Shown one piece after another: positions 1 to 64,000 of a stretch of DNA of 64,000 nt. The DNA lies in contig JADFXP010000001.1 in assembly GCA_015233465.1 (NCBI GenBank), positions 15,186 through 79,185 of the forward strand, given 5' to 3'. The translations under genes and the position numbers were made by a program. This DNA is from Candidatus Magnetominusculus dajiuhuensis. GTDB lineage: Bacteria > Nitrospirota > Thermodesulfovibrionia > Thermodesulfovibrionales > Magnetobacteriaceae. How positions within the stretch are numbered: position 1 is the stretch's first letter; each line of letters begins with the position of its first letter. Under the pieces are notes generated by a model. It searched no databases and was not told the origin of the DNA. It worked only from the letters and a program-made list of their open reading frames with translations.

Positions 1-303
1 GCTTTCCTTTAATACATTAAAACCAAGAATTCCATGATTAACAGATTTTTTATCCTCAAATGTTCCATATAGCGCAACCTGTTTAAAACGTCCTACATCA
101 TGAAATAACGCTGCAATCTCAGCAATAATCAACTGCTCCTCTGTCTGAGAAAGAGATTTAGATATTGATATCATATTTTCACAGACATATGTAGTATGAA
201 TTTGTTTGAGTTGTATATTTTTAGTTAATTCCTCATCACCATAAAAGGATAAGCAATAATTATTAAACCAACTGCGCAAATTATTTAATATATCTTTATT
301 CAT
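1..303 (-). CDS. HD-domain protein, partial (3' end beyond window)
   Basis: The first 101 codons of a reverse-strand gene can be read; it starts with ATG at 303 and leaves the window at base 1. The translation has His36 and then FHDVGRF with the HD doublet at residues 68-69, followed by SVNHGILGF. This is the spacing of metal-dependent HD phosphohydrolases. The substrate cannot be told, because the C-terminal part is missing. It was found by reading the strand directly. A copy of the modular intergenic repeat lies just upstream, between it and alr. Confidence 0.7.
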   Translation of the reverse strand, partial: MNKDILNNLRSWFNNYCLSFYGDEELTKNIQLKQIHTTYVCENMISISKSLSQTEEQLIIAEIAALFHDVGRFKQVALYGTFEDKKSVNHGILGFNVLKES

Positions 304-316
304 TTAAATATCCTTT

Positions 317-420
317 AAAGCATGAGGGTTTTTATAACGGGGTCTTAGACCCCTGCCCTCAAACTCCCGTAAAGGGATTTTTTAAAACGGGTCTGAGACC
401 CTCCCTTTGAACCCATTATT
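317..420. repeat. Modular palindromic repeat A, copy 1 (overlaps alr 3' end)
   Basis: Contains the hairpin GGGGTCTTAGACCCC at 339-353 and, read on the minus strand, the family's opening sequence AATGGGTTCAAAGGG at its right edge. The right-hand 39 bases are inside the alr reading frame. Other copies are listed separately. Confidence 0.7.
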
Positions 421-1503
421 TTCATATCTCCGACTATTAGTATTCCCAAGCGCAATTATTACCTCATATGGTATTGTTTGAGCAATCTTACTTAATTCAT
501 ATGCCGATGTCCCATCTCCAAGTAATATAACATCATCATTGACCTGTACATCAATAATATCCGTAACGTCTGCCATCGTTACATCCATACATACCCTTCC
601 AACAATCGGTGCGCTTTGACCCCTGATTATTACATGTGCCTGATTGGAATATAGCCTTGAATACCCATCCGCATAACCTATTGGCAGAACCCCTATCAAA
701 CTCTGGCGTTTTGTTACAAAAGTACGACCATAACTTATTGGTTTTCCTGCAGGTATCAAACGCACATCTAATAAACGGGTCATTACTTTCATTGCAGGTT
801 TTAGATCAGTGTCAGCATCGCCAAATGGACTGTAACCATAGAGCATAAGCCCAGGTCTTACAGCATCAAGCCTTGCATCTTTAAATGTCATAACTGCTGC
901 ACTGTTAGATATATGCCATATTGCATTTTTATTGATATTTGGCAGTTCTTTTTTTGCATTAACAAAACGCTCAAGCTGAATCTTTGCAAATTCCCTGTCT
1001 AATAAATCTGCCTCTGAAAAATGACTCATTACACCAGTTATATTAATGCCAGCTAATTTTGATACCTTATCATTAATAATTGTTATATCACGGTCAAATA
1101 AAAACCCAAGCCTTCCCATCCCTGTATCAATATTAATGTGTACATCGATTTGTTTATTTAATTTAAGGGCTGCGCGTGAGAGTTGTTGTGCAGTTGTTAG
1201 ATTGTAGATAACTGGAATTATGTCATATTTGATTATATCTGAAGGGTTTGTGGTGTCAAAGAATACGATTATTTTGTTTTTAATCCCGGATTCTCTAAGG
1301 ATAATTGCCTCACAGAGATATGCAACGCCAAAGGCATAAATCCTCATATTTTCAAGGGCTTTTGCCACTTCTTCTGCGCCATGTCCGTATGCGTCTGCTT
1401 TTATTACAGGGATGACGGCAGCGCTTTCGGAATATTTATTAACGCATGTAAAATTATGCTTTATGGCTTTAAGGTCAATCTCAACTGATACTGTATTTCT
1501 CAC
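382..1503 (-). CDS. alr: Alanine racemase
   Basis: A PLP-dependent enzyme that interconverts L- and D-alanine for peptidoglycan synthesis, in the cytoplasm. The N-terminal barrel carries the PLP lysine in VIKADAYGHG (Lys35). The C-terminal domain carries the catalytic tyrosine motif SYGRTF and then GYADGY. At 373 aa it has the usual family length. The in-frame start is GTG (1503), 18 bases after the tatA stop, with a weak ribosome site, so translation may be coupled. The last twelve residues (NNGFKGRVSDPF) and the stop are encoded by a dispersed intergenic repeat rather than by family-conserved sequence, so the native C-terminus probably lies near RRYEN. Confidence 0.95.
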   Translation of the reverse strand: MRNTVSVEIDLKAIKHNFTCVNKYSESAAVIPVIKADAYGHGAEEVAKALENMRIYAFGVAYLCEAIILRESGIKNKIIVFFDTTNPSDIIKYDIIPVIYNLTTAQQLSRAALKLNKQIDVHINIDTGMGRLGFLFDRDITIINDKVSKLAGINITGVMSHFSEADLLDREFAKIQLERFVNAKKELPNINKNAIWHISNSAAVMTFKDARLDAVRPGLMLYGYSPFGDADTDLKPAMKVMTRLLDVRLIPAGKPISYGRTFVTKRQSLIGVLPIGYADGYSRLYSNQAHVIIRGQSAPIVGRVCMDVTMADVTDIIDVQVNDDVILLGDGTSAYELSKIAQTIPYEVIIALGNTNSRRYENNGFKGRVSDPF

Positions 1504-1521
1504 ATTTAGCAGGAGCTGTCT

Positions 1522-1713
1522 TTATTTTTTTGCAGAGTCTTTTGCTGCTTTATCAGGAGTAACATCTATTTCATCCGGCTCTGTTGATGCCTTTTTAAAA
1601 TTCTTTAAAAATGACCCCATGCCCTTGCCAAGCTCTGGTAATTTTGAACCGCCAAATACTACCATCACTATTACCAAGATTACTAATAATTCCTGAAATC
1701 CTAATCCAAACAT
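1522..1713 (-). CDS. tatA: Sec-independent translocase subunit TatA/TatE
   Basis: A 63-aa inner-membrane protein of the twin-arginine export system. One N-terminal hydrophobic helix ([15 protein letters not shown]) is followed by the conserved [14 protein letters not shown] hinge, an amphipathic helix and a charged tail. Start ATG 1713 is preceded by AAGGAGG at ideal spacing. It lies between mobA and alr on the same strand (mobA, tatA, alr order). No tatB or tatC is visible here, which is common for scattered tat genes. TatA and TatE cannot be told apart from sequence alone. Confidence 0.93.
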
Positions 1714-1732
1714 ATCTGCCTCCTTGAAACAC

Positions 1733-2323
1733 TTATTTGTTTCTATTATTAATTATAACATTTTTAAAATCATTAGGTGTATTAATATTTATAAAACTAC
1801 TTCCATCTTTATCTATTGAACAAATTACTTCCTCTAAAATATATTTACAATTAATTATTGGAAGCATCTTTTTAAGAGACAATTGTCCATTTTTTATATG
1901 TTCTTCAAGTATCGGTACCAGTCTTTTATGGTAGATAGAAAAAAGAGGTTGTGGAATGTCATTAAATAATGGAACAATTGCGTCATAGATTGATATATCT
2001 TTTATTGATATAAGATATCTGATAAGCTCTTCATTAACAAAGGGCATGTCGCAAGCTATGACAAAAATCTGATCGGTTTGTGCATTTAGCAGTGATGATA
2101 AAATCCCAGTCATAGGCCCGCTTATATTAGATACATCTCCAATTAATGGTAATTTTGTATTAAAGTAATTAATTGGGTCATTTGTGCTTATCAAGATTTG
2201 GTCAAATACTCTTCGGAATATCCTGAGATTTCGTGAGAGAATTGTCTCTCCATTTATCTTGATAAATGCCTTTTTTTCTGGGTATCTTGAATTTTGACCG
2301 CCAGCAAGTATTACGCCTGTCAT
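1733..2323 (-). CDS. mobA: Molybdenum cofactor guanylyltransferase (MobA-like)
   Basis: A nucleotidyltransferase expected to join GMP to molybdopterin to form the guanine dinucleotide cofactor. It opens with [10 protein letters not shown] followed by KKAF, the MobA form of the LAGGxSxRMGxxK nucleotide motif, here with Tyr-Pro in place of Met-Gly. Later come ISGPMTGI and the metal-binding ACDMPF. At 196 aa it has family length. It leads a reverse-strand run with tatA and alr, a reasonable pairing because Tat exports many molybdoenzymes, although no molybdoenzyme is present in the window. A related NTP-transferase role is the alternative. Confidence 0.85.
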
Positions 2324-2410
2324 AACTTTGTTATTCCTATTTTAATTTATTATAAACAAATCTTGAAATTATTTTCAGCATATATAATCAAATCTGTTAT
2401 AAAATAGGAA

Positions 2411-4555
2411 ATGAATAAATATGATGATTTAATTTCTGAAAAGCCTATTGCAGACTGGCAGATTCTAATTATATCAGACGATAGCCAGTTGGCTCAAGAT
2501 TTACAAAAAAGGCTTGATGGATTAAATTGTAAGGGGATAAAGACTGCTGATTCCTGTGATGAAATAATGGCTGTAACTTTAAAGGAAAGAAATCTTCTTA
2601 TCCTTATAAGAGAGCCTTTAGCCTTAGAGACGAAGTGCAGGGATGTGATAAGGACTATTTCTGATACACTTGAAATACCCTTACTCCTTATTATAGAAAG
2701 TGACGATCATATTGGCACATATTATGAGCCTCATACATGTTTACGGCTTTATAATTTAGAAGATGATCTTTTTTTATATGAGGCAATAGAATCTGCAATA
2801 ATTGCTCATGTCCTAAAAAAACGCGTTAATGCCTCTGATGCGGTCTTTTTAGCGCTTTTTAAAGCAATTCCTGATATGGTTTATTCTGTAATAAATGAAC
2901 CTGTAAATCAGTTTTATGATGCAGTTGAACAGGGTGCAAGCATTATCATTGCGTTATCTATAGATGGTAATATTAAGTATATTAATAAAATATTTGAAGA
3001 AGTTACAGGATTTGATAGATATGATTTTTATGGTAAGCATGTCTTATCCTTGCTTCCGCTTGAAGAGAGCCTTGTATTTAAAAATGACGGCCTTTTATTA
3101 ATTAAAAAAGGAGAAATTTATAGAGGGCAATTTGGACTTATTTCACAAACTGGTTCAAAGATTCCAACTTTTGCTGTTATTTCACCTCTTAGGGATATTA
3201 ATAACGGTATTCAGGGATTTATTATTATTGTTGATCTAAATATTCCTTCGTCAACTGATTATCTTGATGATTATACTTATGATAAAACTACTGGACTGCT
3301 AAGACGTAATAAATTTATTGAATTAATAGATATCTGGATTAAAGATCAGGAGGGGCAAAATAATTTTGCAGCCCTTATTCAAATAGATATTGATGGATTT
3401 AAATTTATTAATAATACACTTGGGCACATCACAGCGGATAATTTTTTGAGACACATTACGGAATCTATCAAAGGCATCATAGGCAGTGATGAATTTAATA
3501 CTGTAGATGTAATTATTGGAAGATTTGGTGAGGATGAATTGTCTTTGTTTTTATGTTCAAATGAATTTGATGCAGTTAAACTTGCTGAAAAGATACGTAA
3601 ACGCGTTGAAATATCTCAATTTAAGGATGCTCCGTTTCATGCGACTGTGAGCATTGGGATTGCTTATTATCCGCAGCATGGAGTTGATTCAAAAGAACTG
3701 ATCATGAAGGCAAATGCAGCGCTTTTACATGCAAAAGAATCTGGCAAAAACAACTGTCATGTATTTGATGAAAGTCATGAATTTCTAAATAAGATTCATT
3801 TAACCATTAATATAAAGGAAAATATCCTAAAAGCACTTGCGCAGGATAGGTTTGAACCGTGGTTTCAGCCGCAGCTTGATTTAAAGACTAATACTATAGA
3901 TCATTATGAGGCTCTTGCTAGAATGCGGGATATTGATGGGTCAATAATCCTGCCGTATGCCTTTATTAAGACTGCAGAATCTAATTCATTAGTAGGTTAT
4001 ATTGACAGGGTAATAATTGAAAAAACTATGTTTAGACAAGCTGAGATTGCAGATCACTATAGGCATGTAAGTTTTTCTGTGAATCTTTCTGCTAAAAATA
4101 TTGGAGACGTTCAGTTATTAGAATATCTAAAGTTTAAGATTGCAGAGACTAAGATAGACCCAAAACGTCTTATATTTGAAATCACAGAGACAGAGGCGAT
4201 ATTAGACCTTGAATCAGCGATAGATTTTATCAGTCAGCTTAGATCGCTTGGTTGTCAATTTGCACTTGATGATTTTGGAGTAGGGTTCACGTCCTTTGTA
4301 TATTTGAGAAAGATGAATGTGGATATAATCAAGATAGATGGTTCTTTTATAGTTAATCTTGATAAAAATAAAGGTGACCGTTTAATAGTAAAGGCAATGG
4401 TAGATATGGCAAAGGGGATGGGGATAAAGACTGTAGCAGAGTTTGTAGAAAATGAAGCGTCCTTACAAATTCTCAGAGAATTAGGAGTAGATTTTGCCCA
4501 GGGTTATCTTATAGGTAAACCCTCTCCAGTGCTTGTATCAAAATTTACGATATAG
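2411..4555 (+). CDS. Pseudo-receiver / PAS / degenerate GGDEF / EAL c-di-GMP phosphodiesterase
   Basis: A 714-aa cytoplasmic protein. Residues 15-135 look like a response-regulator receiver (ILIISDDS) but the phosphoacceptor strand reads LILIREP, without aspartate. A PAS domain follows at about 165-280, then a GGDEF domain at about 290-450 whose active site is GEDEL instead of GGDEF, so cyclase activity is unlikely. The C-terminal EAL domain (about 460-710) keeps EALAR, NLSAKN, FEITETE, DDFGVG, KIDGSF, AEFVEN and QGYLIG, so it should hydrolyse c-di-GMP. In related proteins degenerate GGDEF domains often bind GTP as regulators. It is a single gene, divergent from mobA, with a repeat copy just after its stop. 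Confidence 0.9.
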   Translation: MNKYDDLISEKPIADWQILIISDDSQLAQDLQKRLDGLNCKGIKTADSCDEIMAVTLKERNLLILIREPLALETKCRDVIRTISDTLEIPLLLIIESDDHIGTYYEPHTCLRLYNLEDDLFLYEAIESAIIAHVLKKRVNASDAVFLALFKAIPDMVYSVINEPVNQFYDAVEQGASIIIALSIDGNIKYINKIFEEVTGFDRYDFYGKHVLSLLPLEESLVFKNDGLLLIKKGEIYRGQFGLISQTGSKIPTFAVISPLRDINNGIQGFIIIVDLNIPSSTDYLDDYTYDKTTGLLRRNKFIELIDIWIKDQEGQNNFAALIQIDIDGFKFINNTLGHITADNFLRHITESIKGIIGSDEFNTVDVIIGRFGEDELSLFLCSNEFDAVKLAEKIRKRVEISQFKDAPFHATVSIGIAYYPQHGVDSKELIMKANAALLHAKESGKNNCHVFDESHEFLNKIHLTINIKENILKALAQDRFEPWFQPQLDLKTNTIDHYEALARMRDIDGSIILPYAFIKTAESNSLVGYIDRVIIEKTMFRQAEIADHYRHVSFSVNLSAKNIGDVQLLEYLKFKIAETKIDPKRLIFEITETEAILDLESAIDFISQLRSLGCQFALDDFGVGFTSFVYLRKMNVDIIKIDGSFIVNLDKNKGDRLIVKAMVDMAKGMGIKTVAEFVENEASLQILRELGVDFAQGYLIGKPSPVLVSKFTI

Positions 4556-4557
4556 CA

Positions 4558-4620
4558 AATAGGTTCAAAGGGACGAGTCCCTTTGCAGGGATTTTTAAGG
4601 GGCAGAGCCCCTTAAAGGTT
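4558..4620. repeat. Modular palindromic repeat A, copy 2
   Basis: GGTTCAAAGGGACGAGTCCC followed by a GGGGCAGAGCCCC hairpin. It fills the gap between two convergent genes and may also act as a bidirectional terminator. Confidence 0.75.
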
Positions 4621-4623
4621 ATT

Positions 4624-5298
4624 TTATTCAATCTTAGAGAGACAGTTATTCCTATCAATATCTATTTCAATCTTAAATCCAAACATATGTAAAGTTTGTT
4701 CAAGTGGTCGTCCTAGTAGAAGCGGGATGTATTCAGGTTTAATGGACAAATTTTTAGCAAGTAATGGCCGCATGTCTGCGTCATATTGTAGGATTTCAAA
4801 TATTTCTTGAGTAACATCTTTACCTTCGGCAATATCATCAAATAATTCTTTGAGGGTTTCGTAGCTGCATCTTATTTCATGATTATTAACAATAATTGTG
4901 AGAGAATCGTCACCTGCAAGCAGGATAGAACGAGTTAATTTATCTTCAAGAAATGCCTCCATGAGTTTTTCTGAATTCCAGCACTCAAATTTTTCACATT
5001 GGAGCGGGCGGTGTTCATAAATGGAACACTCATTGCCTTGATCTTTAAAGAACTTACAAGTCCGTTGTCCTTCAAGTTCCTTGACCTTTATGAGTTCAAA
5101 ATCAATATTAATGAGTTTATCTTCAATATTATTGTATACAAGTTCGCCAGATCTGATAGTGTAGAGGTCTGAATAAGAGAGATGCCCCTCAGTTAAGAGC
5201 TTAGCATCAGAAATATGTAGTGTAGGACCGCCTTTTCTGCAGCACTCTCCGCATCTATTGCAATTGACTTGAATTGGCCCTGATGTAATAATTTCCAT
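4624..5298 (-). CDS. YkgJ-family zinc/iron-chelating (Cys-cluster) protein
   Basis: A 224-aa protein with the YkgJ-type cysteine set: CNRCGECC near residue 14, then CKFFKDQGNECSIYEHRPLQ and CEKFEC about 90 residues later. Family members are thought to bind an Fe-S cluster or zinc; their reactions are not established. ATG 5298 is preceded by AAGGAG. It stands alone between convergent and divergent neighbours. A second, divergent member of the same family lies at 27307-28092. Confidence 0.8.
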   Translation of the reverse strand: MEIITSGPIQVNCNRCGECCRKGGPTLHISDAKLLTEGHLSYSDLYTIRSGELVYNNIEDKLINIDFELIKVKELEGQRTCKFFKDQGNECSIYEHRPLQCEKFECWNSEKLMEAFLEDKLTRSILLAGDDSLTIIVNNHEIRCSYETLKELFDDIAEGKDVTQEIFEILQYDADMRPLLAKNLSIKPEYIPLLLGRPLEQTLHMFGFKIEIDIDRNNCLSKIE

Positions 5299-5365
5299 AA
5301 TTAAACTCCTTTTATAATAAATTTATAATCTTTTAGGTAATGTTTGACATTTTATCATAAAAGTG

Positions 5366-5394
5366 TTTACTTTATATAGTGAATAAAGTATATA
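5366..5394 (+). promoter_or_regulatory. Candidate sigma-70 promoter of tRNA-Pro
   Basis: TTTACT (5366-5371), a 17-base spacer, then TATATA (5389-5394), 15 bases ahead of the tRNA. A nearby TTGACA at 5344 is an alternative -35 element but has no good -10 partner. Confidence 0.45.
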
Positions 5395-5409
5395 CTAATA
5401 ATAATTAAT

Positions 5410-5486
5410 CGGGGCGTAGCGCAGTTTGGTAGCGCACCTGCCTTGGGAGCAGGGGGCCGGAGGTTCAAATCCTCTCGCCCCGACCA
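5410..5486 (+). tRNA. tRNA-Pro (anticodon TGG)
   Basis: A 77-base cloverleaf. The acceptor CGGGGCG pairs with CGCCCCG, with the C1-G72 pair typical of tRNA-Pro. The anticodon stem-loop is CCTGC-CTTGGGA-GCAGG, and the T-loop is GGTTCAAATCC. The discriminator is A and CCA is encoded. Confidence 0.97.
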
Positions 5487-5521
5487 ATAAATTTAAAATA
5501 TTTAACCAATTAAAAATAAGT

Positions 5522-5615
5522 AGCAATGGGTTCAATGTGGATGAGTCCCTTTCGGCAGCCATCCCCTTAAGGGAGAATTTTGGCAGGGGTTTAAGACCTT
5601 GTTTTAAAAACCTTC
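5522..5615. repeat. Modular palindromic repeat A, copy 3 (degenerate)
   Basis: AATGGGTTCAATGTGGATGAGTCCC, CCCCTTAAGGG and GGGGTTTAAGACC modules with several mismatches. It fills the gap between tRNA-Pro and recO. Confidence 0.6.
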
Positions 5616-5671
5616 AAAAAGATAAATTTCCTGCCCTACTATTTTTAGTCTCTATTCCTTTATAATATTTA

Positions 5672-6442
5672 ATGCGCAATATTACTGAAGGCATAATCTT
5701 AAAGAGTTTCCCTTTAGGTGAGGCAGACCTTATTGTCACCATTTATACCCTTGATTATGGTCTTGTAAGGGTCTTTGCCAAGAGTCCAAGAAAGACAAAG
5801 AGCCGTTTTGGCAGTTCTTTAGAGCCTTTTAGTTATAATAAGATAACTTTTTTGGGTAATGAGGATAATAACCTTCCACGTTTAATTCAGGCAGACATAA
5901 TCTATCCATTTCAGAGTCTTCGAGATAATCTTAAATGTTATATTAAATCTACTGAAATCCTTGAGGTAACATTAAACCTTCAGCCAGAACGTCTTATTGT
6001 TAAGGAATTATTTTATATATTGCTTGATACTCTTAAAAAATTGGACTCTGAATGTAATACCAATAGATGGAATTTGTTTTATAAGATAAAATTGCTTAAA
6101 TATTCTGGTTTGGCACCTGAACTAAGCGGATGTGTAATATGTAATTGTGCGGGCAGGACTTTTTATATTCATGAGGGCGCGGTAATTTGTGAGGATTGTT
6201 TTATTAAAGGCGATTATCCACGTAAGATCAGCCTTTCTCAAGGCGCGATTAATCTATATATTACTATTTTAAAATGGAATTGGGATAATCTTCATAGAAT
6301 TAAGCCCTCTGATATTTTGAATTCAGAACTTAATAATATGATAGACAGGCACATTGAATATAGGTCTGAAAGAAATCTAAAGACTAAATGGTTTAATTTT
6401 AAAGTTCAGCAGGTAATGGGGAGTTCTGTTACTACTCCATAA
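5672..6442 (+). CDS. recO: DNA repair protein RecO
   Basis: A recombination mediator of the RecFOR pathway that loads RecA onto SSB-coated single strands. The N-terminal OB fold starts ITEGIILKSFPLGEADLIVTI and continues GLVRVFAKSPRK. The helical C-terminal domain has a four-cysteine zinc site (CVICNC ... CEDC, about residues 154-176). At 256 aa it has normal length. It stands at the head of a tightly spaced run with the hybrid kinase starting 8 bases later, so the two may be co-transcribed. Confidence 0.93.
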   Translation: MRNITEGIILKSFPLGEADLIVTIYTLDYGLVRVFAKSPRKTKSRFGSSLEPFSYNKITFLGNEDNNLPRLIQADIIYPFQSLRDNLKCYIKSTEILEVTLNLQPERLIVKELFYILLDTLKKLDSECNTNRWNLFYKIKLLKYSGLAPELSGCVICNCAGRTFYIHEGAVICEDCFIKGDYPRKISLSQGAINLYITILKWNWDNLHRIKPSDILNSELNNMIDRHIEYRSERNLKTKWFNFKVQQVMGSSVTTP

Positions 6443-6450
6443 TAAATTTT

Positions 6451-9324
6451 ATGTTAAATAGATCAATAATTTCAAAGGAACGTGTTAAAAGTTTTTTTGC
6501 TGCTTTTGTGCCCTTGACGATTCTTTTTACAGGGATAGAGGGTGTTATTTATTTTGTTGAGACTAATTTTGCCGATTATGCCTTATTTAATCCAATAATA
6601 GAAGGTTTAAAATATGATAATTTTATTGTTGCTAAAAGAGAATTATTAATTAAACTTTCTTTTCTTTATATAATTCTTATAATTATTGCAGTTATTGGCT
6701 CATATATTTATATGCGTTTATACATTTCTCGCCGTAAATCTGAGGAATGGCTTAAAAAACTTTCACAAGCTGTTGAGCAAAGTCCTGGTATGGTAATGAT
6801 TACAGATAAATTCGGACAAATTGAGTATATTAATCCAAGTTTTACAAAGGTTACAGATTATAAATTAATTGAATTAGTTGGTACAACACTTGATATGTTT
6901 GATATAGAGGGGAAGCCTTTAAGATTAAATAAAGAGGTATTTGTAGACATAATCTCATATGGCAGTTGGAAAGGGGAGTTTAAGAGTAAAAAAAGAAATG
7001 GCGAGTTTTACATAGCATCATCTACGATTTCTCCGATTAAGGATGATGAAGGAGAGATTTCGCATTATGCAATAGTCTCTGAAAATACTACGGATTCAAG
7101 AGCAGTAGAGGAAAAAATGACAAGACTGGCAATGGCTATTGAATCCACTGCTGACGGTATTATTATTACAAATCCCGATGGAAAGATTGAATATATGAAC
7201 CCTGCAATGAAGTCAATTACTGGATGGAAAGATGAAGAGACTATTGGCAGGGATCTAAGTATAATTCAAAGTGGTTTGATGTCTAAGGAATTTTTTATGA
7301 AATTAAGTGAAAAACATCATATACCGGGAGTAGAACAGATAATAATGGCAGAGGAGTTTTATGCAGATATCTGGGAGGCAATGAAAAAGGGTAAGACTTG
7401 GAAGGGACAATTGTTAGGAAGAAGAAAGGTTGTTCCGCAAAATTTATCCCCAGAAATGTTAGAGCTCCCTGATCCTTCAATGTATTGGGCGCAGTCTACT
7501 ATTACGCCAATTTTTGATAAAAAAAATTCTATATTAGGATATGTTGTAACTCAGCGTGAAGTTACCAAGGAAGTCCTGAGAAAGGAAAAGATTAATATGC
7601 AGAAGGAGCAATTGGAGGATCGTCTAAAGGAGATTTCCCAATTGCGTAAACTCGATGAGGAGCATTTGAATGAGTTGAATATGGCTAATGTTCAATTGAA
7701 ACTGGCAATGGAAGAGGCATATAATGCGTATCGCTCAAAGGATGAATTTCTTGCAAATGTCAGTCATGAACTGCGCACTCCTATAATTGGGATAAGCGGC
7801 ATGATAGATATGCTTACTGAAACAGAATTAATGGATGAGCAGCGTGAATTTGTTGAATTAACAAAGCTGTCTGCTGATACATTATTGACTTTGATAAATG
7901 ATATATTAGATTTTTCCAAGATAGAGGCAGGAGGCATTGAACTTGAAAATTTACCGTTTAATGTGAGAACCCTTGTTAGAGATACTATTAAAATTCTTTA
8001 TTATAGGGCAAAAGATAAGGGGTTAAATCTTACTGAATTTATTCTCCCTAAGGTTCCACAAATAATAATAGGCGATTCAGTCAGGCTAAGGCAGATATTA
8101 ATTAATTTGATTGGTAATGCTATAAAATTTACTGATCAAGGAGCTGTGAAATTTTATTTGGAGGTTGAAGAATTAAATCAATATTGGGTAACACTTCATT
8201 TTAGTGTTATTGATACTGGTATTGGTATATCAGAGGAAAATCAAGTAAAGATATTTAAGGCATTTACTCAGGCAGACGGTTCAACTAGCCGTAAATACGG
8301 CGGAACTGGTCTTGGACTTGCCATTGCTGCGCAGCTTGTTGAAAAGATGAACGGCAGGATTTGGGTACAAAGCACAATAGGCCGCGGCAGTATATTTCAT
8401 TTTACTGCCAAGTTTGAATTATCTAAAGAAGATAATGCGATTATACCTCTGCCATTATTTGATCAAATCCTGAATCATGTTGAACCTGAAATTGATAGAA
8501 TTGTTGTAAAAAATAATAATGAAGATGCAATAAATCAGAATATTTCAGGGATTAGAGTATTAGTTGCTGAAGATAATATTGTAAATCAAAAATTTATAAA
8601 AACTTTACTGAAAAAAAAGGAATATCTTGTTACAATAGTAAATAATGGAAAGGAGGCTCTTAACATCCTTGAAATCAATCATTTTGATGTAATACTTATG
8701 GATATACATATGCCTGAGATGGATGGATTAGAGGCGACAAAAATTATTAGGGAAAAAGAGAATAATGGAAAATCTCATATCCCAATAATTGCTATAACAG
8801 CAAATATATCAAAAAGTGATCGAGAAAAATGCCTTGCAGTTGGAATGGATACATATTTGCCACGACCTATCAAGGCGCAAAGTTTATATGAAACTATAGA
8901 TAGCCTTCTTGGGGCTGGGACGACCCTTATGGCTGCCCAAAATAATGGGCAGGTACAAGACCAGTCCATTCGTGTTGATGATTTAGATGTATTTGATAAA
9001 GATTCAGTACTTGAGAGTATTGAAGGGGATACTGATTTATTAAAGGAATTGATTGGGATATTTTTGGTTAAATCACCTGAGCAGTTAGGTGAAATATCTC
9101 AAGCTATAGAATTAGGAGATCATGTGCAGCTTGAAAGAGCAGCGCATTCATTAAAGGGCTCGCTAAGTCATTTTTATGCAAAGAGCGCTTATAATGTTAT
9201 TATAAAACTTGAAGGTCTCGGCAGGGATAAAAGTGATATGTCAACTGCTCAGAAGTTATTTTTAGATTTGCAAAGGGAGATGGTGCGATTAAGTGAAAAA
9301 CTAATAGTGATAAACAAACAGTAA
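6451..9324 (+). CDS. Membrane hybrid histidine kinase (PAS-PAS-HisKA-HATPase-REC-Hpt)
   Basis: A 957-aa sensor with two membrane helices (about 18-36 and 66-90), an intervening segment of about 30 residues and then two PAS domains (about 100-220 and 225-370). The phosphoacceptor is His439 in SHELRTP. The ATPase domain has DTGIGI and GGTGLGLAI. The receiver phosphoacceptor is Asp751 (LMDIHMPEMDG), and a C-terminal Hpt domain carries His899 in AHSLKG. All relay residues are present, so a complete four-step phosphorelay can run within one protein and pass phosphate to a separate regulator. The REC-GGDEF protein encoded 64 bases downstream is the obvious candidate partner; this is inferred from position. 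Confidence 0.93.
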   Translation: MLNRSIISKERVKSFFAAFVPLTILFTGIEGVIYFVETNFADYALFNPIIEGLKYDNFIVAKRELLIKLSFLYIILIIIAVIGSYIYMRLYISRRKSEEWLKKLSQAVEQSPGMVMITDKFGQIEYINPSFTKVTDYKLIELVGTTLDMFDIEGKPLRLNKEVFVDIISYGSWKGEFKSKKRNGEFYIASSTISPIKDDEGEISHYAIVSENTTDSRAVEEKMTRLAMAIESTADGIIITNPDGKIEYMNPAMKSITGWKDEETIGRDLSIIQSGLMSKEFFMKLSEKHHIPGVEQIIMAEEFYADIWEAMKKGKTWKGQLLGRRKVVPQNLSPEMLELPDPSMYWAQSTITPIFDKKNSILGYVVTQREVTKEVLRKEKINMQKEQLEDRLKEISQLRKLDEEHLNELNMANVQLKLAMEEAYNAYRSKDEFLANVSHELRTPIIGISGMIDMLTETELMDEQREFVELTKLSADTLLTLINDILDFSKIEAGGIELENLPFNVRTLVRDTIKILYYRAKDKGLNLTEFILPKVPQIIIGDSVRLRQILINLIGNAIKFTDQGAVKFYLEVEELNQYWVTLHFSVIDTGIGISEENQVKIFKAFTQADGSTSRKYGGTGLGLAIAAQLVEKMNGRIWVQSTIGRGSIFHFTAKFELSKEDNAIIPLPLFDQILNHVEPEIDRIVVKNNNEDAINQNISGIRVLVAEDNIVNQKFIKTLLKKKEYLVTIVNNGKEALNILEINHFDVILMDIHMPEMDGLEATKIIREKENNGKSHIPIIAITANISKSDREKCLAVGMDTYLPRPIKAQSLYETIDSLLGAGTTLMAAQNNGQVQDQSIRVDDLDVFDKDSVLESIEGDTDLLKELIGIFLVKSPEQLGEISQAIELGDHVQLERAAHSLKGSLSHFYAKSAYNVIIKLEGLGRDKSDMSTAQKLFLDLQREMVRLSEKLIVINKQ

Positions 9325-9346
9325 TAAATATTTCCAAATATTTATT
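9323..9346. terminator. AT-only hairpin after the hybrid kinase
   Basis: AATAAATATTT and AAATATTTATT form an 11-bp stem with a 2-base loop directly after the stop codon. With no G or C in the stem it would be a weak terminator; an operator role is possible. Confidence 0.3.
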
Positions 9347-9388
9347 TAAATGTCTTTCACCTAACATGTTACACTTAATTTTTTTCAT

Positions 9389-10318
9389 ATGAAGATACTT
9401 ATTTCTGAAGACGATGACGTATCACGCCGTATGCTTGAATCAATACTTGTAAAGTGGCAGTATGAGGTAATGATTACAGATAATGGTATAGATGCCCTTT
9501 CCATCTTATTATCAGATAATGCCCCTGGTATTGCAATTCTTGATTGGATGATGCCTCAGATGACAGGCGTTGAGGTATGTAAAGAGATCAGAAAGCATGG
9601 TAAGGAGCCTTATACATATTTAATTTTATTGACTTCTAAGGGACGAAAAGAGGACCTTGTATATGGAATTGAGGCAGGTGCAGATGATTATATCACTAAG
9701 CCTTTTAATATGCAGGAGCTAAAGGTTCGTCTAAGGGCAGGAACAAGGATTGTTGAACTTTCAGAGCAGTTGATATCTGCTCGTGATGCTATGCAAATTG
9801 CAGCTACACACGATTCCCTTACAGGTATTTGGAATCGTGCAGCTATATTTGATACATTTAAAAAAGAATTTTCAAGGGCTAATCGTGAAAAAAAGCCAAT
9901 AAGTATTATTCTTGCTGATCTTGATTTTTTTAAAAAGATTAATGATAGATATGGTCATCCTGCAGGGGATGAGGTATTGCGTGAGACATCAAAGATAATG
10001 AAGGAGCTTTTGAGGCAGTATGATACTTGCGGACGTTATGGGGGCGAGGAATTTTTGATAGTTCTGCCTGGATGTAATTCAGAAACTGCTTCAGTAATTG
10101 CTCAAAGATTATGTCATCTTATAGAAAGTCATATAATAAATATACCCGGACATCAGCTAAAGGTTACATGTAGTATGGGGGTTGCAACATTGGCAAATTT
10201 TGATGATATAGATAAGATTGATTTAAAGGATATGAACATGTTATTAAAAATAGCTGATGTTGCACTCTATCAGGCAAAAAATGATGGACGAAATTGTGTT
10301 AGGTCACTGTTTTTGTAG
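9389..10318 (+). CDS. Response regulator with GGDEF domain (diguanylate cyclase)
   Basis: A 309-aa protein made of an N-terminal receiver (SEDDD, phosphoacceptor in ILDWMMPQMTG, lysine in TKPFNMQEL) and a C-terminal GGDEF domain with an intact GGEEF active site (GRYGGEEFLIVL) and the metal-binding LADLDFFKKIND. It is expected to make c-di-GMP when phosphorylated. The PleD-like layout has a single receiver. It follows the hybrid kinase on the same strand, which probably phosphorylates it through its Hpt domain. Confidence 0.92.
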   Translation: MKILISEDDDVSRRMLESILVKWQYEVMITDNGIDALSILLSDNAPGIAILDWMMPQMTGVEVCKEIRKHGKEPYTYLILLTSKGRKEDLVYGIEAGADDYITKPFNMQELKVRLRAGTRIVELSEQLISARDAMQIAATHDSLTGIWNRAAIFDTFKKEFSRANREKKPISIILADLDFFKKINDRYGHPAGDEVLRETSKIMKELLRQYDTCGRYGGEEFLIVLPGCNSETASVIAQRLCHLIESHIINIPGHQLKVTCSMGVATLANFDDIDKIDLKDMNMLLKIADVALYQAKNDGRNCVRSLFL

Positions 10319-10351
10319 AGTTGTAAATAAGATTAAAAACTAAAAGTGAAA

Positions 10352-10402
10352 AGGTTTGGGCAGGGTCTTAGACCCATTTCATTAAAGCCCCAAACCCGTT
10401 TA
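10352..10402. repeat. Modular palindromic repeat A, copy 4 (short)
   Basis: Contains GGGTCTTAGACCC and an outer GGTTTGGG / CCCAAACC pair, so it folds as a long hairpin between two convergent genes. A still wider inverted pair (ACTAAAAGTGAAAAG and CTTTTAGTTT) surrounds it. Confidence 0.55.
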
Positions 10403-10449
10403 AATAACTTATTTTTAATACTTTCAACTTTTAGTTTATTACTTTTCAC

Positions 10450-10899
10450 TTATTTTGCGGCTGTTTTTGCAGGTTTGCCAGCAACTGGAATAAATGAATA
10501 TAGGCTTTTTACAGACTCTAAGATATTACCAGCATAGGATTGTGTCATATCGTTTAATGCAAGTCCTTTTTTCTGAAGGTCTTTTATATAGCTTTCCCAT
10601 CCATCATTATTCCAAACGCCCTTGTTTTTCTTAACAAATTCAATGGAACTCTGTGATATTTCGCCAAGAATATTTTGAAAGCCCTTAGTATCGCCGATAG
10701 CATTGTAACACTTTTTCATGGATTCAGTAACGCTTCCGAGCTGGTCTTGCAGATCATCAGTAATATCAAAGCCCTTCTTTTGTACCTCAGATATAAAATC
10801 AAGCCATGCGTAATGATCCCAAGTGCCTTTTTGACTTTCTACAAATTTTGTGGCAAGCGCAACTAATTCATTAAAACTGTTTGTAAAATCTTTTGCCAT
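10450..10899 (-). CDS. Hypothetical protein with two tandem helical repeats
   Basis: Not recognised as a named family. The 149-aa protein is an internal duplication. Residues about 14-67 (FVESQKGTWDHYAWLDFI ... VTESMKKCYNAI) align with about 83-136 (FVKKNKGVWNNDGWESYI ... ILESVKSLYSFI), sharing FV-x-x-x-KG-x-W, the aromatic W/D pair, QKKG and a closing S-V-x-x-x-Y helix. It has no signal peptide, and the tail is basic and alanine-rich (GKPAKTAAK). A very strong ribosome site (GAGGAGGGG) precedes ATG 10899, which suggests abundant expression. The predicted helical, soluble, tailed form recalls phasin-like or nucleoid-associated small proteins, but that is only an impression. Confidence 0.7.
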   Translation of the reverse strand: MAKDFTNSFNELVALATKFVESQKGTWDHYAWLDFISEVQKKGFDITDDLQDQLGSVTESMKKCYNAIGDTKGFQNILGEISQSSIEFVKKNKGVWNNDGWESYIKDLQKKGLALNDMTQSYAGNILESVKSLYSFIPVAGKPAKTAAK

Positions 10900-10920
10900 T
10901 TAAAACCCCTCCTCTTAGAA

Positions 10921-11040
10921 ATTAATCTATAATAATAGTGAGAATTATAAATAATGCCCCAGAATCCGAGGCTTTGTTTGATTGTTGTAGAGTCGATGAC
11001 CAAGGTATAGTCTTTAACTCCTTGAATGGATGCTTGTAAT
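10921..11040 (-). pseudogene. Possible transposase remnant
   Basis: On the minus strand an open frame without a start reads GVKDYTLVIDSTTIKQSLGF, which resembles the first catalytic-Asp region (VIDST) of DDE transposases. Only about 40 codons are visible and no terminal repeats were found. The rest of the 10900-11254 gap shows nothing else that can be supported. Confidence 0.2.
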
Positions 11041-11254
11041 TACAATTTATGTATGATAATAACTTATCTTCAGTAATGTCAAGAGATTAATTTTTAAAAT
11101 TATTAATAATTTTACTTGTATTAACAAATTTTTTACTGCTATTTTTTGTTTTGATTCCCTTAGCGTACAGCCGTTTAATGGTGTCATTAGTAAAATAATT
11201 TGTAAGAATACATAAAATAATGCCATGGAATTCATATTTTTCATATTTTATTGA

Positions 11255-11286
11255 TTTTTTGATCAAAAAAGTGATAATTTGTTATC
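11255..11286. promoter_or_regulatory. Two adjacent palindromes, candidate operators
   Basis: A perfect 16-bp palindrome TTTTTTGATCAAAAAA (11255-11270) is followed after two bases by GATAA-TTTG-TTATC (11273-11286). Both lie 20-60 bases upstream of the -10 element of the regulator gene. Autoregulation is an inference. Confidence 0.4.
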
Positions 11287-11304
11287 AAATTGTCACATGG
11301 GATA

Positions 11305-11313
11305 TGCTATAAT
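11305..11313 (+). promoter_or_regulatory. Extended -10 promoter of the MalT/SARP-like regulator
   Basis: TGC-TATAAT, a perfect -10 hexamer with the TGn extension, 33 bases before the ATG. No good -35 element is seen at 17 bases, as is usual for extended -10 promoters. Confidence 0.55.
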
Positions 11314-11345
11314 AGTTGAAATTAACTTTGGGGAGGATTTGGGAT

Positions 11346-14300
11346 ATGGAACAGTTACTTGAAACAAAATTTTTACCGCCGGTTATTTCATCAGAAACAG
11401 TTTTGAGACAGCGGCTATTTGATCAACTGGAACTTGGGTTAAATAAAAAATTAAGTCTAATTTCTGCTTGCAGCGGCTGTGGTAAATCTATCTTTCTTTC
11501 TTCGTTTTTAAAGGTCAGACCTATGCCTTATATATGGTATAATCTGGATATAGAAGATAGAATAACCTCGTGTTTTTTATCTAATCTGATTGCTGTTATT
11601 AGTCAAAAGATTCTATATCTTGACAATAGAAAGAAAAAAATACCGTTTCCAGATAATATTGATTGGAAAGATACCCTAATAATTCTTTTTAATCAAATAT
11701 TAGCAAATAGTTTACAGAAAATATTAATCGTGCTTGACGATTTTCATAAGGTAACAGATGCAAAAGAGTTTAAGGAATTAATTTATTATTTTATAACAAA
11801 TAGTCCTCCGAATCTCCATCTTATTATTTTATCACGAAAACCTGTTAGTATTCCTTTGACTAAACTTAGGGCTGATGGAAAGATTGCTATTTTTAATAAT
11901 TCAGACTTTGCATTTAATCTGCAGGAACTTGATAGTTTTTTACAAAGCGGATTTCATATTTATTTGCCTAAAAAGTATTTGGAAGCCTTCTTAAATTATA
12001 CTGGCGGCTGGATTGCTAGCTTAAGAATGCTTGCAGAGACGATTATTGGTAAAGATATTTATGATGTTAATGCCTTTATCTCTTTGCTCAAAGACTCAAC
12101 TTATGTTATGCAGCAATATTTTAATGACGAGATATTTGAATATTTATCTGATGATCTTAAGGTTTTTTTGCTTGAGAGTTCTATCTTTGAACGTTTCAGT
12201 ATTCCTTTATGTAGGTCGGTAATGTTATATCCTGAGGGATTTAATCTCGGTGACTGCATATCCAAGCCATCTAAGTCATTAAATCATATTGATGAGCTTA
12301 TTAATATTATTGTCGAAAAGGATTTATTCATAACTAAATCAACTGGGCAGGTTTCGTGGTATTCATATATTGAGATATTTAAATCCTTTCTTAGGCATCA
12401 TCTTTCAACTGTATATTCAATTGAAAAAATTCAAAATCTCCATTTAAAGACTGCCTGCTGGTTAAGAGATAATGATTATTGGGAGGAGGCATTTAGACAT
12501 TTTATTTTAGCTGAAGATTATGTCGGAGCAATTGAGATTGTTGAATCTACTTTACCTATCATTATTGCATCAAATACCGCTGCGCCTTTATCAACAAATT
12601 TGATACTGATTCCTGAGAATATTAAAGATAACAGCGCTGCATTATTAATTTTAGAAGGACTTACATATTTTGTGTCAGGTCAAAATGACCTTGCAATTAG
12701 AAGTCTTTTAATTGCTAAAGACAGGGCTCTTAACGAAAATAATAATTTCTTGCTTCTTTTAGCCTTTGATTATCTTTTGCAGGCATATAAAGGTTTGGAA
12801 TTATATGAGGAAATGCGAGATACTGCGCTTGTTGGAATATCTAAGATGACAGACGATTATTTTGGATTTGTTTTGATGTCAACTTATCTTGTTAATTCTT
12901 ATATATATTTAAATTCTTTTAAAGAAGCAAAAAATATCTGGTTGTCTATTAAAAGCTCATTTTTATTTGAGGCTAAAAATGTCCTTTTTGAGAAGCGATT
13001 AAGTTTGCACTGTATTAATATCTTTGTTGCATTTGGTGAGTTTGAAAATGCAGTTAATTATGCTTCAAACGCTATTGAATCTTATAAGAATGAAAGCAAG
13101 GATTCTATATATGGATTAACGCTTGCATCATTGGCTATGATTAAGCATGAGATGGGCTTTTTTGAAGAGGCTTCAACATTATTTGAGGATGCAGTTTTAG
13201 AGCTTAAAAATATTGAAATGAAATATGCAGTGAACAGTATATTGAATTTTTGGGCTATTAACGCATCATTTATTGGAAATATTGATAGATTTCGCAGTAT
13301 TTCAGACATGGCAGTTATTGCTCATTGTGATGATAAACAGGGTGCATACGGGTTTTTTAGATCTGAGTATTATAACATTCTTTCAGTATTTAAGAGTTTT
13401 CATGAAAGAAATGATGAGGCTTTTTTTCTTGAAGCAGTGGAGGTTCTAAAACGTACGCAGGATAATAATAGATACCTTGAAATATACGAAACCTATTGCT
13501 GGCTTGCTCCAATGTATGCCTTTTTGGGTGATGTAGATACTGCTGTAGAATTGCTGTTAAGGGTAATAGAGGTTTGCAGTAATTCTCAAGCTCCTTATGG
13601 TGAGGCTAGGGCAAGATTAATCATTGCATCTTTATATCTTCATTTAGGTCGTTTTCAAGATTCTATTTTACATATTGAAAAATCACTTCTAATCTCTGAG
13701 AATAATAAATATGATTTTCTTTTCCTTAATAAAGAAAGGACTATTGCATTAAAGGTTCTTCCATTTTGCCTTTCTAAACAGATTCAGCTTAAATATTGCT
13801 CAGAACTGCTGATAAAGATGGGTAGTATTTGCGCTGACAGTGTGGTTAATTGTTTAATGGAAAGGGAAAGAGAGGTTAAAAAAACTGCTATTGAGATACT
13901 TATAAAGTTGAGGCATCGCAGCGCTGAATCGGATCTACTAAAACTTCTAAAAGATTCTGATAAAGAGATCTGTAAGCGCGCAAAGGTTGGATTAAATAAA
14001 CTTAATCTACTGCCTCCAGAGCCTCTAAAAATATATACCTTTGGGAAATTTAAGGCATTTGTAGGCGTTAGACAAATTCTTGAGAGTGCATGGAATAGAA
14101 AGACAGCAAAATCATTTTTTAAGTATTTTATCTTTCATTCAAATAGGGATATAACCCTTGAAAAACTTGAAGAGATATTTTTTAACGATAAATCTGTTGA
14201 GAATGCAAAGTTAAATATTCGACAATCTATAAGCACTTTAAGAAAAGCCCTTGAGCCTGGGATGTCTTCAAGAAGAGAATCCTCTTATATAAAGGCATTA

Positions 14301-14804
14301 GACGGAGCGTATTGTTTTGTTATCCCAGAGGGGTCATATATTGATTTTAATGAATTTAACAGATTGATAATTGAGGCAGAGGCTGCCAAAAAATGTCGAG
14401 ACGATCATAGGGCTATTTTTCTCTATAATAGTGCAGTTTCTCTTTATAATGGTGACATCTTTGAAGATAGTCATATTGAGACATGGATGGATTCAGTTAA
14501 GGCTTTTTATTTAGAAAAATATAAAGATGCTATGTTTGAATTGGCAAGATTATATTTTGACAATTTTGAGTTTAATAAAAGCATTGAAGTACTTAGAAAA
14601 CTCTTATTAATAGACAGCTGGCATGAGGATTCGTATCTGCTTAAAATGAAGTGTCATCTTGCTAATGGCGAAAAGACAAAGGCTATTGAGGTTTTTAGAA
14701 AATGCTGCAGTGAGTTAAAGGATGAACTTAATATTAATCCTAATAAATCTATTGTTGATTTATATAAAGATATAATCGTATCTCAATATTCAAATGAAAA
14801 ATAA
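11346..14804 (+). CDS. MalT-like STAND ATPase regulator with C-terminal SARP/BTAD module
   Basis: A 1152-aa regulator. I chose ATG 11346 because GGGGAGG lies 9 bases before it; an upstream in-frame TTG (11316) has no such site. The N-terminus matches MalT-type STAND NTPases: LETKFLPP opening, P-loop SACSGCGKS, Walker B LIVLDDFH, then FAFNLQEL and GWIASLRM. The middle is a long run of TPR-like helices (about 430-830), then a short HEAT-like pair (about 840-890). The last 260 residues are an OmpR-like winged helix (IYTFGKFKAF ... LNIRQSISTLRKAL) plus a bacterial transcriptional activation domain ending near INPNKSIVDLY. It probably senses a small ligand and activates transcription. Its target is unknown; the downstream fumarase/ABC genes are candidates by position. 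Confidence 0.85.
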   Translation: MEQLLETKFLPPVISSETVLRQRLFDQLELGLNKKLSLISACSGCGKSIFLSSFLKVRPMPYIWYNLDIEDRITSCFLSNLIAVISQKILYLDNRKKKIPFPDNIDWKDTLIILFNQILANSLQKILIVLDDFHKVTDAKEFKELIYYFITNSPPNLHLIILSRKPVSIPLTKLRADGKIAIFNNSDFAFNLQELDSFLQSGFHIYLPKKYLEAFLNYTGGWIASLRMLAETIIGKDIYDVNAFISLLKDSTYVMQQYFNDEIFEYLSDDLKVFLLESSIFERFSIPLCRSVMLYPEGFNLGDCISKPSKSLNHIDELINIIVEKDLFITKSTGQVSWYSYIEIFKSFLRHHLSTVYSIEKIQNLHLKTACWLRDNDYWEEAFRHFILAEDYVGAIEIVESTLPIIIASNTAAPLSTNLILIPENIKDNSAALLILEGLTYFVSGQNDLAIRSLLIAKDRALNENNNFLLLLAFDYLLQAYKGLELYEEMRDTALVGISKMTDDYFGFVLMSTYLVNSYIYLNSFKEAKNIWLSIKSSFLFEAKNVLFEKRLSLHCINIFVAFGEFENAVNYASNAIESYKNESKDSIYGLTLASLAMIKHEMGFFEEASTLFEDAVLELKNIEMKYAVNSILNFWAINASFIGNIDRFRSISDMAVIAHCDDKQGAYGFFRSEYYNILSVFKSFHERNDEAFFLEAVEVLKRTQDNNRYLEIYETYCWLAPMYAFLGDVDTAVELLLRVIEVCSNSQAPYGEARARLIIASLYLHLGRFQDSILHIEKSLLISENNKYDFLFLNKERTIALKVLPFCLSKQIQLKYCSELLIKMGSICADSVVNCLMEREREVKKTAIEILIKLRHRSAESDLLKLLKDSDKEICKRAKVGLNKLNLLPPEPLKIYTFGKFKAFVGVRQILESAWNRKTAKSFFKYFIFHSNRDITLEKLEEIFFNDKSVENAKLNIRQSISTLRKALEPGMSSRRESSYIKALDGAYCFVIPEGSYIDFNEFNRLIIEAEAAKKCRDDHRAIFLYNSAVSLYNGDIFEDSHIETWMDSVKAFYLEKYKDAMFELARLYFDNFEFNKSIEVLRKLLLIDSWHEDSYLLKMKCHLANGEKTKAIEVFRKCCSELKDELNINPNKSIVDLYKDIIVSQYSNEK

Positions 14805-14892
14805 CTGTTAAAAAACAATGGAGCGAATAATGAAAAGATTAATAATTTGATTCAAAATTGCTAAATATCTGTCTATTATGCTAACATAACAA

Positions 14893-15480
14893 ATGGTAGA
14901 GATTAATCTAAAAACTCCATTAAATGAGTCTTCAGTACGCGCGTTAAATATTGGAGATCAAGTTATATTAAGCGGTAGGATATTTACTGCGCGAGATATG
15001 ATTCATAAGTATCTTTGCGAAATAGAGTCTGTTACAATGCCTTTTGATATAACTGGCGGTGTGCTATATCATTGTGGTCCTATTGTCAGAGAAATAAATG
15101 GTAAATATACCGTTATTTCAAGCGGTCCTACTACAAGTGAGAGGCTTGAGATGTATGAGGCGCGTATGATTAAACGTTTTGGTTTACGCGCAATTATTGG
15201 TAAGGGAGGTATGGGAAGTGATACGCTCAGCGCACTGAGAGATTTTGGCTGCGTATATCTCCAGACTATTAGCGGGGCAGGCGTATATCTATCAAACCGC
15301 GTTAAAGAAGTATTAGATGTTTGGAAATTAGCTGAATTTGGTGAATCAGAGGCAATGTGGTTGTTTGAGGTTTTTGATTTTCCCGCTATTGTAACTATGG
15401 ACTCCAAAGGCAATAGTCTGCATAAAGACATTCTTGCATATTCAACCAAACAAAGGGATGAGATATTTTCAAATATATGA
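14893..15480 (+). CDS. Class I fumarase / L(+)-tartrate dehydratase beta subunit
   Basis: The 195-aa C-terminal (beta) part of two-subunit class I hydro-lyases, which reversibly hydrate fumarate. The motifs VILSGRIFTARDMIHK, LYHCGPIV, SSGPTTSERLEMYE, IGKGGMG, SGAGVYLS and a final region ending AIVTMDSKGNSL are those of this domain. The 4Fe-4S cluster and part of the active site belong to the alpha subunit, which is usually the neighbouring upstream gene. No alpha subunit is present here, so it must be elsewhere or absent. No clear ribosome site precedes ATG 14893. Confidence 0.88.
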   Translation: MVEINLKTPLNESSVRALNIGDQVILSGRIFTARDMIHKYLCEIESVTMPFDITGGVLYHCGPIVREINGKYTVISSGPTTSERLEMYEARMIKRFGLRAIIGKGGMGSDTLSALRDFGCVYLQTISGAGVYLSNRVKEVLDVWKLAEFGESEAMWLFEVFDFPAIVTMDSKGNSLHKDILAYSTKQRDEIFSNI

Positions 15481-15555
15481 TTATATTTATGCCTTTTTGG
15501 CCGTCAAGCTGGCCTGCGCTAATATCTTTCATATTAAGGCAGGTAATCTAATATA

Positions 15556-16503
15556 ATGATAGAAGTAGACTCTCTTATCGTTGATTATCCCGGGCATCGT
15601 GCCATCAAAAATATTTCGTTTAATATTAAGGCAGGAACTGTAACCTCTATTGTTGGTCCAAATGGTGCTGGTAAAACAACACTGTTAATGTGTCTTGCTG
15701 CTCTAATGCGTCCGCTTTCTGGAACGATCAAGATTAATGGAATAGATACTGTCAAAGACCCGCGTAAATGTCATAGAAATGTTGGGTATCTTCCTGATTT
15801 TTTTGGTCTATATGATGCAATGACAGTAGAGCAATATATAAAATATTTTGCATTTGCAAGAGGAATTACCAGTGATAATATAGATGGTATAGTCAAAGAT
15901 ACTGCAGAAAAGCTCAATCTTATAAATAAATTTGATCAAAATATTAGTACTCTTTCGCGTGGGATGCGTCAACGATTGGCTATCGCTCAGGCGATTATTC
16001 ATACTCCACGCGTGTTATTACTAGACGAACCATCCTCTGGGCTTGACCCTGATGCAAGACATTCCCTTTCCAATCTGCTTAAAGAACTTAACAAAAAGGG
16101 CGCTACCATATTAGTATCTTCTCATATATTAGCTGAACTTCAAGATTATTCTACAGATGTAATAATTTTAAGAAAAGGCGAGATTGTTGAGAAAAAGGTC
16201 CTTCACCAATTTAATCCTGAAAAACGCAGGATTATCATCAAAACCACAACAACCGTTGATAATATTTCTTCATATCTTCCTCAATCTGCTAACATTGCAG
16301 TTGCTAAGATTAAAGATAATATTATTACTATTGATTTTACAGGTACTGAACAAGATCAATATGAACTATTAAAGGATTTAATTAATAGAGATTTAAATAT
16401 ATGTGAATATACAGTAGAGAAATCAACCTTGCAAGATGAATATCTAAAGCATACAAAGTCAAAGGATAAACCTATAAATGAAGACATTAGACAAACTGCT
16501 TAG
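15556..16503 (+). CDS. ABC transporter ATP-binding protein
   Basis: A 315-aa cytoplasmic ATPase of an export-type ABC system. It has Walker A GPNGAGKTT, Q-loop region, signature LSRGMRQRLAIAQA, Walker B VLLLDEPSSGLDP and H-loop SSHILAEL. It overlaps the permease gene by 26 bases, so the two are one translational unit. The C-terminal 90 residues are extra relative to the minimal domain, as in CcmA/NatA-like exporters. The substrate is unknown. Confidence 0.92.
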   Translation: MIEVDSLIVDYPGHRAIKNISFNIKAGTVTSIVGPNGAGKTTLLMCLAALMRPLSGTIKINGIDTVKDPRKCHRNVGYLPDFFGLYDAMTVEQYIKYFAFARGITSDNIDGIVKDTAEKLNLINKFDQNISTLSRGMRQRLAIAQAIIHTPRVLLLDEPSSGLDPDARHSLSNLLKELNKKGATILVSSHILAELQDYSTDVIILRKGEIVEKKVLHQFNPEKRRIIIKTTTTVDNISSYLPQSANIAVAKIKDNIITIDFTGTEQDQYELLKDLINRDLNICEYTVEKSTLQDEYLKHTKSKDKPINEDIRQTA

Positions 16504-17890
16504 GATTAATCCTGAATTTACTAGGAATATACTTCTTGAGCTTAGCACGCAAAGACTAATAGCAATGCCTGTAATCTTAGGGGGATTGTTTTTTTTAATA
16601 TTTTATACCACCCCTGAATTATCTAGCGCCCTTAATTGGACATTATTGATGTATGCGATTATTGTTTGTATTAAAGGAACATCTCAGGTTTCACGCAGTA
16701 TAATAAAGGAAATAAGGGCAAAGACATGGGATTTCCAAAGAATGACAATCATTAATCCATGGTCAATGGTTTGGGGAAAACTTTTTGGAAGTTCTATATA
16801 TTCATGGTATGGCGGTATTATTATCATTATTGTCTATTTTTCATGTATTTTTATTGTGCCTGAGCCGCTTCATCATTTTAAACTTGGAATATTAGCTATT
16901 TTCTTTAGTCTTTTCCTCCAATCTATGTCTATGCTTTCAGCCCTTGTAGGTATTAGAAGTTATAGAGAAAGCGGAAAAGAAGATAAAATAAATCATACAG
17001 TATTTTATGCCTTTGCAGCTTTTACTATGATTATATTTATGACCATATTATCTTGGCCAGATAATAATCTTCTTAGGGCAGTAAGGTGGTATACATTTGA
17101 TCTTAATGCGATAGATATAACTATGTTATCGATATTTTTATTTACTGTCTGGGTATTTGTTGGCTTATATCGCTTGATGAAGACTGAATTGCAGTTTCAA
17201 AACAGTCCTTGGGTTTGGTTATATTTTCAGTTTTTTCTATTTTTCTATTTCACTGGTTTTATTTTTAATTTTACTAATCTAAAGATACCGGGGTTTATAT
17301 TTGGCGCTTTAGTGATTTCGTTTTTAACAAGTATAATCTTGACATATGTTGCTGCATTTTTTGATTCAAAAAATATTGTTGATTATGAAAGGCTTACTAG
17401 AGATTTACAAATTAAGGCATATCATGAACTGATTCAAGACCTTCCTTTATGGCTGCATTCACTTATTGTTACTTGGTTGATATTATTAGCTATGATATAT
17501 TTACTTTTATTCATTGATATTTCAGAAGTAACTAAATTGGCTTTTTCATTCACTTTGGCTACGCCTATTAAAATTGCTATATATTGTATTTCAATGGTGT
17601 GTTTTGTGATAAGAGACCTTTCAATTATGATGTACATTGGATTTTCTAAAAGAAATCGTAATGGAGATTTGTTGTCAGTAATATTTTTATTTGTACTATA
17701 TCTTTTAGTCCCTGAGATTTTACATTCATTAGATATTGATAGGTTGAATTCATTTTTCTATCCAATCATGGGCAAGGGTGTAATTGGAGGTCTCTTCCCA
17801 ATTGTAATTGAGATAGTTATATTGCTCTATCTCCTCTGGGGACAGATAAGGACACAAACCCTGCTTTCTGAAAAAACTGACGGAGAATAA
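16478..17890 (+). CDS. ABC transporter permease, ABC-2 type
   Basis: A 470-aa integral membrane protein with about ten to twelve hydrophobic segments and no soluble domain. It starts inside the ATPase gene (26-base overlap), so it is its membrane partner. The stretch SIIKEIRAKTWDFQRMTIINPW near residue 75 resembles the cytoplasmic helix of ABC-2 permeases. Substrate unknown. A modular repeat copy follows the stop and separates it from the convergent SpoIID-like gene. Confidence 0.8.
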   Translation: MKTLDKLLRINPEFTRNILLELSTQRLIAMPVILGGLFFLIFYTTPELSSALNWTLLMYAIIVCIKGTSQVSRSIIKEIRAKTWDFQRMTIINPWSMVWGKLFGSSIYSWYGGIIIIIVYFSCIFIVPEPLHHFKLGILAIFFSLFLQSMSMLSALVGIRSYRESGKEDKINHTVFYAFAAFTMIIFMTILSWPDNNLLRAVRWYTFDLNAIDITMLSIFLFTVWVFVGLYRLMKTELQFQNSPWVWLYFQFFLFFYFTGFIFNFTNLKIPGFIFGALVISFLTSIILTYVAAFFDSKNIVDYERLTRDLQIKAYHELIQDLPLWLHSLIVTWLILLAMIYLLLFIDISEVTKLAFSFTLATPIKIAIYCISMVCFVIRDLSIMMYIGFSKRNRNGDLLSVIFLFVLYLLVPEILHSLDIDRLNSFFYPIMGKGVIGGLFPIVIEIVILLYLLWGQIRTQTLLSEKTDGE

Positions 17891-17898
17891 TTTAAAGA

Positions 17899-17972
17899 AT
17901 GAGGGCTCTGCCCAAGGGATCCCTTTAGGGATGGCTCCTGCAAAGGGACTCGTCCCTTTGAACCCATTATTA
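17899..17972. repeat. Modular palindromic repeat A, copy 5
   Basis: GAGGGCTCTGCCC, AAGGGATCCCTTT and GGGACTCGTCCC modules between two convergent genes. Its TAATGGGTTC edge directly abuts the stop codon of the SpoIID-like gene. Confidence 0.75.
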
Positions 17973-19502
17973 CCAAATCTTGATTAATTCTGTCTCTGGA
18001 TAATAAAATGCCAGTATAGTTTTGTAGTCATTTTCTTCCTGACCCATTATTGCACTTCCCCACTGTGAATATCCCACTCCATGACCCCATCCCTTTCCAG
18101 CAAATATGAAATAATCACCTTCTTTAGTTATCTCAAATAATATCTCTGGAAGATCAAGGGCGTGCCCTATAGTTGGTCTTGTCCTATATGTCCCGCTGCC
18201 AATTCTTGCGATTATATTTATCTTAATCACCCTTCCTGAAACGTCTTTTTCTGCTGCTACTATATTAGTCAATCCACTGACATTTATACCACTACGCTGT
18301 AAGTAAGACTCTGTTACAGATACTGAGACTTTTTTATTCCATGTTGCCTTATCTCCTTTGACGCTGTAAGAATCTGGCTTTGATACAAAATACGGTTTAT
18401 TTAGATTAAAAATAGCGCCAGCATCTGCAATATATCCGCCATTATTAGATGTATACATTGCAAGTATTGGTTTTCCATCGTTTATAGCAATTATCCCTGA
18501 TGTCTCTGCTACCGCCTTATCTGTTGTCTGAGTTTCAACGCTGATCCCTTTGTAAGCCTGATCTCCTTCATTATCTACCACATCATAAGTCCATTCAGTT
18601 CTATGAAGAATCTGATAATAGGCATAGGTTCGCGCAGCAATTGCCTGAGCCTTAAGCGTTTCAATAGACCATTTAGAATATGATTCAGACGGTACAACTG
18701 AACGCAGATATTCCTCCATTGAAACGTTATTAATAACGCTTAGCCCTTTATCCATGGTGCTGCAGATAATTTCTCCACGCACAGTTTTTTTATCATTCCC
18801 ACTGCTGACTTTTATAGGGCTTGATGCCTTGATAGTGATTTTTTCATTTAGCGGGATATTTCTAATATAGAGCATATCATTTTTAAATGTAATAACTACT
18901 GAACCTTCAGAATAACCCTTTTCATTGATGACCAAATTTTTCCCGCTTAATTCAATTGAGGTTACCTTTCTCTGAAGCAAGACCCTGACAATAGGCTCTA
19001 CAATCTTGACACCCTCCTTAATAATAGAAGGAGGAACAATTTCGCCTTTTGCTTTTTTATAAAGTGTTTCTATTGAAGAACGAAAACGTCCGTTTGGATA
19101 TTTTTTTAAATAATATAGAAATACCTCTATAGCATCCTTATTATGTCCTTGATCTAGTAATATAATCCCCATTTGATGCAGCGCTGTCTCAGTTTTATCC
19201 GGATATTCTTTAATAATAGTATCGTAAATCTTGATCGCATCCGCCGGGGCATCCAGATAAGTTGATAGCAGGGTAGCCTTATTCATTAGTATCGTCCCTT
19301 TGATAGACTTATTATCAGTAGCATCTAATGCAGTCTCAAATGCCTCAAGTGCCTCAAGATATTTGCCTGTATCAATTAGATAACTCGCATAGCTGATATT
19401 CCATTGTGCAAGATATTCTGGTGATAGGGTTTTATTAGCTTCTTTTGCATAAATGTAAGACGGCATGAGTATTAATAGCAACAGTACGATAAATTTTTTC
19501 AT
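17970..19502 (-). CDS. TPR plus SpoIID/LytB-domain protein
   Basis: A 510-aa exported protein. A signal peptide (about 1-19, ending YIYA) is followed by TPR-like helices at about 30-150 and a SpoIID domain at about 170-510. That domain shows VVPSESYSKW, LKAQAIAARTYAYYQI, TSNNGG, and near the end GWGHGVGYSQWGS. SpoIID proteins are lytic transglycosylases acting on stem-peptide-free peptidoglycan strands. Non-sporulating Gram-negatives have relatives (LytB-like) thought to act in cell wall remodelling or division. The N-terminal TPR part suggests a protein partner in the periplasm. Confidence 0.88.
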   Translation of the reverse strand: MKKFIVLLLLILMPSYIYAKEANKTLSPEYLAQWNISYASYLIDTGKYLEALEAFETALDATDNKSIKGTILMNKATLLSTYLDAPADAIKIYDTIIKEYPDKTETALHQMGIILLDQGHNKDAIEVFLYYLKKYPNGRFRSSIETLYKKAKGEIVPPSIIKEGVKIVEPIVRVLLQRKVTSIELSGKNLVINEKGYSEGSVVITFKNDMLYIRNIPLNEKITIKASSPIKVSSGNDKKTVRGEIICSTMDKGLSVINNVSMEEYLRSVVPSESYSKWSIETLKAQAIAARTYAYYQILHRTEWTYDVVDNEGDQAYKGISVETQTTDKAVAETSGIIAINDGKPILAMYTSNNGGYIADAGAIFNLNKPYFVSKPDSYSVKGDKATWNKKVSVSVTESYLQRSGINVSGLTNIVAAEKDVSGRVIKINIIARIGSGTYRTRPTIGHALDLPEILFEITKEGDYFIFAGKGWGHGVGYSQWGSAIMGQEENDYKTILAFYYPETELIKIW

Positions 19503-19586
19503 ATCACCTCGTAATATATTATTAGTAATAAGTCATGTTTATACTATATAATATTATACAATAAATTTAATTTATATTTTACAAAA

Positions 19587-19602
19587 TGTTCCACGTGGAA
19601 CA
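19587..19602. other. parS-like 16-bp palindrome (ParB-binding site)
   Basis: TGTTCCACGTGGAACA is a perfect palindrome, extended to 18 bp by flanking A and T. It matches the known bacterial parS centromere motif, TGTTTCACGTGAAACA and its CC/GG variant found in Pseudomonas. It lies between the divergent spoIID-like and rnhA genes. If this is a working site, the window is probably origin-proximal, since most chromosomal parS sites are. Only one copy was seen in the window. Confidence 0.75.
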
Positions 19603-19621
19603 TCTTAAAGGCGAAAGAGAA

Positions 19622-20038
19622 ATGAATGCAGTTATATATACAGATGGAGCATCACGGGGCAATCCGGGGCACGCAGGGATTGGCGCAGTGATAACCTGTG
19701 GAGAGAAGGAATTTGAGATTTCAGAATATATTGGGCAGACTACCAATAATGTTGCTGAATACAAGGCATTGATTGCTGCTCTAAAGAAGGCGAGGGCTGT
19801 GAAAGATAGCGATGGTATTGATATTACTGATATAGAGATAATGTTGGATTCAGAGTTGGTTGAGCGGCAGTTAAAAGGGATGTATAAGGTGAAGATGCCT
19901 CATTTGCAGGTATTATATAATGAGGTGAAAGGGCTTTTGTCAGGTTTTAAGAGTTATAAGGTAAGGCACGTGTTGAGGCATCATAATGCAAAGGCAGACT
20001 GTCTTGCAAATAAGGCATTAAATAAACGAGCAGGCTAG
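19622..20038 (+). CDS. rnhA: Ribonuclease HI
   Basis: Cleaves the RNA strand of RNA-DNA hybrids. The 138-aa form starting at ATG 19622 opens with the canonical YTDGASRGNPGHAGIG. The catalytic acidic residues are Asp in YTDG, Glu in NNVAEYKAL and Asp in LDSELV; HHNAKAD holds the last catalytic region. An in-frame ATG at 19586 would add MFHVEHLKGERE, but those bases are the parS palindrome, so I reject that start. The last four codons (KRAG) lie inside the 5' strand of the rnpB P1 helix, so rnhA and rnpB overlap by 12 bases. Confidence 0.92.
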   Translation: MNAVIYTDGASRGNPGHAGIGAVITCGEKEFEISEYIGQTTNNVAEYKALIAALKKARAVKDSDGIDITDIEIMLDSELVERQLKGMYKVKMPHLQVLYNEVKGLLSGFKSYKVRHVLRHHNAKADCLANKALNKRAG

Positions 20039-20386
20039 ATGATCGTCTCTATATTTATATAGAGGAGGAAAGTCCGAGCTCCATAGGGCATGGACGGCTG
20101 TTAACGGCAGCCGGGGGCGACCCCAGGGAAAGTGCCACAGAAAATAAACCGCCTATGAATTTAGGTAAGGGTGAAACGGTGAGGTAAAAGCTCACCTGCC
20201 GCTATGGTGACATAGAGGTTAGGTAAACCCCGTCCGGAGCAAGACCTAATAGGTTTCATCTTTTAGTCTGCCCAACTATTCCGCTAATCACGGAGGATGA
20301 AACGGGTACGGTCGCTAAAGAATGTGAGCAATCTCATTCATAGATGAATGGTCATCTAATACAGAACTCGGCTTATAGCCTGCTCG
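20027..20386 (+). ncRNA. rnpB: RNase P RNA (class A)
   Basis: The catalytic RNA that matures tRNA 5' ends. Conserved blocks are GAGGAAAGTCCGAGCTCC near the 5' end, the CATGGACGGCTG and AGGGTGAAACGGTG regions, and the 3' block ACAGAACTCGGCTTATAG. The ends are set by the P1 helix: CGAGCAGGC (20027-20035) pairs perfectly with GCCTGCTCG (20378-20386). At about 360 nt it has usual length. Its 5' end overlaps the rnhA 3' end. Confidence 0.96.
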
Positions 20387-20394
20387 AAATTTAT

Positions 20395-20452
20395 CTGCAA
20401 AGGGTTCTGCCCTTTACCCGCAAGGGGACTCGTCCCCTTGACCCCATAATTA
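20395..20452. repeat. Modular palindromic repeat A, copy 6
   Basis: AAAGGGTTCTGCCCTTT and GGGGACTCGTCCCC modules and the ACCCCATAATTA edge, located between rnpB and mqnE; possibly the rnpB terminator. Confidence 0.7.
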
Positions 20453-20465
20453 AAGGCAGTAATAT

Positions 20466-21497
20466 ATGAATTTGAATAAAAGATTAAATAAACAAGATGC
20501 CTTGGATTTGTTTGAATCTGATGATATTTTCCAAATTGGCGAACTCGCCTCAACGCTATGCAATACACTAAACGGCGATAATGTCTTCTATGTCAGAAAT
20601 CATCATATTAATCCTACAAATGTTTGCGTAAATAGATGCAAATTCTGCGCATTCAGCCGCTCAAAAGGTCAAGACGGCGCATATGAGTTTTCTATTGAAG
20701 AGATTATTGAAAAATTACGTAATAAACAAGGGATTAAAGAGGTTCATATCGTTGGCGGCCTCCATCCAGATTGGCCTGTTGGTTATTATTTGAATCTTAT
20801 AAAGACGATAAAGAAAAATTTCCCAGCCTTAGGCATAAAGGCATTTACAGCAGTAGAGATAGATTATATGTCAAGGATTTCAGGGATGGATATAGAGACA
20901 ATCCTTAAAACACTAAAGGACTGCGGATTGGATACAATGCCGGGCGGAGGGGCTGAGATATTTGATTCAAATATTAGGAGTCGGCTTTGCGCTGAAAAGA
21001 TAGATGCGCAAAAGTGGCTGGAGGTTCATGAGATTGCTCACAATATTGGGATAAAGACAAATGCTACCATGCTATATGGTCATATTGAAGACTACAAGGA
21101 CAGGGTAGATCACCTGTTTAGACTCAGGGATCTCCAAGATAAAACAGGTGGATTTCAGGCATTTATTCCTCTTTCTTATCATCCAAAAAACACAGAAACT
21201 GGCGGGACTATTCCTTCAGGGATTGATGATCTAAAGACAATAGCAATAAGCCGACTGGTCTTAGATAACTTTCGTCATATCAAGGCATATTGGATAATGC
21301 TAGGAGATAAACTTTCGCAGACTGCTCTTTTGTTTGGCGCAGACGATATTGAGGGCACAGTGATGGAGGAAAAGATTACACACAGCGCAGGTGGAACTAC
21401 AACTGGAAGTTTTACTGTAGAGCATTTAAGGCATTTGATAAAGGCTGCTGGTAAGGTGCCGGTTGAGAGGGATTCTTTTTATAATATAATTGGATGA
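20466..21497 (+). CDS. mqnE: Aminodeoxyfutalosine synthase MqnE
   Basis: A radical SAM enzyme of the futalosine route to menaquinone. It joins 3-[(1-carboxyvinyl)oxy]benzoate to SAM to form aminofutalosine. The cluster motif is CVNRCKFC in NPTNVCVNRCKFCAFSR. MqnE-type signatures follow: HIVGGLHPDWP, KAFTAVEIDYM, LDTMPGGGAEIF and the C-terminal SAGGTTTGSFT. These separate it from MqnC (GGVNPDL form) and from CofH. At 343 aa it is slightly short but complete. The other mqn genes are not in the window. Confidence 0.9.
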   Translation: MNLNKRLNKQDALDLFESDDIFQIGELASTLCNTLNGDNVFYVRNHHINPTNVCVNRCKFCAFSRSKGQDGAYEFSIEEIIEKLRNKQGIKEVHIVGGLHPDWPVGYYLNLIKTIKKNFPALGIKAFTAVEIDYMSRISGMDIETILKTLKDCGLDTMPGGGAEIFDSNIRSRLCAEKIDAQKWLEVHEIAHNIGIKTNATMLYGHIEDYKDRVDHLFRLRDLQDKTGGFQAFIPLSYHPKNTETGGTIPSGIDDLKTIAISRLVLDNFRHIKAYWIMLGDKLSQTALLFGADDIEGTVMEEKITHSAGGTTTGSFTVEHLRHLIKAAGKVPVERDSFYNIIG

Positions 21498-21530
21498 TGT
21501 TATGTGTGTGGGAGGTTCTTAAAATATCTA

Positions 21531-22100
21531 ATGGAAATTGAAATATATTTTGGTGATATTTTTATATGTCAGGCAGACGCAATTGTAAATCCTGCGAATA
21601 TTCAGACTTCTCTTAATTTTGGTTCACATATTAGTCAAAAAATTAAAAAGAATGGTGGAAGTCTTGTAATTAACGAAAGAAAACAAAAAGGGACAATTAA
21701 TCTTGGTGATGCTGTATATACATCGGGAGGGAATTTACATTTTAGATATATAATCCATGCTGCTATTTTAGATATGTATGATTTTAATCCTTTATTTTTA
21801 TTAAAAATACGCTATAGAACGAGTGGAGAGGTCTTGAGAAATGCAACTCTAAATTCACTAATAGTTGCAAGTGAATTAAAGATAAAAAGTATTGTATTTT
21901 CATTAATGGGTTCTGGGATAGGTGGCATGCCGATAAAAAAATGCGCGGAAATAATGTTAAATGAGATTATTAGTTATTTTAATATTAATAAAGGCACTAT
22001 TTTAAATAAGGTTATATTTGCTATTAAGAACAAACATGATTATCGTATTGTCTGTGAAATAAAAGAAAACTTAAAAAAATTAGTTAGTCAACACTCATGA
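21531..22100 (+). CDS. Macro-domain protein (ADP-ribose binding)
   Basis: A 189-aa single macro domain. ATG 21531 gives the typical opening IEIYFGDIFICQADAIVNPAN; an in-frame GTG at 21504 would add nine residues, and a GGAGG at 21511 lies too far from the ATG to settle the choice. Further family features are the GDAVYTSGGNL loop, the YIIHAAI strand and VFSLMGSGIGGMP before the final helix. Family members bind or hydrolyse ADP-ribose derivatives. The aspartate/asparagine of DAIVNPAN is kept. It stands convergent to a protein-tyrosine-phosphatase-like gene. Confidence 0.85.
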   Translation: MEIEIYFGDIFICQADAIVNPANIQTSLNFGSHISQKIKKNGGSLVINERKQKGTINLGDAVYTSGGNLHFRYIIHAAILDMYDFNPLFLLKIRYRTSGEVLRNATLNSLIVASELKIKSIVFSLMGSGIGGMPIKKCAEIMLNEIISYFNINKGTILNKVIFAIKNKHDYRIVCEIKENLKKLVSQHS

Positions 22101-22155
22101 TTCATATTTAACGATTATAAAGCCGTAAGGTTATGATAAATTACGGACAGTATAT

Positions 22156-22812
22156 CTAAGTCGTAAAATATTGGTTAGCAAATTTTTTTTGATTACGATT
22201 AAGTTCAATGTTAGGTCTGAAATCTTTTAATAAAGTTAAGCCTTCTTCAAATGTCGTAATTTTATTTTGCGTTTTTAAGAGTATAATTGCAATGAGTCCA
22301 GTACGTCCATGACCTTGAGCGCAATGGATATATGTAATTCCATGTTTCATTTTAGAAAGTGCTATTTCTAAATCTTTACTGGATGGAATACTTCCGTCTA
22401 AGATAGGTAAGCAGATATAATTCATAGATAAGACGTTATTTGGTTCTTCAAGTTCAGCAGTTAAATCAATATAATTTGTAATTCCATCGGGGATTTCATC
22501 TTTTAATAAATATCGTCCTATTATAATATCATTAGATATTTTATTATAAGGTTTTTCATTTATAGTAATTTTATATAAATGCCATATCAGAGAGGAAAAT
22601 AACATATATGGAAGATAAATTAATTTAATATAGAAAGGAATTTTCCCATAGATATTTTTTTGAAATATTGAGTGTCCTGCTCCTAAATATCCAATAGAAA
22701 TAATAATGAAATCAAAAGCTACCCATAATAAAAGATAACCGAGTATATTATTTAGATTAGCTGAATATAATAGTATAAATGCTAAGGCTAAAAATATAAT
22801 AGAATATATCAT
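22156..22812 (-). CDS. Membrane-anchored dual-specificity/tyrosine phosphatase-like protein
   Basis: A 218-aa protein. Residues about 1-85 contain three hydrophobic segments; the C-terminal half carries the Cys-phosphatase loop HCAQGHGRTG (CX5R) at about residue 160, with a candidate general acid in the preceding LPILDGSIPS. The layout is that of small Cys-dependent phosphatases (DSP/PTP) tethered to the inner membrane. It follows the hybrid kinase by 7 bases and belongs to a three-gene operon with hemerythrin. Whether it acts on proteins or phosphoinositide-like lipids cannot be told. Confidence 0.82.
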   Translation of the reverse strand: MIYSIIFLALAFILLYSANLNNILGYLLLWVAFDFIIISIGYLGAGHSIFQKNIYGKIPFYIKLIYLPYMLFSSLIWHLYKITINEKPYNKISNDIIIGRYLLKDEIPDGITNYIDLTAELEEPNNVLSMNYICLPILDGSIPSSKDLEIALSKMKHGITYIHCAQGHGRTGLIAIILLKTQNKITTFEEGLTLLKDFRPNIELNRNQKKFANQYFTT

Positions 22813-22819
22813 TGGTTGA

Positions 22820-25267
22820 TTATTTATCTAATCCAAGTCTTTTAACAATACGGTTATAAATATTCAAAACCTTTATATTATCTTTATTTCTGCATGAAAG
22901 CACTAATTTAAAGGTATCATTACTAAGTTCCTTTGCATTAAAATTCTCAGCAAGTCCTCTAAGTTTTATTGTTAATGACTCAAGCATCAGATAATCTCTT
23001 GATGAAATTGCAAACTTAATCTTTTCAAGGATTATTTTAATTTCTGCTATAAAGGCAATCAGTTCTGGAGATTGTGTAAATACATAATCAGAAAACACAG
23101 TATTATCTACTACTTTTTCGCAGATAGTGTTATTTTTGGAAGTAATAGTTTTTTTTCTAAAACGCTCGACTCGTTCAATTAGGTCTTTTTGAATGACAGG
23201 TTTAACAATATAGTCATTCATCCCTGCATCAATACAAAAGCGTTGGTCATCTTTTTGAACATGGGCTGAAATAGCAATGATCGGAATATCTTTATTGATC
23301 TTTTTGTGATCTCCTGACCTTATTTGTGAAGTCAATTCAATGCCGTCCATTAGTGGTATTGTAATATCCAATAGAATTAAATCAAAGGTATCTGTCTGCA
23401 ATACTTCAAGGGCCTTCAGACCATTTTCTGCAATAAATACTGAATGTTTATGCTTTTGAAGTATGCGGTTTATAAGTCTTTGGCTATTAATATCATCCTC
23501 TACAAGCAAGATTCGCATTCCAGTCGTAATATTTTTTGAATCTGTATCAAGTTGTCTTTGTATTAATTTTTGATTTGAACTTATTTTAGGTGATAAAAAT
23601 TCTGAAATAGCAGAGATTAATACAGAACGCCTGACTGGTTTATGGATAAATCCAGACAATCCAATCTCTCTGCATTTTGTGATATCCTCGTTTCTATGAT
23701 TTTTATCAAGCAGCATAAACAAGCCAAGTCCTGAGCGAAATATTTCTATAATTTGCTCAGCAGTTCTAAAACCTCCTAGTCCTGACATCCTGCTGTCTAA
23801 GATTACTATTTTATAAGGTTTATTTAAGGCAATTGCACGCTTTAATTCAGCCAGTCCTTCTTCTCCGCCGCCGATATGAGATACAACTGCGCCGTAATCG
23901 CCAAGTATTTCGCTTAATATTGAACAATTCGTATCAACTCCGCAGATTATTAGGATATTTATCCCTGATAGATTTATATTAATCTCTGGTGGGATTTCAG
24001 ATTTATCAGGTATTTTAAATTTTAATTCAAAATAAAAGGTACTGCCTTTTTTTATTTCACTATGAACTGACAGATCTCCTCCCATTAAACTTATAATTTT
24101 TTTACATATTGTAAGCCCAAGTCCAGTACCGCCATATTTTCTAGTTTTTGAACCGTCTGCCTGAGTAAAACTATTAAAGATATAAGATAAATTTTCTTCA
24201 GCAATACCAATTCCAGTATCTGATATTGAAAATTTCACAGTGGTGGAATTATCTTCAGAAGAAAGATTTATTTGTTCAACTTTGACTACAATTTCACCAT
24301 TTTCTGTGAATTTAACAGCATTATCAACAAGGTTAGAGATGATTTGTCTAAGTTTTACTGGATCGCCTTTGACAATAATTGGGACATCTTTTTTTATGTG
24401 ACAAAATAGCTCGAGCCATTTTCTATGAGCAGCTATTGAATGAGCCTCGCAGATATTATAGACAAGTGAATGAAGGTCAAATGGTATCTCTTCTATATCA
24501 ATTTTCCCGGATTCTATTTTTGAAAAATCCAATATACTGTTAATTATATTTAATAATGATATTGAAGACTCACTGATGATTTTAAGAAAATCTATTTGTT
24601 CTTCATTAAGCGGAGTATCAAGGGCAAGGTCAGCCATGCCGATTATAGCATTTAATGGAGTGCGTATCTCGTGGCTTACATTAGCTAGGAATTCACTTTT
24701 GGATTTATTTCCAGCTTCTGCAGCGGTTTTTGCCATAATTAGTTCATTATATAAAGAGGCATTTTCTATTGCTACTGCGATCTGATTAGCAAGAATTGTC
24801 AGCAGCTCGCGGTCTTGTTCATCATAGTGACCATGTATCTTGTTTAGACACTGGATAACGCCTAAGGTTATACCTTTTGAGATTACAGGGATGACTATCA
24901 TATTGATAGCTTCAAAACCACAGCGAGTATCAACAACCTCAAAAAAGCGGCTGTCTTGATGAACATTATTAACAATTACAGGTTTTTGTTTTGACGCAGA
25001 CCATCCAGCTATACCTTTATCCAATTTGAGTCTGATGGTTTGATTTATGTCGCCATTTTCACCAGTAACTAAATCAAAATATAATTCATTTGATTTATGG
25101 TCAACTAATAGGAGACTGCTTACAGTGGAATTAACTAATTTATCGGCAGCTTCAACTGTACGCTTTTTAATTTCATTAATATTTAGGGAGGAGTTAATTA
25201 TTGAAGAAAGCTCAAGCAATGTCATGAGCCTTTGTGTCAGTATGTATAATGCTTGATTTTGCAGCAT
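22820..25267 (-). CDS. GAF-containing hybrid histidine kinase with two receivers and a degenerate Hpt
   Basis: An 815-aa soluble kinase. A GAF domain (about 20-170) is followed by HisKA with His199 in SHEIRTP, a HATPase domain (about 300-415), then two receivers. The first has [11 protein letters not shown] but lacks the usual acidic N-terminal pair (ILIICGVD), so it is probably weakened; the second is complete ([20 protein letters not shown]). The last 90 residues align with the Hpt domain of the kinase at 6451, but the His position is Ile (LTIKLRG against AAHSLKG), so the final phosphotransfer step is lost. It follows a hemerythrin gene by 10 bases, so an oxygen or redox input is plausible. 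Confidence 0.9.
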
Positions 25268-25277
25268 ATAAAATCCG

Positions 25278-25697
25278 TTATCTGGATTTTAAATAATTCA
25301 GCATATTTTTATCTACGCTTGTAATATGATTTGTAAGCCATTCAACAACCTGATTTCTTATAGCGACAGAGAGTTGATCTAACGAACCTTCATCCTCACA
25401 GAGCCTCTTTAATACGGCAAAATTTTTGAGAAATTTGATATGTTCTCCTTTGTGAGCATCATAATCAGTATATTTGCTATTTATCATACATTTTTCTTCT
25501 CTATCAAAACAATCTAATACCTTGCCTCCAAGTTCTCTGATATGTTTATCCATTGCATTTTCAAGTTTATCATTTCTTAAGGCAAGAATTAAATTGTCAA
25601 TCATTGCCATTATCTCTTGATGTTTTTTTTCAATCTCACATAGATCTGGAGATCCTGATTTACTTGATTGAGATGAAGTGTTTAATTGATTTGTCAT
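25278..25697 (-). CDS. Bacteriohemerythrin-like protein with one His ligand replaced by Cys
   Basis: A 139-aa protein with the hemerythrin di-iron pattern: His26, then CFDREE (Cys63, Glu67), HKGEH (His82, His86) and HITSVD (His124, Asp129). In standard hemerythrins the residue at position 63 is a histidine (HFxxEE). The other ligands are all present. Hemerythrins bind O2 reversibly or sense it; the changed ligand may alter iron binding or O2 affinity. It is the first gene of an operon with a GAF hybrid kinase and a membrane phosphatase, which suggests a sensory role. Confidence 0.85.
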
Positions 25698-25863
25698 TTG
25701 GCTCCCTCAATTTATTTAGATTTTTTTGTGATTATTTTATTTGACATATGTTAAAATAAAATAAGTTGAACTTGATTGTCAACTATTTAAATGGATTAAT
25801 ATATAAAATTGATGATTGAATATTTTTTCCGTCTGAAATATTTTGAATTATTGGAGGTTTTTA

Positions 25864-26190
25864 ATGGCGAAACATATTTTAAGGGCAACATCTAAAACTT
25901 GGGATGATGTTGTTTTAAAGGCAAACGGTCTTGTACTTGTAGAATTTTGGGCAATGTGGTGCAGTCCTTGCCGTGAATTAGTCTCTATGATTAAAGAGAT
26001 TTCAGACGAATATGCTGATAATCTTACTGTTGTTAAGGTTGACAAAGAAGAATGTGAAGAAATTGCTGATCAATATAATGTCATGGGTGTTCCAACATTT
26101 ATATTCTTCAAAAATTCTGAAAGAATTGGCAGAATCGTTGGTATTATTACAAAAGATGAACTCATTAAAAGTATCAAGGAATATTTATAG
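25864..26190 (+). CDS. Thioredoxin-like protein
   Basis: A 108-aa thioredoxin fold protein. ATG 25864 is chosen because GGAGG stands 7 bases before it; an upstream ATG at 25843 has no such site. The redox motif is WCSPC instead of WCGPC, within LVEFWAMWCSPCRELV. The cis-proline loop is GVPTF. It should reduce disulfides in the cytoplasm. It stands alone, convergent with birA. Confidence 0.9.
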   Translation: MAKHILRATSKTWDDVVLKANGLVLVEFWAMWCSPCRELVSMIKEISDEYADNLTVVKVDKEECEEIADQYNVMGVPTFIFFKNSERIGRIVGIITKDELIKSIKEYL

Positions 26191-26193
26191 ACA

Positions 26194-26802
26194 TTATATT
26201 AGTATGAAGCTAATACATGCCTTTAATTCATTCAATAATGCGCATATTAGGCTGCCACGATTTATAATCTTTCCAGTTTCAATAAGTATACTTGTTGCTC
26301 TATCTTGAATTTCTACAGGAAAATCACCTTTTTTTACGTTGACATTTAATCCAATGCCAACTACTATATAACGAATTGACTGTCCGCAAACCAGCGATTC
26401 AATTAGCACTCCTCCAAGTTTTTTATTGTCATAATATATATCATTCGGCGCTCTGCAATATGCTTGCAGCATTGATGTCTTAAATATTGCCGTACATATT
26501 GCCTGTGATATTTCAATGTTCAATGTGTTAATCAGCGATTCATTAATATTTGTGTTAAGATCATATATAATACTTAGATAAATATTAACACCAGACGGCG
26601 AAAACCAAGTATGATCACTGCGCCCCCTTCCCATGGCTTGCGAATCAGCAATTATAACTAATCCATTCGCATTGCCCTTTTTAGCAATCTCCTTTGCAGC
26701 ATCATTTGTTGACCCAATAGAGGAGTAATATTTAATTTTATAAGTCCCCTTTTGAAAGAATTTAAGCTCTGATATATCCTCTGGTAAGTCATTCAAAGTC
26801 AT
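26194..26802 (-). CDS. birA: Biotin-[acetyl-CoA-carboxylase] ligase, group I
   Basis: Joins biotin to the lysine of biotin carrier proteins through biotinyl-AMP. The motifs are STNDAAKEIA, the adenylate loop SQAMGRGRSDHTW, RAPNDIYYDNKKLGG (in place of KWPNDI) and VVGIGLNVN. There is no N-terminal helix-turn-helix, so it cannot repress bio genes the way E. coli BirA does. The small C-terminal SH3-like domain is reduced: at 202 aa it is shorter than the usual ~240. It follows the DsrE-like gene by 2 bases. Confidence 0.9.
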   Translation of the reverse strand: MTLNDLPEDISELKFFQKGTYKIKYYSSIGSTNDAAKEIAKKGNANGLVIIADSQAMGRGRSDHTWFSPSGVNIYLSIIYDLNTNINESLINTLNIEISQAICTAIFKTSMLQAYCRAPNDIYYDNKKLGGVLIESLVCGQSIRYIVVGIGLNVNVKKGDFPVEIQDRATSILIETGKIINRGSLICALLNELKACISFILI

Positions 26803-26804
26803 TG

Positions 26805-27161
26805 TTAAAACGTAAAGACCTTTGACTGCGCTGCAAGGTCAATTAATTGATGACCAGTTGCAAATGACGCATTCTCAACAAGGTCTTCTTTCTTAATCTT
26901 ACGTAATTCGGCGCATGGCTTACATACATAAAACGGAGTTTTATGTACAACAAGATATGTAAACTGAGCTACAGCCTCATCCCCTGACGGAGCTATAACA
27001 TTATCTATTAACCCCTCCTGTGCAAGCATTACCGCATCATCTGTGAAAAATACATGGACTTCATGTCCCTTTTCCTTCGCAATCTTCGCCAACTGTAAGG
27101 CGCGCGTTACCCTGATTGGGTCCTCTAAACCCCTGGTTAATACGAATAAAAATTTTTCCAT
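26805..27161 (-). CDS. DsrE-family protein
   Basis: A 118-aa single-domain protein of the DsrE/TusD/peroxiredoxin-like fold. It opens KFLFVLTRGLEDPIRVTRALQ and continues KGHEVHVFFTDDAVMLAQEG. Cysteines are at VCKPCAELR, and the motif around the first of these is where sulfurtransferase members carry their active Cys. Roles in the family range from sulfur relay to unknown. ATG 27161 has AAGGAGG before it. It is co-transcribed with birA. Confidence 0.82.
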   Translation of the reverse strand: MEKFLFVLTRGLEDPIRVTRALQLAKIAKEKGHEVHVFFTDDAVMLAQEGLIDNVIAPSGDEAVAQFTYLVVHKTPFYVCKPCAELRKIKKEDLVENASFATGHQLIDLAAQSKVFTF

Positions 27162-27179
27162 ATTATAAAACCTCCTTAT

Positions 27180-27249
27180 TAAGTAGCCCTTTAAGGACTC
27201 CGCCCTTAAAAATCCCGCAAAGGGACTCGTCCCTTTGAACCCATAATAA
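27180..27249. repeat. Modular palindromic repeat A, copy 7
   Basis: GGACTCCGCCC, GGGACTCGTCCC and TTTGAACCCATAATAA modules, in the divergent gap between the DsrE-like gene and the YkgJ-like gene. This is one of the few copies at gene 5' ends. Confidence 0.7.
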
Positions 27250-27306
27250 TAACATTTTTAATTGAGATTTATGGTAAAATATAAGGAAAAAGCGAGGTTA
27301 TAATAT

Positions 27307-28092
27307 ATGGACGAAATATTTAGTAAAATACGTAAAAATCCCATTGATCCTATTAGATTAACAGAAAATGCCAGATTTAAGTTCAAATGCCATAAGGGTA
27401 TCGCCTGTTTTAATAAGTGCTGCGGCGACCTTGATATATTTCTTACCCCTTATGACATCATCAGAATGAAAAATAGATTTAATCAAACTTCAGGTCAATT
27501 TCTTCTTGAACATACAGAACAAGTGATTACTGAAAAAACCCTGCTTCCTATGATAAAACTTAAAATGGGCGAAGATAAACGCTGTAGATTTGTCAGCGCT
27601 GACGGCTGCACCATCTATAAAGATCGTCCCATATCTTGCAGATATTATCCAATGGGTGTTGGAACACTTGACAGCAAAGATACTACAAGTAAAGATGTTG
27701 AACGAGGAAATTTCTATTTTATGATTAAGGAAGACCATTGCATGGGTTTTAATGAAAATAGTGAACAAAATATCATGGAATGGAGAGTTGATCAGGAAAT
27801 AGCCGATTATGATGAAATAAATAAGGATTGGGTCAAACTTATTCTAAACAGAAAAATGTCTGGTTCAGAGGTTACTCCTGATGAAAAAAGCGTTCGGATG
27901 TTTTTTATCGGATGTTATGATATTGATTCCTTTAAGAATTTTGTCTTTGAAAGTAAGTTTCTCTCTCTATTTAAAGTGGAAAGCGAACTTATCGAAAGGA
28001 TGAAGACTGATGATGTTACTGCCCTTAAACTTGCCTTAAAATGGCTGTTATATGCCCTTTTTAGAGAACCGACCATGAATTTAAATAAATAA
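27307..28092 (+). CDS. YkgJ-family Cys-cluster protein
   Basis: A 261-aa protein with N-terminal FKCHKGIACFNKCCGD, then DKRCRF, GCTIYKDRPISCRYYP and a later HCMGF cysteine. This is the cysteine pattern of YkgJ-type zinc/iron-chelating proteins, though with spacing different from the copy at 4624. The reaction is unknown. Its stop codon directly abuts the bioB start, so it is the first gene of a YkgJ-bioB-mntP operon. A metal or cluster function in biotin synthesis is possible but unproven. Confidence 0.78.
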   Translation: MDEIFSKIRKNPIDPIRLTENARFKFKCHKGIACFNKCCGDLDIFLTPYDIIRMKNRFNQTSGQFLLEHTEQVITEKTLLPMIKLKMGEDKRCRFVSADGCTIYKDRPISCRYYPMGVGTLDSKDTTSKDVERGNFYFMIKEDHCMGFNENSEQNIMEWRVDQEIADYDEINKDWVKLILNRKMSGSEVTPDEKSVRMFFIGCYDIDSFKNFVFESKFLSLFKVESELIERMKTDDVTALKLALKWLLYALFREPTMNLNK

Positions 28093-29052
28093 ATGATCTC
28101 AACACTTGTAACTAATATTGTTCAAGGCGGTGTGATTTCACGAAGGGATATTTTAGGACTAAATATAAATGATTTACCAAATCCCTTTGAATTTTTTAAT
28201 GGTGCAAATATTATCAGGGAAAATTTTAGAGGGAATTTCATTGATTTATGTTCCATTGTTAATGCTAAATCAGGCGGATGTTCTGAAGACTGCGTTTACT
28301 GCGCACAATCAAGTATCAGTAAGGCTGACATTGAGCGTTATCCTCTAAAAGACAGCGATACTATCCTAAGATCAGCCATAGATGCTGCGAATAATGGAGC
28401 AAGAAGATTTTGTATTGTTACTGGTGGACGCAAGCCGACAGAGCGAGATTTAGATAGAATTGTAGAGATGATTCCTGAGATAAATAATCTTGGTCTTAAA
28501 TCTTGCGCAACGCTTGGGCTTTTAAATGGTGCAGAGTTTAAAAGGCTTAAAGATGCAGGGCTGCACAGATTTCATCATAATCTTGAGAGTTCAGAGCGGT
28601 TTTTCCCTAATGTCTGCACAACGCATAGTTATCAAGATAAGATAAAAACCATAATTGCTGCAAAAGAGGCTGGGCTTTCTGTTTGCTGCGGCGCTATATT
28701 TGGGATAGGCGAGACTTGGCAGGATAGGATAGATTTGGCATTTGCTTTAAGGGAAATTGGGGTGGATTCTATACCAATAAATTTTCTTACCCCGATTTCT
28801 GGGACAATCTTAGGAATGAGACAAACCCTTGATCCCCTTGAGGCATTAAAGGTGATTGCACTAAATAGATATATTCTGCCAAAAAACGAGATACGAGTAT
28901 GCGGCGGGAGGATGCAGACTTTAAATGATTTTAACGCATTTATTTTTATGGCTGGGGCTGATGGGTTATTAATCGGCAATTATCTAACGACTATTGGTCG
29001 TCTGCCAAAACATGATATAAGGTTTATTAAGCAGTTAGGATTTACATATTAG
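28093..29052 (+). CDS. bioB: Biotin synthase
   Basis: A radical SAM enzyme inserting sulfur into dethiobiotin. The 4Fe-4S motif is CSEDCVYC in SGGCSEDCVYCAQSS. The 2Fe-2S ligands match SCATLG, SVCCGAIFGIGET and the arginine in RVCGGRMQTL. At 319 aa it has family length. It starts immediately after the YkgJ-family stop and ends with TAG directly followed by the mntP ATG, so the three genes are translated as a unit. Confidence 0.95.
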   Translation: MISTLVTNIVQGGVISRRDILGLNINDLPNPFEFFNGANIIRENFRGNFIDLCSIVNAKSGGCSEDCVYCAQSSISKADIERYPLKDSDTILRSAIDAANNGARRFCIVTGGRKPTERDLDRIVEMIPEINNLGLKSCATLGLLNGAEFKRLKDAGLHRFHHNLESSERFFPNVCTTHSYQDKIKTIIAAKEAGLSVCCGAIFGIGETWQDRIDLAFALREIGVDSIPINFLTPISGTILGMRQTLDPLEALKVIALNRYILPKNEIRVCGGRMQTLNDFNAFIFMAGADGLLIGNYLTTIGRLPKHDIRFIKQLGFTY

Positions 29053-29604
29053 ATGGATATTATTACAATTTTATTGATTGCCATTGGGCTTTCTATGGAT
29101 GCCTTTGCAGTTTCTATTTCAAGCGGGATAATACTTAAACGCCCAACGATATATCATGCACTAAGGATTGGGGTATTTTTTGGCGGATTTCAGGCGGTAA
29201 TGCCGATTATTGGGTGGGTTTTGGGGCTTGGATTAAAGGGATTTATCAGCAGTCTGGCAAATTGGACTGCATTTGGACTTTTATTAATAATTGGTTTAAA
29301 GATGATTTATGAGGCACTGTATTCAAAAGATAAAGATGTTAAAACTGAACCTACAAGGTTTATAATACTATTGATGCTTGCAATAGCAACGAGTATTGAT
29401 GCCCTTGTTGTAGGGGTAGGGTTTGGATTATTAGTTACATCAATAGTTAAACCAGTAATTATAATTGGAATTGTAACCTTTATATTTTCGTTTATAGGTG
29501 TATTTATAGGTGAGAGATTAGGCGGATTATTTGGGAAAAAAGTAGAGATTTTAGGCGGGTTAATCTTAATAATAATAGGTATTAAGGTAATACTATCTTT
29601 TTAA
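29053..29604 (+). CDS. mntP: Manganese exporter MntP
   Basis: A 183-aa inner-membrane protein with six helices arranged as two related halves. Each half has the acidic motif: GLSMDAFAVSIS in helix 1 and ATSIDALVVGVGFG in helix 4. MntP exports Mn2+. The ATG directly follows the bioB stop. No yybP-ykoY-type leader is seen, because the gene is internal to an operon. Its TAA stop is the first bases of a modular repeat (TAATGGGTTC). Confidence 0.93.
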   Translation: MDIITILLIAIGLSMDAFAVSISSGIILKRPTIYHALRIGVFFGGFQAVMPIIGWVLGLGLKGFISSLANWTAFGLLLIIGLKMIYEALYSKDKDVKTEPTRFIILLMLAIATSIDALVVGVGFGLLVTSIVKPVIIIGIVTFIFSFIGVFIGERLGGLFGKKVEILGGLILIIIGIKVILSF

Positions 29605-29689
29605 TGGGTTCAAAGGGATGAGTCTCTTTGCGGGATTTTTAAGGGCAGGGGTCTAAGACCCCGTTATAAAAACCCTTAAAGGGTTATTT
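29602..29689. repeat. Modular palindromic repeat A, copy 8
   Basis: TAATGGGTTCAAAGGGATGAG, a GGGGTCTAAGACCCC hairpin and CCCTTAAAGGG. Its first three bases are the mntP stop codon. Confidence 0.78.
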
Positions 29690-29700
29690 AAAGATTTATA

Positions 29701-32694
29701 ATGAATTCCTATAGGATACTTATAGTAGAAGATGAGTTTATCATAGCTGAAAACATTCGTTTGATAGTGCGCAGTTTTGGACATACTACCATTGGAATAG
29801 TTGGAAGCGGTGCAGATGCTATAAAAAAAGCAAGGAATGACAGTCCAGATCTCGTATTAATGGATATTTCATTAGCTGGTAAATTAGATGGAATTCAAGC
29901 TGCTTCTGTAATATCGAATAAACTTTTTATCCCAGTAATATATTTGACCTCTATTTTAAATATCGAATTTCTTAACAGGGCTATAGCCACAAATCCATAT
30001 GGATACCTTTTAAAACCAGTTGTAGAAAGAGAATTGCAGGCTGCTATTGAAATAGCAATGCACAAATTTCATGTTGATCAGCAGCTATTAAAGGATAAAT
30101 CAGTTCTTGAAAAACTTAATCAAAAATTAGTCAAAAGAGATAATATTATCAATCGCCGCTTAAGGTTTGAAAGATGCCTTTCAAAGATCTCAAAAAACTT
30201 TGTCAATGTAATTAATATTGAAGATTCTATTAAATATGCCCTTAAAGAGATTGGATTACTCTGCGATGCAGATGGCTGCTATGTAGAATTATTAAAAGAT
30301 AGCAGCATCTATAAATGGAAAAAACATGGCATTGCTCCAATTAATATAGATATTTTCAAGATAAAAAACCAAGAATTTATGGAAAAATTTTATAATGGCG
30401 AGTATATATTTATTGAAAATATTGATGACCTGCTTAAAGATTCTATCCTAGAAATTAATATTTATAAAGATACAAGATTAGAAGCCTTTATTGCAATTCC
30501 TATTTATAAGCGTGGAGATTTAACATGTTTTTTGGGAATTGAGAATCCTAAATTAATAAGTAATAATAATTGGGAAGATATATCAATATTAGGGGTTATC
30601 TCAGAGATTATAGGAAATGCCTTATTAAGGGAAGATACTGTCAATGAGCTTAAGGACAGTGAGAATAAATATAAAACATTTGTAGAAAATATTCCTCAAA
30701 GGGTATTTCTTAAAGATAAAGATTTTGTATATATTTCTTGTAATAATAGTTTTGCTGATGATCTGGACATTTTACCTGATGAAATAGCTGGTAAGACAGA
30801 TTTTGATTTATTTTCAGAGAAATACGCAAAGAGATATAGGGATACTGACAAAAGAATTATGACTTCTGGACGAATTGAAAATATTGAAGGGCCTTATACA
30901 GTTAAAGGTAATGAATTAATAGTTGCTGCAACTAAGATACCAATTAAAAATGAATTTAATGAAGTTATAAGTATATTGACTATATTTTCAGATATAACTG
31001 AACAAAAAACCGCAGAACTGAAGATTCAGACTGCATTTGCTGAACTCGATTCAATAGTTAAAGAAAAAACAGCGAATCTATTATCTCTTAATAAACAACT
31101 GCAAAAAGAAGTTGTTATGAGGATTGAATCAGAAACCGCTTTGATAAAATCTGAAGCTCAATTAAGATATAATAATTCAGTGCTTTCAGCAACGCTTGAA
31201 GCAACAGTAAACGGGATACTTGTTGTAAATAATCAAAATGAAATTGTACTTTATAATAAGATATTTCTTCAGATGTGGGATATTTCGGATACTTTAATCA
31301 AATCAAGTAATCGTGATGATATTATAGCGGTTACAGCATTCCAAATGAAAGATCCAGATAACTATATTGACAAGATAAGATTATTTCGTGCTAATCCATC
31401 TTCTAAAGGGTTTCATATTGAATATCTAAATGACGGTCGTATATTTGAAATAATATCACAGCCGCAATACTTAGAAGGTCAGCCGATTGGAAGGGTTATT
31501 AGTTATACTGATATTACAGAAAAGGTTAATCTTGAGACACAGTTAAGACATTCGCAAAAGATGGAGGCTATTGGGACGTTGGCTGGAGGGATTGCCCATG
31601 ATTTTAATAATATGCTGACAGTTTTTAAGGCATATGCACATATGATTAATAAAAAAATAAGACAAGATCAAAGTGATCAACAGATTGCAGACCTTATAGT
31701 AATGGTTAATGATACAATACAAAAGGCAGTTGAACTTACAAAGGGACTTTTAACATACAGCAGAAAACAAATAACGAATTATTCTTCAATTAATCTAAAT
31801 GAAATAGTAATTGGCATAAATTATTTACTAAAACATCTAATTGGAGAAGATATTGAGATAAATTCAATACTTGCTAAAGATGAATTAATTATATCTGCCG
31901 ATAAAAATCAGATAGAGCAAGTAATTATGAATCTTGTTAATAATGCAAGAGACGCTATATTTGAAAGAAAGAATAAACAAGGTGGAGTAATTAATATTAA
32001 AACTATGATTAGCAAAGGTATACCAAAATATTTGAATGAATTTGCTGATGATGATAATTATATTCAGCTTTCGATAACTGACAATGGAATTGGGATAACA
32101 AAAGAAAATATTGAAAAGATATTTGATCCATTTTATACATCAAAGGAAGTTGGTAAAGGTACTGGGCTAGGACTTTCTATTGCTTATGGGATTATTACGC
32201 AGCATAACGGTTACATTGACGTTAAAAGTGATAATATTGGAACAACATTTGATATTTATCTGCCTAAGGCTCAAATAAATCAAAATATGAATATAATTGA
32301 TGATAAATTATCAATTCAGAGTAGAGGAGAAACCATTCTTTTAGGCGAGGATGATTTTATTGTAAGAAAGACTACAATGGAATGTCTAATTGATAGCGGC
32401 TATAAGGTTATTGAGGCTAAAAACGGAGGAGAAGTTTTAAATAAATTTATCCTTCATAAAGATGAAATTGATTTGGTAATCACAGATGTAGTAATGCCAG
32501 GTAAAAATATAAAGACAGTATATGATGAGATGATTGAGATAAGCCCTAAATTAAAATTATTATTTATCAGCGGATATACTTCAGATATAATTACTCAAAA
32601 AGGCGTGATAGATAATGGTATTAATTTTTTGTCTAAACCATATAATATAGATGATCTTCTAATGAGGGTTAGGGAGATAATTGATGGGAAATAG
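29701..32694 (+). CDS. REC-GAF-PAS-PAS-histidine kinase-REC hybrid protein
   Basis: A 997-aa soluble hybrid kinase. The N-terminal receiver has phosphoacceptor Asp55 (LVLMDISLAGKLDG). A GAF domain (about 155-310), two PAS domains (about 320-440 and 490-610), HisKA with His633 in LAGGIAHDFNNML, a HATPase (DNGIGI, GTGLGLSIAYGI) and a C-terminal receiver (LVITDVVMPG, KPYN) follow. The N-terminal receiver is of the MDISLAGxxDGIEAA type also found at 34283 and 37846, so these proteins are paralogous in part. It overlaps the NtrC-type gene, with which it forms a signalling pair. Confidence 0.92.
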   Translation: MNSYRILIVEDEFIIAENIRLIVRSFGHTTIGIVGSGADAIKKARNDSPDLVLMDISLAGKLDGIQAASVISNKLFIPVIYLTSILNIEFLNRAIATNPYGYLLKPVVERELQAAIEIAMHKFHVDQQLLKDKSVLEKLNQKLVKRDNIINRRLRFERCLSKISKNFVNVINIEDSIKYALKEIGLLCDADGCYVELLKDSSIYKWKKHGIAPINIDIFKIKNQEFMEKFYNGEYIFIENIDDLLKDSILEINIYKDTRLEAFIAIPIYKRGDLTCFLGIENPKLISNNNWEDISILGVISEIIGNALLREDTVNELKDSENKYKTFVENIPQRVFLKDKDFVYISCNNSFADDLDILPDEIAGKTDFDLFSEKYAKRYRDTDKRIMTSGRIENIEGPYTVKGNELIVAATKIPIKNEFNEVISILTIFSDITEQKTAELKIQTAFAELDSIVKEKTANLLSLNKQLQKEVVMRIESETALIKSEAQLRYNNSVLSATLEATVNGILVVNNQNEIVLYNKIFLQMWDISDTLIKSSNRDDIIAVTAFQMKDPDNYIDKIRLFRANPSSKGFHIEYLNDGRIFEIISQPQYLEGQPIGRVISYTDITEKVNLETQLRHSQKMEAIGTLAGGIAHDFNNMLTVFKAYAHMINKKIRQDQSDQQIADLIVMVNDTIQKAVELTKGLLTYSRKQITNYSSINLNEIVIGINYLLKHLIGEDIEINSILAKDELIISADKNQIEQVIMNLVNNARDAIFERKNKQGGVINIKTMISKGIPKYLNEFADDDNYIQLSITDNGIGITKENIEKIFDPFYTSKEVGKGTGLGLSIAYGIITQHNGYIDVKSDNIGTTFDIYLPKAQINQNMNIIDDKLSIQSRGETILLGEDDFIVRKTTMECLIDSGYKVIEAKNGGEVLNKFILHKDEIDLVITDVVMPGKNIKTVYDEMIEISPKLKLLFISGYTSDIITQKGVIDNGINFLSKPYNIDDLLMRVREIIDGK

Positions 32695-34054
32695 TAATTC
32701 TGATCGTGCTAATAACATCCTTATAATTGATGATGAGAGTCAGATTAGGATGAGTTTTAAGATGATTTTGGAAGAAGCAGGGTTTAAGGCAAGACTTGCT
32801 TCTAGCGGACGTGAGGGAATAAATATCTTAAAAAAAGAGAATATTTCTTCTGTTTTACTTGATCTAAAGATGCCGGAGATGGATGGACTTGAGACCCTTA
32901 AAGAGATCAAGTCAATGGTGCCAGATATTCCTGTAATCATGATAACTGCATTTGGTGATGTCAGTGATGCAGTAGAGGCAATAAAGGCTGGGGCTTATAA
33001 TTTCATAATCAAGCCTCCTGATTTTGATGAATTGATTATTTTTATAAAAAGGGCAGAGCAGCAGCATTTATTACAAAATAAATTGATGCTGTTAAATAGG
33101 ATTGTTGAGAGGAATTTTGAAGATGTTCTTGGCAGAAGCCCAGCAATTAAAAAGGTCATTGAGGATTTACAAATAATATCTAATACAAATATTTCTATTA
33201 TAATAATTGGCGAGACAGGCACTGGCAAGTCTTTTTTAGCGCGTTTAATTCACAAAAACAGCCTTAGACGAGATCACCCATTTATTGAAATGGATATCGG
33301 TTCACTTACAGAGTCATTGATAGAGAGTGAATTATTTGGTCACGTTAAGGGCTCTTTTACAGGGGCTGAATTAAACAAAAAAGGGTATCTTGAGTCTTCT
33401 AATACTGGGACTTTGTTTATTGATGAACTTCAAAATATGTCACTTAATGTGCAGAGTAAATTACTTGGTGTGCTTGAGAATAAAAATTTTACTCCTGTTG
33501 GTTCTAATAACCCAATAAAACTGGATATTAGATTTATAGCTGCAACCAATAAAAATATAACTGAAGCGGTTTCTGCTGGAAATTTTAGAGCAGATCTATT
33601 TTATCGTTTAAATGAATATATTATTAATATTCCTCCACTGCGGGATAGGAAGGAGGATTTAACATTTTTTATTGAGAAATTTATCGCTGAATACAGTAAT
33701 GAATTAAATAAATCCATCAAAGATATAAGTCAAGAAGCTATGGATATGCTATTACATAATCCGTGGAAGGGTAATATTAGGGAACTTAAAAACACCATCA
33801 GACGTATAGTATTATGCGTAAAGTCAAATACCATTAATTCTAACGATATATCAAATGTTGATAATGTTGATAATCATAGATTACCGCTAAATAATATGTC
33901 GCTTAAAGACTCCGTAATCCAGCATGAGATACAATGTATTACCAATGCTCTAAAAGTTACAAATGGCAATAAAACCCATGCTGCTTCAAAACTAAAGATT
34001 ACATATAGAGGACTTATTAAAAAAATAAATAGGCTTGGAATTTTAGATTATTAA
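32684..34054 (+). CDS. NtrC-family sigma-54-dependent response regulator
   Basis: A 456-aa regulator. The track of the frame permits a TTG at 32681, but ATG 32684 is the natural start; it overlaps the kinase gene by 11 bases. The receiver phosphoacceptor is Asp60 (VLLDLKMPEMDG). The AAA+ domain has GETGTGKS, the sigma-54 contact loop GSFTGA (family GAFTGA), LFIDELQNM and a second region RADLFYRLNEY. The C-terminus is a Fis-type helix-turn-helix (NKTHAASKLKITYRGLIKKI). Three copies of a palindrome and a sigma-54 promoter lie just downstream, so it probably drives the 34283 operon. Confidence 0.94.
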   Translation: MGNSNSDRANNILIIDDESQIRMSFKMILEEAGFKARLASSGREGINILKKENISSVLLDLKMPEMDGLETLKEIKSMVPDIPVIMITAFGDVSDAVEAIKAGAYNFIIKPPDFDELIIFIKRAEQQHLLQNKLMLLNRIVERNFEDVLGRSPAIKKVIEDLQIISNTNISIIIIGETGTGKSFLARLIHKNSLRRDHPFIEMDIGSLTESLIESELFGHVKGSFTGAELNKKGYLESSNTGTLFIDELQNMSLNVQSKLLGVLENKNFTPVGSNNPIKLDIRFIAATNKNITEAVSAGNFRADLFYRLNEYIINIPPLRDRKEDLTFFIEKFIAEYSNELNKSIKDISQEAMDMLLHNPWKGNIRELKNTIRRIVLCVKSNTINSNDISNVDNVDNHRLPLNNMSLKDSVIQHEIQCITNALKVTNGNKTHAASKLKITYRGLIKKINRLGILDY

Positions 34055-34065
34055 TTACTGAGAGC

Positions 34066-34169
34066 TATGAACTGATGTTCTTAACTATGAATTATTGTTC
34101 ATAGTCCTATAAAATGATTGCGCCACTTGTTTTTTCACTTATCTGCCTCGCTATGAACACATGTTCATA
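34066..34169 (+). promoter_or_regulatory. Three enhancer-like palindromes (upstream activator sites)
   Basis: TATGAAC-N4-GTTCATA occurs three times: 34066-34083 (one mismatch, GTTCTTA), 34086-34103 (one mismatch, TATGAAT) and 34152-34169 (perfect). The first two are spaced 20 bp, two helical turns, so they would lie on one face of the DNA. They lie 54-157 bp before the -24 element, the normal range for NtrC-type enhancers. Confidence 0.75.
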
Positions 34170-34222
34170 ACGTTAGACTTCTATCAAAGCCTGATTTCGT
34201 TGAATTTCCTACACCTTTTAAC

Positions 34223-34238
34223 TGGCATGTTTATTGAA
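34223..34238 (+). promoter_or_regulatory. Sigma-54 promoter (-24/-12)
   Basis: TGGCATG-TTTA-TTGAA, spaced exactly as the sigma-54 consensus TGGCACG-N4-TTGCW, with C to T in the -24 box and C to A in the -12 box. The next gene starts 44 bases downstream. Confidence 0.65.
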
Positions 34239-34282
34239 ATATGAATATATAGATATTTCTATTTAAAAAGAGGGATAAGGTT

Positions 34283-35578
34283 ATGTCTATTAAAAATATT
34301 AATTTAAATGAAGAAAAAGACACTAATGTACTATGTCTTCCGTCAAACGAAAATCATGTAAATGAAGTAAAGATTTTATTAGTAGAGGATGAATTTATTA
34401 TAGCAGACAGCATGAGGATGGCTCTGAAGTATAGAGGATATACAGTTACTAATATAGTAACAAATGGTAAAGATGCAATAGAACATGCTAAAACTGAAAA
34501 TCCTGATATAATTTTAATGGATATAATTTTACAAAATGGTATTAACGGTATTGAAGCTGCTATAAAGATACATGACCTTTATAATATTCCAATTATATAT
34601 ACAACCTCATATTATAATGAACAATTGTTTGAACGCGCAAAGATTGCCTCTCCATATGGGTATTTAATAAAGCCATGCTCAGATAAAGATTTAGAGAGAA
34701 CCATTGAGATAGCGTTAAATAAGCATAAGTTAGAAAAAAAACTGCAAGATTTAAATAAAGAGTTGAGTGATAGGGTTAATCAAGACTTAATAAAGATAAA
34801 GCAGATAGAACAATTACTTATCCAGCAGTCAAAGATGGCTGAAATGGGAGAGATGCTTAACTCAATCATTCATCAATGGGTTCAGCCATTAAATGCAATT
34901 AGTCTTATTGCACAAGATATTAAAGAGGCATTTAATTTTAATGAATTAAATGAAGTGTATCTAAATAAATCTCTGCTTCTTTTAAATCAACAGGTTAATT
35001 TCATGGTCAATACAATAGATGTATTTAGAGATTATTTTAAACCCAATAAGGAAAAAAAACCATTTGATATATGTAGTACGATAAAAGAGGTAATCAATCT
35101 TATTTCAAAACAACTTACTGCCTCACAGATTGAAATTCTATTTCAATGTGAAGTAAAAGAGGAAGATGCAAAAGAGCAATTATTTATAATAACAGGATTT
35201 CCAAATGAATTTAAGCAGGTGATATTAAATTTAATTAATAATGCCAAAGATGCAATCTTGAAAAAAAGACGCTCAGGATTTTTCAAAGATGAAGAAATTG
35301 GCTCAATTTGTATTGGTTTATCTAAAGAGATGATGGATGAATCAGAAATGGTAGTTATAAAAATAAAGGACAATGGCTGCGGAATAAAAGATGAATTGAG
35401 AGATAAGATATTTGACCCATTTGTAACTACAAAGGGTGAAACTGGCACTGGTATTGGACTATATATGTCAAAGGTCATAATTGAAGGACATCTTGACGGT
35501 AAAATATATGCAGCAGAGATTAAAGAAGGAACTATGTTTATCATTGAATTAAGACTTAGTAATTTAGGTGGAAACTGA
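34283..35578 (+). CDS. REC plus histidine kinase (HQW-type)
   Basis: A 431-aa soluble protein. The receiver (about 28-150, Asp80 in ILMDIILQNGINGIEAA) is followed by a coiled coil and a kinase core with phosphoacceptor His197 in SIIHQWVQPLNAI, an N-box NLINNAKDAI and DNGCGIKDE, TGTGIGLYM. The HQW(R/V)QPL form defines a subgroup of kinases that often lack a periplasmic sensor. A good ribosome site (GAGGGATAAGG) precedes the ATG. It is the first gene after the sigma-54 promoter. Confidence 0.92.
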   Translation: MSIKNINLNEEKDTNVLCLPSNENHVNEVKILLVEDEFIIADSMRMALKYRGYTVTNIVTNGKDAIEHAKTENPDIILMDIILQNGINGIEAAIKIHDLYNIPIIYTTSYYNEQLFERAKIASPYGYLIKPCSDKDLERTIEIALNKHKLEKKLQDLNKELSDRVNQDLIKIKQIEQLLIQQSKMAEMGEMLNSIIHQWVQPLNAISLIAQDIKEAFNFNELNEVYLNKSLLLLNQQVNFMVNTIDVFRDYFKPNKEKKPFDICSTIKEVINLISKQLTASQIEILFQCEVKEEDAKEQLFIITGFPNEFKQVILNLINNAKDAILKKRRSGFFKDEEIGSICIGLSKEMMDESEMVVIKIKDNGCGIKDELRDKIFDPFVTTKGETGTGIGLYMSKVIIEGHLDGKIYAAEIKEGTMFIIELRLSNLGGN

Positions 35579-35611
35579 AAAGTTTTCATTTATAAAATAG
35601 AGGGATTAATT

Positions 35612-37843
35612 ATGTTTAATGAGCTTAAATTATTTCTGCCGATAAGGTTGACTCTTCCGATTACTATGAAGATTTCAAAGATAACTGCCATTAATCTTGC
35701 CTTGATTATTGGATTAATCTTGATGAATAGATATAATTTCCTTTTGTTTCACAGCTTTATTGAAGGCGTATGTATAGTTATATCAATTGGCATCTTTATG
35801 GTTACAGTAAACAGTGCTGAAAAAAATCGATATGGTTTTTTTTCAATTATCGGATATTGTTATTTATTTGTTGGGATCACTGATTTTATTCATATGCTTG
35901 GCTATAAGGGGATGAATATATTTAATGGATTTGATATAAGCTTTTCCACACAACTATGGATAGTGGGCAGATATATTGAGAGTCTTTCATTTCTGATTGC
36001 ATCTATTAGTTTTTATCGAAAGATAAATATTAAATATATAACTTCTATTATTTCAGCGATCTTTATAACAAGTTTGATTTCAATATTTTATTTTCATAAT
36101 TTTCCAATCACCTTTATTGAAGGCAGAGGAGTAACAGCAGTTAAGTCTTACAGCGAGTATTTGATATGTTTATTACTTGGAATATCAATGATTTTAATAA
36201 CAAAACGCAAAGATAAATTTGAGACAAAGGTTTATCAAAATCTAATGTCCTTTGCAATGCTTGCTATGATTGGAGAATTTGTTTTTTCATCATATAGAGA
36301 CCTTTATTCATTAGAAAATGTAATAGGCCATTATTTTAAATTGCTTTCGTACTATTTTTTATATAACGCAGTATTTGTAACTGGGATAAAGACACCGTAT
36401 CAACTATTAGCTAAAAGCAGGGAAAAATATCAAACCCTTACAAGGTTTGCGCCAGTTGGTATCTTTAATTTGGATGAAGCTGGAAACATGATTTATACAA
36501 ATCTTCGTTTGTCTGAAATCTCTGGTCTAATAAGAGAGCAGATCAATAGTGTCAGTTGGCTAGAAGCAACTTATCCAATAGACAAAACAACAGTGAATAA
36601 TCAATGGAAAAATACGATTACTTCTGGAATGCAATTTAATATGGAATATAGAATACAGAGTTCAAGCGGTAAGATAACATGGGTACAATGCCTGATAGAT
36701 GCGTTAAAAGACGAAGAAAATAATGTCGTTGGATTTATCGGGACTGTAACAGATATTACAGAGCGAAAGCTGGCGGTTGAGTTGATGTTAAAAGGTGAAA
36801 AATTATATAAAATAACCTTTGAAAATGCCCCAATCGGAATTGCCCACACTAGTATTAGCGGAAGATTTTTGAGGGTAAATGATAGATTCTGCCAGATTAT
36901 TGGATACACAAAAGAAGAGATATTTAAGATTACACGTCAATCGCTAATACACCCTGAGGAAATGGATCAAGATCAAACTGAAATTACAAGATTAATCTGT
37001 GGAGAGGTTAAATCAATTGGAGCGGAGCAGAGATATATTCGTAAAGATAAAAGGGTTATTTATGCCTCGCTAAAGATTTCTCTTTTTTCAAAATATAATG
37101 ATTCTGCGGAATATTTGATAGTTGTATTTGATGATATAACGAAAAGAAAAGAAACTGAGAGACTTGTTCATAAATCACTTAAAGAAAAGAGGCTTCTTTT
37201 GGGAGAAATACATCACAGGGTGAAAAATAATCTCTCAATAGTAGATGGACTGCTTAAGATGCAAAGTCTCAAGGTTAAGGATGAGTATTTTAAAGGACTT
37301 ATATTTGAGTGTCAAAGCAGGATAGCTTCTATTGCACTCATTCATGAAAAACTTTATCAATCTGAATCAATAGCAGAGATAAATTTTAAATTATATATAG
37401 ACAGTCTTATTATAAAGTTGCGCAATACTTATTCTGATGATATTGAGCGGATTAAGTTTAATAATATGGCAGATGAAATATATTTTGACATTGACACTGC
37501 AACACCGCTTGGATTGATCATAAATGAGATACTGACAAACGCAGTAAAGCACGCATTCCCCGATAGAAGTTCTGGAGTAATAGATATTTTCTTATATCAG
37601 ATCAAGGATGATTATGGCAGCCAGTACTATGAGTTGATAATCAAAGATAATGGTGCAGGCTTTCCAGATGAATTAGATTTATACAAAAGTGAAACATTAG
37701 GACTGAGATTAATCAATGGATTAGCCTCTACACAGCTTAATGGACAGATATTATTTGAAAATAAAAGACGAGAGTCAAAAACAATAAGCGGAGCAGAGAT
37801 TAAGATTAAATTCAAAAAATTCACTAGAGTTCAGGGGGAATAA
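35612..37843 (+). CDS. MASE3-PAS-PAS-HisKA_2 membrane histidine kinase
   Basis: A 743-aa sensor. The N-terminal 260 residues hold about seven to eight membrane helices with DFIHMLGYKGMNIF and TQLWIVGRYIESLSF, as in the MASE3 sensory domain. Two PAS domains follow (about 275-390 and 395-515), then a HisKA_2 core with the phosphoacceptor motif EIHHRVKNNL (His534/His535), NEILTNAVKHAF, DNGAGF and LGLRLING. This kinase family usually phosphorylates separate single-domain or PAS-linked receivers. The REC-PAS gene 2 bases downstream is the expected partner. Confidence 0.92.
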   Translation: MFNELKLFLPIRLTLPITMKISKITAINLALIIGLILMNRYNFLLFHSFIEGVCIVISIGIFMVTVNSAEKNRYGFFSIIGYCYLFVGITDFIHMLGYKGMNIFNGFDISFSTQLWIVGRYIESLSFLIASISFYRKINIKYITSIISAIFITSLISIFYFHNFPITFIEGRGVTAVKSYSEYLICLLLGISMILITKRKDKFETKVYQNLMSFAMLAMIGEFVFSSYRDLYSLENVIGHYFKLLSYYFLYNAVFVTGIKTPYQLLAKSREKYQTLTRFAPVGIFNLDEAGNMIYTNLRLSEISGLIREQINSVSWLEATYPIDKTTVNNQWKNTITSGMQFNMEYRIQSSSGKITWVQCLIDALKDEENNVVGFIGTVTDITERKLAVELMLKGEKLYKITFENAPIGIAHTSISGRFLRVNDRFCQIIGYTKEEIFKITRQSLIHPEEMDQDQTEITRLICGEVKSIGAEQRYIRKDKRVIYASLKISLFSKYNDSAEYLIVVFDDITKRKETERLVHKSLKEKRLLLGEIHHRVKNNLSIVDGLLKMQSLKVKDEYFKGLIFECQSRIASIALIHEKLYQSESIAEINFKLYIDSLIIKLRNTYSDDIERIKFNNMADEIYFDIDTATPLGLIINEILTNAVKHAFPDRSSGVIDIFLYQIKDDYGSQYYELIIKDNGAGFPDELDLYKSETLGLRLINGLASTQLNGQILFENKRRESKTISGAEIKIKFKKFTRVQGE

Positions 37844-37845
37844 AT

Positions 37846-38679
37846 ATGTCAAAGGCAAAAATACTTATAGTTGAAGATGAGTTTGTAATTGCAGAAAGTA
37901 TGTCTATGACGTTGATAAATCTTGGGTATAACGTGATTGATTACGTATCCAAAGGTGAAGCTGCCATTGAAATTGCTAAAAATAAAAAACCAGACCTTAT
38001 ATTAATGGATATATCCTTGGCTGGTAAAATGGATGGAATAGAGGCTGCTCAGCACATAAACCTGAATTACAATATTCCGGTAATTTATCTAACTGCCCAT
38101 ATTGATGATAAGTTGATAGCAAGGGCAAAGATTACAGAGCCATTTGGTTATTTGATTAAACCTGTTGAGGAAAAAATACTGCAATGTACAATTGAAATAG
38201 CTTTATATAAGTTAATGTTAGATAAGCAATTTAAGACAAAAGAGTTGTATTTTCAAGGGGTTATGGATAATATAACATATCCGCTAATGGTAATAGGGTT
38301 TGATTATAGGATTAAAATGATGAATGAAGCAGCAAAAAAATGGATTTCATGTACATATTATCCATATGGCGAGTTATTTTGTTTTAAGGTTTCGCATCAT
38401 AAAAATGTTCCTTGTTTTGGCAAAAAGGAACAATGTCCATTGGAATATGTTAGCAGCACATTTAAATCAATAAAGGTAACGCATGAACACTTTACAAAAG
38501 ATGGTGAGGTAAGAGTTATTGAGATAATGGCATCTCCTTTAATAACTAAAGATGGTTCTTTTGACAGTATAATTGAAACGCATATTGATATAACAGAGCG
38601 TTTGAAGACTGAAAAGACAATAAATAAGGGAGGAAATATAAAATGTATACACTTGGAAAAAACACAAATGCACCAATAA
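37846..38679 (+). CDS. REC-PAS response regulator
   Basis: A 277-aa protein. The receiver has phosphoacceptor Asp55 (LILMDISLAGKMDGIEAA) and the C-terminal half is a PAS domain (about 135-255). The PAS carries a Cys/His-rich loop, SHHKNVPCFGKKEQCPLE, found in a subgroup of PAS domains and a candidate metal or redox site. There is no output domain. It starts 2 bases after the MASE3 kinase and overlaps the HD-GYP gene by 37 bases. It is probably the middle step that carries signal from kinase to effector. Confidence 0.88.
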   Translation: MSKAKILIVEDEFVIAESMSMTLINLGYNVIDYVSKGEAAIEIAKNKKPDLILMDISLAGKMDGIEAAQHINLNYNIPVIYLTAHIDDKLIARAKITEPFGYLIKPVEEKILQCTIEIALYKLMLDKQFKTKELYFQGVMDNITYPLMVIGFDYRIKMMNEAAKKWISCTYYPYGELFCFKVSHHKNVPCFGKKEQCPLEYVSSTFKSIKVTHEHFTKDGEVRVIEIMASPLITKDGSFDSIIETHIDITERLKTEKTINKGGNIKCIHLEKTQMHQ

Positions 38680-40103
38680 TCCTGATATCAGATGATGAAC
38701 CGGATACATTAAATTTATTAACTAATATTTACAAGAGGCAGTACAATGTTGTTTCAGCTCAGAGTGGGAAAGAGACTTTGGATATCTTTCAGAAATTACC
38801 TATTGATTTAATTTTACTTGATGCAAAGATGCCTGATATGGATGGATTTAGCGTATGTCAAAAATTAAGAAACGGCTATAGCCATAACTATGTGCATAGA
38901 CCATATGTAATGATGATGACCGCTTATTATACTGATGAATTTATAGATAAGGCATTTGACGTAGGAGTGGATGATTATATCAGGAAACCCTTAAACGTAA
39001 AGATATTGGAAAGGCGAATTAAGGCAATACTTGAGAGGAAGATTTTACAAGATACGCTAATGGATTCGGAATTAAAGCTTAAAACCATCTTTGATAATGC
39101 AAATGATGGAATAATTATAACTGACATAGAAACAAAGAAATTATTAACGGTTAATAATAAAATTTGTCAGATGACTGGGTTTAGTAATGAAGAACTTTTA
39201 TCTATGAATATAATGGATATACATTTAAAAGAGGATGCACCGATGATACTTGCGAAGTTTGACATGCAGGTAACAAATAAAGGGACACTTTTAGAAGCAG
39301 TGCCTATTAGAAGAAAGGATGGAACTATCTTTTATGCAGATATAAATATCTCTCCTATTATATTAAATAATAAACAATATGTAGTAGGTTTTTTTAGGGA
39401 TATGACAAAACGATTGATTTTATTAAATGAATTAGGCGCTCACAAGAATTCTTTAGAAGATTTAGTAAGTCAAAGGACGATAGAGTTAAATGAGAGCCTA
39501 ATGAAATTGAGATTTATAATAGATTCTATTACAAAGGCAATGGCGCATACAGTTGAGGCTAAAGACCCTTATACTGCTGGGCATCAGAAACATGTTTCAG
39601 AGATAGCTCGTAAGATTGCAAATAAGATGGGTCTGCCAAAGGATCAAGTAGAAGGAATTAGAGTGGCTGGTGTGCTGCATGATTTAGGTAAAATACAGGT
39701 TCCTTCAGAGATATTATCCAAACCAGCTAAGTTGAATGAATTTGAATTTGGCTTGATACATATGCACAGCAATACAGGTTATACAATATTAAATGGAATA
39801 GATTTTCCTTGGCCAATAGCAGATATTGTCAGACAGCATCATGAAAGGATTGATGGTTCAGGGTATCCTTTAGGACTAAAAAAAGAAGAGATTTTAATTG
39901 AGTCAAAGATACTAAGTGTTGCGGATGTATATGACGCAATGGTCACACATAGACCATATAGAGCTGCATTGGGTAGAGATGCCGCATTAAATGAAATTCA
40001 AAAAAATAAAGGGATATTATACGACAGCGTTATTGTTGATGCCTTTGAAGAAACTATTAATGATAAGGATTTTTATTTATCTGATAATTCTATAGACTTG
40101 TAA
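38643..40103 (+). CDS. REC-PAS-HD-GYP c-di-GMP phosphodiesterase
   Basis: A 486-aa response regulator. The receiver (LISDDEPD, LLDAKMPDMDG, RKPLN) is followed by a PAS (about 145-260), a helical linker and an HD-GYP domain (about 300-470) with GHQKHVSEIA, GVLHDLGKI, HMHSNTGY, RQHHERIDGSGYP and KILSVADVYDAMVTHRPYR. All metal ligands and the GYP signature are present, so it should hydrolyse c-di-GMP when active. GGGAGGAAATATAAA precedes the ATG. It is the only catalytic output in this cluster. Confidence 0.94.
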   Translation: MYTLGKNTNAPIILISDDEPDTLNLLTNIYKRQYNVVSAQSGKETLDIFQKLPIDLILLDAKMPDMDGFSVCQKLRNGYSHNYVHRPYVMMMTAYYTDEFIDKAFDVGVDDYIRKPLNVKILERRIKAILERKILQDTLMDSELKLKTIFDNANDGIIITDIETKKLLTVNNKICQMTGFSNEELLSMNIMDIHLKEDAPMILAKFDMQVTNKGTLLEAVPIRRKDGTIFYADINISPIILNNKQYVVGFFRDMTKRLILLNELGAHKNSLEDLVSQRTIELNESLMKLRFIIDSITKAMAHTVEAKDPYTAGHQKHVSEIARKIANKMGLPKDQVEGIRVAGVLHDLGKIQVPSEILSKPAKLNEFEFGLIHMHSNTGYTILNGIDFPWPIADIVRQHHERIDGSGYPLGLKKEEILIESKILSVADVYDAMVTHRPYRAALGRDAALNEIQKNKGILYDSVIVDAFEETINDKDFYLSDNSIDL

Positions 40104-40114
40104 TGTGATATTTT

Positions 40115-40145
40115 TAATATTATCCCTTTAGGGGTAAATAATATA
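40115..40145 (+). terminator. Hairpin after the HD-GYP gene
   Basis: TATTAT-CCC-tttA-GGGG-taaATAATA folds as a stem-loop and is followed by ATATTTTT. It may end or weaken transcription before the glycogen-binding gene. Confidence 0.4.
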
Positions 40146-40166
40146 TTTTTAAGAAAGGAGATCATT

Positions 40167-40526
40167 ATGGAAGTACTTGGTTTTGAAAAGATAATTACTG
40201 ATTATAGTATTATAACTGCAGGAGTAACAAAAAAATTTTTAAAGTCAAATAATCTTTGTAAGGTTAGCTTTAAATTTCCAAAAGATGCTGCCACACATTG
40301 TACATCTGTCAATTTAGTAGGAGACTTTAACGCATGGGATATATATGCAACGCCAATGAAAAAAGATGCTGATGGAAATTTTATAGTTACTATAGACCTT
40401 GAGAAGGGACGTGAATATCAATATCGTTTTTTAATAGATGAAACAAGATGGGAAAATGATTGGCATGCAGATAGATATGTGCCTAGTCCTTATGGACAAG
40501 TGGAAAATTCAGTAGTTGTTGTTTAG
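40167..40526 (+). CDS. Stand-alone glycogen-binding (CBM48/AMPK-beta-like) domain protein
   Basis: A 119-aa protein whose C-terminal 85 residues match the AMPK beta/CBM48 glycogen-binding module: VNLVGDFNAWD, TPMKKDADGNFIVTIDLEKG, YQYRFLIDETRWENDWHADR and PSPYGQVENSVV. The N-terminal 30 residues are unlike the family. There is no catalytic domain. Such single modules occur in several anaerobes, with unknown roles. AAAGGAG precedes the ATG. Its place behind the signalling operon suggests a glycogen-linked response, which is an inference. Confidence 0.88.
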   Translation: MEVLGFEKIITDYSIITAGVTKKFLKSNNLCKVSFKFPKDAATHCTSVNLVGDFNAWDIYATPMKKDADGNFIVTIDLEKGREYQYRFLIDETRWENDWHADRYVPSPYGQVENSVVVV

Positions 40527-40626
40527 AAAAGGTCAAATAACTACTTGCGGATTTGGGGGGTGTTATCCTCCAATATTCTGCAGGTAATGATAAATTAATA
40601 ATCTTGAAATCTGATAAGGAAAAGAT

Positions 40627-41193
40627 ATGAATATACCTCAATTAATATTGGCACAAAATGGTAATTTAGAGGCTCAATTTAATATAGGAATAATGTATTC
40701 CATTGGGCATACAGTGCCATTAAACCTTAAGGAGGCAGTTATGTGGTATAAAAAGGCTGCTGCGCAAGGACATAGTGAAGCACAAAATAATCTTGGGAAT
40801 ATGTATTGCAAAGGTTATGGCGTAGCTCAAGATTATGAAAAGGCTTTAAAGTGGTTTCATAGAGCAGCTAAACAAGGTAATACGGATGCTCAATATAATT
40901 TAGGTAAGATGTATGAATTAGGATATGGAACTTTGCAAGATTTTGATAAGGCGATAAGATGGTTTAATGAAGCTGCTGAAAATGGGAACATAATGGCTCA
41001 AATTCATCTAGGTGATATATATTACAGGGGTATGGGAGTAGAAAAGGATAATAATAAAGCAGTTAAATGGTTTTGTAAGGCAGCTGGCCTTGGTTATGCT
41101 GAGGCTAAGGAAAGGATTCTATATATTAATGCAGAGATAATGAAAAAATATGTTAAAGATGAAAATATAGTAGAGGTAAATTCTGATTATTAA
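40627..41193 (+). CDS. Sel1-repeat protein
   Basis: A 188-aa protein made of about four to five Sel1-like TPR repeats of 36 residues, such as AQNNLGNMYCKGYGVAQDY and AQYNLGKMYELGYG. No signal peptide is seen, so it is expected in the cytoplasm. Sel1 proteins act as scaffolds in signalling. AAGGAAAAGAT precedes ATG 40627. It lies 100 bases after the glycogen-binding gene. Confidence 0.88.
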   Translation: MNIPQLILAQNGNLEAQFNIGIMYSIGHTVPLNLKEAVMWYKKAAAQGHSEAQNNLGNMYCKGYGVAQDYEKALKWFHRAAKQGNTDAQYNLGKMYELGYGTLQDFDKAIRWFNEAAENGNIMAQIHLGDIYYRGMGVEKDNNKAVKWFCKAAGLGYAEAKERILYINAEIMKKYVKDENIVEVNSDY

Positions 41194-41210
41194 AGATAAT
41201 TTTATTAGAA

Positions 41211-41266
41211 TGCGGGTTTAAACAGCTAAGTCTGAGTCACAGATTCGTTATGAACTTATACCCGCA
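41211..41266. terminator. Inverted repeat after the Sel1 gene
   Basis: TGCGGGT (41211-41217) and ACCCGCA (41260-41266) bracket a 42-base loop that contains its own small pairings. It may be a terminator or a repeat relic. Confidence 0.35.
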
Positions 41267-41287
41267 TGTGTAGTTTGAGGAGACGTA

Positions 41288-41515
41288 ATGAGGATAATTA
41301 TAATATTGATAACTTGTATGCTAATTACAGTTAATGTGACAAGTTCTACGATTTTATGGAATGCCTTGGCTATAGTTAATTCATTAGCTCAAGTTATCAA
41401 TTCCATAGGATTAGTAATAGTAACATTCATGATTAACTCATTAGGGATAACATTTATAATTATTATAGTTTATAGAGACTACTTGAAAAATGAAGGATCA
41501 AATATTAAAAGATAG
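41288..41515 (+). CDS. Small membrane protein, unknown
   Basis: A 75-aa ORF with a good ribosome site (GAGGAG, 6 bases before ATG 41288). Two hydrophobic stretches, about residues 2-20 and 28-63, are followed by a basic tail (NEGSNIKR). No family recognised. The strong start signal supports translation, but no comparison was possible. Confidence 0.5.
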   Translation: MRIIIILITCMLITVNVTSSTILWNALAIVNSLAQVINSIGLVIVTFMINSLGITFIIIIVYRDYLKNEGSNIKR

Positions 41516-41632
41516 TGCAGCTAACCCACCCATTATTCATAAAACAATTAAGACTAATGCCAAGTTGTAGTCATTGGAGTAAATAAAATATAAAAGCTTT
41601 CCCCGCAGAGAGTTCAGATGAAAAACAAATAA

Positions 41633-41838
41633 AAGACCTCTGCACAACCTGTCCTTTAAGGGGCTCTGCCCCTTAAAAATCCCCGCAAAGGGACTCGTCC
41701 CGGGGGTCTAAGACCCCTTGAGCCCATTATAAAAACCTCTAAATAACTATATGGTTTCTTGTAATTCCCATTTTTTAAAAGACAAATTTGCAAAATCATT
41801 ATTTATTTTTGTTCTTCTTAAGATGTGCAGAGGTCTTT
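41633..41838. mobile_element. Candidate MITE or IS relic with 15-bp terminal inverted repeats
   Basis: AAAGACCTCTGCACA (41633-41647) and its exact complement TGTGCAGAGGTCTTT (41824-41838) enclose about 176 bases that include a modular repeat copy. Ends of the AGACCT-CTGCACA type are known from IS5-like elements. No target-site duplication and no intact transposase are seen. The rest of the 41516-42029 gap has no gene I can support. Confidence 0.5.
41650..41741. repeat. Modular palindromic repeat A, copy 9
   Basis: AAGGGGCTCTGCCCCTT, GGGACTCGTCCC and GGGGGTCTAAGACCCC hairpins in a row. It lies within the 15-bp inverted repeats. Confidence 0.78.
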
Positions 41839-41946
41839 CCTATAATTTTTTCTCCATGACTTCAGCGTCTCTGTGTAAAGATTTTTCTTTTTTCTCTGTT
41901 GAAGTTTTTACCTGTATGAATGCGGCTTGGTATGAATAATTTTAAC

Positions 41947-41975
41947 TTGACTCTTTACAATAAATGGGTTACTAT
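41947..41975 (+). promoter_or_regulatory. Sigma-70 promoter of the Bax-1 family gene
   Basis: TTGACT (41947-41952), 17 bases, TACTAT (41970-41975), 54 bases before the ATG. Confidence 0.5.
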
Positions 41976-42029
41976 ATAAATGGTAAAAAGTAGTATTAAG
42001 TTATATTGATAAACATGGAGGATAAATAA

Positions 42030-42770
42030 ATGAGGACATCAAATCCTGTATTAAGCGTAAAGACATTTGCAAATGTAAGAGGTAATTATGATTCAGTAAT
42101 GACAGTTCAGGGGACTGCAACTAAATCAATAATACTTCTACTTTTATTGGTAATATCATCTTCTTTTGTATGGAAGATGTTTATGGAATCAACAGATTCT
42201 TCAGTAGTTGGCCCTTGGATGATAGGGGGAGCAATCGGAGGATTTATTGTAGCATTGGTTACTATGTTCAAAAAAGAGTGGTCAATGTTTACGGCACCTG
42301 TATATGCGATACTTGAGGGGCTATTTATCGGAGGCATTTCAGCGACCTTTGAGGCAAAATTTAGCGGTATAGTATTTCAGGCGGTAACTCTAACGTTTGG
42401 GACGTTGTTTTGTTTATTGATAGCTTATAAGACACGTTTAATAACAGTATCTGAGAAATTCAAATTAGGTGTTGTTGCTGCAACTGGAGCTATCGGCATA
42501 TTTTATTTGCTGAGTATGGTATTGGGGATGTTTGGAGTAAATATGCCGTTTATTAATGGTTCTGGCGGGTTTAGTATAGCGATTAGTTTATTTATAGTAG
42601 TAATAGCAGCATTGAATCTTGTGCTTGATTTTGATTTTATAGAGACAGCAGCAGAACAAGGCGCGCCGCAATATATGGAATGGTACGGCGCATTTGGCTT
42701 GATGGTTACATTGGTTTGGCTTTATATTGAGATATTAAGACTGCTCTCTAAATTGCAAAGTAGAGATTAA
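42030..42770 (+). CDS. Bax inhibitor-1 / YccA-family membrane protein
   Basis: A 246-aa inner-membrane protein with seven predicted helices after a 30-residue cytoplasmic start (NPVLSVKTF). Segment features fit the Bax1-I bacterial subgroup: FTAPVYAILEGLFIGGISA, GVVAATGAIG, and the acidic pair in NLVLDFDFIE before the final helix with QYMEWYGAFGLMVTLVWLYIEILRLL. Family members (BsYetJ, YccA) act as pH-dependent calcium leak channels or interact with FtsH. A single gene with its own promoter. Confidence 0.9.
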   Translation: MRTSNPVLSVKTFANVRGNYDSVMTVQGTATKSIILLLLLVISSSFVWKMFMESTDSSVVGPWMIGGAIGGFIVALVTMFKKEWSMFTAPVYAILEGLFIGGISATFEAKFSGIVFQAVTLTFGTLFCLLIAYKTRLITVSEKFKLGVVAATGAIGIFYLLSMVLGMFGVNMPFINGSGGFSIAISLFIVVIAALNLVLDFDFIETAAEQGAPQYMEWYGAFGLMVTLVWLYIEILRLLSKLQSRD

Positions 42771-42794
42771 CATTTATTGGTATAATCTTCCAAT

Positions 42795-42822
42795 GTAGGG
42801 GCACGATGCATCGTGCCCCTAC
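42795..42822. repeat. Perfect 28-bp palindrome
   Basis: GTAGGGGCACGATG and its exact complement CATCGTGCCCCTAC without a loop. It follows the Bax-1 family gene by 24 bases. Palindromes of this kind are dispersed in many genomes; here it may act as terminator. Confidence 0.8.
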
Positions 42823-42890
42823 GTCATGTTTAGATCTTATTAGTAAATATCTAATACGAGTGGGTTTCTGTTTTTAGTCCCCATAAATAT

Positions 42891-42919
42891 TTTACACAAA
42901 TAAAATTTTATGCTATAAT
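42891..42919 (+). promoter_or_regulatory. Sigma-70 promoter of tRNA-Ser
   Basis: TTTACA (42891-42896), exact 17-base spacer, TGC-TATAAT with a perfect -10 at 42914-42919, 16 bases before the tRNA. Confidence 0.75.
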
Positions 42920-42935
42920 ATAAGGTTTTCAAAAT

Positions 42936-43027
42936 GGAGAGGTGGCCGAGTGGCTGAAGGCAGCCGCCTGCTAAGCGGTTGTGGGAGTAACATTCCACCG
43001 AGGGTTCGAATCCCTCCTTCTCCGCCA
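42936..43027 (+). tRNA. tRNA-Ser (anticodon GCT)
   Basis: A class II tRNA of 92 bases. Acceptor GGAGAGG pairs with CTTCTCC; anticodon stem-loop CCGC-CTGCTAA-GCGG; long variable arm GTGGGAGTAACATTCCAC; T-loop GGTTCGAATCC; discriminator G and encoded CCA. Confidence 0.97.
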
Positions 43028-43176
43028 TCATATATATTTAAATTAAATAGGGGGAAGGATTTTACCTGCCCAATGGTAAACAATAAATTAGCTGCTATAG
43101 TTAAATTGATTAAAGTTTTTACTATATTTAGACCTTCCTATAAGAAATATCTACAAGAAAATTACTGGAAAATACA

Positions 43177-44709
43177 ATGGAATATTGTATAAGTGATTGT
43201 TCACTTCAAGCAGAGGACTTTCTAAACATTCTGAGAATGATAGTGATGACAGTGAAAAATTTTATTATAGCTTTTTTATCTCAAGATGACATTACAAACA
43301 TTCTCGGAATGATAGTGATGGCGCTTTTGACTGTTTTAATTCCAATAGCGATATCCATTTTAAGCGAAATAAAAGGAAAAGATTTTGAGGTTATAGATAA
43401 AAATGTATTATTAAATCGTATTCTTAATGCTCGATTATTTTTTAAATATTTAGCTTTGGTATTTTTACCATTAATATTTTGGGGAGCATCAAAATGTTGG
43501 TTTATACGTATTTTAGAATTAATTGTTTGGGGCATTGGAATTAGATATATAGCTTATATTTTGATTAATTCATATCGTTGGATGAAAGGAGACAGGCATG
43601 GCTTAAGATTAGATTATTTGAAAAATTTGAAAAATATTTTGGATATAGAAGCATCTTGGAATTCTGTTTGGCAGACGGAAAAAATTAATACTCAAAACGA
43701 AAGGGATTTTTTTAAAATATTTTCTTCAAAAATTGATGATCAGATAGAAAAGAATGAAAGTAATCTTATATCAAAATTACTGGGAGATTTTAATAACTTT
43801 ATTAATAATAGATCAACTGTTTTTCTTATTATTGAGTTATTTCCAAAAGTTTTAGACTGGCATTTTGAGATATGGAAAAAAGAACATTTGTTGACTGGTC
43901 AAAAAGAACAGGAAGGTGACTGGGTCAATTATAGCATAATTTCAGATTACCTTGATTCTATTCTGAAAAAAACAGAGGAACGCGCCCTTAAAGAAGGAGA
44001 TAGTTATTCCTTCTTTTCAAAATTTAAAATTCATGCTGAAAATCATTCGACAGAATTTACTACGGGATTCTATTATATTGAGTCATTAATGGATATCTTT
44101 TACCACGTATTCTTTGAACAAATACATTCTTCCCCTAAGAGATACAATATTTGGAGTCATTATTTTCCAAAAGAATGGAAGTTTACAAAAGTTAATTTAG
44201 AAAAAAATGATAGAGATAATATTGCGTGGAGGTCTCTGAATATTTTCTTACAATGGGCGCCAGGTAGGATTGAGAGATCATCTCAAGAAACTGAGCCTGA
44301 CAACATTTTGGATTATACTTCCTCTAATCTTTTTCCTGAAGTTGACCCAATTTTATGGGCAAAGATCTTAACTTTATGTATGAGATCATGGACGAATAAT
44401 GAACGCATGAAATCTCTTGTTGAAGGAAAAAGAAATTTTGGTATTATGGGCAGACCTATGGCTTATACTTTTCTTTCAGAAGAAAAATTAAATGAGCAAA
44501 GAAGTAAGAAAATGGAATTAGAAGAAGATAAAACATTTGAACTCGCCTTATATTTGTTTGAAGATTTTTTAACAAAAGACAATTTGAATAGTTTTATTGA
44601 TGATTTGGGAAAACTGAAATATGAGGATGATATTATAGAAAAAGAGCGTAATAGTTATATTGCAATTTTTGAGAAAATGATTTCTATATTAGAGTTGAAG
44701 AAATCATAA
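43177..44709 (+). CDS. Unrecognised membrane-anchored protein downstream of tRNA-Ser
   Basis: A 510-aa protein with no family I can name. Hydrophobic helices are at about 24-34, 40-60, 85-105 and 107-130; the remaining 370 residues are soluble, charged and probably cytoplasmic (HFEIWKKEHLL, FFSKFKIHAENHS, WTNNERMKSLVEG). The N-terminus contains a short duplication: NILRMIVM and NILGMIVM, each encoded by ACATTCT-nn-GAATGATAGTGATG. The start is uncertain; no good ribosome site precedes ATG 43177. Its AT-rich, lone position directly behind a tRNA gene suggests an acquired accessory gene. Confidence 0.7.
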   Translation: MEYCISDCSLQAEDFLNILRMIVMTVKNFIIAFLSQDDITNILGMIVMALLTVLIPIAISILSEIKGKDFEVIDKNVLLNRILNARLFFKYLALVFLPLIFWGASKCWFIRILELIVWGIGIRYIAYILINSYRWMKGDRHGLRLDYLKNLKNILDIEASWNSVWQTEKINTQNERDFFKIFSSKIDDQIEKNESNLISKLLGDFNNFINNRSTVFLIIELFPKVLDWHFEIWKKEHLLTGQKEQEGDWVNYSIISDYLDSILKKTEERALKEGDSYSFFSKFKIHAENHSTEFTTGFYYIESLMDIFYHVFFEQIHSSPKRYNIWSHYFPKEWKFTKVNLEKNDRDNIAWRSLNIFLQWAPGRIERSSQETEPDNILDYTSSNLFPEVDPILWAKILTLCMRSWTNNERMKSLVEGKRNFGIMGRPMAYTFLSEEKLNEQRSKKMELEEDKTFELALYLFEDFLTKDNLNSFIDDLGKLKYEDDIIEKERNSYIAIFEKMISILELKKS

Positions 44710-44785
44710 GTGTGCCTGAAAATTTGTTACGGGTTTAAGGCACGTAACTTGAACCTTTAACTAAATCTATCAATCACTTTGTGCG

Positions 44786-44814
44786 GGAGCAGGTGTCCCA
44801 AAGGGCACCTGCTT
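44786..44814. repeat. Palindromic repeat C, GGAGCAGGTG type
   Basis: GGAGCAGGTG-tcccaaa-gGGCACCTGCTTC hairpin after the stop of the 43177 gene. A close relative lies at 63909-63941. It may be a terminator. Confidence 0.65.
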
Positions 44815-44912
44815 CTTAATGTTTAAACATTTAGGATATTTTAATCTTTTAAGCCAGATCTTTTAAATATTAAGAAACATTAAACTTTAAATGTTGAAAT
44901 ATTTAGGAGCAA

Positions 44913-45246
44913 GTCACAGACTTGCTCCCGCGTCAGGGTCAGAGACCCTGTCAATTGTGACGCCTGCTCTCGCACGAAGCATCAAAGAACTTGTAGGGGT
45001 AACCCTTTGGGCAGGCACAAGGCCTGCCCCTATGAAACCCATAAGATTAAGTATCCCTTTTTTATCTTGGACAGGCGTGGTCACAGACTTGCTCCCGTGT
45101 CAGGCTTGGAAACCCTATCCCTTTTGGTCTGCTCTTGCATGAAGTACCAGTGAGAAAATTAAACACTAGTAGGGGGTAACCCTCTGGGCAGGTACCTACG
45201 AAACCCACATGATTAATTCTCACTTTTTTTATCTTGGACAGATATG
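44913..45246. repeat. Two degenerate 167-bp tandem copies of a palindrome-rich block
   Basis: GTCACAGACTTGCTCCCG occurs at 44913 and again at 45080; ATCTTGGACAG occurs at 45064 and 45231. Both shifts are exactly 167 bp, so the block 44913-45079 is repeated as 45080-45246 with substitutions. The first copy holds intact hairpins: GGAGCAAGTC-ACA-GACTTGCTCC at 44906-44928, CAGGGTC-AGA-GACCCTG at 44934, and GGGCAGGC-acaag-GCCTGCCC at 45009. The second has decayed. The 44710-45411 gap otherwise holds no gene. Confidence 0.75.
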
Positions 45247-45310
45247 GTTACGTTCCTTGAACCCGCAATTAGAGTAGATTATCATTTGTTCAGGGTTAGA
45301 TTGTTTTTAT

Positions 45311-45375
45311 AATGGGTTCAAAGGGGCGAGTCCCTTTGCGGGAGATTGAGGGCAGAGCTCTCATGCTTTAAAGTT
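45311..45375. repeat. Modular palindromic repeat A, copy 10
   Basis: AATGGGTTCAAAGGGGCGAG and GAGGGCAGAGCTCTC modules, located after the 3' end of the universal stress gene (minus strand). Confidence 0.72.
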
Positions 45376-45411
45376 ACTTATTCAGTGTCTACCTTAACTA
45401 ATTATTCTCTG

Positions 45412-45900
45412 TTAATCAATTACCCAAACTGCGCAATTTTTTTTGCATATATTGATTATTCGTTTAGTAGTACTTCCAAATAATATCTCTTCTTCTCTTT
45501 TCAAATCACGATTTCCTATCACCAATATACAAAAATTATTCTCTCGTTGAAAATCTAATATTCTTTGGGCTGTTGAACTAAATGGTTCAATAATTATCTG
45601 CGAAGATATTGCTGATTCTAAAAAACCTGCACTCATCAAAATACCCTTATAACTTTCAAGCATTATCTCTACATCAACATGCTTATTCTTAGCCCATTCC
45701 ACTGCCTCATCGCCCGGAAACAAATCTACTGGTATTCGCGTAAAATTTACCAAGCTTATGCTATAACCAGCTTGTCCTCCAAGCAGATCTGCCACAAACA
45801 TCACTGCCCTCTTTGAACTGTCTGCATCATCTGCAACAATTAATATTCTTTTTTGAGGCAGTAAATCTATCAGTTTTTCATTATTATCGCTGCAAATCAA
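45412..45900 (-). CDS. Universal stress protein (UspA family)
   Basis: A 162-aa cytoplasmic protein. It opens RILIVADDADSSKRAV and has the nucleotide-binding end LVIGNRDLKREEEILFGSTTKRII, the G-x2-G-x9-G-(S/T) form in which the first Gly-x2-Gly is altered (GNRD), so ATP binding is uncertain. It overlaps the kinase-like gene by 17 bases and closes a comM, kinase, usp operon. Confidence 0.85.
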   Translation of the reverse strand: MICSDNNEKLIDLLPQKRILIVADDADSSKRAVMFVADLLGGQAGYSISLVNFTRIPVDLFPGDEAVEWAKNKHVDVEIMLESYKGILMSAGFLESAISSQIIIEPFSSTAQRILDFQRENNFCILVIGNRDLKREEEILFGSTTKRIINICKKNCAVWVID

Positions 45901-46861
45901 TGAGCACCTCCTTCAAGGCATGTACTATCTGTCCAGTACTATCATAAAAATCATCATGACCAATTGAAACATGTAATATAATATTATTTAACTTTTCTGA
46001 AATATATGGATATATCTTCCTCAAATTAACTATTCTACCCTTAACAAATACATTTAGATCTTCTTCATATAAATCTAATTTCTTTACTTTCTCATGCGGT
46101 AACAATTCAGCCAGATTATGTAAGGTAACATTTCCGCGTCCTACTAAATATACCAAAACATCCAGGATTCCAAATAAATCAAATCCAAAATGACTCTCTC
46201 CGTGCATCATATAACTGTAATCAAAGTCTATCCATTTATTAATACCGCTCTCATTTTCTTTAAAAATATGATCTACCCTAATATCGCCATGTACCTCTCC
46301 ATGACTATGCAAAAAACCCATTGCCCTAATTAATTCTATAAACTCATTTAATATCCTCGGCAGATGATTATAATAATAATCCTCATGATCAACTCCATAC
46401 TGCGGAATTATTTCGTGCCACGATTTACCAACTATAAAATCAACAACCCTTATTATATTCCCTGAGTCATCTGTCATAGTGATACCTTGCATAAAATTTG
46501 GATGGCCTTTAACCTTACTTAATATCCGACCCTCTTTTCTTGGACTTCTAGCAAAATCTATACTTAAGTTTCCTATCTTTAGATTGAAATTCTCATGATA
46601 AACCATCTTAATAATCTTTAACTCTCCACTCTCCAAATCAATGGCGCGTCTGACCCAATATTTATCCTGTTCGCCAATGCCAAAGCGTCCTTCCTTGCAG
46701 CAATTTCTGATAAAATACGGCTTGTCCTCCAAAATTAATACATCATCATAATCCAGATGAAAAAATTCAGTCGTATTATAAATAATCCTCAATTTCTTAG
46801 GTACTTTAGTTAAATCTACTGCCTTTATAATCAGCTCTTTTATGTCTTTTTCGCTATACAT
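45884..46861 (-). CDS. Protein-kinase-like (RIO/APH-type) phosphotransferase
   Basis: A 325-aa protein of the protein-kinase-like fold. The catalytic loop is HGEVHGDIRVDHIF (Asp in HGD, with His replacing the usual Asn) and the metal-binding motif is WIDFDYSY in the DFG position. The N-terminal lobe has a glycine-poor loop. About 50 residues after the DFD, an FGFDLFGILDVLVYLVGRG helix follows. The substrate is unknown. It lies between comM and a universal stress gene, with 6 bases and a 17-base overlap, so it is part of one operon. Confidence 0.75.
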   Translation of the reverse strand: MYSEKDIKELIIKAVDLTKVPKKLRIIYNTTEFFHLDYDDVLILEDKPYFIRNCCKEGRFGIGEQDKYWVRRAIDLESGELKIIKMVYHENFNLKIGNLSIDFARSPRKEGRILSKVKGHPNFMQGITMTDDSGNIIRVVDFIVGKSWHEIIPQYGVDHEDYYYNHLPRILNEFIELIRAMGFLHSHGEVHGDIRVDHIFKENESGINKWIDFDYSYMMHGESHFGFDLFGILDVLVYLVGRGNVTLHNLAELLPHEKVKKLDLYEEDLNVFVKGRIVNLRKIYPYISEKLNNIILHVSIGHDDFYDSTGQIVHALKEVLIDLQR

Positions 46862-46867
46862 TATCTA

Positions 46868-48400
46868 TCAGTTAACCCCTCTGTCAAGTGATCTATATTG
46901 AATTGCCTCTGAGATATGAGCTGGTTTAATGTTCTCTGAACCATCAATATCAGCAATAGTCCTTGAGACCTTTAATATTCGCGTATAAGCCCTTGCTGAA
47001 AGATTCAACCGCTCCATTGCTATATCTATTAACCCCTGCGCATCAGCAGACAATGAGCAATGTTTTTTAATCAAAGCAGCGCTCATTTGACCATTAGCGT
47101 AGATTTTATTATTCTTAAATCTATCCACTTGTCGCTCTCTTGCAGATATTACCTTACTGCGTATAATCTCAGAGCGCTCTCCGCAATAATCCGATGATAA
47201 ATCCTTATACGGCACTGCTGGGACTTCAATCTGAATATCCATTCTATCAAGCAGCGGCCCTGATATTCTACTTCTATATCTTTGTACCTGAAATGCTGAA
47301 CATGTACAGTTATGCTTATCATCTCCCAGAAACCCGCAAGGGCATGGATTCATTGATGCTATCAACATAAAAGCCGCTGGATAGGTTAATGTTGCAGCTG
47401 TCCTTGAAACCGTTACCTCATTATCCTCAAGCGGCTGTCTTAAAACCTCAAGTACATTTCTCTTAAACTCTGGGAGCTCATCTAAAAATAAAACTCCATT
47501 ATGCGCAAGTGATACCTCGCCAGGTTTAGGAGTCTGACCGCCTCCAATCATTGCCACATCTGAAATTGTATGATGCGGGCTGCGAAACGGCCTGCGCGCT
47601 GATAATGAAGAACCGTTTCTTGTTAGTCCTGCAACACTTAATATCTTTGTTGTTTCTATTGCCTCATGAAATGACATCATTGGCATTATTGAAGGAATCC
47701 GCCGTGCAAGCATGGTTTTTCCAGATCCCGGTGGACCTATCATTAAAATATTATGCGCTCCAGCAACTGCAACCTCAAGGGCACGCTTTACATGCTCCTG
47801 CCCCTTGACCTCATTAAAATCCTCTTCATAAACACTATTTTTATCCATCAGAGTTTTAATATCTACAACTAATGGCTCTGGTTTTTCCTCATCCTTAAAA
47901 AAATTAATTATATCGCCAATATTGCGCATCCTATATACAGATATTCCAGATACTACCGCAGCCTCTTCTCCATTATCATATGGCAAAATTATGCCAGCAA
48001 GTCCAGTATCCCTCGCTGCTATTGCCATAGGAAGCGTCCCTCTTACCGGACGAAGCCCGCCGTCAAGTGATAATTCGCCTATCAATATGTAATCATTAAG
48101 CTCTTTTGATGCAATAACGCCTTCTGAGGCTAAGATACCAATAGCTATTGGAAGATCAAATGCTGCGCCCTCTTTTTTTATATCCGCAGGGGCAAGGTTT
48201 ATCGTTATCTGCTTTAATGGAAAACTGAAACCAATATTTTTAAGAGCTGCGCGTACCCTGTCCTTGCTCTCCTTTACCGCAGTATCAGGTAAGCCTACTA
48301 TCGAAAAATGAGGCAGTCCCTTAGAGACTATATCTACCTCTACCTCTATACGATGCGCGTTTACGCCTAAAACCGCTGCGCTTATTACCTTAGATAACAT
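46868..48400 (-). CDS. comM: YifB/ComM family Mg-chelatase-like AAA+ ATPase
   Basis: A 510-aa protein; the ComM class is a helicase that drives branch migration in natural transformation. The N-terminal Lon-like domain reads VEVDIVSKGLPHFSIVGLPD, followed by an AAA+ core with GPPGSGKTMLARR, the Mg-chelatase block RPFRSPHHTISD, Walker B GVLFLDELPEF and a four-cysteine zinc loop (CPCGFLGDDKHNCTC). The C-terminal domain is the Mg-chelatase lid with LSARAYTRILKVSRTIAD. At 510 aa it has normal length. Confidence 0.93.
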   Translation of the reverse strand: MLSKVISAAVLGVNAHRIEVEVDIVSKGLPHFSIVGLPDTAVKESKDRVRAALKNIGFSFPLKQITINLAPADIKKEGAAFDLPIAIGILASEGVIASKELNDYILIGELSLDGGLRPVRGTLPMAIAARDTGLAGIILPYDNGEEAAVVSGISVYRMRNIGDIINFFKDEEKPEPLVVDIKTLMDKNSVYEEDFNEVKGQEHVKRALEVAVAGAHNILMIGPPGSGKTMLARRIPSIMPMMSFHEAIETTKILSVAGLTRNGSSLSARRPFRSPHHTISDVAMIGGGQTPKPGEVSLAHNGVLFLDELPEFKRNVLEVLRQPLEDNEVTVSRTAATLTYPAAFMLIASMNPCPCGFLGDDKHNCTCSAFQVQRYRSRISGPLLDRMDIQIEVPAVPYKDLSSDYCGERSEIIRSKVISARERQVDRFKNNKIYANGQMSAALIKKHCSLSADAQGLIDIAMERLNLSARAYTRILKVSRTIADIDGSENIKPAHISEAIQYRSLDRGVN

Positions 48401-48408
48401 CTATAACC

Positions 48409-48487
48409 CTTTTAAGGGTTTTATAACGGGGTCTTCGACCCCTGCCCTTAAAAATCCCGCAAGGGAACTCGTTCCCTTGACCCTTTA
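48409..48487. repeat. Modular palindromic repeat A, copy 11
   Basis: AACCCTTTTAAGGGTT, GGGGTCTTCGACCCC and GGGAACTCGTTCCC modules, upstream of comM on the minus strand. Confidence 0.75.
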
Positions 48488-48573
48488 AATTCCTTATTAC
48501 TCTTATCAGCCCAAGCCTTCTTTCATTCCTCTTTCCTGCCATTCATCTGTTAATTCTTTTCATCAATGTGATA

Positions 48574-48605
48574 AAACCTCCCCACTACTAACTATGGGGA
48601 GGTTT
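48574..48605 (-). terminator. Rho-independent terminator of the pspA operon
   Basis: AAACCTCCCCA and TGGGGAGGTTT form an 11-bp stem with a 10-base loop. On the minus strand TTTTAT ends it; on the plus strand TTTATTTTT follows, so it can work both ways. Confidence 0.8.
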
Positions 48606-48658
48606 ATTTTTAATTATGACTCTTTATAAGCTACAAACAAATTCCAAGATTACTTTTT

Positions 48659-49363
48659 TCATTTGTTAATACCCATCTTTGCCTTTAGAGCCGCAAGAGA
48701 TTCTGAGACATCTGGCTTCTTCTCTAATGCCTTGTCAATTTCAGCATCTACACTCTTTGGAGTTTCAGCCATCTCACCATATGCCGTGGCTAATGATTCC
48801 TCTTCTGCTACCTTTTGCTTCATCTTTTCAAGCATCGCTATTGTGCCTGATGAATCCATGCTTGAGAGCTGCTGATTTATCTTTTTGGTTGAGATTGCAG
48901 TCTTTTCCCTTGCCTTTAAGGTTATTAGCTCATTTTCATAACTGCTAATGGTTGACTTTAACTTTGTAACATTGGCTTGTAACTTGTCTGCCATCTGCTG
49001 CTCATTTTGATATTCAGATAATACAGAATTTGAACGGTCTTCACATTCCTTTTTACGTAACAATGCTTCTTCTGCAAGCCGTTCTGCCTCTGCTTGAGTA
49101 AGAGAACCTTCTTGGGCTTTTTGAAGTAAAAGCATTGCCTTACGCTCATAATCAGCAGCCATTGCCTTTTGTTCATCACCTTCTTTTTTAAGCCTTATTG
49201 CAGATGCTTTTACCTCTGCAAGGGATCTCATCGCTGATTCAAGGTCATTTTTTAAATCTCTGATACCCTGCTCTGTCATCTTTATTGGGTCTTCAAGTTT
49301 ATCTACTAGAGTGTTTGCCTCTGATTGTCCAAGTTTAAATAAACGCTCAAAAATTCCTGCCAT
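48659..49363 (-). CDS. PspA/IM30 family envelope-stress protein
   Basis: A 234-aa protein, nearly all coiled coil. It starts MAGIFERLFKLGQSEANTLVDKLEDPIKM, with the N-terminal amphipathic helix and the PspA signature, and continues in long helices up to residue 190. PspA/IM30 proteins form ESCRT-III-like rods on the inner membrane and protect proton motive force. It follows a YbjN-like gene by 2 bases and is not linked here to pspBC or pspF, so regulation differs from the E. coli system. Confidence 0.92.
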   Translation of the reverse strand: MAGIFERLFKLGQSEANTLVDKLEDPIKMTEQGIRDLKNDLESAMRSLAEVKASAIRLKKEGDEQKAMAADYERKAMLLLQKAQEGSLTQAEAERLAEEALLRKKECEDRSNSVLSEYQNEQQMADKLQANVTKLKSTISSYENELITLKAREKTAISTKKINQQLSSMDSSGTIAMLEKMKQKVAEEESLATAYGEMAETPKSVDAEIDKALEKKPDVSESLAALKAKMGINK

Positions 49364-49365
49364 AT

Positions 49366-49767
49366 CTACACCTCCATATTATTAAATCTTATAAGCTCTG
49401 ATGAATTCTCAATTAAAGCAAGGGTCAATGCCCTGATAGATCCATCAAGTTCATTTTTATCCAGATTTTCAAGTTCTAATGTATCTCTAAAAAGTATATA
49501 TTTTGCCTGATCATCAAGCACAAATGCCCCATGTACCAAATGCCTGTTCATCTGAAGAAGACGCTTAAAAAGGTCACCCTGCGTTATAGGTACTTCCATT
49601 ATTATCTGTTCAAATATTAAAATAGGTTCTTCACAATCAATAACCATATTTTTAATGCCTAAATTTTCATCACTTACAACGACAAGTTCCTTTTCCTCGT
49701 CCTCGCTTACTATATGAAGATTTAGCTCCATTAAATAATGCTTAACTTTTTCAAAGTGTCTGCCCAT
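49366..49767 (-). CDS. YbjN-like small protein linked to pspA
   Basis: A 133-aa protein with the alternating strands and helices of the YbjN/Tir-chaperone-like fold: FEKVKHYLMELNLHIVSED, LLQMNRHLVHGAFVLDD and the terminal helix LTLALIENSSELI. No catalytic residues are evident. It is the first gene of a two-gene operon with pspA (2-base gap). Such pairs occur in other genomes, which suggests a partner or regulator of PspA. Family naming is from overall pattern and is moderately sure. Confidence 0.7.
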   Translation of the reverse strand: MGRHFEKVKHYLMELNLHIVSEDEEKELVVVSDENLGIKNMVIDCEEPILIFEQIIMEVPITQGDLFKRLLQMNRHLVHGAFVLDDQAKYILFRDTLELENLDKNELDGSIRALTLALIENSSELIRFNNMEV

Positions 49768-49829
49768 CTGTGACCTCCTTTTATCTTATATCCCATACAG
49801 CTTATCCAAGCGCGATAATAGACGTATAT

Positions 49830-49858
49830 AGTTTAACATTTTAATGAAGTTATGACAA
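49830..49858 (-). promoter_or_regulatory. Candidate sigma-70 promoter of the ybjN-like/pspA operon
   Basis: On the minus strand TTGTCA (49858-49853), 17 bases, TAAACT (49835-49830), 63 bases before the start. No sigma-54 site is seen, unlike the pspA promoter of enteric bacteria. Confidence 0.4.
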
Positions 49859-49902
49859 TGTCTTAAGGGGATTTTATTTAAGGCAAAAAGAAGGAGGAAA
49901 TC

Positions 49903-49921
49903 AAGGGGTCTAAGACCCCTT
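49903..49921. repeat. Single-module hairpin of repeat A
   Basis: AAGGGGTCT-A-AGACCCCTT, one isolated unit of the dispersed family, followed by TTTATTATATT. It lies in the 3' region of the small gene at 49942. Confidence 0.6.
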
Positions 49922-49941
49922 TTATTATATTCAGTAAAATA

Positions 49942-50103
49942 TTAGTATCTTGTTAATTCTTTTTTTATCTCTGCTACTTCCTGTTCATAAGTTTTATCCC
50001 CTTGTTGTATGATTGGTTTTTCAGATTGGATTTTATATGCAGTCATTGACAGCGATAGAGCAAGAGATAAAATCAGCAAGATTAGATATTGTAGTTTTTT
50101 CAT
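49942..50103 (-). CDS. Small exported or membrane peptide (53 aa)
   Basis: Found by direct reading. ATG at 50103 follows an ideal AAAGGAG 6 bases upstream. The product opens MKKLQYLILLILSLALSLSM, a signal peptide or membrane anchor, and continues with a charged helix (QGDKTYEQEVAEIKKELTRY) to the end. No family recognised. The clean start signal, hydrophobic lead and stop make it a likely small envelope protein. Confidence 0.6.
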   Translation of the reverse strand: MKKLQYLILLILSLALSLSMTAYKIQSEKPIIQQGDKTYEQEVAEIKKELTRY

Positions 50104-50133
50104 AATTATCTCCTTTAATTTTATGTAATGGTT

Positions 50134-50167
50134 GTCGTCCCACGACTTACGGGTGTCGTCCCACGAC
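50134..50167. repeat. SRGTTP-type palindromic repeat, two tandem intergenic units
   Basis: GTCGTCCCACGAC at 50134-50146 and 50155-50167, a 21-bp period. The same unit appears in two reading frames nearby. Confidence 0.85.
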
Positions 50168-50211
50168 TATTAAAATTATCGGAATAATTGAGGTATAACT
50201 TAAATTATTAA

Positions 50212-50640
50212 TCAGAAATAATCTCTGCCCTTTAAGATTTCATTTTTTTCAATGATATATTTATCGTTAATCATTTCACCTTTGAGACGAATTGGAAAGC
50301 AGCTTGCAATGCCAGAATCAAGAGAACTAAATGGATACCCAACTTCACATATTCTGCATATCAATTGGTTTTTTTCTACTCTAAAGCCTTTCTTAGAGGT
50401 ATAGCACTTTGAACAAGCGTTAAAATATGAACTAATATTGCCATTGAACTTGATTACAAAAAAACTAATGTGTGCCATTTCATTACCTTCAGTTATCTTA
50501 AAAAAAATAGGAGTTCCTTCAGATAAATCAGACTGTTGTATTTCAAACCTTCCGTCTTTAAAACTGGCTTCAGTTAAGGAGGGATAATTTGTACATCCAG
50601 TATAAAGCAGTAATATTAAACAACAATATATTATTTTCAT
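50212..50640 (-). CDS. Lipoprotein with DUF2318-like Cys-rich domain
   Basis: A 142-aa protein. A short signal peptide ends in the lipobox LYTGC (Cys16), so it is expected to be membrane-anchored. The C-terminal half has two CxxC pairs in FNACSKCYTSKKGF and QLICRICEVGYPF followed by ASCFPIRL, the layout of DUF2318 domains (ACxxCY..KGY ... CxxC.....N.IG..GGC.PIPL), which are found with iron uptake and membrane Fe-S proteins. The function is not established. ATG 50640 lies in a small reverse-strand cluster. Confidence 0.75.
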   Translation of the reverse strand: MKIIYCCLILLLYTGCTNYPSLTEASFKDGRFEIQQSDLSEGTPIFFKITEGNEMAHISFFVIKFNGNISSYFNACSKCYTSKKGFRVEKNQLICRICEVGYPFSSLDSGIASCFPIRLKGEMINDKYIIEKNEILKGRDYF

Positions 50641-50706
50641 AATTTAAGACTTATGAGTTAAAAGATAAAAAGTTTTTTAAATCTGAAACTACAAATATAG
50701 AATTAT

Positions 50707-51018
50707 TTAAACCTGAGGCGGATGTTCGATAATGAAATCTATTATATACTTGTTATTTTTTATATCACTCTGTATTAATTTAGTAATAGGATGATTTTCT
50801 CTTTGATAAAATAATCCGCCAGATATTGCTAAAATATCCAATACATTAACAGCCGCAGAGTTTGTATGATGACAAACATCAATCATTATTATATATTTAT
50901 CAGGTGTCATTCCACGACTTGCTGGTGTCATCCCACGACTTACGGGTGTCGTCCCACGACTAGATATCGTGATGATTATAAATAAAATTAGGATTAAAGC
51001 CATTATTTTAGATTTCAT
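50707..51018 (-). CDS. Hypothetical exported protein with in-frame SRGTTP repeats
   Basis: A 103-aa ORF. An N-terminal hydrophobic stretch (ALILILFIIITI) is followed by three tandem 7-residue units SRGTTPV, SRGMTPA and SRGMTPD, encoded by the 21-bp palindromic repeat. The rest (KYIIMIDVCHHTNSAA ... IIEHPPQV) has no family I recognise. The repeat units sit just after the signal or anchor segment and keep the frame open. It is probably a real small protein that took up the element; the start at 51018 has no strong ribosome site. Confidence 0.5.
   Translation of the reverse strand: MKSKIMALILILFIIITISSRGTTPVSRGMTPASRGMTPDKYIIMIDVCHHTNSAAVNVLDILAISGGLFYQRENHPITKLIQSDIKNNKYIIDFIIEHPPQV
50906..50960. 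repeat. SRGTTP-type palindromic repeat, three tandem units inside a reading frame
   Basis: Units at 50906-50918, 50927-50939 and 50948-50960, spaced exactly 21 bp. The stem is GTCGT/ACGAC, with GTCAT variants in two units. Confidence 0.85.
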
Positions 51019-51142
51019 GTCATATTAATTATATCATAATTAATATTTTAATTAACAATAAATTTCTATCCCCTTTATAATTAACATATGGTATAATAAA
51101 GGATAAGAAATGTAAAATTTATGCTAATTAATAAAGGAGTAA

Positions 51143-51166
51143 ATGCCAAAGCATCTGCATGAATAA
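51143..51166 (+). other. Seven-codon leader ORF overlapping the TPR gene start
   Basis: ATG 51143 reads MPKHLHE and stops at 51166, past the ATG at 51159 in another frame. AAAGGAG lies 3 bases before this ATG. Coupled translation of the TPR gene is possible; the spacing is shorter than usual. Confidence 0.3.
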
Positions 51167-52892
51167 AAATATGAGATTATCATTTAAGATTTTATCTACA
51201 ATTATTATACTAATAGTAACCCTGACGGCAGAGGTACCTTTATCTTTCGCAAAAACTAGCGAGCTAAATAAAGAAACCGCGCGTTATCATTTTATGTGCG
51301 GCAGCCTATCTGAATTATCAGGTAATTGGGATAAGGCGCAAAAACATTATGAAGCAGCGCTAAAATTTGATCCAGATTCCCCCCATCTGCAGCTTCAAGT
51401 TGCCCTAATATACCTTAGAAATGACAAGGTTAATGAGGCAATCAAGATGTCAGAGAGAGCCGTATCTTTAGACCCTGATTATCTGCCTGCACTAAAGATG
51501 TTAGGTCAGCTTTATGCTACTAAAAACAGGGAAAAAGATACGATCAATATCTATCAAAAGATTATAAAACTTGCTCCAGAGGATATTAATTCATATCTAT
51601 TTCTTGCAAGTATTTATTGGGCAAAAAAAGATTCAGCCTCTGCATTTAAGATAATAAACTCTTATGTTGAAAAATATCCTGATAATTATATGGCGAATTA
51701 TTATCTTGGGCTTTTTTATATGGATTTAAAAGATACTGCTAATGCAGAGAAATCGCTGTTAAAGGCAATAGAATTAAATCCTAAATTCTATGATGCGCTG
51801 CTTAATATTGGCATTATAGAAGAAGGCAAGGGAAATAAAGAGGAAGCGTCAAAATATTTTAAACGCGCAATAGATGAAAGCCCAGACAATCTTAAGGCAA
51901 GAGAAAAACTATCTCATATTTATATTGATAATAAAGACTATGAAAATGCCATAAATGAACTTTTAATAATCAGCAAGGCGCTCCCAGATAATGCTGATAT
52001 TCATATGCGTATTGGGCTTTTGTATATGGAAGCTGATAAGTATGATAAAGCTATCGGCGAATTAAAGATTGTAAAAACCTTAGAGTCTGAAAATATTCTA
52101 TCAAGATACTATCTTTCTCTTATTTATGAATCTGAGAACAAACTGGATGATGCATTAATTGAATTAAAGGAACTGCTTTTCATTGAACCTAATAATATTA
52201 ATGCCTTATTAAGAACTGCATTTGTTTATTCTGAACAAAAAAAATACACTGAGGCTCTTAATTATTATCTTGAGGTATTAAAGCAAAGTCCAGATAAGGC
52301 AGAATATTTTCTATACACTGCAATTACGTATATTTATTTAAAAGAGCCTCTAAAGGCCGTAGAATGTCTTAAGACTGGTATCGCTAAATTTCCAGATAAT
52401 GATGAACTCTATTTTAATATAGCAATAGCATATGATAAAATAAATAAGTTTGATGAAACAGAGGTATTTCTTAAAAAGGCAATCTCTATAAATCCTAAAC
52501 ACTTTGATGCCCTAAATTATTTAGGTTATAGTTATGCAGAAAAAAATATCAAACTTGACGAAGCCCTTGGGCTTATCAAACAAGCTATTGCTATAAAACC
52601 AGACTCACCTTTTATAATAGACAGTCTTGGATGGTGTTATTATAAATTAGGGAAGTATCAAGATGCACTTACAGAACTTAAAAGAGCAGTTGAACTGACT
52701 AATGATTCTGTAATATTTGAACATCTAGGCGATACATACATAAAACTTCACAAAAAAAATGACTCCATCAATGCCTACAAAAAGTCTTTGAAATTCTATA
52801 AAGATGAAGAAGGTCTTGAACAAAGGGTAATGAATAAACTTAAAGAAGTTATGCAAACCAAAAAGTCAATGGACGACCCCCATAAGAAATGA
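51159..52892 (+). CDS. Exported TPR-repeat protein
   Basis: A 577-aa protein with a signal peptide (about residues 5-30, ending LSFA) and then about fifteen TPR units spanning the rest, such as AQKHYEAALKFDPDSPHLQ and AEKSLLKAIELNPKFYDAL. It is expected in the periplasm or attached to a membrane and to act as a scaffold. The exact start is uncertain: ATG 51159 or ATG 51171, as the only ribosome-site-like sequence is 20 or more bases away. It overlaps ispE by 4 bases (ATGA), so the two are one operon. Confidence 0.88.
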   Translation: MNKNMRLSFKILSTIIILIVTLTAEVPLSFAKTSELNKETARYHFMCGSLSELSGNWDKAQKHYEAALKFDPDSPHLQLQVALIYLRNDKVNEAIKMSERAVSLDPDYLPALKMLGQLYATKNREKDTINIYQKIIKLAPEDINSYLFLASIYWAKKDSASAFKIINSYVEKYPDNYMANYYLGLFYMDLKDTANAEKSLLKAIELNPKFYDALLNIGIIEEGKGNKEEASKYFKRAIDESPDNLKAREKLSHIYIDNKDYENAINELLIISKALPDNADIHMRIGLLYMEADKYDKAIGELKIVKTLESENILSRYYLSLIYESENKLDDALIELKELLFIEPNNINALLRTAFVYSEQKKYTEALNYYLEVLKQSPDKAEYFLYTAITYIYLKEPLKAVECLKTGIAKFPDNDELYFNIAIAYDKINKFDETEVFLKKAISINPKHFDALNYLGYSYAEKNIKLDEALGLIKQAIAIKPDSPFIIDSLGWCYYKLGKYQDALTELKRAVELTNDSVIFEHLGDTYIKLHKKNDSINAYKKSLKFYKDEEGLEQRVMNKLKEVMQTKKSMDDPHKK

Positions 52893-53749
52893 TCTCAATC
52901 TCAGCCCCTGCAAAGATTAATTGGACTCTTTGCATAACTGGTAAACGACCTGATAATTATCATCAAATCTACTCATTGATGCAGTGTGTTACGCTTTATG
53001 ATAGATTAATCTTTACTCCATCGAGTGAGTTTATTTTAAAGACTACCCTTGATTTCCCTGTTGAAGATAACCTTATCTATAAGGCATATCAACTGCTTTC
53101 AAATACGATATCTTTAAAAAGTCGTGGGACGACTCCCTTAGGGGCAGTCATTGAGTTACACAAGGAAATTCCAATGCAGGCAGGGCTTGGAGGCGGGAGT
53201 TCAGATGCTGCAGCAGCGCTGATTGGGTTAAATCGTTTATGGAATTGCGGGTTTTCAATTAATGATTTATCAACAATTGGAGCTAAACTTGGAAGTGACG
53301 TACCTTTTTTTATAGAGGGCAAGTATGCAGTTATTGAAGGCAGAGGAGAGATAGTTACACCTCTAAAGAGTTCCCCGGTTTATGACATCATTTTAATAAA
53401 ACCAGATTTTAATATTTCTACCTCTTGGGCATACCAAAGAATTACACAATATTCAAAGGTGACATCTGATTATTCTAATAAGTTAGATCAAGCGCTTAAA
53501 AACAGAGATTTCGCCCAAATTCAATTATTAATGAGAAATGATTTTGAACCTGTTTTAATTGAAGAATTTCCTATGATTAGTAATATAAAATCAACATTAA
53601 TAGAACTTGGCGCTGTAACTGCAATTTTAAGTGGAAGCGGTTCAGCGATATTTGGTGTCTATTCAGATGAGAAATCGGCATTATCTGCGCTTCCTAAAAT
53701 AACAAGTTCATATCCTAATTATTTGATAAAGCATACAAAAACCCTGTGA
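52889..53749 (+). CDS. ispE: 4-diphosphocytidyl-2-C-methyl-D-erythritol kinase
   Basis: A GHMP kinase of the MEP isoprenoid pathway that phosphorylates CDP-ME at the 2-hydroxyl. It opens ISAPAKINWTLCITGKRPDNYH with the catalytic lysine region, and has the ATP loop IPMQAGLGGGSSDAAAAL and the third motif AILSGSGSAIFG. At 286 aa it has family length. Residues 78-83 (SRGTTP) are encoded by a palindromic element also found between genes and in the 50707 ORF, inserted in a surface-type loop between KAYQLLSNT and AVIELHKEIP. It overlaps the TPR gene stop by 4 bases. Confidence 0.93.
   Translation: MISISAPAKINWTLCITGKRPDNYHQIYSLMQCVTLYDRLIFTPSSEFILKTTLDFPVEDNLIYKAYQLLSNTISLKSRGTTPLGAVIELHKEIPMQAGLGGGSSDAAAALIGLNRLWNCGFSINDLSTIGAKLGSDVPFFIEGKYAVIEGRGEIVTPLKSSPVYDIILIKPDFNISTSWAYQRITQYSKVTSDYSNKLDQALKNRDFAQIQLLMRNDFEPVLIEEFPMISNIKSTLIELGAVTAILSGSGSAIFGVYSDEKSALSALPKITSSYPNYLIKHTKTL
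53121..53133. repeat. SRGTTP-type palindromic repeat inside ispE
   Basis: GTCGTGGGACGAC, the reverse of the unit at 50134, in frame inside ispE. Confidence 0.8.
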
Positions 53750-53943
53750 TACTGATATTAATGATGTCATATATCCTCAGCAATTATAGTTATTAATATA
53801 TAGCTTTAACTAATATGACATTTTATACACCTGTATGGTCATGAACGATAAATATTTTTATATGTTATACTAATATAATTTCAATAAGCTTAAACTAATT
53901 TTATTGTATTAACAACACTACACAAGTTTAGGAGGATAAGACG

Positions 53944-54261
53944 ATGTTAAAGAAATTATTTGGATTGATTGTTATTTCCATATTTATCATTGGCATCATG
54001 GCATGTTCAGAATATGATCAAAAAAATGAGTCGGAATCAACTTCAAAGCGCCTGCTTAAAGAAGAAATATTCGAACACCCTGAAAATCAAGATAAGGTTA
54101 CTACCAAAGAGGAAAAAGACCAGAAACTCCAGCATGAAGATAAAAACATAAACCGTCAAGAGCGAAATATGTACAAACAAAACTTCAAACATTTAAGCAA
54201 CCAAGAAAAAAATGATATAAAACATCAAGAGCATAGGGGTAATAAGGAAACAGGCAAATAG
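53944..54261 (+). CDS. Small charged lipoprotein
   Basis: A 105-aa protein with a signal peptide ending in the lipobox IGIMAC (Cys21). The mature part is strongly charged and low-complexity, rich in Lys, Glu, Asn and Gln. GGAGG precedes ATG 53944. No family recognised. It may be a surface or periplasmic lipoprotein. Confidence 0.6.
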   Translation: MLKKLFGLIVISIFIIGIMACSEYDQKNESESTSKRLLKEEIFEHPENQDKVTTKEEKDQKLQHEDKNINRQERNMYKQNFKHLSNQEKNDIKHQEHRGNKETGK

Positions 54262-54314
54262 CGCTATCAATTGTTATTGTTGACCAGATGCCATTCATTA
54301 TCATAATACAAAGC

Positions 54315-54337
54315 TGGGACAGTCTATAACTGTCCCA
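54315..54337. terminator. Bidirectional terminator between convergent genes
   Basis: TGGGACAGT and ACTGTCCCA form a 9-bp stem with a 5-base loop, between the lipoprotein gene and the reverse-strand kinase gene. Confidence 0.65.
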
Positions 54338-54349
54338 ACTCTTCTGATA

Positions 54350-55390
54350 TTACTGCAAATTGGGCAGCGAAACTGAAAACGTAGAACCTTTGTTGACGAC
54401 ACTTTTGACGGAGATCTTACCCTTTAACCGCAAAATCTCTTTTTTAACCAAAGGCAGTCCAAGCCCATTTCCTTTTTCTCCCTTTGTTGTGTAAAATACC
54501 TCAAATATCTTACTCAAATCTTTCTCTTTAATCCCAGAGCCAGTATCAGAGACATTTATAGTAGTGGTTAATTTATTTACCCTTGCAGTTATCTTGAGCG
54601 TTCCATTATCACTCATTGCCTGTATTGCATTTACTAAGAGATTTAAAAAAATTATCTGAAGAGAATTTTCATTTGCATTAATATATACTTCAGGAGCCTT
54701 ATTGATGACCTTTATAGATTGAACCTTTATCTTGTCGCCAATAAGGACTAATATTGTAACAAAAAATTCTCTCAAATGTATCTTTTTTAGATCTCCTGTT
54801 GATTTTGAATAATTAAGCAGGTGAGAAATTGTCATATCAAGACGCTTTAATCCCTGCTTCACAATTTGAATATAATTGTTATTTTTTGATTCGCCATCGG
54901 TTTTTTCTAGCATATTAACTGCCATAGAAGATGCCGAAGCTGCATTTCTTAACTCATGGGCAATAGATGCCGTCAACTCGCCAAGAACAACCATCTTGGA
55001 ATAAACCCCAGAGGAGTCCTTTAAACGAGATTGATTAATACATGATTTAACTTTTTCTATAACATCCTCAATATCAAACGGTTTTTGTATCAACCCGTTA
55101 GCGCCAATATTTAAAAGCTCTATTGCCTGTTCTATCTCCAAAAACCCAAATATTACTATTATAGGCAAATCTGGATAACTATATCTTATATTCAAACAAA
55201 GCGCAATTCCATCCATTATCGGCATCTGAACATCTGTGATAACAAGGTCAAAGTGTCTGCCTTCTAACTCTTTTAATGCCTGCCTGCCATCACATGCAGT
55301 GACTACATTATAACCCTTGTTTTCAAGTGCAATTGCCATCATTTTGCACTGTTCTGTTTCATCTTCAACCAGTAATAAATTTGGATTCAT
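54350..55390 (-). CDS. Receiver plus histidine kinase core
   Basis: A 346-aa soluble protein. The N-terminal receiver has LLVEDETEQCKM, the acceptor in LVITDVQMPIMDG and lysine in QKPFD. The kinase core has His145 in SIAHELRNAAS (the usual Asn-Pro is Asn-Ala), N-box NLLVNAIQAM and DTGSGIKEK, GNGLGLPLV. It is the only complete kinase of the reverse-strand cluster 54350-57673, so it is the likely phosphate source for the two ATPase-less proteins. It closes the operon, starting 3 bases after the 55394 gene stop. Confidence 0.9.
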   Translation of the reverse strand: MNPNLLLVEDETEQCKMMAIALENKGYNVVTACDGRQALKELEGRHFDLVITDVQMPIMDGIALCLNIRYSYPDLPIIVIFGFLEIEQAIELLNIGANGLIQKPFDIEDVIEKVKSCINQSRLKDSSGVYSKMVVLGELTASIAHELRNAASASSMAVNMLEKTDGESKNNNYIQIVKQGLKRLDMTISHLLNYSKSTGDLKKIHLREFFVTILVLIGDKIKVQSIKVINKAPEVYINANENSLQIIFLNLLVNAIQAMSDNGTLKITARVNKLTTTINVSDTGSGIKEKDLSKIFEVFYTTKGEKGNGLGLPLVKKEILRLKGKISVKSVVNKGSTFSVSLPNLQ

Positions 55391-55393
55391 TTA

Positions 55394-56296
55394 TTATCCT
55401 CCCATTTTATTCAATGTAAGCGTTACAGTATTTCCACACGTATTTAGATTACAGTTCTCGCCTAAAATTCCTTTCATTATCAATAATCCCCTGCCGTAAG
55501 GTTTGAGAAAACTCTTAGGGTCATTTGCTATCTTAAATTTTTGTTTCCAGTCATATCCAATCCCGCCGTCATTTATACTAATGTTCATCCTATTGCTATT
55601 GATGTCTATATCAATCAATACCAATTTATCCTTATATTCCTTAGAATCAACCCTTATCCTGACCACTTCCATAAAGAGATGATAGCCATTATCAGTGTCT
55701 CTTATCCCCTCAGAAGGCACGCCAAGCGCACCATGATATACTGCATTAGTAAGAGCCTCGTGCAGCACCGTTTTTGTTGAATTAAGCATACTCCCATGAA
55801 CGAAACCATTTTGATGGGCAAATAGTGATATACTGCTTGTCAAAGCCTCAATTAATAGATATTGACTTACTGGCAGTTTATAACTGATTGCGCCGTTAAG
55901 AAATGATGTCAATTCAGTCCTCTTTTGAAAGAGCATTGATTTTTCAAGATTTTTCTTGATTGTCTCAATTAACAAATCAATCTCAATTGGTTTAGGAATA
56001 AAATCCATAGCGCCTTGTTTTAAAGCCTTAACCGCTGTATCAACATCCGCAAACCCAGTAACAAGAATCAGCGGTATCTGAGGATATAGACTGTTCATCT
56101 CTCTTGCAAGTTTCAGTCCGTCCATCATAGGCATTTTAATATCTGAAACCACAAGGTCAATTTTTTGTTCCATTAATTTTGTAATCGCATCTAATCCATT
56201 TTCTGCTGTAAATACGTTGTAACCTGAAGCCTTGACAGCATCACTAGTCATCTCTCTTAACACCTGCTCATCATCTACTATTAGTATAGTTTCCAA
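55394..56296 (-). CDS. Receiver plus RsbW-type ATPase protein without phosphoacceptor domain
   Basis: A roughly 300-aa protein. I prefer a TTG start at 56296 (LETILIVDDEQ), because GGGGGTG stands before it and it abuts the previous stop; an ATG at 56341 would overlap the upstream gene by 44 bases. The receiver has VVSDIKMPMMDG and PKPIE. After a helical linker comes an ATPase with N-box HEALTNAVYHGA, DGGIGYDW and YGRGLLIMKGI, the anti-sigma RsbW/HATPase_c_2 form. No HisKA helix or phosphoacceptor histidine is present. It may act as an anti-sigma-like switch or supply ATP to the DHp-only partners. Confidence 0.85.
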   Translation of the reverse strand: METILIVDDEQVLREMTSDAVKASGYNVFTAENGLDAITKLMEQKIDLVVSDIKMPMMDGLKLAREMNSLYPQIPLILVTGFADVDTAVKALKQGAMDFIPKPIEIDLLIETIKKNLEKSMLFQKRTELTSFLNGAISYKLPVSQYLLIEALTSSISLFAHQNGFVHGSMLNSTKTVLHEALTNAVYHGALGVPSEGIRDTDNGYHLFMEVVRIRVDSKEYKDKLVLIDIDINSNRMNISINDGGIGYDWKQKFKIANDPKSFLKPYGRGLLIMKGILGENCNLNTCGNTVTLTLNKMGG

Positions 56297-56297
56297 T

Positions 56298-56963
56298 CTA
56301 CACCCCCTGATCTGTTGATTCTTTAATATCCAAGATCTCAATACCTGAGATGTATGGTTTCATTTTTACAGATTTGATATTACTAAAATTCTTGACAACC
56401 TCTTTTATACGATTCATAGCGTCCTTGATATTTTGCAGATATTTAGCATCTTCTGGCAGTTTCTTCACAAGATCTACAGCATGATATATAATGTTAAGCG
56501 GATTATTAATTTCATGACTTAGAGCCGCAGCAGCATTCAAAAGTATTGAGAGTTCAGTTTTTTCCCTCTGCAGTTCTTTAATACTTTTATCTTTAATAAC
56601 AAAATCTATAACATGTTCAATCTTTAGCATCAATATATAAAAGTCAATCGGTTTTTGTATAAAATCTATTCCACCTTTTTTCATAAATTCAACGGCGAGA
56701 TCCATTGACCCATACCCTGTAACCATTATTACAGGAGGGTAATCATTTATTTCTTCCTTAATATGTTCAAAGGTGATTAGCCCATTCATTGTAGGCATGT
56801 CATAATCAAGCAAAATAATGTCAATTTCATTATTTTCACGCAGGATATTTAGAGCCTCTTGCCCGCTTTCAGCTTCAATGACATTATAGCCGTGTGCTGT
56901 TAATATCTCATTAAGTGATACTCTTACTACTATGTTATCGTCAACTATTAATAATGTAGTCAT
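56298..56963 (-). CDS. Receiver plus phosphoacceptor (DHp) protein lacking an ATPase domain
   Basis: A 221-aa protein. The receiver (LLIVDDN, ILLDYDMPTMNG, QKPIDF) is followed by a coiled coil and a HisKA-type helix pair with His150 in ALSHEINNPLNII. The protein ends soon after with KMKPYISGIEILDIK; no N-box or G-box region follows. It is close in sequence to the 57011 product. It should be able to take part in phosphotransfer through His150 but needs an ATPase from another protein. Confidence 0.85.
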   Translation of the reverse strand: MTTLLIVDDNIVVRVSLNEILTAHGYNVIEAESGQEALNILRENNEIDIILLDYDMPTMNGLITFEHIKEEINDYPPVIMVTGYGSMDLAVEFMKKGGIDFIQKPIDFYILMLKIEHVIDFVIKDKSIKELQREKTELSILLNAAAALSHEINNPLNIIYHAVDLVKKLPEDAKYLQNIKDAMNRIKEVVKNFSNIKSVKMKPYISGIEILDIKESTDQGV

Positions 56964-57010
56964 TATTCTCCTTGTTGTTTATCCATTTTTCATTAAATTG
57001 AGTCTCAATT

Positions 57011-57673
57011 TTACTCCTCCAATTTTACAGAACTTTTAATATCTAAAATCTCAATTCCTGAGATATATGGTTTCATCCTTATAAATTTGATATTACTAAA
57101 GTCCTTGACAACCTCTTTTATACGATTCATAGAGTCCTTGATATTTTGTAGATACAGATTATCTTCTTCCTGTCCCTTTATTAACCCAATAGCATTAAAT
57201 ATTGTGTTGAGCGGGTTATTAATCTCATGATTAAGTGCTGCAGAGGCATTGAGAAGTATTGACAGTTCTGTCTTCTCCTTTTCAAGCTCTATAATGAGAT
57301 TATTACGAACCTCATTTTTAATCGCACGTTTAATTTTAAGCAATAATATCTCAAAATCAATTGGTTTTTGAATAAAGTCAATACATCCATTTTTCAAAAA
57401 CTCTGTGACTAAATGTAAAGTGCCATGTCCAGTAATCAGAATAATGGGCGGAGGTCTCAAAAATGCAGACTTAATTGAATTTAAAATCCCAATACCATCA
57501 TGTTCAGGTTTATTTAGGTCAAGCAATATAATATCCATCTTCTCTTTTTTTAAGTGCTTAATAGCCTTTGCCACAGAGTTGACTGTAACAATAGATTTTA
57601 CATGTTTTTTTAGGCGTTCAATCATTAATCGTTGAACATATATGTTATCGTCAATCATCAATACCTTGCCCAT
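57011..57673 (-). CDS. Receiver plus phosphoacceptor (DHp) protein lacking an ATPase domain, paralogue
   Basis: A 220-aa paralogue of the 56298 product. The receiver has MIDDNIYVQR, ILLDLNKPEHDG and QKPIDFEIL; the Met-Pro after the acceptor Asp is Asn-Lys-Pro. The DHp carries His149 in ALNHEINNPLNTI, and the C-terminus repeats the shared RMKPYISGIEILDIK. No ATPase. GGAGG precedes ATG 57673. It is the first gene of the four-gene reverse operon that faces a candidate sigma-54 promoter. Confidence 0.85.
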   Translation of the reverse strand: MGKVLMIDDNIYVQRLMIERLKKHVKSIVTVNSVAKAIKHLKKEKMDIILLDLNKPEHDGIGILNSIKSAFLRPPPIILITGHGTLHLVTEFLKNGCIDFIQKPIDFEILLLKIKRAIKNEVRNNLIIELEKEKTELSILLNASAALNHEINNPLNTIFNAIGLIKGQEEDNLYLQNIKDSMNRIKEVVKDFSNIKFIRMKPYISGIEILDIKSSVKLEE

Positions 57674-57986
57674 GTTACCGCCTCCTTGATATTATGCGTA
57701 GAACCCCCATCTTGTTAATGAATTATTAATAGGCCTGAGATCTTGACCTTGAGATTATTGGATATTTTATTTATTGCTTAATAACTGCTATTGTTAATAA
57801 CACCCTCTATTTAAACTCTTCTTCAATATAACTGCACGGTCTTTATCTACAGAAGAAAGACATTTCCCCCAATCCTCACGCACCCCAATAAATGTAGCAA
57901 TTAAAGATTATCCTTAAGAAACAGTGCAGCTTTTATCAGGCTGCCATAGTAACAGGAGACTTTATTTGACTTACACATACTATCAA

Positions 57987-58002
57987 AGCAATAACCATGC
58001 CT
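57987..58002 (-). promoter_or_regulatory. Candidate sigma-54 promoter, reverse strand
   Basis: On the minus strand AGGCATG-GTTA-TTGCT, exact consensus spacing (TGGCACG-N4-TTGCW) with mismatches at the first T and at the C of the -24 box. It is about 315 bases upstream of the 57673 start, so the leader would be long. The rest of the 57674-58166 gap shows no gene. Confidence 0.5.
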
Positions 58003-58142
58003 GATTTCATTGTTTATAAATATAAATTTTCAGAGGATATTTGGAATGAAATATTGAAATATTATCAATCAATTAACATATAGATTTTAAAGCAATACAA
58101 GAGGAATAAGGAAAGATTGGGAATATGCAAATAATTTCATGT

Positions 58143-58152
58143 TGCGCAAAAG
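58143..58152. promoter_or_regulatory. TTGCGCAA motif, candidate activator site
   Basis: TTGCGCAAAA (reverse TTTTGCGCAA), about 145 bp upstream of the reverse sigma-54 promoter. Related TTTTGCG-type motifs occur at 59862-59869 and 59904-59911. Confidence 0.3.
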
Positions 58153-58166
58153 ATTGCAAACGTCAT

Positions 58167-59507
58167 CTACAGATAAGTGATTCCATACTCCTTTATCTTC
58201 ATAAGAAGGCTTCTATAACTGATCTGGAGCAGTTTACAAGCAATGGACTTATTCCCGCCTGCTGCCTTTAGAGCCTGAATGATAATCTTTATCTCAGCCT
58301 CAACGATTGCAGTCTTCAAGTTAAGAATATCTGCTTGAATTGGGTTTTTATAGACCAAAAAATCAATCAATTCGGGATTCAATGTATCATTAGAGGCATT
58401 GATCATTGCGCGTCTAATCACATTGCGCAATTCTCTGATATTCCCAGGCCATGAATGGTTCGTTAAAAGGTCAAGGGTTTCTTTTGGAATTTCCTTTATA
58501 TGACGATTTAGCTCCTCATTGGACTCATAAATCACCATCCATATAAAAAATTCAATATCCTCTTTTCGTTCCCTTAGAGGAGGTATTGTAATTATATACT
58601 CGCCAATTCTATAAAAAAGATCATTTCTGAATAGTTTTTCGGATACATCTTTTTGTAAATCCCTATTCGTAGCAGCGATTATACGCACATCTATGTTTTT
58701 AGGAGTATTTGAGCCTACTGGAGTAATAGCCCTATCATCAATTACACTTAATAATTTACTCTGAACGATATTGGATAAATTTTGGATATCATCTAAAAAT
58801 ATGGTACCTCCTGATGCAATCTCAAAATATCCCTTTCTTTTTGCATAAGCCCCAGAAAATGAGCCCATTTCGTGACCAAATAATTCGCTCTCAAGGACTG
58901 TCTCTGCTAGAGAGTTTATGTCTATCTTGATAAATTGGTTCTTTCTACGATTACTCATCAGATGAATAATCTTTGCAAAATATGACTTGCCAGTACCAGT
59001 TTCACCTTGCAATAATACAGATATATTACTTTGTGATATTTGTTGGAGTTCTTTTATTATTTTAATAATAGCAGGGCTTTTTCCGATTGTATTCTCAATT
59101 GAGACACCTACCACTTCGCTAAGTCTATGAACCTCCCTCTTTAACACAAATCCCTTGATAGCTTTTTTGACTGACAATACAAGTACAGACGGATGTATCG
59201 GCTTTACTATAAAATCAAATGCGCCAAGCTGCATTGCCTTAACAGCAGTCTCTATATCTCCATAACCTGTTATTATTATTACTGGTAAATCAGGGTAGAG
59301 ATTTCTAATAGTTACAGTTGCATCTAGCCCGTTTAATTCAGGCATCTTCATATCCATGATAACTGCATCTACAGTATTTTTACTTAAATAAGAAAGTCCT
59401 TTTTCTGCAGAAGGAAAAGATATTGAATCTATCCCAGCACGATTCAAAATAGTAGAACATGTCTCTCTGATATTATCATCATCATCTATTACCAATACCT
59501 TATTCAT
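58167..59507 (-). CDS. NtrC-family sigma-54-dependent response regulator, second copy
   Basis: A 446-aa regulator. Receiver with VIDDDDN, VIMDMKMPELNG and VKPIHPS; AAA+ domain with QGETGTGKSYFAK, a sigma-54 contact loop GSFSGA (family GAFTGA, so two positions changed), TIFLDDIQNL and FRNDLFYRIGEYII; C-terminal Fis-type helix-turn-helix (NKSIACKLLQISYRSLLMKI). It resembles the 32684 product along its length. It lies 493 bases before the four-gene relay operon on the same strand and is its likely activator. Confidence 0.92.
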   Translation of the reverse strand: MNKVLVIDDDDNIRETCSTILNRAGIDSISFPSAEKGLSYLSKNTVDAVIMDMKMPELNGLDATVTIRNLYPDLPVIIITGYGDIETAVKAMQLGAFDFIVKPIHPSVLVLSVKKAIKGFVLKREVHRLSEVVGVSIENTIGKSPAIIKIIKELQQISQSNISVLLQGETGTGKSYFAKIIHLMSNRRKNQFIKIDINSLAETVLESELFGHEMGSFSGAYAKRKGYFEIASGGTIFLDDIQNLSNIVQSKLLSVIDDRAITPVGSNTPKNIDVRIIAATNRDLQKDVSEKLFRNDLFYRIGEYIITIPPLRERKEDIEFFIWMVIYESNEELNRHIKEIPKETLDLLTNHSWPGNIRELRNVIRRAMINASNDTLNPELIDFLVYKNPIQADILNLKTAIVEAEIKIIIQALKAAGGNKSIACKLLQISYRSLLMKIKEYGITYL

Positions 59508-60283
59508 AACGCATTTCCTCCACTTTTTCCTTTAAATATTTAAATACATAATTAAAATCTCCATTTTCTTTATATACGTAATATAAATTCAAACAGCATG
59601 ACCGTATCAATTCGAAAAAACCTTTACCATTAATCTCTTTAGAATCAACAAGTCTTAAGTATTAGTTTATTTAGACGAATTGCCACAATTATTCTATCTT
59701 CTAACTCTAATAGATCAAAACTTCACGGCTCAAGAAGGTTTAGACATTTTTTACAGTATAAGGATGTCATTATATGCAGGCAGTGAAAATAGGGCATGAT
59801 ATTTCTCATCGTATACTCCTTATGATGATTTATAGACAACAACCCCAGTAAAAAAATAAAACTTCGCAAAATTGTCATAAGATTTACATATATAACGATA
59901 ACATTACGCAAAATTAAAAGTCAATTGGTACTTGGATGATTCTTTTGTGGATGTTTATACAAATTTGCAATTAGTATAATAATATTTTTAAATAGAGATA
60001 TAAAACGCAGGGGCAGGTTGAACCTGCCTTCTTGGTAAACGAATAGGGCATATGTACTATGCACCTACGTTATTAATGTCTGTTTCAGCTTATCATATTA
60101 TTTTACCTTTTGAATTGCGAATTATTATCACATAGAAAACTATATATTAAAAAATATAACCTTTTAGGAAGTTAAATAGATCAGAAAAGATTAACCTGAA
60201 AATAAAATAAGCAGGGATTTTGCAAAAAATTGACCACATCTCAACCAATATCTTAATATATGAGATAATGGAGGGATAATAAC
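59508..60283. other. 776-bp gap: small ORF, motif pair and palindromes
   Basis: This gap holds no large gene. It contains a 28-codon ORF (59723-59809), two TTTTGCG(T/A)A motifs 42 bp apart (59862-59869 and 59904-59911) and a palindromic GGGGCAGG-ttgaa-CCTGCC block near 60009. The segment 60060-60250 shows nothing that can be supported. Confidence 0.5.
59723..59809 (-). CDS. Possible 28-aa small protein
   Basis: ATG 59809 follows AAGGAG at ideal spacing and reads MRNIMPYFHCLHIMTSLYCK and eight more residues to TGA, with three cysteines, two as CKKC. It could be a leader peptide of the 58167 regulator gene 213 bases downstream or a chance ORF. Confidence 0.3.
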   Translation of the reverse strand: MRNIMPYFHCLHIMTSLYCKKCLNLLEP

Positions 60284-61495
60284 ATGACGTTTATCGCTGA
60301 TTTCCATATTCATTCTCATTACTCTATGGCTACTAGCATTGAGCTTACCCCAGCAAATCTCAATAAATGGGCTAAGATTAAAGGTATCACTGTGCTTGGA
60401 ACTGGTGATTGTATCCACCCCGGCTGGTTAAATGAACTTAAAGATAATCTTGTTCCAGAAGAAAATGGTCTTTTCTGTCTTAAGTCAGCAAACGACTCCC
60501 ATAAGTCATATTTTATTCTTACAACTGAGATAAGCTCTATTTATAAAAAAAATGGCAAGGTTAGAAAGGTTCATAACATATGTGTACTCTCTGATTTTGA
60601 TTCAGCAGAAAAACTTCAAAACAGTCTCTCTAAGATTGGAAATATCCATTCTGACGGCCGTCCAATATTAGGCTTAGACTCTAAAAATCTGCTTGAAATG
60701 GTTTTGGAGACATCTGAAAAGGCATTTCTAATTCCTGCTCATATATGGACTCCTTGGTTTTCAGTTCTTGGATCAAGGTCTGGATTTGATTCTATTGAAG
60801 AATGTTTTGAAGATTTAACTCAATATATATTTGCGGTAGAGACGGGTCTTTCAAGCGATCCGCCTATGAATAGAAGATGTTCATTTCTTGATCCCTTCAC
60901 CCTTGTCTCAAACTCAGATGCCCATTCACTTCAAAAATTAGGACGTGAGGCAACCCTATTTGATACAGAGATTAGTTTCCAAGGGATTTATAATGCCCTC
61001 AAAACAAGAGATGGATTTGCAGGCACAATAGAATTCTTCCCGCAAGAAGGGAAATATTATTTTGATGGTCATAGAAAATGCGATATATGCTGGAATCCAG
61101 TTACTACAATAGACAATAACTCCATCTGCCCAAAATGCGGAAAACCAGTTACAAAGGGAGTGATGTATAGAGTAACAGAACTTGCTGATAGAACCATTGA
61201 ACAAGGGATAAAGTTGTCAGAGGATTTTTATTCCATAACCTCTCTCATTGACATCATCTCCGAAATTACCAATAAAAGCCCTAATTCAAAAACCGTTCAA
61301 ACTGAATATCTAAGACTAATTGAATCCCTTGGCGCAGAACTTGAAATCCTCCTAAATATCAACTTATCAGATATTAAAACAGTTGGAGGAAAGGAATTAT
61401 CCGAAGGAATCAAAAGACTCAGGGCAGGATATGTATCTATCAAAGAAGGCTTTGACGGTGAGTTTGGAGAAATAAAAATTAAAACTAAAACGTGA
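60284..61495 (+). CDS. Endonuclease Q-like PHP-domain protein
   Basis: A 403-aa protein with an N-terminal PHP phosphoesterase domain: FHIHSHYS (His8, His10, His12), GTGDCIHPGW, AHIWTPWFS and the metal-site SNSDAHS. After about residue 250 comes a zinc finger with HRKCDICWNP and ICPKCGKP, followed by GVMYRVTELADR. This layout and these motifs match EndoQ, which nicks DNA at uracil, hypoxanthine and other deaminated bases. EndoQ is best known from Thermococcales and occurs in few bacteria. GGAGGGATAATAAC precedes the ATG. Confidence 0.82.
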   Translation: MTFIADFHIHSHYSMATSIELTPANLNKWAKIKGITVLGTGDCIHPGWLNELKDNLVPEENGLFCLKSANDSHKSYFILTTEISSIYKKNGKVRKVHNICVLSDFDSAEKLQNSLSKIGNIHSDGRPILGLDSKNLLEMVLETSEKAFLIPAHIWTPWFSVLGSRSGFDSIEECFEDLTQYIFAVETGLSSDPPMNRRCSFLDPFTLVSNSDAHSLQKLGREATLFDTEISFQGIYNALKTRDGFAGTIEFFPQEGKYYFDGHRKCDICWNPVTTIDNNSICPKCGKPVTKGVMYRVTELADRTIEQGIKLSEDFYSITSLIDIISEITNKSPNSKTVQTEYLRLIESLGAELEILLNINLSDIKTVGGKELSEGIKRLRAGYVSIKEGFDGEFGEIKIKTKT

Positions 61496-61513
61496 GGGCT
61501 CCCTTTATACTGG

Positions 61514-61632
61514 TTGTCAAAAATATCTTCGCTTTATATGAAATCTTATCTTGAATAACATTCAAATACCCCGTTTGCTACGCATCCACCCCTTTTTCTA
61601 AAGGGGAATTAAACGGAATTTACTTTTGACAA
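61514..61632. repeat. Inverted-repeat-bounded element with an embedded repeat D copy
   Basis: TTGTCAAAA (61514-61522) and TTTTGACAA (61624-61632) bracket about 100 bases. Inside, 61566-61612 is a reverse copy of the ATTCCCCTTT..AAAGGGGTGG...ACGGGGTAT repeat that also flanks hicBA. Confidence 0.55.
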
Positions 61633-61642
61633 TAGCTATAGG

Positions 61643-61680
61643 TATGGCTGCCGCAAGGGAACTCGTCCCCTTGTCTTATA
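61643..61680. repeat. Modular palindromic repeat A, copy 12 (short)
   Basis: GGCTGCCGCAAGGG and GGGAACTCGTCCCC modules, in the convergent gap before xseA. Confidence 0.55.
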
Positions 61681-61701
61681 ATCTTGTGACTTGCTCTTAA
61701 A

Positions 61702-63024
61702 TTAACAAAATTTATCAATCACCTCGCTAATAATCTTTCCTTTAGCAAGTTTAGTTTCAATCTTATCTTTAACTTTAACCTGATCAACAAACCTAACTAC
61801 CTTTCCATTTAAATAAGTTAGACTAAATCCTCGTTTAAGAATAGAATCAGGATTTAGGTGATTAATTGCCTTATAAAGTGTATTAAGCCTCTCATTCTGC
61901 CGTAGGATTAATTTCTTAGATTTATCTATAATTACTACAAGTAGTCTTTGAATATCAGAATTATTTTGAAAAATCTTTCTTTTCATTAATCCATTGATAC
62001 TGTTTACCAAATTATCCAATCTATAAGAATTTCTTAATATTATTCTCTTAGCAGCATTTTCTAACTGCTTAGTTATTGTTAATAATATTCTTTGTGTATC
62101 AGTTACCTTTAAGGATGCAGTTTTTACAATATTTCGCGAAAGTAATTCCAAACTCTCCTCAAACTCCCTAATAGTTTCAATTATAAAACCAGCTGCTGCA
62201 GTTGGGGTTTTAACTCTGGTATTAGATACCTCATCTATAACAGTAACGTCTCTTTCATGACCAATTCCAGAGATTACCGGAAGTGATAACATTGCAATCG
62301 CCCTGCCAATCTCATAACTGTCAAAACAGTCAAGCTCACTTGCTGCCCCGCCTCCTCTGACTATTATTACTACATCAATATTCTCACGATCCAATTCACA
62401 TTGAGCAAAGGCATTTAATATTGAAGCCTCTGCATTATCCCCTTGCATAATTGCCTCAAATAGTTTGATATTTATTACATATCCATAAGGATTAGTTGAT
62501 ATATGATTAACAAAATCGCCAAAACCTGCTGCCCTGCTTGAAGATATTACAGCAAGACGCTGAGGCACAAGCGGGAGAGGGATTAATTTATTTCTATTAA
62601 TAAGTCCTTCTAAAGTCAGGCGGTCAATGATTTCCTTTCGTTTTTTTGCCATATCGCCAAGCGTATAAGAGGAATCAATATTGCGGATGATTAAACTCAT
62701 TCCATACCGCTCATGATAATTAAGCGATGCCTTTATTAAAATCTTTAATCCCTTTGTCAATGCTATCTTTGTAGTGTCTTGAAATTCCCTTGCTATAGAT
62801 TTATACTGATTAGCCCAGATACGCCCATCCATTTGAGCGACTATGGTATTATCTATCTTTTCAATTAAATCAAGATAACAATGCCCCTTGCCATCAACAT
62901 TTAAGGAGGCGATCTCTGCAGTTATTAGGAATGATTCGGGGAGTGAGTTATCTAATAAATCTTTAATCATCAGATTAAATTCATATAGACTCATTATGCT
63001 TTTTTCTATATTTGCTTGTTTCAT
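61702..63024 (-). CDS. xseA: Exodeoxyribonuclease VII large subunit
   Basis: A 440-aa catalytic subunit of the single-strand DNase. An N-terminal OB fold (SLYEFNLMIKDLLDNSLPESFLITAEIASL) is followed by the catalytic domain with LAVISSSRAAGFGDFVNHI, VVIIVRGGGAASELDCFDS, SGIGHERDVT and DEVSNTRVKTPTAAA, then a coiled coil and the end ILKRGFSLTYLNGKVV. At 440 aa it has normal length. Start could be ATG 63024 or ATG 62994 (MSLYEFN), the latter matching the usual N-terminus. The small subunit xseB is not visible here. Confidence 0.94.
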   Translation of the reverse strand: MKQANIEKSIMSLYEFNLMIKDLLDNSLPESFLITAEIASLNVDGKGHCYLDLIEKIDNTIVAQMDGRIWANQYKSIAREFQDTTKIALTKGLKILIKASLNYHERYGMSLIIRNIDSSYTLGDMAKKRKEIIDRLTLEGLINRNKLIPLPLVPQRLAVISSSRAAGFGDFVNHISTNPYGYVINIKLFEAIMQGDNAEASILNAFAQCELDRENIDVVIIVRGGGAASELDCFDSYEIGRAIAMLSLPVISGIGHERDVTVIDEVSNTRVKTPTAAAGFIIETIREFEESLELLSRNIVKTASLKVTDTQRILLTITKQLENAAKRIILRNSYRLDNLVNSINGLMKRKIFQNNSDIQRLLVVIIDKSKKLILRQNERLNTLYKAINHLNPDSILKRGFSLTYLNGKVVRFVDQVKVKDKIETKLAKGKIISEVIDKFC

Positions 63025-63169
63025 AATTTATTATACAGTAATTTTATATAAATTTAACTCCCTGTCTTATCCTATAGTATACATTTTACTATCTATTTTT
63101 TAATTGAGCAGTATAAAGCAGAGAACGTAGAGATTTTTAGAATTTCCCTTTTTAGAGAGGCAGGTTTTA

Positions 63170-63232
63170 TTTTTTAATTCCCCTTTTTTAAAAGGGGTGG
63201 CAGCCTTTAGGCTGACGGGGTATCTTGTTTTT
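63170..63232. repeat. Dispersed repeat D, left of hicBA
   Basis: TTTTTAATTCCCCTTTTTTA, AAAGGGGTGGCAGCCTTTAG and GCTGACGGGGTATCTTG. It contains CCCCTTTTTTAAAAGGGG and GGCAGCC-tttA-GGCTGAC type pairings. Confidence 0.85.
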
Positions 63233-63268
63233 AGGTATTAACGTTGGTTCGTCTTTTGTTAATTATAC

Positions 63269-63508
63269 CTACCTTTTCAATAAATCAATAAATTCTTCAA
63301 CAGTAAGCCCTGCGTCTAAGAGTATAGCCTTTAGAGTTTTTCTTTTAAGTTCTTTAGTTTTATGTATAGGAACACACGTTCTTTTTTTGTCTATATCTCT
63401 ATAATAAATTGCATGACTGCTGCCTGATTGTCTTTTAAATCTGAAACCAATTATCTTTAGAACTCGGATTATTTCATCTGACGTAGCAGTCGGAAATTTT
63501 TGACTCAT
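63269..63508 (-). CDS. hicA: HicA-type toxin (mRNA interferase)
   Basis: A 79-aa protein of the HicA double-stranded-RNA-binding-like fold. The start EIIRVLKIIGFRFKRQSGSSHAIYY holds the catalytic histidine in GSSHAIY, followed by TCVPIHKTKELKRKTL and the final GLTVEEFIDLL helix. HicA cuts mRNA and tmRNA. The 4-base overlap with the antitoxin gene upstream means tight translational coupling. It looks intact. Confidence 0.92.
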   Translation of the reverse strand: MSQKFPTATSDEIIRVLKIIGFRFKRQSGSSHAIYYRDIDKKRTCVPIHKTKELKRKTLKAILLDAGLTVEEFIDLLKR

Positions 63509-63744
63509 ACAGCGACTTTAAGCGTTGTAATAGTTAGATTATCTTGAGGAATTGCTTCTCCATCCTGTTTATAGTCATCAATAAAGGCGTTGATTGCAGA
63601 TCTCATTTCTCTAATCGTTTCTTCATATGTTTCACCTTCAACATGACAACCGCTAAGGGCTGGACAGGTTGCAAAATATCCGCCTTCTACACAAGGTTCT
63701 ATTAAGATTGTAAATCTATATTCTTTTTTTGACACTGTATCCAT
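63505..63744 (-). CDS. hicB: HicB-type antitoxin
   Basis: A 79-aa partial RNase-H-fold protein: FTILIEPCVEGGYFATCPALSGCHVEGETYEETI and a following helix SAINAFIDDYKQDG. This is the HicB core; no C-terminal DNA-binding domain remains, so autoregulation may differ from full-length forms. It precedes hicA in the antitoxin-first order with a 4-base overlap. Confidence 0.92.
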   Translation of the reverse strand: MDTVSKKEYRFTILIEPCVEGGYFATCPALSGCHVEGETYEETIREMRSAINAFIDDYKQDGEAIPQDNLTITTLKVAV

Positions 63745-63818
63745 CTATAAATTATACAATAATTTTAATTAAGGATTCAAGGGGGGAATTTATGTCTATA
63801 ATTTATGACTATAAGGTT

Positions 63819-63880
63819 TTTTTAATTCCCCTTTTATAAAAGGGGTGGCAGTCTTTAGGCTGACGGGGTATCTTGTTTTT
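63819..63880. repeat. Dispersed repeat D, right of hicBA
   Basis: Nearly identical to the copy at 63170 and in the same orientation. It differs by one base in the CCCCTTTTATAAAAGGGG stem and one in GGCAGTCTTTAGGCTGAC. Confidence 0.85.
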
Positions 63881-63908
63881 TTATGAATGAGGTATCATGA
63901 AATATTTG

Positions 63909-63941
63909 GGAGCAGGTGCTCTTTGAGACACCTGCTTTCGC
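63909..63941. repeat. Palindromic repeat C, second copy
   Basis: GGGAGCAGGTG-ctctttgaga-CACCTGCTTTC, related to the element at 44786. The same GAAATATTTGGGAGCA lead sequence is found at 44896. Confidence 0.6.
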
Positions 63942-64000
63942 ACTAAGAGTAGGCAAAACTGTGTCAATATAAATGGTCGCTGACCCTATTTACGACCACT

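Follow-up and report, generated by a model that had tools for sequence, protein, structure and literature searches.

The regulon of an NtrC-type EBP with sigma-54 enhancers is an already known kind of system, and the locus studied here resembles those of the NtrC, NtrX and ZraR-type EBPs in the REC-AAA+-Fis-HTH architecture of its regulator, in the palindromic operators upstream of a -24/-12 promoter and in the hybrid kinase adjoining the regulator. It differs from them in that the clade of its regulator has operators directly behind the regulator's own gene. The NtrC operator is of the TGCAC...GTGCA type, and a canonical NtrC regulon is rejected here, as the operator is TATGAAC-N4-GTTCATA, which to our knowledge matches no operator of NtrC, NifA, PilR or FleQ. 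Among the clade relatives from Thermodesulfovibrio and other Nitrospirota, the loci L087, L096 and L097 share with the present one the EBP gene, palindromes 20 bp apart, a sigma-54-like site and a signalling operon, whereas their operators are TATGGAA/TCTGGAA-N4 palindromes, with TGGAA in place of TGAAC and two rather than three in number. Their targets are STAS in L087, MCP-CheY-CheA in L097, and CheW together with MCP in L096. For the sigma-54 regulome of Desulfovibrio vulgaris, comparative genomics has led to inferred EBP motifs next to the sigma-54 promoters of adjacent operons, among them an AT-rich palindrome assigned to DVU2275 (PMC4641369); the regulons there are other ones, and the text uses neither the word HD-GYP nor the word tandem. 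A cross-phyla survey of sigma-54 regulons has response-regulator genes among the predicted targets (PMC12316311), whereas the text, as searched, contains none of Nitrospir-, chemotaxis, c-di-GMP and HD-GYP. In a limited search of open papers we found no description of the present operator, of its HD-GYP-recurrent regulon, or of the clade's habit of keeping operators behind the gene.

Operators and promoter-like site before the signalling operon

The features of the locus are collected in Table 1, with positions in the window, that is, the whole 64 kb stretch of DNA that was analysed.

Table 1. Features at and around the operator array, in window coordinates
Feature	Position	Strand	Basis and remarks
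Hybrid histidine kinase, REC-PAS-PAS-HisKA-HATPase-REC	29701-32694	+	ORF and Pfam; 14 bp overlap with the regulator gene
NtrC-type EBP (32681), REC - AAA+ sigma-54 activator - HTH_8; putative operator reader	32681-34054	+	Pfam, motifs, clade analysis
Operator 1, TATGAACTGATGTTCTTA	34066-34083	.	1 mismatch to TATGAAC-N4-GTTCATA
Operator 2, TATGAATTATTGTTCATA	34086-34103	.	1 mismatch; start 20 bp from the start of operator 1
Operator 3, TATGAACACATGTTCATA	34152-34169	.	0 mismatches (perfect)
Sigma-54 (-24/-12) promoter-like site, TGGCATGTTTATTGAA	34223-34238	+	Spacing correct; -12 element TTGA
REC-HATPase histidine kinase, first target gene	34283-35578	+	ORF and Pfam
MASE3-PAS-PAS-HisKA_2 membrane histidine kinase	35612-37843	+	ORF and Pfam
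REC-PAS response regulator	37846-38679	+	ORF and Pfam
REC-PAS-HD-GYP protein	38643-40103	+	Pfam; HDLGK and HHERIDGSGYP intact; C22-array paralogue 63% identical
CBM48 domain protein, possibly end part of the operon	40167-40526	+	ORF and Pfam; paralogue in the C22 operon
Sel1-repeat protein, possibly end part of the operon	40627-41193	+	ORF and Pfam; paralogue in the C22 operon

The three palindromes are those read in a preliminary description of this DNA, and no other site in the window matches TATGAAC-N4-GTTCATA with two mismatches or fewer. Dinucleotide shuffling of the window, repeated 120 times, gives a mean of 0.017 operator matches with at most one mismatch, and in none of the 120 shuffles do two such matches lie within 110 bp. 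The same description is right in letting the NtrC-type gene end just before the first palindrome (11 bp away), and its downstream gene set of two kinases, a REC-PAS protein and a REC-PAS-HD-GYP protein is confirmed by Pfam. The last of these, which carries the phosphodiesterase motifs and an HD_5 match with E 2e-39, is a predicted HD-GYP c-di-GMP phosphodiesterase; at 1e-100 it has no orthologue in 60 relatives, and only the paralogue on contig C22 is found.

As for the promoter, TGGCATG-N4-TTGAA at sigma-54 spacing had been proposed, and this stands with GG at -24 and the fixed spacing both present, but the -12 element is TTGA rather than TTGC, so that TGGCATGTTTATTGAA deviates from the sigma-54 consensus at the conserved C. 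The replacement of GC by GA at -12 is common to all three arrays of the own genome. By itself the window site is unremarkable, with 13 one-mismatch sites in the window against 9.8 expected; it becomes credible because the arrays on contigs C22 and C35 both have TGGCATGTTTTTTGATA at equal distance. With transcription starting near 34248, as we infer, the distances from the start back to the operators would be roughly 88, 154 and 174 bp, which are usual for enhancers.

Recurrence of the array in the genome and in a sister genus

Our palindrome scan covered the 3.13 Mb assembly and detects two further intergenic operator clusters, on contigs C22 and C35, while the site C14:5996 lies inside a coding gene and is taken as chance. 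The C22 cluster consists of two good operators and a degenerate one, and is followed by TGGCATGTTTTTTGATA, by a REC-PAS-HD-GYP gene 63% identical to that of the window, and then by CBM48 and Sel1 genes resembling those at 40167 and 40627. On C35, three operators and TGGCATGTTTTTTGATA precede an operon that encodes a small secreted-looking protein, a methyltransferase-like and an ATP-grasp-like protein (the last two named by eye), with an NtrBC-like pair at its end. Counted from operator 1, in the window, C22 and C35 respectively, operator 2 is at +20, +20 and +21, operator 3 at +86, +89 and +90, and the promoter at +157, +159 and +160. Since the register matches at three loci, chance is not possible, and a chance origin of the three palindromes is excluded. 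The locus had been described as a self-contained circuit, which is not borne out, because two other operons bear the same array in trans.

Some other features of these loci are also seen. The HD-GYP/CBM48/Sel1 set is duplicated, at window 38643-41193 and at L005:8180-11880, with an extra cysteine-rich protein inserted in the C22 copy. All three own promoters have AGAGGGAT in common, some 15-40 bp past the -12 element. Downstream of the sigma-54-like sites of C22 and C35 there is no clear gene for about 210 and 400 nt (L005:7969-8179 and L006:7594-7189 on the - strand, respectively), and a riboswitch in these long leaders is rejected, as there is no Rfam match.

In the genus g2 of the same family, arrays are present at six loci in three species (G007, G013 and G010). 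Five of the loci belong to G007 and G013, which use the same TATGAAC operator as the window, and at four of the five the successive steps are about 21, 58 and about 102-106 bp, the last of them leading to a sigma-54-like site; in some sister-genus arrays (C50 and C3 of G007) the -12 element has the TTGC form. The one array locus of G010 has operators drifted to TATGACG. A sequence-only array model (R1), run over 298 genomes, detects strong arrays only in the own genome (G000, 3), G007 (3), G013 (2) and G010 (1). Moreover, a second model, for which only the arrays of G007 and G013 were used, recovers the array of G010 (E 8e-13), the stretch past the EBP L255 of that genome (3e-5), and parts of our own arrays on C35 (7e-5), on C22 (2e-4, opposite strand) and in the window (3e-3). 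On the whole, three own loci and six in the sister genus each have one operator in several copies, whose number, spacing and register are conserved, and rpoN is found in the genome, which supports the layout of enhancers and a sigma-54 promoter claimed earlier.

HD-GYP genes are present behind at least four of the nine arrays, namely those of the window, C22, C14 of G007 and C102 of G010. The G010 operon consists of a PAS kinase, a hybrid kinase and a REC-HD-GYP protein, and is close in composition to the window operon. The other targets are PAS/GAF sensors, kinases, secreted FG-GAP/NHL proteins and an AAA-domain protein. Breakdown of c-di-GMP had been suggested as the output; HD-GYP is indeed recurrent, but it is not the sole output, since the targets are signalling genes in general, and the HD-GYP genes may account for just a part of the response.

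Behind the C50 array of G007 there is no clear large gene, and a 71-aa ORF (L237:8213-8428) resembles by eye a lone Fis-type helix-turn-helix. In addition, genus g2 (G001, G007 and G010) frequently shows a different palindrome, TGTGAAG-N4-GTTCACA-like, which probably belongs to another regulator; in G001 it is located at C24:43404 and 43436, 32 bp apart, with about six more sites.

Two other readings of the control region are to be considered. If the promoter did not depend on sigma-54 and the palindromes bound an ordinary sigma-70 activator or repressor, the -12 element TTGA would be accounted for; we regard this as improbable, because TGGCATG-N4-TTG follows each of the three own arrays, as well as arrays of the sister genus, some of them with TTGC, at a distance that is conserved, and because no sigma-70-like site is listed on the + strand in the gap 34054-34283. 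Sigma-54-like sites also exceed the reversed control genome-wide, with 51 matches against 5 for TGGCAYG-N4-TTGCWW and 29 against 8 for the TTGAWA form. Hardly credible, and less so than the sigma-70 reading, is that the palindromes are LexA/DinR-type SOS boxes and the operon part of a damage response. The operator core GAAC-N4-GTTC is identical to the SOS box of Gram-positive bacteria, but a triplet of operators with a constant register and a long distance to the sigma-54 site downstream fits an activator and not a promoter-overlapping repressor, and a LexA/DinR regulon is rejected as the own lexA and recA loci have no GAAC-N4-GTTC, even with one mismatch.

Candidate reader of the arrays

The protein encoded by 32681 has the REC, AAA+ and Fis-type HTH domains of a response-regulator bEBP (NtrC family), with a GETGTGKS Walker A motif, a GSFTGA loop (GAFTGA type, A to S) and DLKMPEMDG as phospho-acceptor region, and its best named relatives are Nitrospirota, Thermodesulfovibrio included. 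Judging from the gene overlap, the hybrid kinase at 29701-32694 is its probable phospho-partner.

An exact-pattern search finds no TATGAAC palindromes beside relatives of 32681 with 45-49% identity, and its nearest relatives, which are in genus g3 (48-49%), lack such arrays. This absence looked refuting, and was answered once palindromes were sought without a fixed sequence, as relatives of 32681 then proved to carry tandem palindromes 20-21 bp apart just past their own stop codon. In L096, L097 and L098 these are TATGGAA-N4-TTCCATA palindromes after the EBP gene, with a sigma-54-like site next in several cases. The preliminary description had proposed to look for the palindrome beside orthologues: it is the arrangement that is conserved beside the relatives, but not the same operator sequence.

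Under a fixed rule (a tandem pair of palindromes with a spacing of 20-21 bp, no more than 300 bp beyond the EBP stop), such palindromes are present in 8 of 30 clade EBPs and in none of the 122 others (Fisher p 1e-6), with 0.2-0.3 expected from shuffles. On a tree of 116 EBPs, where the operator counts include by-eye readings, operators lie directly behind the gene in 14 of 31 clade EBPs against 0 of 85 others, with a clade support of 99, and nearly all of the 14 have a sigma-54 site behind the operators. The gene 32681 falls within this clade, with its palindromes right past the stop. In G010, the clade EBP L255 has CATGACGCATCGGTCACA and TGGCATGTTTTTTGAC directly past its stop, and the operator is the same as in the distant array of that genome. 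Because 14 members share the adjacency and L255 matches its array, regulator gene and operators go together in the 32681 clade. On these comparisons of sequence, adjacency of the two holds as a rule throughout the clade, and operators are found in trans as well.

Window 58167-59507 (- strand) encodes another EBP of this clade, a paralogue with 45% identity to 32681, and no clear palindrome is found behind it. About 165 bp past its stop is the sigma-54-like AGGCATGGTTATTGC at 58002-57987 (- strand), followed by four REC-domain genes (57673 down to 54350).

We favour, with fairly good confidence, the earlier assignment of the 32681 protein as putative reader of the operators. The adjacency in the clade supports this, but G007 (92% complete) and G013 (56% complete) have arrays and no orthologue of 32681 was found in them, the only clade member seen in G007 being L273, without a REC domain and with a DYKT-type helix. 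The arrays might instead be sigma-54 enhancers read in trans by another EBP common to both genera, for example the C35 NtrC-like or the PilR-like one, with the adjacency of 32681 incidental. Several other EBPs do have reciprocal orthologues in G007 and G013, and the C35 array operon itself ends in the EBP gene of the NtrBC-like pair. This reading is nevertheless unlikely, given the complete lack of tandem palindromes behind the 122 EBPs outside the clade, the identity of the G010 array operator with that right behind L255, and the orthologue that the C35-type EBP has in the array-free G001. Choosing the reader by phylogenetic profile gave no single EBP, as nearly all G007 EBPs have counterparts in G001.

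With 32681 as the reader, 34066-34238 probably controls a signalling operon that depends on sigma-54, and C22 and C35 would be targets in trans. The hybrid kinase would probably phosphorylate the response regulator 32681, whose dimers would bind the tandem operator pair (34066 and 34086) and the third operator (34152); with the pair two helical turns apart, two dimers may bind co-operatively. The bound protein would loop to the sigma-54 polymerase at the promoter-like site and open the promoter of 34283-40103, and would also drive the HD-GYP/CBM48/Sel1 operon of C22 and the operon of C35. Induction would then give more kinases and HD-GYP protein, and probably lower c-di-GMP.

Operator sequence and recognition helix across the clade

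The half-sites differ between clade members with different recognition helices. DYKT helices (L082, L083, L085-L087, L095-L098 and L100) pair with TGGAA half-sites, the TYRG helix of 32681 with TGAAC, and the SYRH helix of L084 with TGTGA, while the SYSW helix is found with TGACG in L255 and TTACG in L258. The operator sequence thus appears to change with the recognition helix, a correlation seen in few independent lineages and partly read by eye. Tentatively, and with rather less confidence than for the reader itself, a wider history is possible, in which a Nitrospirota-centred NtrC-type clade keeps operators behind its own gene, half-sites track the helix, and in one family rewiring has moved the regulon from chemosensory genes to c-di-GMP signalling through HD-GYP.

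For most NtrC-type activators, above all those from outside Pseudomonadota, no operator is known, and the comparative evidence here ties one clade of them to its sites. It defines a regulon in which HD-GYP phosphodiesterases recur among the targets, and provides a natural series of regulators and operators for testing the recognition code of the Fis-type helix-turn-helix. If the wider history is true, the DNA code of this helix-turn-helix would be readable from sequence, through the regulator and its cognate site in each genome.
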